Source: Plicaturopsis crispa FD-325 SS-3
Taxonomy: Eukaryota; Basidiomycota; Agaricomycetes; Amylocorticiales; Amylocorticiaceae
Assembly: GCA_000827205.1 (NCBI GenBank)
Contig: KN832576.1
Location: forward strand, 235,672-260,627
Length of the DNA: 24,956 bases
Reading direction: 5' to 3'
Positions 1 to 24,956 of this stretch are shown in pieces (the first letter of the stretch is position 1; each line of letters begins with the position of its first letter). Below the pieces are notes generated by a model. That model was not told where the DNA came from. It searched no databases and saw nothing but the letters and a program-made list of their open reading frames with translations. The position numbers and the translations under genes are program-made.

Positions 1-520
1 GCTGTATCTCGTCAGTTTGCACTAAAATACAGCCTATATGCGCGCGCACGGCATCCTGAAACATCTGCGAGGAGACCGAACCACCGCAAGCGTCATTCAG
101 CATATACTAGACATTCAAACTTGAAGATACCGAGGCGTAAACTGAGCAGCAGACGTGTTTTGCTATACGCTACCTGCCTAATTTGGACGAAACACGTGCC
201 ACACGTGACCTTTTTTTTCTACTCCGGTTACGGGTACCTCACTTGATCCAGACTAAGACTCAATTTAATCTCTTAAGCTGTGGCAGAGTAGTATACTTGT
301 CTTATTCTAGCAGAAAACTCTGATCTATCTGAATATACAGGCTCTATGTAAAAGTGCGCGCTCGCTGTCGTCAACGGCGACGACACCGTGGGGCGGACGA
401 ATCATTTAATTTCCCTTACAAAACCGAGCCCCAGAGTCTTGCAGCAGTGCTGCAGCGCCCGACGCGCGCGCCGCGTTGGCGTTGAGTAGCGATTTACTTA
501 CCTAAATTTACATAAACGAA
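1..520. other. Non-coding stretch, no gene seen
   Basis: No convincing reading frame, RNA gene or transposon domain is visible here. The only small features are two CACGTG hexamers (193-198 and 202-207), which match the generic E-box core used by fungal bHLH factors, and an eight-T run after them. Two copies of such a short word are weak evidence for a regulatory site. Confidence 0.5.
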
Positions 521-554
521 CCTTGATCTTCAAGTTGCCATGCCGCCACAGTCT

Positions 555-603
555 AGACCATGTCCATTGGACAATCCATTGGACATGTCCAATGGACAGG
601 TCT
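555..603. repeat. Triple palindromic repeat forming a long hairpin
   Basis: The 13-bp near-palindrome TGTCCATTGGACA occurs in three overlapping or variant copies. The outer arms also match: AGACC at 555 pairs with GGTCT at 599-603, so the whole 49-bp segment can fold into one hairpin with a single bulged A and a loop that is another copy of the unit. Such stacks of palindromes resemble transposon ends, but no partner end was found, so the assignment to an element is inference. Confidence 0.7.
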
Positions 604-620
604 GGGATCGGTCAGACGTT

Positions 621-648
621 CCCCCGCCGCCTAACGGCGGCGGCGGGG
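621..648. repeat. GC-rich inverted repeat (hairpin)
   Basis: A run of C and GCC triplets (621-631) is followed by a short TAAC loop and a complementary run of GGC triplets ending in GGGG, giving a very stable stem. It lies 17 bp after the triple palindrome and before another small palindrome (CATTACGTAATG, about 674-685). The function is unknown. Confidence 0.65.
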
Positions 649-1250
649 CAGTGGTTGAGCGAGAAATTCCCATCATTACGTAATGAAAAGTCGCGTGGAA
701 ACCATACCCAAAAAGGCAACTGCTTGGGCGTGCTTACATTCCCATTCCGAGTATCTGGAATGCTCGATCTTCGTGCTTTCCAGCGCGATTCTGCCTCCTG
801 TACTGGACACACTCGTCAGATCTTTGTGGTAAATTATGTTACTATGGAATCAGACCCCAGGAATACGAATATAATTTTTTTGTAATAAAAAAACGAATGG
901 GAGGAGAGCGCGATACGATACAGTGCCCAAAAACGCGCTGAGAGCGTACTTTACGCGTCTTTTGATTTATTGACTCATATCTATCCACTCAAAAAAATTG
1001 AAACTTTCTGTACACTATGTAGAGATACATACGAGTCCGAAAATCATTTTTTCTAGCTGTATGAGTGCCTTGTGAGGTGTGAGGAAGACGTTCGACACCT
1101 CGAAGAGCCAGTTCGGGCGACGCCGGCGGAGTTTAAAATTCGCAAATCGTCGTCGTCGTCGCGTTGCCTTTCGTCGTCGCTGTTGCCCACGTCGTTGCAC
1201 GCTGCGCGCTACATCGGGCCCCTCCCACCCTCTGCAACTTTGCAGGGGGC

Positions 1251-1928
1251 ATGCCGCTTCTCGTCTTTTCAATCATGTAAGTCTTTCCTCTTTTATCTAC
1301 CGTTGCATGTCGCGCTAACGACTTTCTTTTTAGCCACCTCACGCACGACGACCTCGCGCGTCCCAGCCGCCGCATTCGCGCACCACGACCAGCCCGCCTG
1401 CCACGCCTTTGCGCCTTTGCGCACGCCACTGGAGACGATGGGCTAGAGGTGGCGCAGACAGGAGCAGAGGGAGCACAAAAGCAGGGTGAGCAGACGCCGT
1501 CTCGACGCTATGCACCCAGCGCGTCCCACTCCCCACTCCCCACTGTTTTACTCCCATCCCCACCGACTCAGCAAACCGCCGTCTCGACCCCCTGCACTCG
1601 TCCTACTCCCAATGCGCACCCCTCCCACTCCCCGTGCACCGCCGTGCCTGTGCCGGCACACCGCCATCCCGTACCCTCCGTCTATCTGTCAGCGCCCGCG
1701 GCACGCCAGCCTCACTCGCACACGCAGCACACGGCGCCCTACGTCCGCGTGCATGCACGGCAGTGCATAGCCCGCACCAGCCGCACACCCAGGACCCGCC
1801 CACTGTGGACGCCCCACGACAGTGTGCACTCGCCAGCTCACGCGAACCCCACGCTGGCGTCCGCAGGCCCGCACCGCCATCCGTCTACGTTACCAGCAAA
1901 CGCCAATGCGCGCGCTGGCATGCGCTAG
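1251..1928 (+). CDS. Possible two-exon Pro/Ser/His-rich protein (weak)
   Basis: An ATG at 1251 opens a short exon (1251-1276). A good fungal intron follows (GTAAGT donor at 1277, CTAAC branch site, TTTTTAG acceptor ending at 1333), then a second exon (1334-1928). The join keeps frame and gives 206 codons. The product is dominated by Pro, Ser, His, Thr, Ala and Arg, with no domain I recognise. An AATAAA at 2375-2380 lies downstream. The splice signals are convincing as sequence, but the low-complexity GC-rich composition means the frame could be open by chance. It may be a non-coding transcript, a lineage-specific gene or noise. Confidence 0.22.
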
Positions 1929-3078
1929 CGGTCTGCCCGACCAGCAAGCCAGCCCACCGCGCACAATCCACACGCGCGCGTGCTGCCAGCCGCCAGCGTG
2001 CCTGGTAACACCGCGCGCACATTCCGCGCTAGCCAGCCCACGCCCACCCCCGCGCGCTGCGTAGGGGGTCGCGCTGCCCATGCCGTGGACTGCCTGCGGC
2101 GTCGCTGACGTCGAGGCGCTCCGTGTTGTGCGTGCCGCCCACCCGTCCTCCACTACCCGCGGCATCCGCATGCGACGTCCCCGTCACTGCCGCCGCCGCC
2201 GCCTGTCTCGCCCCCCTCTGTCTTCAATCTCGCCGGCGCTTATGCCATACTTTGACGCTGCCGCTCCCGCCGTCTCGCCCTCGCCCCCTCATGGTTTGAT
2301 CCCGTGGCCATTTTCCCACCGCTTTCGCACTCCCACTGTCTAGCAACTCACGAGCCCTGCGACTTTTTGTATTAAATAAAGATAATAGTTTTGTTTCATA
2401 ATTCAAGTAAGGCGTCCACGCAAGGCTCAGTGAATCAAGCAAAATAAATATGATAGAGGAGCTATGTACTTGAACCTAACGCGCTAGATGGCACCAAACA
2501 AAAAATTGCTTGCAAGACATTTAGGGGTTAAAGCCCAATACAAATGCCCGAAGCCAGCCTGAGGATGGGCGAAATGCTCGAAGTTGATGCTAGGGGCTAC
2601 TGATACAAAAGCGGATATCCGCGATATGCCCGAGGGAGCGCGGACAAAGTGCCGTCAGGCCTAGGGGCTATGGAGCTGTTTTTGGAAGCCAAAAAAGCGC
2701 CCAAGGAACGGCTTTGGAAATTTCCAAGTCCGAAAGCTAGCCCGCTGACTAATCAGATCCGTTTTGGCTGTAGATCGGATCACCGCGTTGCATTGCATTG
2801 ACAACAAAGGGATAATGTGCATTCCTTTGCAATTATCTCACATCAATGGCTGCCTGCCCTCGCTTTGGCACGCTAGAAAGATAGCCTGGACACCGTCTCT
2901 GCGCGCAGTCGCCTCCTCGCTACGTTTGATTCTCGCGACGAGACGGTACTGAGCACAAGGATCGCCAGAGAGTGCGCAGACTGAGGTCCCGCGCCTTGAC
3001 CGCTCGGATGTGTGAGGCCGCAGCGCAATCCCACGGCGGCTGACGCAAAGTGGTTATTTCCGCGCGTGGCAGCGCGCT
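1929..3078. other. Intergenic, no gene seen
   Basis: The first 400 bases continue the GC-rich, C-skewed composition of the preceding segment and end in an A/T-rich stretch with an AATAAA (2375-2380). From about 2450 to 3078 the composition is mixed. I find no long frame with domain content, no tRNA T-loop and no clear repeat. It ends at the outer edge of an LTR. Confidence 0.5.
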
Positions 3079-3422
3079 TGTGACACCTCTTGTAGGAGTC
3101 ACGCGAGTGCTAACTGTCGCTCGTGTTCCGGCGGGTCAGGAATAGAGTGGTGGGCCTTGCTGTGTAGGCCCAGAGAGCTGTGGGCGAGTGTGTAGTGGTC
3201 GTATGGAGTCTCCTAGTGCCCGTGCTTCTTGGCTGTCTAGAGATAGAGCAGAGCTTAGGGCTGAATAGTAAATGGTGGAGGAGATAATAGATAGACGCAA
3301 GTGAGCCACAGCTCATGTAACTACGGTACAAATAGAAGTAAATATGGCTAAGCCACACAGAGTGCGGCTGATGGTTGGAGAGTCTTAAGATGAGAGGCAT
3401 TCTGTGTATATGCCCTGTCACA
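3079..3422 (-). repeat. Full-length LTR (3' LTR of a minus-strand element)
   Basis: The 344-bp segment has LTR-style ends: on the minus strand it starts TGTGACAGGG and ends GGTGTCACA, with perfectly inverted TGTGACA/TGTCACA termini. A G-rich polypurine tract lies directly outside it on the interior side (3423-3436). Bases 3079-3363 recur at 17204-17485 in the same orientation with only a 3-bp length difference and at most one substitution. The outer plus-strand edge can also fold: GTGAC, CCT, AGG and GTCAC pair within the first 22 bases. No target-site duplication is visible, because the partner copy lacks its outer end. Confidence 0.85.
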
Positions 3423-3436
3423 GAGCCCCCCACTCT
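3423..3436 (-). other. Polypurine tract
   Basis: On the minus strand AGAGTGGGGGGCTC abuts the first base of the LTR (TGTGACA). A purine run touching the 5' edge of the 3' LTR is the standard plus-strand primer site of LTR retrotransposons and fixes the element's orientation. Confidence 0.7.
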
Positions 3437-4088
3437 CGAAGCATCAGCTGAATAAACGAGAAGAGTATAGGTTTGAATGGGGTAGAATTAAGGGGATGTA
3501 GTAGGGGAGTTTGAAAAGAAAAAGAAAATTTGACCTGCACGACTCATGTTTTCCTCCGCTAGCACTTCCCTCGGTTGTGGCACAGTTAGAAGATGCTGTA
3601 AGGTAGCAGGATATTTCTGATCCTGTAACCATATGCATTCCTTACAACCTCCATAGAGCCGGTGCACCTCCAAATCCGAGCCATCCTCCGGACTGGTCTC
3701 GGGTCACCATGGCCCATGCCTATACCTACCCCCTACTGCCCCCCACTTTTCCGTGCTGGTGATATCCACCAGGGGACTATGAAGCAGTGCGGGAAAGTAG
3801 TCCATCATATTGCAAGACGAGAGCGGCAGTGGAGAGGAGGGTGTCGGATAAATGGATGGGGTATGGTGGGAGGGACGGCAGTGCCACGTCGCGTGAGTCA
3901 GAAGCCATGCGAGGGGACAACGAAGTTGCAGTGTCGCATAAGTATGTGGGAAGCATAGAACAAATGCATGTAGCATATTGGAAGGCTATGTCCAAGATTT
4001 ACAGGAACAGCATGAGTCCATGAGCAAGTCACCGCGGTGTCGAGCAGTTGAGCTGGATGACGCGGACGGATACAGGGCTCCCTGTAGG
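3437..4088 (-). other. Untranslated 3' segment of the LTR element
   Basis: Between the polypurine tract and the end of the 646-codon frame there are only short frames on both strands with no recognisable content. The stretch is best read as the 3' untranslated part of the LTR element's interior. A purine-rich run (about 3510-3530) and CT-rich runs on the opposite strand are the only compositional features. Confidence 0.4.
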
Positions 4089-6029
4089 TCACGCGTCATC
4101 ACAAGCAAATGGGGTTCCCCAAAATGCCAGCGGAAGTGTTGGACGTAGCTTTGGACATGGAGGCAAAACGGACGTATCTGGATGCTGCCCCCCAGGGTTG
4201 ATCATATTGAAGCTCGTCGAGACTTCCGGGATGTGAAGGCGTCTTGTGCGTACGCGCGAGCATTGAGCGTTTGACTTGGAGCTGTGAGTGGCGAAAGAGG
4301 AGCTAGAGCTGGCAACCGTACGCGCAAGTCGCGTGCGAGAACTCTGCGCCAGAAAGCGACAAGATTCTGTAATGGCCGCGCTGTCACAGTGGCGCCGATG
4401 CTCATGTTGGGCTGACCGTATAGCAAGACTTGCGCATGTTTGACTACAGCCGCATGCGAGCCGCTCCTTGCACTTGCTGTCAACAAGCGCAGTGGGTCGG
4501 TGAGTTGTGAGACCATCCTCGTCTGACACGGGGCTCGACGTGAAGGGGCTCCCCGACTCGCCGGGCCTCCGTGACTCAGCAGGTCGCAGACAGGGTTCCC
4601 TAAAGGCGACTCCCGGCTGGCAGATTGATGTGTGCGGAGCCAGTCTGGCTTGAGCGTTGCGGCCCCGAGTCAACGGTAGGAACGGAGCGAGCACAGGGTT
4701 GTGGTGCGCGTGAAATCGAGGAGGACCCGTGACCCCGTTGATGTAGTAGAACCCAAACGTGGTATAGCTGTCGAATGCAAGCGCGGAACCCGCAGCAAGT
4801 ATGGAGCCTAGCCAGACCAACAATCGTTGCTGATGCCAGAACATGCAAACAGGCGAGCCAACGCTATACAAGAGTCGGGTTACGCGTCCCGCAGACCCTC
4901 GGTGGTCTGCTCGTGGCCTATATCTAAGCGTGTCCCGGCCTCCCGGATAGGGACTTGATGCCCACTGAGAAGCGCGACAACGCACTTGTGAGACAGTGTT
5001 CGAGTGACGCTGTGCGGTAGAGCGCCGCCCCCCAGGCTCGGCGGTGTCCCACAAGAAGCGTCGAGACTTGTCTTCGTTTGTTCTAGCTGTAAGTCGCAGG
5101 TAGAAACACGAGCCGATGTGGAGCGAGAATGCTCTTTGCATGTACGCGCGAATGTCATGCGTTTGCCGAGTTGCGTCCGAGGAGGGAGGAACCAGAGCCA
5201 TTGACTGTATGCGCAACTCGCACACAAAGGGCTGCCAATGAATGGAAGGGTGCAAATGTAGTGAATTTGGACCTGCGTTGCCGACTCCTACTCGGTGCCA
5301 GAACCACGAGCTTGTCGCCATGAGGTCAGAGAGGAAAGGGGGTGAGCAGCAAGTTGAAAGGCGTAGCATTAGGGATCCGTACCCCCCAGCCGCGAAAGCA
5401 CTACTATCTGCTGCTGAGTGGTAGTCGCTGCGCGGAAGGATGTTCGGTGGGTAATCTGCGTCGCCCGCGACATTAACATTTGTATTCTGGAGCACCGCTG
5501 AAGCGACCTGAGAGTCCGCGTTTTCGACAATAAGCACTTCGCCGTTAGGAGTGTGTACGTGCTTGCTTTGCACGCAAATATCCTGAGCTCGCACGAACGC
5601 CCGCAAGTCCTGATCCTGTGCGTATGAGAACCAATTCTTCGTGTCGTATTTTGTGGCCCTGTTTGCGAGGTCGCCGTTGTTGTCGGTGTTCAATGCAATT
5701 AAGGGTGCCTCGCTGGTTCGGGGGGCCGCGCTTTGTGCTTGCCGGACAAATAGAGCGCTGCGCGCGAATAAGCCATTGGAATCGGGGTGGACTCCGACGC
5801 CAGGCGCGTACACTTGCTGATCAGTGTTTACGCGTGCAGGCGCGTAGAGTTGCACGAGCTGCCAGTGAGCGTCCGCCGCTACATCAGGAAACCCGCAAGT
5901 TTCTGGCCGGACTTGTACAAGCTTGTACAAGCTTGTACAAGTCAAAAAAGTACGCCCCAGAGCGCAAGCTAGGTATTTTCGGCCCCCAGACCACAAATTT
6001 CGGTATGAAAACCATTTGCGACAAGACAA
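4089..6029 (-). CDS. Modular LTR-element protein, downstream piece (likely partial)
   Basis: A 646-codon open frame on the minus strand. It shares two modules with the giant frame further upstream in the same element, and in the same order. About 5330-4980 (WFWHRVGVG, FYLRLTARTN, EPGGRRSTAQRHSN) matches 13560-13240. About 4613-4520 (VAFREP, then GSPFTSSPV) matches the repeated GxPxSSxPAPC module. DNA similarity is also obvious (for example 5037-5120 against 13295-13380). No enzyme domain is seen. A hydrophobic stretch near 4830-4740 could be a chance product of drift. The first about 35 codons lie in or beyond the palindrome at 5910-5943 and probably belong to the nested transposon, so the true start is not here. 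I read it as the distal part of the giant frame, cut off by the Plavaka insertion. Confidence 0.5.
   Translation of the reverse strand: MSCRKWFSYRNLWSGGRKYLACALGRTFLTCTSLYKLVQVRPETCGFPDVAADAHWQLVQLYAPARVNTDQQVYAPGVGVHPDSNGLFARSALFVRQAQSAAPRTSEAPLIALNTDNNGDLANRATKYDTKNWFSYAQDQDLRAFVRAQDICVQSKHVHTPNGEVLIVENADSQVASAVLQNTNVNVAGDADYPPNILPRSDYHSAADSSAFAAGGYGSLMLRLSTCCSPPFLSDLMATSSWFWHRVGVGNAGPNSLHLHPSIHWQPFVCELRIQSMALVPPSSDATRQTHDIRAYMQRAFSLHIGSCFYLRLTARTNEDKSRRFLWDTAEPGGRRSTAQRHSNTVSQVRCRASQWASSPYPGGRDTLRYRPRADHRGSAGRVTRLLYSVGSPVCMFWHQQRLLVWLGSILAAGSALAFDSYTTFGFYYINGVTGPPRFHAHHNPVLAPFLPLTRGRNAQARLAPHTSICQPGVAFREPCLRPAESRRPGESGSPFTSSPVSDEDGLTTHRPTALVDSKCKERLACGCSQTCASLAIRSAQHEHRRHCDSAAITESCRFLAQSSRTRLARTVASSSSSFATHSSKSNAQCSRVRTRRLHIPEVSTSFNMINPGGQHPDTSVLPPCPKLRPTLPLAFWGTPFACDDA
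5910..5943. repeat. 34-bp perfect palindrome (three CTTGTACAAG units)
   Basis: Three tandem copies of the 10-bp palindrome CTTGTACAAG, flanked by GA and TC, form a 34-bp sequence identical to its own reverse complement. It lies where homology to the LTR element's modules ends and the nested transposon begins, so it may be the left terminus of the Plavaka unit. No matching copy was found near the other side (12296-12420), so this assignment is tentative. Confidence 0.75.
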
Positions 6030-6385
6030 ACCAGATTGCCAGAGGGTACCAGAGCGATGCCAGTGGCACTGAGCGCCAGTCGAAAGTCAAAAGGCACACG
6101 GGGTGCATACTAATTGAAAAATGCACTAATTTATAAACTAACTACTACGGCGAGCCGAGGACGAAGCAGAAGAGAGTGGGTATTAAAAGATGTGATGCTT
6201 TGACGGCAAGGAAAGTAAGAGCAAGTGAAAGGGGATGAGATATCGGATGGAGATTGAAATAAGACCGACTCGGAGACACGACGACTGAGCGGGATACCGT
6301 GGCATGTCGATGCTGCATTTTCAACCCCATATTGAGTTTCAGAAGCAAACGGAACGGAATGGAAACATACGCAAAGAGTGACATG
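5944..6385. other. 3' flank of the AT-hook gene inside the nested transposon
   Basis: This A/T-richer stretch follows the stop codon of the minus-strand AT-hook gene. It holds no long frame with domain content. It presumably contains that gene's 3' untranslated region and the left subterminal part of the transposon. Confidence 0.4.
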
Positions 6386-8843
6386 TCAGTTGTCATCCGA
6401 ATCATCAGGAGGCGGGCTGCTCGGTTGGTAGAAATCGCGTCGAGACTGACGCAGTGGCGGGGCACTAGTGGGCTGGCCGGAGCCGCGCGGACCTGCATTA
6501 TTGGATCCACAGAGCTGTAGAACCAGCTTCCAGCGCCTTTCGGAGATCTTGTTCACCAACGCGACGTAGTCGTCGGTCATTGCGCCAGCCGTGTCCTTCC
6601 CGAACTTGCCGGTTGTCACCTTTGTTCCTGTGTAAAACATATTGAACGCGCGCTCAACCTATGTTTGAATGTCAATAATATACCACTAAAACGAATACAC
6701 CGGCTTACTGCAGCTGCACAGAGCGCCAGAGCACCCTTCGGACGCCCGTATTCCTTACGAGAGTTCTTTGTGAACTTCAGAAAGCTAGCCAATGTAGAAA
6801 TAAAGAACGTCGACTCGAACAACGTATCAGGTTTCTGACTCACAACGTCAGTCACAGTACTATGCTTCACAAGAGAGAGAACTTGCGTACCACATAATCA
6901 ACATCAGCAGGGCTTGCACTGATGGATGCGGGGATGCGATATAGACCGGGCCCGTCGGATCGGTTCGCATATGCAGCGAACGTTGCAATTGCATTGCGAT
7001 CGCCCGCGTACTGAGGCTGCTTGAAGTGTTCGGTGACAGCCTTGACCGCGTTCTGACCAATCAGACTGCGCTTGTCGTTGAGACGGTCTCGCGCCTTGAC
7101 TCGTAATTAGTATCAAGCAACGGGCTTCAGAATCAATTGTAGTCACTCACTGTCTTGAATATCCTATCATTATATCGCACACGGTAATTCGTCCCGGGCC
7201 ATACGGTGTTGACGATGTCTTGCAGAGCAGGAACGAGGTCGCCGTCTGCACCCGCAGGACTCCAAGGTGTTTCGCTAGCCGCAAGAAAAGCGTAGAGAGT
7301 AGGGAGGAATGCGGAAGCCCACGCAGCGCGGGCAAACTCCGGAAGGTGAGCAACCGACTCGGATTGTCCATCGTTCAAGGCAGTGCTGGGTGTACTAGGC
7401 GTCGACAAGATCTCCGAAGGTTCGATACTTGTAGATGGTGAGCGCTTATGGACAGGTGCAGAGCTAAGCAGGTTCGTAGTCTGCAGCTTCTTGGTAGATG
7501 GCTTGCTGCGCATCGACTTTGGATTTTGGACCAGTTGAGTAGGATCCTCTGATGCGGGTGGCTTCGAGTCGGCGACAAAACCTACGAGCTGACAAGACCG
7601 TAAGTCAGATTAAGATACATGATAATTTACAACACACCTCGTTCTTGCGATTGTTATGGCTTTGAGGATCCCGTACGGTTGGCGGTATAGCTGCTGCATC
7701 ATCGTCATCGAGGCCACCGAGTACCTCCTGGTCAGACTCCTGGCCAGCAGCTTTTGTTGTACTGCGTTGATGCGACGAGGCCCGTAACTTGGTGGCCTTG
7801 CTTTCCCAGTTCGAAATCAGTCCAGATATGGCCTTTGTTGAGCTATGAAACGGTCGACATCGAGCAATATGAGAGGAAGAGAGTCAGTCAGTGGATTCCG
7901 TGGGAAGCAGTGACGGAAATGGTCACCTTTTCGTTGACGTTGAGTTCACAGGCGTCTTGCTTGCTCTCAACGTCTCCTTGATTTCCTCAACCTTGTTGCG
8001 AGTCTCCCCCTTGCCTGCCTTCTTCTTTCTCTAATGTAGATGGTAGTAGTAGCAAAAATGAAGTAAGTCTTGCATCTTTCGCAAGCATATTGAAATATTA
8101 CGCACCGTGCGCTTTTTCTGAGGCGCCTCGCCACCACTATGTTCCTCGACGTCTTCAAGCAAAAGTTCATCCATCATCTCGATGTCGGACTCCAGTTCAA
8201 CTGCTCCTAGGGCTCCCGTCGTCTCCGTAATCTCGATATCTTCGGGCTGGCTGCCAGTAACTTGGTGAGAAATGTCGGACACCTGAGAGAGATGGGTGAT
8301 TGCTGAATATTCTTCTTCAGCATCGGCTTGCGAGGTCTCGACCTCTAGGGCTGCCAAAGCCTGCAGTTTTTTCTTTTCAAGCTCCTCGAGCTCGAGAAGA
8401 AGCTCTTGCCTCCTGCGCTCTTCAGCAGCAGCTTCCCCCGGCTTCCTGATCGGACGAGGCATCACTGGGGCTGCAGGATTCACCACTCGCGTTGAGCGTT
8501 GGGGCAATGGCTCTGACCTGGGAGGTGGCAAGCGTGGTACCCTCTTTTTTGCTCCAGGCTTGCCAGTAGTCGCCGCCGAGTCGCCGTCCTCCTTCTCCCC
8601 CTCGTTGCCGATCCGGGGTGGCACAACCTTCTTTTCGCGTGATTTCTTCGCAGGAGGAGCTGTTCCAGAAGAGCTAGCTGTGTCCTTACGGGGGCGTCCT
8701 CGTTTCCTGGCCTCTGGAACTGTCGTCGCAAGAGCCGGCTCTGCGGAAGGTGCTGGACCAGGCGGTGGCGTCTCAGCTGGCGGATCTTCAGTGGTGAGTG
8801 CTGCCTTCTTCGAACGTGTTGACCGGGATATCTGCTCAGCCAT
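6386..8843 (-). CDS. AT-hook, coiled-coil protein linked to Plavaka transposase; unknown function
   Basis: Seven exons join in frame to 695 aa: 8843-8106, 8030-7927, 7842-7638, 7588-7151, 7094-6891, 6834-6709 and 6658-6386. All introns are GT-AG; the 56-bp fifth intron has a clear CTGAC branch site. The N-terminus has an AT-hook (KRGRPRK, residues 47-53), then basic Pro-rich sequence and a charged coiled coil (EERRRQELLLELEELEKKK, about 141-159). The middle carries acidic patches (GGLDDDDAA). The C-terminal third is more globular (VRYNDRIFKT, NAVKAVTEHF, GRPKGALALCAAAVERAF) and ends in a Pro/Ser tail. I cannot name the family. It starts 159 bp from the divergent transposase and probably shares its promoter, which suggests an accessory DNA-binding or regulatory protein of the transposon. 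The gene is intact. I chose the ATG at 8843 as the first in frame after the CT-rich promoter. Confidence 0.8.
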
Positions 8844-9002
8844 GATGTATGCAGTGGTTCACGGTGTAGACGTGTCAAAATGTAAGAGTGACGAGGCAAT
8901 GTGTTGTTTTATTTGGCTCTCCAAGGCGCTCGCGTGTCGCTAACTTGAATCGTTTTCTCTTCCTAAGTGCCTCTCATTCCTTTCCCCCCTCAGCCCTAAG
9001 CT
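8844..9002. promoter_or_regulatory. Shared divergent promoter of AT-hook and transposase genes
   Basis: Only 159 bp separate the two divergent start codons. The side next to the transposase is strongly pyrimidine-rich (TTTTCTCTTCC, CCTTTCCCCCC), as is common upstream of fungal starts. No clear TATA box is seen. Such spacing implies a common bidirectional promoter. Confidence 0.5.
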
Positions 9003-12000
9003 ATGTCTCCCGCAAGAAATACCACCCGCTACACATGCATGCACTGCCCTCGTGTGTGCTCTACTGCAGGTGGACTCACACAACATTACAACGCAATGCA
9101 CCGTGCGCCTACACCGGATTCAGACGACGACGAGGCAAACAGAGGTTCATACACTTTCCGTTACCATCAGAAACTGAACGGTGCGCTGCTCACTTTCTAT
9201 ATCCATTATAAACGACTCATACTTCTGTATAGCGAGACCTTGCGATGTGGATGGGGTGCCCCTGCCTCCTCACGCACCTCCCGCACCAAAGGATCCCCCT
9301 CCCGCAGACGAAAGCAATAACGCCTGGCATCCATTCACCTCGCGGCTCGACTTCGACTTTGCACACTTCCATTTCGTCACAGCCCAGAGCTCAGAGTCAC
9401 AAATAAACCAGGCCCTCGACCACTGGGCTGCGAGCGTCCTACCGTTTGGCGGCAAAACACCATGGGCTAACGCCAAGAAGATGTACGCCACAATCGACGA
9501 GATCCGGTCCGGTGACGCACCATGGCGGACCGTAAAGATACGTTACCAGGGCCCTTTACCACGCGGAACGCCCCCCAAGTGGATGACCGAGGAATACGAG
9601 CTCTACGTGCGTGACGCGTTGGTGGTTGCTCGCAACCAGCTCGAGACGACAAGTTTCAAGGGCCAGGTTAATACTGTGCCGTATCAGCAGTTTGACGTGA
9701 ATGGAAAACGGGTGTACTCAAATCTAATGAGTGGAGATTGGGCCTGGAAGCAAGCGGTGAGTGTCCGCGTTCTATCAGTATCTCTTTTACAATATTGATT
9801 CCGTGATTTTTGTGTTTTAGGATATAATTGCGGAGGACCCTGCTACGCACGGCTCCATGTTCGTGCCAATAGTTGCTGGTAGCGACAAGACAACGTGTTC
9901 GGTTGCAACGGGCCATCAAGAGTATCATCCCGTGTATATGTCCCCGGGAATCCTCACAAACACGGCTCGTCGTGCTCGTGGTAATGCGGTCTTACCGGTG
10001 GCCTTCCTCCCAATTCCCAAAAGTCAGTTCAGCGGTCTTTCGGATATTACAATGGCATTCTAACAGTCAGTCGGATCTGCAGCGGCAAAAAGGCATCGGA
10101 AACGTCCCGAATATCAGAAGTTTTGCCGGCAGATGTATCACGCATGCTTAGCGCGTGTATTTGAGCCACTCAAAGCCGCGATGACCGCTCCTGTTACTGT
10201 CCGCTGCCCCGACGGCCATTTACGACGCGCTATCTTTGGGCTTGGGCCTTACATTGCTGACTATCCGGAGCAGGTCTGGCTTGCTGGAATTGTCCAAGGA
10301 TGGTGTCCGAAGTGAGTGCGCATTACCTGCTAACTTATTTCCTGCACTCGCCACTGACTCGATTCACTCCTGCTTCTCTTCTTTGTGATAACAGATGCGA
10401 TGCTAAGCCAGACAATCTTGATGCTCCCAATTCCGTGCGGCGAACACAAGAAAGGACCGACTGGATCATAACGGCTTTTGATCCGGGCACTGTGTGGGAC
10501 GACTGGGGTATACGAGCTGATATTGTGGTGCGCTTATCTTTCCCGCTATCATCCCAACGTGTTTTCTGACCAGTGACAATATCTCATTCATTCAGCCCTT
10601 CACACACGACTTTCCTCGCGCAGACATCCATGAACTTCTGTCCCCGGATCTTCTCCATCAGGTTATCAAGGGCACGTTCAAGGATCATATCGTCACATGG
10701 GTCAACGAATATCTACATCTTGTTCACGGTGAAGCACGTGCGCATGAGATTATTGATGATATCGACCGACGGTACGAGTTTAAGATTCTTTGAACGCACT
10801 CGCGTGTAATGACCTCTCGCAACATCCAGAATTGCTGCCGTGCCTGCCTTCCCTGGACTGCGACGCTTCCCCGAAGGCCGCGATTTCACTCAGTGGACTG
10901 GAGATGACTCGAAGGCTCTCATGAAGGTACGTCAAATTGTCTATTTCCGCTATGCAGAGCAAGCCGCTCACACTGGTATGTTCCAAAATAGGTTTATCTT
11001 CCCGCCATCGCTGGCCATGTACCTGACAAGATGGTGAAATGCCTAGCCGCCTTCCTCGATTTCTGCTACCTCGCACGTCGCAATGCTCTCGACACTGATA
11101 CGCTCGCGGAACTAGAAGGTGCACTCAGTCGTTTTCACGCCCTCCGTGAAGTTTTCATCGAAGCCGGCGTCCGCGAAGATAACATCTCCCTCCCGCGCCA
11201 GCACTCCCTTTTGCATTATCCGCGCTCGATTCGCCTGTTTGGAACACCTAATGGGCTTTGTTCGTCTATCACCGAGTCCAAACATATTCAGTCGGTCAAG
11301 AAGCCATGGCGCCGCTCTAGCAAATGGAAAGCGCTCCTGCAGATGCTCCTCACCCTTCAACGGCTCGACAAACTGAGTGCCGCGCGGCGCGTTTTCGCAA
11401 AGCTTGGTATGATGGCAGGATCCACATTGTCATATACAGCTCGAATGCTCGCGGGACATGCTCCGGAGCCGGAACCGGACACAGACCAGGACGAGGATGA
11501 TGAACACGGGGAAGTCGCAGGCCCAAAGACGCCATCGAGTGTAAAATTAGCGCAGCGGCGTGGTGAGTTTGCTTGTTCTGTTGTTACATCATCGTTGTAC
11601 TAACCTCGAGGATGCGTAAAGAAAGCAATTATCCCCGGAACATTCATGGTCTCGCTGCGCGCATCCAGCAGCCGCGCCTTCCTGAGCTTACTCGGCGGTT
11701 TCTGTACGACCAGCTCCACCCCGATGCTGAGCTTACAGCGGACGATGTCCCTCTCGACCAATGCCCTCGCATCCTCGGGAAGATCTCCGTGTTTCATTCC
11801 GCTGTTGCCCGCTTCTATGCCCCGAGCGACTTCTGTGGATCTGGAGGGATGTACCGTGAGCGTATCCGCGCAAATCCGGATTGGCGGGGAGAATATGCGC
11901 GTTACGACACCGTGTTCGTCGTGACCGATGCGGAACAGCCAGGCATGTGCGGAATGGCCATCGGTCGTTTACGGCTATTATATTCCTTCACGCACGATGG

Positions 12001-12295
12001 TGTCGATTATCCGTGCGCTCTCGTCGAGTGGCTAGTGCCCTTCGAAGACCGTCCCGACGATATCACTGGCATGTGGATGGTAAAGCACGAGTACGAGGGT
12101 AACGGACGTCCGAGCATGGCCGTCATCCATCTGGACTGCATTGCCCGTGCAGCACATCTCATTGGTGTTTACGGGTCGTCGTTCATGCCTGAAAACTTTC
12201 ACTTTTCTTATTCTCTGGGTGTCTTTCGAGCTTACTATGTGAACCGGTATATTGACCATCACACGCACGAGTTCCTCGCCGGCGATGCACGGTAA
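9003..12295 (+). CDS. Plavaka-type transposase (CACTA superfamily), intact
   Basis: Nine exons join in frame to 931 aa: 9003-9180, 9233-9756, 9821-10022, 10071-10311, 10395-10527, 10596-10771, 10830-10926, 10992-11562 and 11622-12295. Every intron is GT-AG. The N-terminus has a C2H2 zinc finger (C12, C15, H28, H33). Characteristic Plavaka blocks follow: PWANAKKMYATID, LMSGDWAWKQA, MFVPIVAGSDKTT, CPDGHLRRAIFGLGPYIADY, HDFPRADIHELLSPDLLHQ, GRDFTQWTGDDSKALMK and FLDFCYLARR. Asp256 (GSDKT) and Asp444 (SPDLLHQ) are candidate catalytic acids of the RNase H-like fold. The C-terminal region (11622-12295) holds the usual conserved tail with YPCALVEW and HEYEGNGRP. The protein would bind the element's ends and carry out cut-and-paste transposition in the nucleus. 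No stop or frameshift was found, so the copy is young and possibly active. Confidence 0.9.
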
Positions 12296-12354
12296 CCGTC
12301 TAGGCTAGTACATTGATATTCTGCACTTGCCACACTTCAATAATGGATATTGAT
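12296..12354. other. Gap between convergent stops, holds a transposon edge
   Basis: The 59 bp between the transposase stop and the stop of the minus-strand giant frame must contain, or lie next to, the right end of the nested transposon. No inverted copy of the left palindrome is visible here. Confidence 0.35.
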
Positions 12355-15300
12355 TTATTCACGGTCGGTTTCGCTGTCTGGTGGACTTGTGAGTCTGGAG
12401 GATCTTGTCGTCTTGTATGCCAGAGAAAAGAGGCCAAAGTGGGCCTCAGTCGCGCCAGACAAATGCGCAGATTGCTGATGTAACGGGTCCTGAGTAGACT
12501 CCGTGGCGACAACGTCGACAACTACGAGTTCTTGCGCATTCTCGTCAGCAATTGACGCGTGGGCGGGCTGGACGGTCGCGGGTACCTGTAGCAGTGCTCC
12601 TGAGTCTTGTGCGTGCAACGACTCCTGCCAGTGATCCATTTTGCACTCTTGGTCTTTGGACGCCAAGGAGTGGGCAACCGTATTGAACACGTCTATGTGC
12701 TGGTCGCCGGCATCTAAGTCTGACACGTCTTGCGAGCGCCAAACGCTCGCAGCGGATGTGCCAGTACCATGGCGGTGAGTAGCTTCGCGTAACAGCATCG
12801 AGTCTTGCGTGTGGAGTAGCCGAGTACGCACTTGCGTCTGTGGAGAGTCAATGGCGCACGAGGGAACATCTTGCACGCAGACGGGCGGCGCGGACGCGCC
12901 TGGCCGATCTCGTATAGGCCGCACGACGAAAGATCCGGCAGCCTGGAGCGGTTGTAGATTTTTGGGGTCGGAGACACGCAGAAAGACGTCGCGTGAAGCC
13001 CTGATGACAGACTTGCACCACGATAGCTCCGTGCTGCTTGCGCGCTCGCTTTTGCAGGGCGCAGAACTTGACGAGATGGGGATCCCCGACTGGTCGAGTT
13101 TCTGCTGGGCAACGGGTTGCGAATGGGGATCCCCAGAGGCAACCCGATGACTTCCTGAGACGCGTGTTGGCATGTTCGTTAGAGCCGTCGGGTTTAGCAC
13201 CGTTCGTGCCGTGCGGTGCCGTCTACGTTCCAGGTGAAAAGCCTTCGCCCGTGATCCTGGCTGGAAAACGTTTGAGCGACGCCGCAGCGTACAGCACCGC
13301 CCCCCAGGCTTGACGATATCCTTTGAGAGGCGTCGAGACTTGCTTTTGCTTGTTTTAGCTGTAAGTCGCGGGTAGAAGCACGAGTCATTATCGGAGCGTG
13401 AGCCAAAACCTGAGGGTGATAGCGGCGTGCGCGACTGGCGCGGGAAGGGCCGCCAGTGCGGAGCGCGGTGTGAGTGAGGCAACCTCGGGGCCGAAGTGCC
13501 AACTCCCATTCGATGCCAGAGCAACGAGTTATCCGTGGGTTCAGAGAGGATGGGTAGCGCTCGCCGAGCCGGGAGACGCGGCCTCGTGAACTTGTGCCCG
13601 TTAGACTCGAATTTGTTCTCGGCCTTTTTATCCGTCCCGCGTCCTGGCATGTTCTCGCTGATCGCTACTGCTTGATGGTTCGCGTCGTGGGGTGCGATTA
13701 CGGAGGCAAGCGCCGTCGTAGAGGGCTGGCAAATGCCCACGCGGACCCCAAGATCCGAAGCGCTCACAGACACTTTGTTGGGGTCAAAGGCTACAGACAT
13801 GGCCGTCGTACGCTGAAGGTGCGCCGGCGTAGGGTCGTCAGATGCTTGAGTTAAACGGGCGCGCTCGTCCTTGAGGTCGCACTGGTCATCCGATTTGAAG
13901 GGTGTCGCTTCCTCGTTATGAACACAAATGAACCCTTCCGTCGCGTGAACAGGCAGGCTCGCGTGTGTGGATGTGTCCTTGAAGTTGGGCCTGGCGTGCG
14001 GGACTTCACCTGTACGGTGTGCGTTGGCATCCCACGTGTCGATGAACTGGGCGCTGGCATATGAGGGAGCGTTTTGACTGCAGACAGGCGGAGCGGACAC
14101 GCTGGAGTCGTCTCTGGTCACGGAAGATCCGGCAGCGCGGAGTCGTTGCAATTTTCCGACTACTGACGTACGAACATTGCTTTTGCAGGGCGCAGGCTTC
14201 GACGAGACGGGGCTCCCCGTCTGGCTGAGATTCTGCTTGCCAGCGGATTGCAAAAGGGGATCCCCAGAGGCAAACCGCTGACTTCCTGCAACTCGCGTTG
14301 GTGTTGGCGACATCCGCCCGGCGCGTTGTTGCCTACGTTCCAAGCAAAAATTCTTCGCGAGCAACGCTGAATCGAAAGCAGAATCGTCAGTAGAAAGATA
14401 ATGATCGAACCACTTACGCGCTACATATACGCGTCCGGCGAGCGCGTCCCAAGTAGCCTCAGATCCTTCCCTCGAACGAGCACCCTCTTTCAATTCCGTC
14501 AATAGCGTAGAGTAAACACTCATCACGTTGATGATGAACGGCCGCTGATTCTTGAGGCGCGCGAGACGGCAAATGAAGTGCTGAAACCGTGAGATCCAGC
14601 CAGTAATGCGCCCAGCGTACTCCTGTTCAAGCAGGAAATCATCGTCGTCAAGAGAGATGACGGCGTCTAAGTTGCGACGCAGGTCCGTAGCGCGATTGTA
14701 ATCGCTCGATATAGTGTCCAGCGAGTCCGGGAACCGTGCGGGTGCGGCCAATGACATGTTGGAGGAGTCAGTGTTCGACGCGCGGATGCGCAGATTGGTA
14801 GCAGGTACCAGCACGTAGGGATTCTGTGCAACCAGCCGCGGCGCGCACTTGAAATTGCGCTGTACCTTCATCGAAGTGTCGTCGTCATTACACTGGGCTC
14901 CACAAGCCTGGACGCGCAGATTAGTCTTCGTGCGTGAAAGTGTGTCCCGCGCACAGATAGGCTGTGCAGGCGGCGAGTCTGGCAGGGACACACTAGGTAT
15001 ATAAGCACCTGACGTGCGCGTCAGCTGCGTAGATGTAGACGACACCGGTGATACATCCGTGTCGGATTCTAGTCCATACGAGGACGCATAGTTTGAGCCG
15101 CAACTCTCGTCTTCTAGCGCAGTGCCGTCACTGGTATTCGACGGACCGACGGGGTGGTTGATGGTGTGAGAGCCTGGCGTGCTTTGCGCACGTCGAACGC
15201 TCAGAACGTTACACGCGGATGCGCGCGCGAGACTGGACTGGCCTCCGGCTGATACGTCGGCAGGCGAGTGCACGAGCCCTAAGTCGTCTTGTCTGGGAGC

Positions 15301-17157
15301 AGACAGCGCGGGGGCTCGTCGAGCGCGCAGCTTGTGTGTGCTCGAGGGTGTGGAACCGTCCTTGCCCGACGCCGCATGGAAGGGCGAAGGAGACATCCCA
15401 AGTACCGCCTGCAGCACACCCGAGACTCGTGCGCAAAAGGACGCACAATTCGAATTGCACTGCACGCCCTTGGGCCCGGAGCCGTAGTCCAGAGCTCGGG
15501 TAGGCTGACGACAGGCATGTGGTGCGTACAAGAACGCTTGCGTCGAGTCGCCCCGCGCTTCCTTGAGCGCGGTGTCCTTGTCAGCGTGCGGGAAGCCGGG
15601 GGGTTGATTGCTATAGTATGAGAACGAGTCTTGAGCGAGAATGGGCTGAGCGGGCGCGGAGGCGTCTTCATAGTTGGGCGGCGCAGGTACGTGAGAGTTC
15701 CCATTGCAGCCGCCGGAGTTGTGGTCGTCGTCCAGAGCCTGCGAGTCCAAGGGCTCCTCTGCGTTTGACACGGAAATGGGCTGGTCGCTAGTAGTTAGAC
15801 TTGACGCGTGTTTTGCATGTCGGATGTGCGGGATGTCGCTCGCAAAAACCTCATTGCGATTAAACCGGGCTTGGGCTGATTTGTCGACAGGATGTAATGA
15901 GTCTTGTGCGTAAGCGGACCTGGCGATTGCGAGCCCTGACGCGTCCAGTGCGCCCCGTGCGCGCAAAGACGCGCCCTTGCAGTCGTACTGCGCCGGGTGC
16001 TTAGGCGCGTGGAATGGAAAGGGCTGAGCGCACATTGGCGCGCGCTCTGTGTCGGATCGGGCGCGCGCCAGCGAGGTTTCGTCGTCGCCAAAAGGCGGTT
16101 CAAGGTCCGATTCAAGGACAGGCTGAGTGCCCGCGTACGCGTCTTCTTGCGGAGGACCTGGCTGATTAGGCTATGTGTTCGACGCACAAGGAGGATCGAC
16201 ATTGTCTGATGTATCGCTAGACACTGTGTGCACGGCCTCGTCTCGCGTTTGCATGCCATGCGCGCGGGGGGACTCAGCTTCCGCATCACTCTGGTCTTTC
16301 TCGCTAAAGACACGGCTGCTCGACCGAGTGCATGCGGACGCGATTTCACGGTCGGAATGCGCACCATGTGCTGACCCGTCCTTCGCGTCGGGTCGGTCTT
16401 CAAGCGACTCGATGAGCTTCACGTCCTCGCCGAGCACAGTTCTGTCTCGTGCACGAAAGACACGGGCGTCATGCTGATGACTGCGTCCAATGCCATCGAC
16501 TGCCTCGTGCCGCGGCTGTTGACTGCTTGTGCTGCGCTCGTTCTTGCAGGGCGCGGGGCTCGACGAGAAGGGGATCCCCAACTGGTCGAGCTTCCGCTGG
16601 TCTACGGATCGCGAGCGGGGCTCCCCAAAGGCGATCCGTTGACTCCATGAAGAGTGAGTGGGCGCTTGCTGAGGAAATAGCGGAGACGGGGTCCGGGAGG
16701 CGTGCAGCTGTGCTCGGTGGGCGCGAAAAGCCGAGCAGACGTCACCCCAGTCGAAAGGGGCCTCGTAAGTGGTCACGTAGTGATCAAACCACTTACCGCA
16801 GCCGTAAGCGCGTACGACGAACGCGTCCCAAGCAATCTCAAACGCTCTCCTCGTGTTCATGCCAGACCTCATTTCTGACAACATTGTCGTGCTTCCCCAT
16901 TCGGGATCCACGAACGCCGGTTGTCGGTTTCTGAGACGCGCGAGACGGGCGATCAAGCCTTGAAGCTGCGAGACGTAGGTAGCAATTTCATTGCCAAAGT
17001 CAAGCTCGAGGAAAATGGATGTCTCAGTACGAGAGCGAGAAGAAAGATATCGAATTGTGACGGGAATATCGACCAGGTGCATACATGCGATATTTTGCAC
17101 GCGCTCGCGCAAACCGAGCGCGTGGTAATCTCTCGAAATAGCTTCGAGTGAATCCAT
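12355..17157 (-). CDS. Giant modular protein of the LTR element, one in-frame TAG at 16171-16173
   Basis: From the ATG at 17157, 47 bp inside the right LTR, the frame runs 1,600 codons to a TAA at 12355. A single interruption, a TAG at codon 329, splits it. The codons on both sides of the TAG are in the same frame. No enzyme motif is seen. Repeated modules occur. Module A is a helical region with RLARLRNRQP and KWFDHY (17157-16690; again about 14735-14330). Module B has the consensus GxPxSSxPAPCK (about 16645-16547, 14290-14181, 13140-13053). Module C has SAPPVC (about 14155-14050, 12958-12845). Module D has WHRMGVG (13560-13240). The rest is Ser/Ala/Asp-rich and looks disordered. The position right after the 5' LTR suggests a gag-like structural role, which is inference. 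The last about 10-20 codons may lie in the nested transposon. Confidence 0.6.
16171..16173 (-). other. In-frame amber codon splitting the giant frame
   Basis: On the minus strand the reading is ACA TAG CCT AAT CAG, with both flanks open in this frame (328 codons before, 1,271 after). A CAG-to-TAG change is the simplest explanation. Readthrough, as used by some retroelements to set a gag-to-downstream ratio, is the alternative. The following bases (CCTAAT) are not the classic CARYYA readthrough context. Confidence 0.8.
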
Positions 17158-17181
17158 GGAGGAGAACCGGCCAGGGAGCAA

Positions 17182-17200
17182 CAGTTTCCCAGTTAGTCCA
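17182..17200 (-). other. Candidate primer-binding site
   Basis: Three bases inside the right LTR the minus strand reads TGGACTAACTGGGAAACTG. A TGG at 2-5 nt from the LTR edge is the hallmark of a tRNA-primed site, since tRNAs end in CCA. I could not match it to a particular tRNA. Confidence 0.35.
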
Positions 17201-17203
17201 CTC

Positions 17204-17485
17204 TGTGACACCTCTTGTAGGAGTCACGCGAGTGCTAACTGTCGCTCGTGTTCCGGCGGGTCAGGAATAGAGTGGTGGGCCTTGCTGTGTAGGCCCAGAG
17301 AGCTGTGGGCGAGTGTGTAGTGGTCGTATGGAGTCTCCTAGTGCCCGTGCTCGGCTGTCTAGAGATAGAGCAGAGCTTAGGGCTGAATAGTAAATGGTGG
17401 AGGAGATAATAGATAGACGCAAGTGAGCCACAGCTCATGTAACTACGGTACAAATAGAAGTAAATATGGCTAAGCCACACAGAGT
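17204..17485 (-). repeat. Truncated LTR copy (5' LTR)
   Basis: This segment matches 3079-3363 almost base for base; the only difference is GTGCTTCTTGGCTG at the left against GTGCTCGGCTG here. It keeps the interior-facing end (TGTCACA on the minus strand) but stops after CACAGAGT, lacking the last about 59 bp that carry the outer terminus and probably part of the promoter region. Near identity to the other copy indicates a recent insertion. Confidence 0.85.
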
Positions 17486-17802
17486 AGACCTGTAACCGGC
17501 CTCTCTATTAGAAAGCAAGCTTGTCGATAGAGAGACCTGTCGATCTGGTCTTGAATTTGGCTGGTGGCGACTATTCCCTTATTGAGCTTATGAAATTCTG
17601 ACCTGCCCTGTAGCAATAAGCACGTGTATCCTGCAGATACAAGATGTGCTAGAGATGTGCGATGCATATGCGATCTCATCTTCATCCTCAGGCTGAGTTC
17701 TGTCCACGCTACCTCATGTTTAATCGTCCTCGACCGCCGTTCGGACGATGGATGTACTCTGTAAATATTGTCTAATCATCTTATTCTAAATTTCTCTGCA
17801 CC
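17486..17802. promoter_or_regulatory. Upstream region of the DUF6589-type gene
   Basis: This 317-bp stretch between the truncated LTR and the next start codon has no reading frame of note. Close to the gene it becomes A/T-rich (TGTAAATATTGTC) with a pyrimidine-rich leader (AAATTTCTCTGCACC), and the start context CACCATGCC is good. It presumably holds the promoter, and the LTR insertion now lies just outside it. Confidence 0.4.
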
Positions 17803-20800
17803 ATGCCAGTGATTTCGTCGCAAGATATTCTACAGCAAGGTACCCCGCAAGCCGCTGCACCCAAACGGACTCGAAAACCGAAGAATTTGGCATACGATGG
17901 ACCTGGCTCATCTAGCATGCATTCCTGGGCATCCGGGTCCCATTCCAATAATTTTCCCTCGTTGTCCGCATCCGCACCGACGCTGCCATCTGCGCGTACT
18001 CCCCACGATGATTCCGATTATCTCCCATTGTTCGGCCAGACATATTCGCAGGCTAACACTCTTTCCTCGCCGCCACGGTCCCCGTCGGGAACGCGCGTGC
18101 ACGGAAATCGGTCGGAGAATTCGGACACCCCAGACACATTTCGACACCAATCACAGAATCAAACACCGGCCAATTTCGCGCAAGCATCTGAGCGCAGGGG
18201 TCGTGTGGGACGCGCGGAAAGGATCGCCTCAGCGCTCGAGATCCTGCGCGCCGGCCATCTGACACCGACAGATCTATTTCTCGACGTCCTGGATGCGTCA
18301 AACGACGCGTTGTCGCACTTTCGACGCGGCATGTTCGAGAATGATAAATTTTCGAAGATCCTCGATGCAGCCATGGCCTTGCCGGATGGCAAAGAGGTAC
18401 TGGATAGTTGGATGAGTCGGTATTCACTTCCCCTCGTCCTATCGACCGTCACGCGCGAGATGGACGCCGTCACAAAAGCCCTTCGACTTACCATCAACGA
18501 CATTACACCAGAATTCATCGACTCTTGGAGTCTCGATTCGACAGCTGGAACTGCTGGACGCGACAAGGCGCCTGTAACGCTGGAGATCCTACGATGCGCG
18601 TCGCAGACGCGGCGTGCAGGAGAGCATAACAAGGTGAAAAAAGATCCTTCCGCGGTAAGTCCCATTTACCGTAGATTTTGGTGTCATCGCCTAATGGGCC
18701 TTCTGTAGTTCTGTTATGAGATGCTCGGGTCCCTCGGAAACCACCGTTCGCAGGCGAGTATGAATACACAGGCGATCCAAGGCCTCTTCGTCTGGGCAAC
18801 GGGGTGCTCACGGCAGATAATCGACGTGCTGCAGAAAACAGGTTTCTGCATCTCGTACGATTCTGTCCTCAAGCTCGTCAATAACCTCGCTTCCTGCTCT
18901 ATTGAGCAGGCCCGTATCGTCGCGCGCGGTCCCCATGCACTCTGTTGGGATAACATCAACATCTCGACGTCTATATTCACGGAACAGCGCGTAAACGGCC
19001 CCTCTAAAGTCCGTTCTGGAACCGTCGCAGTCCTGTATAAACTGCCGAACGCCAAACGATCCGATATGCTTCTGGCTCCCATGCTCGAGCGCGCTAAGAA
19101 AGCACCGGGACTGTCCTTCAACGCGGATATCCGCCCCACTCCCGATCAGTCTGCTTCCTTCAACGCGCAGCTACTAGTACACATCCTCCGCATGCTCTTT
19201 TTGTTTACGAAAGGCTGGGAGTTGTACGAGGGTCTCCCCGAGTTCCAACACCTGGCACGGCGTCGTCAGCTTCCTCCCGGCTATTGCACCGAGCAGTTTC
19301 CGGTCCGTGCGTCGACAATTGAGGAGGCGTCCGTCGAGGGGAATATTGCCGTCCCTGAAGATGTTTACCTCGCCCAACTCGAGATGGCGTACGAAGAGCT
19401 CATCTTGTACGGGATACCTACAGGTCCAGACCAGAGTACAAATGCTCGCATCCGCGGCGCCAAGATAATGCGACGCAAGGATGTGAATCCTTTCACTCGG
19501 ATGGAGGTATTTCAGCAGGCGTTCGGACTGTTTCACCTCTGCCTTAACCTTATTTGGGCGCTCCTTCACATACACCGCGGCTCGTTAAAACAGCTGGGAA
19601 GCCTCACATACTTCTTCACGTTGCTCGATAAGGCCCGTCTCGGATCCGAGCACCCGGATTACCACACACTTCTGGCTGCGCTCATGCAGATCTTGAACGG
19701 CCTTGTTCTCAGTGCGTGGAAAGAAGAATGCGGACACGCATCTTTCGAGGCCTTTGCCGCATCGAAACCAACACCTCAGGAACTTCTAGCAATCGCCCAG
19801 CAGATTCTATACAAATACTGTACGCCAATGGACGAGCCCCAACCGCCATTAACGAAGCCAAAGCCAGCCGACGCAATGAGCACTGATTCCGACTCAGACG
19901 CGGCGCCATCAGACGACTCTCCCGACGCCACTGGCTCTGCGGGACGCAGTGGAACACAACGACCTGTTCCACAAGACGATAATCCGCACAGAAACCTTCG
20001 CATACTCACGCGAGACTTGCTCTATGTTGTCGAACTCATACGAGCCATCTCGGACGGTGATATCGGACGGATCGAAGACATTCTCGGAAGTCTAGCCATG
20101 ATGTTCCGCGGTGCAGGCTCGAACAATTATTGTACGGAGATCCTGCACTTTCTCCACAATCTCAAGCACGTCTGGACGCCCGAGTTTGCGTAGGTGGATC
20201 TATATTCACTCGTAAATTTGTAGCTAAGTTATCTTTCGGACGCAGGAACATAATGCGCGACATAATGCTTGTCAATACAACAGGCCAAATTGGGCATTTC
20301 CTACCCATTGACCTTAACATTGAGCACATAATTGGATTCCTCAAGGTAGTGTACAGTTTACTGGTGTTCCGCCGGCTCGTAATCTGATGTCGTCGTGTTG
20401 TGTTGGTGCGCAGATATTATTCCTCTCGAAAGGAATGTACGGCTCATGGGAGCGTCTCGGCGATATATCTGCGGCAATAAATCACATACAGAAGGTCAAG
20501 AAACAGGTCGGATTGTCCCTCGGTGCCAAATATCACGGCAGAACACACACGACACCTGACACGTCCGCTTCCGTGTGGAAGGTCTTCCACAAAGTTCAAG
20601 AGCTTGGCCTTCACACTTTCACTCCTGACCGTGACGGCAACGATTCCTGCAAAGCCACGGTCGATATCTTATTAACGGGTGAGAAGAAACTCAAGAGCTC
20701 GACACTCGGGACTATCAACAAGAAGATACGGTCCCTCTTCTCCGGTGTCAGCACATTGGACGAAGAAGACGACCTGCCTGCAGTCGATATCAATATCGCC

Positions 20801-20833
20801 AGCAACGAGGAGGTGGTCTCAGACCTCGAGTAA
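17803..20833 (+). CDS. DUF6589-type protein, intact, unknown function
   Basis: Four exons join in frame to 950 aa: 17803-18654, 18709-20189, 20246-20345 and 20414-20833, all with GT-AG introns. The N-terminal about 140 residues are Ser/Pro-rich with a basic patch (PKRTRKPKN). A helical region follows (ILRAGHLTPTDLFLDVLDAS). The conserved core includes ALCWDNINIS (Asp365), then, near residue 735 and on, DGDIGRIEDILGSL, FRGAGSNNYCTEILHFL, MLVNTTGQIGHFLPIDLN and EHIIGFLK. These are blocks I associate with the DUF6589 family, which is expanded in agaricomycetes. The C-terminus is acidic. The spaced acidic residues and the multi-copy habit suggest a transposase-like RNase H fold, which is inference. 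The gene is convergent with, and 51 bp from, the RecQ-like gene. The start has a good context and no upstream ATG in frame. Confidence 0.75.
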
Positions 20834-20884
20834 ATTCTTTTAGTTCACTATTGCGACACTGCTATTAATATTGAATAAAAATCG
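20834..20884. terminator. Convergent 3' ends with poly(A) signal
   Basis: The 51-bp gap between the two convergent stop codons is A/T-rich and has AATAAA at 20874-20879 on the plus strand, suited to the DUF6589-type transcript. The two messages probably overlap at their 3' ends. Confidence 0.5.
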
Positions 20885-22697
20885 TTATAGTACTGGTTCC
20901 GGGAGTATAAGATGAACCCGCTTGGCTCTCTTTGCAGGTGGCTCATTGAGATCGCTGTTCGTCCTCGGCATACCTTCAATTTCGACAGAAGGAGGCCCGT
21001 TCTCCTTTCCCTCGGCCTTGCGCTTCATCCGAGGCTTGGGTCTTGGACGGTCCGGTGCTGCATTGCTCGCTTTGACTGCAATGCTTTCCATCTTCGCCGC
21101 TCTAGCTTTGGCAGCTGCCTCTGCTTTCTCTTCTGCCCTCCTTTCCCTCTTTCGAACTGCCTCAGCCTTGTCTTCCGCTCTCCTTCTCTCTGTTGCTGCC
21201 TTCTTTTCCTCTCTCTCCCTTGCGGCCACCTCCTTCGCGAGCACCTTCCGCTCTTTCTCGCGTGCAGCATGTGCTGCTTTCACCTCTGCCTGAGCTGCTT
21301 TAGCCGCCGCTTTTTCTATCTCCAAGCTGCGCGCAGCCTCCGCTTTCACGTCCTCAAGTCCCTGGCTATACTCGGAGATGACGGATAAAATCGAAGCACC
21401 CCACTGAGCAGTCCATGCTTCGGTCTCGTCCAATGCAGATACAATGTCTGACACTGCCTGTATGGAGTCGTGGGGCATCCTCGAGAGCAGCTTGATGGAC
21501 ACGTCGTCCACAATATACGAGGCAAGGCGGACGGCGCGAAGGGCATCGGACGAATGAGATCTTGTCCGCCACTCAACCAGGAGCTGCTCAAGGGGTGCAC
21601 GCTCAGGGACCGGTCTGTATTTTGTCGCGGCCCTTCGCTCAACAGCTGGCTCGGTCGCTTCCTGACGTATCGGCGCCTGGAAAAAGGACTGTAAATCAAA
21701 TCCGTTTCCGGGGTGTCGATCGCAGCACCATTGATTCGTGAAGTCCAGTGCTGTATATGAGATGTAAGCCATTTGTGATGATGAAACTAGGTGAAATCTG
21801 CTTACCTGTCTCACTGTGATCACTCAAATAGGATGCCCAGAACTGCCGAAGGCAGCCCGAACTTTGCACATATGCTAACGACGCACGGCCAATGCGGTCC
21901 TGCTTGCTGCGATTCCCGTCTTTGGGTTTAGGCATGTGGGGCTTATCTGGATCTGGGTCTTCATCGTCTGCTTCAATTTCGATGTCGTAGGCCCAGGGTT
22001 CCGCCATGACAAGGAAAAGCGCGCAAGTTGTCGAGTCACGGCCTCCGCGCCCCGCGCGCTGAACAGAGTCGGTCCCATTCGTAGTTAAGCCATATTGTAA
22101 GACTCTCTCGATTCCAGGGATGTCGAGACCCTGAAAATTTCAGATCAGGATGAAAACAATTATGATCATACTGCACTGCGTAGCTTACAGTCGACGCGCC
22201 AGACGTTGCACACAGGATTCGGCACCTTCCCGTTGGTGATTCGAAGTTGGCGTAGACTTTGTTGAGGTACGCCTTTGACATTCCTGAGTGGTAGTGAACA
22301 ACGATCCCCGTGTCACAGAGCTCCTTCGACAAGCGACCGTTAAGATGAATAGCGACGTCACTAGATTCCGGCTTCGAGTCATGGAATACAATTGTCTTCG
22401 GAATCGGCCCTATCGATCCCGTATAGTTTTCGGGGACGAGGAAATCGAGGTTCGAGAGATTACTTGTCCCTCCAATGAGAGGAAGAGTCGCATAAGTGAT
22501 ATTCGGGCGGTTTGTCGAGGTCCGTACAGTAAAGCAGTCTTGGTGAATCTGTGTCTTCTCCTTGACGATACGAAGCGTATGGTCGGTCAACGATGCGGAG
22601 AGGAGCTGAAAGGGAGTTCCTTTCTGCGAGAGGACACGCAGATTCTCGAGCCGTCCCCATGCTGGACGGTATGCGGGTTCACCGTGCTTTGGTACGC
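20885..22697 (-). pseudogene. RecQ-like DNA helicase, 5'-truncated by an LTR element
   Basis: Three exons remain: 22697-22189, 22130-21806 and 21750-20885, joining in frame to about 565 aa. Visible parts are YRPAWGRLENLR, motif III as LLSAS, motif V (CATSGASTGLDIPGI across the first splice) and motif VI (VQRAGRGGRD), typical of RecQ-like superfamily 2 helicases. A long Ala/Glu/Lys/Arg coiled coil follows (about 21370-21080), with a basic, PRPKPRMKRK-type tail. The ATP-binding Walker A and DExH motifs should lie just upstream but are absent: 20 bp before the first exon, which begins after a good intron acceptor (TGATGCAG), the gypsy LTR starts. The protein left could not hydrolyse ATP. RecQ-like genes are known in multiple, often subtelomeric, copies in basidiomycetes. 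The remaining exons show no stops, so the disruption is recent. Confidence 0.85.
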
Positions 22698-22717
22698 CTG
22701 CATCAGCAAAACAGCCA

Positions 22718-22958
22718 TGTGATGGGCAAGAGTAGAGCGAGGAAATAAGTGAGCGTGCGAGAACTCGAAGACTCAGTGCGAACGCGGAGGAGAGTGAGTG
22801 AGCACGAAGTGGGAGAAAAGCAAGAGTGCCGATAACTGGCGTTGATTCAGCAAGGAATCGTACAGGTAAGCGCACGAACTATATACAAGCTGAACGGAAC
22901 TATAGATAGGCTAAACAGTGCTCGAATATAGGTAAGGGTCGGTGCCTTGACCCTTACA
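22718..22958 (-). repeat. LTR of Ty3/gypsy element (3' LTR)
   Basis: On the minus strand a 241-bp segment starts TGTAAGGG and ends CCATCACA, immediately after a purine-rich tract. TGT...ACA ends are normal for LTRs. The first 27 bases form a perfect 9-bp stem (GTAAGGGTC with GACCCTTAC, 8-bp loop). It abuts the truncated helicase. The second LTR lies outside the window. The bases AGCCA at 22713-22717 would be the target duplication if the site is 5 bp. Confidence 0.75.
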
Positions 22959-22976
22959 GTACCTCCCCTCCAGCTG
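22959..22976 (-). other. Polypurine tract of the Ty3/gypsy element
   Basis: The minus-strand sequence CAGCTGGAGGGGAGGTAC lies directly before the LTR start and about 10 bp after the end of the integrase frame, the expected place for plus-strand priming. Confidence 0.7.
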
Positions 22977-22985
22977 AAAAACTAG

Positions 22986-24467
22986 CTAGCGACGAATAAT
23001 CGGATCGAGACGGACAGCGGGTTTGGAAACACGGCCGGAACGGGTGGTAGTCTGAGCAGGAGGAACATAAAAAGAGAGTGGGTTTTCGCGGACGGGAACG
23101 GGTGAAATAGGACGAGGAATGAAATCTGCACTCCGGGAGGGTGTCGTGGAGTGCGGCTCGGACACGACGGCGAGGGCGGAGTCAAGCTCGGACGCAACGG
23201 GGAGGGCGGAGCTAGGCTCGGACGCGCTGTCAGCAGCGGAGTCGCGCGACTCGGACACTGCTCGGGATCCAGAGGGGACGACGGTGTTTGAGACGGTATT
23301 ATCGACGGTATTTGTAGAAGTGTTTGAACTAGAATTAGAAATAGAAAAAGAACGGGATAAGTCGAAAACATGGGGACGAGGAGCGCGGGTATGACGGCGG
23401 TGAAAGCGCTCGATTAGCTCGTTGTTGGTGGTAGGGATGTCGGAGAGAGGGACCCAAGAGTTTTCGGACTCGGGTAACGACTTCCAGCGAACGAGGTACT
23501 CGAAACGGTGCCCGATCTTCCGGCATTCGAGTAGGGAGTGAATGTCGAGAGCGGCGTCGTTGTCTAGAGAGAAGGGGGTAGGTTCGGAATGAGGATGAAA
23601 GAGGGAGGGGTCGGAGTAGGGTTCGAGGAGGGAGACGTTGAAGACGGGATGGAGACGCGAGAGGTAGGAAGGGAGTTCGAGATGGAAAGCGTTTGAGCCG
23701 ATTTTTCGAAGTATGGGGTAGGGACCGAGGCGACGATGGTCGAGTTTGCCGGTAGGACGAGTGGTGGTGATGTTGCGACGACGGAGCCACACGAGCTGAC
23801 CGGGTTTAAGATCAGGTGCCGGTAGGTGGTGCTTGTCGTAAGCGACGGCCTGTAGTCGTTGGGCATTCTCGAGCTCCGCGCGAAGCTCAGCGTGAATATG
23901 CTCGAGCCTGCGCGCGAGATCGTCGGCGGCAGGAACGGTCGAACGTTCGGAAATCTGCATCTCGAAAGTGGGGTGAAAAGCGCCGTTAGCATAAAATGGG
24001 GTAGACTTGGTCGAGGCGTTCTCGAGATTGTTGAACGCAAATTCTCCGACTGGGAGATAGTCAACCCAGTCGTCCTGCTGGTAAGATACGTACGCGCGCA
24101 GGTAGGTCTCGAGCGTTTGGTTGGTTCGCTCGGTCAGACCGTCAGTCTGTGGATGATAAGCTGTAGAAGAATTGACGTCAACTTTGAGTAAAGTCATGAG
24201 CTCTTTCCAAAACTTCGAGACAAAAAGAGACCCTCGGTCGCATACAATCGACGAGGGGAGGCCGTGGTAGCGGAATATGCGGTCCATGAACAGCCATGCG
24301 AGGTCGGGCGCGTTCATGGATTCGCGGCACGGGATGAAATGCGCAGCTCGGGTGAACCTGTCGCAGACGACCCAGATCGAGTCGTAGCCGTGCGAGACAG
24401 GGAGCTTGACGATGAAGTCCATGGTAATAGCCTTCCATGGACGTTCGGGGATTTCGAGAGGCTTGAG
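22986..24467 (-). CDS. Ty3/gypsy (chromovirus) integrase with chromodomain, 5'-interrupted
   Basis: The 478-codon frame from the ATG at 24422 extends upstream in frame to about 24467 (LKPLEIPERPWKAIT). It has the integrase core with the acidic triad: Asp in MDFIVKLP (residue 2), Asp in VCDRGSLF (62) and Glu in QTDGLTERTNQ (98), the last two separated by 35 residues. A GPY/F module follows (RRLGPYPILRKI), then a chromodomain (HRFEYLVRWKSLPESENSWV, about residues 300-320) that in this clade steers insertion to marked chromatin. The tail is Ser/Asp-rich. Everything before the core (the zinc-binding HHCC domain, RNase H, reverse transcriptase, protease and gag) is missing because copia sequence begins at about 24468. 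The visible part has no stops. It acts on the element's cDNA in the nucleus. Confidence 0.88.
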   Translation of the reverse strand, partial: LKPLEIPERPWKAITMDFIVKLPVSHGYDSIWVVCDRFTRAAHFIPCRESMNAPDLAWLFMDRIFRYHGLPSSIVCDRGSLFVSKFWKELMTLLKVDVNSSTAYHPQTDGLTERTNQTLETYLRAYVSYQQDDWVDYLPVGEFAFNNLENASTKSTPFYANGAFHPTFEMQISERSTVPAADDLARRLEHIHAELRAELENAQRLQAVAYDKHHLPAPDLKPGQLVWLRRRNITTTRPTGKLDHRRLGPYPILRKIGSNAFHLELPSYLSRLHPVFNVSLLEPYSDPSLFHPHSEPTPFSLDNDAALDIHSLLECRKIGHRFEYLVRWKSLPESENSWVPLSDIPTTNNELIERFHRRHTRAPRPHVFDLSRSFSISNSSSNTSTNTVDNTVSNTVVPSGSRAVSESRDSAADSASEPSSALPVASELDSALAVVSEPHSTTPSRSADFIPRPISPVPVRENPLSFYVPPAQTTTRSGRVSKPAVRLDPIIRR

Positions 24468-24739
24468 TGTCAGAAACTATAAGTGCGAACGGATCGCGTC
24501 TCAGCCGCACGGTAGAATGTGGAACGACTGAGGAAAGGGATAGAAAAAGAAAATTACAAGTGCCCATGCTGACTAAGCCCCCTAAGACCTTCGAGTCCTT
24601 TTTGCCGCCCAACTGTGGCACGGCAAGTTTGAGCTGAAGCCTTTGTTTGGTTGTGTTATTGCCCTCTGAAACAGAGTGCGGTAATGACGCCAAACAGCAG
24701 CCACTGGAATCTCTGGGTGAAGGATGCGCGCGGGCTCCC
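24468..24739 (-). repeat. 3' untranslated region and probable LTR of Ty1/copia element
   Basis: This 272-bp stretch links the stop codon of the copia frame to the gypsy integrase. Its end on the minus strand (TTTCTGACA) fits an LTR terminus. I could not fix where the LTR begins, since several TG dinucleotides are possible. If it is a clean insertion, CTCAA (24463-24467, minus) should recur on the far side. Confidence 0.5.
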
Positions 24740-24955
24740 TTATTCAGATCCAGTTTTGACACTCCCACTCGAGCGCAGCCGGAGTCCCATGGCCTTGGAA
24801 AATTTCCAGTGCTTGTCAGGAGCGAGCGCCTTAGTGAGAACGTCTGCAACCATGTCGCCAGTCGGAACATAGCGAACAACGGCTTCACCACGAGCAACCA
24901 GATCATCGCGCACAAAGTGGTACTTCCGCTGAATGTGCTTGGTACGTGCGCGATA
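24740..24955 (-). CDS. Ty1/copia polyprotein C-terminus (RNase H), partial
   Basis: The last 71 codons of a minus-strand frame read into the window and end at a TAA. The pattern RTKHIQRKYHFVRD, then VVRYVPTGDMVADVLTKAL and KHWKFSKAMGL is the classic C-terminal RNase H end of Ty1/copia polyproteins. The rest (gag, protease, integrase, reverse transcriptase) would lie beyond base 24956. No stop or shift is seen in the visible part. The product works in the cytoplasmic particle during reverse transcription. Confidence 0.85.
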   Translation of the reverse strand, partial: YRARTKHIQRKYHFVRDDLVARGEAVVRYVPTGDMVADVLTKALAPDKHWKFSKAMGLRLRSSGSVKTGSE

Positions 24956-24956
24956 C

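What the first reader, a model, noticed from the sequence alone, without database searches (positions are those of the whole stretch)
12355..17157. A 1,600-codon gag-position frame broken by exactly one in-frame amber codon
The minus-strand frame from 17157 to 12355 is open except for a TAG at 16171-16173, and both sides share the same phase. The element's LTR copies are nearly identical, so few mutations are expected since insertion. Either the master copy already carried this stop, with readthrough giving a short (328 aa) and a long product, or this is a single recent CAG-to-TAG change. A pol-less element with a giant modular protein and possible readthrough is not something I recognise.
Basis: partly seen in the sequence, partly recalled or inferred. 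Interest (0 to 1): 0.8.

Follow-up and report, generated by a model that had tools for sequence, protein, structure and literature searches.

The report
Amber stop in a mushroom retroelement
A very long reading frame in a mushroom's virus-like mobile element really is broken by one stop codon, but the stop is most likely an ordinary recent mutation; the odder thing is the element itself, which has no copying enzymes and carries several copies of a piece of its relatives' coat-protein region.

Summary
The minus-strand frame 17157-12355 is open except for TAG at 16171-16173; 28-40 stops are expected by chance. The host is the mushroom Plicaturopsis crispa. The element is a pol-less LTR retroelement with two LTRs (the 5' one truncated), a tRNA-type primer-binding site shared with Gypsy loci of the same genome, and a polypurine stretch. 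Its repeated protein module is remotely homologous to an N-terminal domain of those Gypsy polyproteins. At the empty site the frame continues in phase to 4089: 2,155 codons with one TAG, codon 329. The LTRs differ by one substitution and one 3-bp indel, so about 0.4-0.8 nonsense changes are expected in so long a frame: one stop is ordinary. Of six related Gypsy loci, two carry a single in-frame stop elsewhere and none shares this one. The published gene model removes the TAG as a 30-nt intron, but that model is unreliable. No sister copy covers codon 329, so programmed readthrough is unlikely but not excluded. The giant, module-multiplied, pol-less frame is the more interesting feature.

The parts
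17204..17485 (-). 5' LTR, truncated at its 5' end by about 59 bp
   Evidence: 99% identical to 3079-3363 (one substitution and one 3-bp indel); fuller form seen in the 3' copy and in the solo LTR on C3
17187..17202 (-). primer-binding site AGTGGACTAACTGGGA
   Evidence: 10 places in the genome with at most 1 mismatch, 0 with the reversed control pattern; matches the 3' end of an intron-containing tRNA gene at C4:1579733
16174..17157 (-). frame upstream of the amber codon, 328 codons, with the first copy of the module
16171..16173 (-). amber codon TAG, codon 329
12481..16170 (-). frame downstream of the amber codon up to the Plavaka insertion, 1,230 codons
16765..17025 (-). module copy 1, stretch homologous to the Gypsy N-terminal domain
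   Evidence: hhalign probability 92.2%, E 5.7e-7
14305..14643 (-). module copy 2
   Evidence: 35% identical to copy 1; also matches the C2 relative
16540..16662 (-). repeat D1, copy next to module 1 (the others at 14179-14301 and 13048-13170)
13270..13384 (-). repeat D4 (second copy 4998-5112, beyond the Plavaka insertion)
   Evidence: 78% identical; both lie in the same frame once the insertion is discounted
5882..12480 (.). PlavakaB-type DNA transposon, CATCA..TGATG ends, TA on both sides (5880-5881 and 12481-12482)
   Evidence: PF18759 1.6e-28 on one ORF; end sequences; relative at C6; end rules in PMC12730594 (passages)
4089..5879 (-). rest of the giant frame after the insertion, 596 codons plus TGA
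   Evidence: same phase as 17157-12481; shares D4 with the upstream part
3423..3436 (-). polypurine-tract-like stretch AGAGTGGGGGGCTC just before the 3' LTR
   Evidence: sequence; function inferred
3079..3422 (-). 3' LTR, TGTGACAGGG..GTGTCACA

Best explanation
This is a non-autonomous LTR retroelement of Plicaturopsis crispa related to the Ty3/Gypsy elements of the same genome. It keeps the parts needed in cis (LTRs, tRNA-type primer-binding site, polypurine stretch). In place of capsid and pol it carries one giant frame of 2,155 codons, built from repeats of a Gypsy N-terminal domain and fast-evolving linkers. It was presumably copied in trans by an autonomous relative (inferred). After this copy inserted, ordinary decay set in: a Plavaka transposon split the frame, part of the 5' LTR was lost, and one nonsense change produced TAG at codon 329, which ends translation after 328 residues (inferred; expression was not tested).
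For: Shown: the frame and its single stop; LTRs, primer-binding site, tRNA match and polypurine stretch; a solo LTR of the family with a 5-bp target duplication; no match between the LTRs to a Gypsy gag-pol profile at E 0.01 except the N-terminal frame, among 1,936 ORFs searched, and 0 of 42 listed RVT_1 hits in the genome on this contig; domain homology; Plavaka insertion and phase. Expected nonsense changes since insertion are 0.37-0.80 for 1-2 LTR substitutions. Of six Gypsy loci with the same primer-binding site, two are open throughout the stretch held, two have exactly one in-frame stop, each at a place where the four other aligned loci have a sense codon, and two are more broken (L031 was not in the alignment). 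Had an untranslatable stop been present during half of the 11% LTR divergence of the family, about 10.5 further stops would be expected in the 1,826 codons downstream and none is seen, so the stop is recent or read through.
Against: No copy with a sense codon at 329 was found, because no copy covers that codon. The age rests on one substitution in 282 bp, and LTR and frame may mutate at different rates. The domain homology is remote and rests on shallow alignments (3 and 6 sequences). One of the two single stops in relatives (L030) lies just upstream of the conserved, capsid-like part of its polyprotein, a mild hint that truncation there could matter. In the linker repeats dN is not clearly below dS.
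Confidence: 0.72

Rival explanations
1. Programmed readthrough: the TAG belongs to the active element, giving a 328-residue short product and a long one of up to 2,155 codons.
For: No other stop in the 1,826 codons downstream. In-frame stops with readthrough are described in fungal LTR elements: Tosmo1-3, Tcry1 and Tj1 of fission yeasts (PMC10085805, passages read).
Against: Those stops are TGA with a conserved 8-nt context between Gag and Pol; this one is TAG, has no pol behind it and no unusually stable RNA fold after it (z -0.73). The related Gypsy loci share no stop. One stop is expected from decay alone.
Confidence: 0.08
2. Mini-intron: the TAG lies in a 30-nt intron, as in the published gene model PLICRDRAFT_32888.
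For: Removing GTGCGT..CCAG (30 nt, 16187-16158) reproduces the published protein there. It has a fair 5' site and a CTAAT branch-like motif (motif judgement recalled).
Against: The same model also takes out 51 nt that code for a conserved stretch of the module (with W123, H126 and Y127, invariant in the three-member alignment) and 35 nt near the Plavaka end, and its last exon runs into the Plavaka terminus, so it looks like a predictor working around breaks. A 30-nt intron is very short for a fungus (recalled); one basidiomycete pipeline sets 30 as its floor (PMC8022950, passage), though two others allow 5 or 10 (PMC5006051 and PMC4084796, passages), so length alone does not exclude it. An intron spliced from the genomic RNA would be lost on retrotransposition.
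Confidence: 0.1
3. Sequencing or assembly error at codon 329.
For: One base in one draft assembly; the published protein comes from the same strain and gives no independent read.
Against: No run of N in the window; nothing else could be tested.
Confidence: 0.07
4. The frame is not a protein gene; it is open for some other reason.
For: Linker repeats show weak or no constraint on residues: dN/dS 0.23/0.14, 0.22/0.52 and 0.35/0.37 for the D1 pairs and 0.27/0.24 for D4 (38-41 codons each). No Pfam family on the pieces tested.
Against: 28-40 stops expected and one found; module copies dN 0.55, dS 1.17; homology to a domain of Gypsy polyproteins; in-phase continuation beyond the insertion.
Confidence: 0.03

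Closest known systems
Ty3/Gypsy elements of P. crispa with the same primer-binding site (L030-L035)
   Same: Primer-binding site; LTR end ..GTCACA in three of six (GTTACA in the other three); N-terminal domain in the same position
   Different: RT, RNase H and integrase in L034 and an RVT_1 hit inside five of the six fetched loci; no internal repeats in the first 1,700 residues of the three tested (L032, L033, L034); single frames of over 2,600 residues in L033 and L034
TR-GAG elements of plants
   Same: Pol-less LTR element with one frame in gag position, presumably mobilised in trans (PMC8704663, passages)
   Different: TR-GAGs encode a GAG protein (562 aa in the Arabidopsis case); here no capsid or zinc knuckle was found and the frame is 2,155 codons
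LARD (large retrotransposon derivative), reported in Laccaria bicolor
   Same: Large non-autonomous LTR-type element in an agaricomycete (PMC3411680, passages)
   Different: LARDs lack coding capacity (recalled); this one has a giant open frame
Fission-yeast elements with an in-frame stop (Tj1, Tosmo1-3, Tcry1)
   Same: One in-frame stop in an LTR element (PMC10085805, passages)
   Different: Conserved TGA context between Gag and Pol; here TAG, not known to be conserved, no pol
PlavakaB DNA transposons (the insertion)
   Same: PF18759 transposase, CATCA..TGATG ends, 2-bp target duplication
   Different: Nothing noted; it is an inserted passenger

Membership tests
LTR retrotransposon | Pair of direct LTRs with TG..CA ends | tested here: met
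   the 5' LTR is truncated, so its own 5' end is missing
LTR retrotransposon | tRNA-complementary primer-binding site after the 5' LTR | tested here: met
   15 contiguous bases match the tRNA gene's 3' end, 16 with the CCA end added later (recalled). ARAGORN without introns found no tRNA there, with introns allowed it calls Arg(ccg); by hand I read Ala(AGC)
LTR retrotransposon | Target-site duplication around this copy | tested here: inconclusive
   the 5' end of the 5' LTR is lost, so the flanks cannot be compared; the solo LTR at C3 has GAAGT on both sides
Ty3/Gypsy | RT, RNase H and integrase | tested here: not met
   hence filed as Gypsy-related and non-autonomous, not as a complete Gypsy element
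Ty3/Gypsy | Shared domain in the gag region | tested here: met
   hhalign 92.2%, E 5.7e-7, 83 columns; weak support (E 0.0085)
TR-GAG | Encodes GAG with capsid or zinc knuckle | tested here: not met
   no Pfam hit on the pieces tested; no match of the frame to the capsid-like part of the Gypsy profile at E 0.01
TR-GAG | Transposes with proteins from a partner | not testable with these tools
   needs an experiment
Programmed-readthrough element | Stop conserved among copies | tested here: inconclusive
   no copy of the same subfamily covers codon 329; the related Gypsy loci share no stop
Programmed-readthrough element | Stimulating context or RNA structure | tested here: not met
   z -0.73 for 101 nt; the published 8-nt TGA context is absent; other context motifs compared from recall only
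PlavakaB | PF18759 transposase | tested here: met
   one of five ORFs tested
PlavakaB | CATCA..TGATG ends and 2-3 bp target duplication | tested here: met
   sequence, rule; TA on both sides. The C6 relative, by my reading, ends CATTT..GGATG with TA on both sides

The most novel reading that the evidence does not exclude
A pol-less Gypsy derivative has become a parasite at the level of the particle: it multiplied an N-terminal Gag-region domain into a giant scaffold-like protein and uses a leaky amber codon to make a short one-module form and a rarer multi-module form that together hijack or modulate assembly of autonomous Gypsy particles.
Probability: 0.06. Interest if true: 0.75.

Novelty: new variant of a known kind. 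Interest (0 to 1): 0.35.

Why it matters
The stop itself is most likely ordinary. The element is a case, in a fungus, of a non-autonomous LTR element that does not only lose genes but expands one: a domain that its Gypsy relatives carry once is repeated inside a 2,155-codon frame. If such frames are translated they could act on the particles of their helpers. That can be tested in an organism for which long-read RNA sequencing has been published (PMC4503453, passages read).

Tried and rejected
Relatives by protein search: three searches of 5.8 billion proteins found only the published model of this same locus or nothing. The search needs shared 5-residue words, and searches scored only the best 7,991 and 7,993 candidates, so absence elsewhere is weak evidence. 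The 3,554-residue 'open frame' reported at C2 is an artefact of a run of N; the far side of that gap (L044, L045) gave no LTR, pol or frame match. Fold: AlphaFold2 on the two window modules (2 sequences) gave an all-helical model, pLDDT 70.5, pTM 0.63; of 114 PDB matches none reached E 0.001, the best being 1.5, so it says little. A self-priming idea for the primer site was dropped when the tRNA match appeared. A first choice of Plavaka ends was replaced by the published PlavakaB rule; both give the same phase. LTR pairs of the Gypsy loci were sought in the first fetch without result and found for two of four with more flank (L033, L034). Literature: five of my ten searches bear on the design or on readthrough in fungal elements; their listings showed me no fungal element of this design. 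They cover only the held open-access library, most rows were seen as titles and abstract starts only, and one search returned mostly unrelated papers. The other five were on introns, the host and Plavaka.
Full report
OBSERVATION. The frame is real. On the minus strand 17157-12355 there are 328 codons, TAG (16173-16171), then 1,271 codons in the same phase. Order-1 and order-2 Markov versions of the same DNA average 39.5 and 28.6 stops (200 simulations each, minima 21 and 16); the other five real frames hold 31, 55, 54, 50 and 55. GC by codon position is alike on both sides of the TAG (0.61/0.51/0.62 and 0.61/0.54/0.63).

HOST. The window is G000:C23:235672-260627, the end of a contig in a 33.2-Mb genome of 49 contigs (contig end). 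The only protein hit is PLICRDRAFT_32888 of Plicaturopsis crispa FD-325 SS-3, the published model of this locus.

ELEMENT ENDS. Direct repeats 17204-17485 and 3079-3363 differ by one substitution and one 3-bp indel. A third copy at C3:788179 is 89% identical and reads as a solo LTR: TGTGACAGGG..GTGTCACA with GAAGT on both sides. By comparison with it the 3' LTR runs 3079-3422 and the 5' LTR has lost about 59 bp. AGAGTGGGGGGCTC lies just before the 3' LTR. After the 5' LTR comes AGTGGACTAACTGGGA. With at most one mismatch this occurs at 10 places in the genome (4 exact), against 0 for the reversed control. The 10 are this element, a relative at C2:1675957, a tRNA gene (L024), six Gypsy loci (fetched again with more flank as L030-L035) and one place with no frame over 238 residues in what follows (L028). 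ARAGORN finds no tRNA in L024 without introns and Arg(ccg) with an intron; by hand I read Ala(AGC) with a G3:U70 pair.

NO POL. tblastn with the frames of 250 residues or more of six Gypsy loci finds only 23772-24467 in the window, a separate element outside the LTRs. A profile made from five of these loci, run against 1,936 ORFs of the window and seven fetched stretches, finds at E 0.01 that same element and, weakly (E 0.0085), the N-terminal frame of this one. None of the 42 RVT_1 hits listed for the genome lies on this contig (44 candidates scored, counts are lower bounds).

PLAVAKA INSERTION. Of five ORFs tested in this part, the one at 9178-9798 (+) matches the Plavaka transposase (PF18759, 1.6e-28). 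DNA of 9230-12276 is 70% identical to a relative at C6, whose matches span C6:573146-579639. PlavakaB elements end CATCA..TGATG and make 2-3 bp target duplications (PMC12730594, passages). In the window CATCAGG starts at 5882 and CTGATG ends at 12480, with TA on both sides (sequence, counted by hand). Across this empty site the frame of 17157-12481 and that of 5879-4089 have the same phase; together they hold 2,155 codons, one of them TAG (329), and a terminal TGA. In the two other phases the second piece has 9 and 20 stops. Repeat D4 occurs once on each side of the insertion, in frame. A phase match by chance is 1 in 3, so the open frame and the shared repeat carry the argument.

WHAT THE FRAME ENCODES. 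Residues 2-211 recur at residues 482-669 of the downstream part (35% identity, E 2e-32), a shorter piece recurs at 969-1048, and the part beyond Plavaka shares another piece. There is no Pfam hit on the pieces tested. The C2 relative has the same module at 26-32% identity after an LTR-like end and primer site; its frame runs into about 9.8 kb of N, and no second LTR was found for it. A profile of the module (three sequences) matches a profile of the N-terminal domain of six Gypsy polyproteins: probability 92.2%, E 5.7e-7, 83 columns. In L034 this domain lies some 350 residues upstream of a conserved part that I take for capsid (no Pfam hit), a zinc knuckle (E 0.4, below its cut-off) and RT, RNase H and integrase. 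The three Gypsy N-terminal regions tested show no internal repeats at E 0.01. So this element repeats a domain that its relatives carry once. Constraint is modest: module copies dN 0.55, dS 1.17; in the linker repeats dN is about equal to or above dS in three of four pairs and 0.22/0.52 in the fourth. That speaks against a strongly constrained protein.

THE TAG. Neutral decay: with one LTR substitution in 282 bp, about 11 substitutions and 0.37-0.40 nonsense changes are expected in the frame; with two, 0.74-0.80; P(at least one) is 0.31-0.55 (which counted 2,149 codons with the earlier choice of insertion ends). One stop is therefore ordinary. Were the TAG old and not read through, about 10.5 more stops would be expected downstream at half the 11% LTR family divergence, and 0 are seen. 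It is thus recent or read through. Relatives: of six Gypsy loci, L033 and L034 are open throughout the stretch held, L030 and L035 have exactly one in-frame stop each inside an otherwise open frame, and L031 and L032 are more broken. At both single stops the four other aligned loci have a sense codon (L031 not aligned), so these are nonsense changes at different places. That looks like the normal decay of this clade. L030's stop lies just before its capsid-like part, which I note as a mild hint the other way. RNA after the TAG folds little better than shuffles (z -0.73, 46 of 200 shuffles at least as stable).

MINI-INTRON. The published model is reproduced by removing 30 nt (16187-16158), 51 nt (14417-14367) and 35 nt (12556-12522). 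The second removes the KWFDHY stretch, which holds three residues invariant among the three module sequences; the last exon crosses the Plavaka end at 12480. The model is therefore a poor witness. The 30-nt stretch does have fair splice signals, and pipelines differ in the shortest intron they allow (30, 5 and 10 nt), so I keep 10%.

VERDICT. An ordinary nonsense change (0.72) in a recent, pol-less, Gypsy-related element. Mobilisation in trans by autonomous Gypsy elements is inferred from the shared primer site and domain; the C2 relative's upstream sequence also shares 78% over 133 bp with the stretch upstream of the primer site in Gypsy locus L032. The interest lies in the element's giant, module-multiplied frame.

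Noticed in passing
window 22986-24422 (-): Fragment of a separate Gypsy chromovirus: Tf2-1-type SH3 and chromodomain above cut-off, integrase core below it; matched by the Gypsy profile.
   Followed up: no
window 18721-20193 (+): 490-residue ORF with DUF6589 (2.6e-80), preceded by a 301-residue ORF on the same strand.
   Followed up: no
window 5910-5943; C6:579608-579639: A palindromic tandem repeat (CTTGTACAAG units) near one end of both Plavaka relatives, identical over 32 bases while the rest is about 70% identical: a possible transposase-binding site.
   Followed up: partly
L021 / G000:C2:1675344-1675972: Second member of the module family with an LTR-like end and primer site, cut off by about 9.8 kb of N; closing the gap would show whether it is pol-less too.
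   Followed up: partly
L030-L035: Gypsy elements with a very long region before RT (about 1,700 residues in L034) and an N-terminal domain without a Pfam hit in the three tested (L030, L033, L034).
   Followed up: partly
window 6400-8858 (-): Likely second gene of the Plavaka element, divergent from the transposase, with a weak AT-hook (E 0.012, below cut-off).
   Followed up: no
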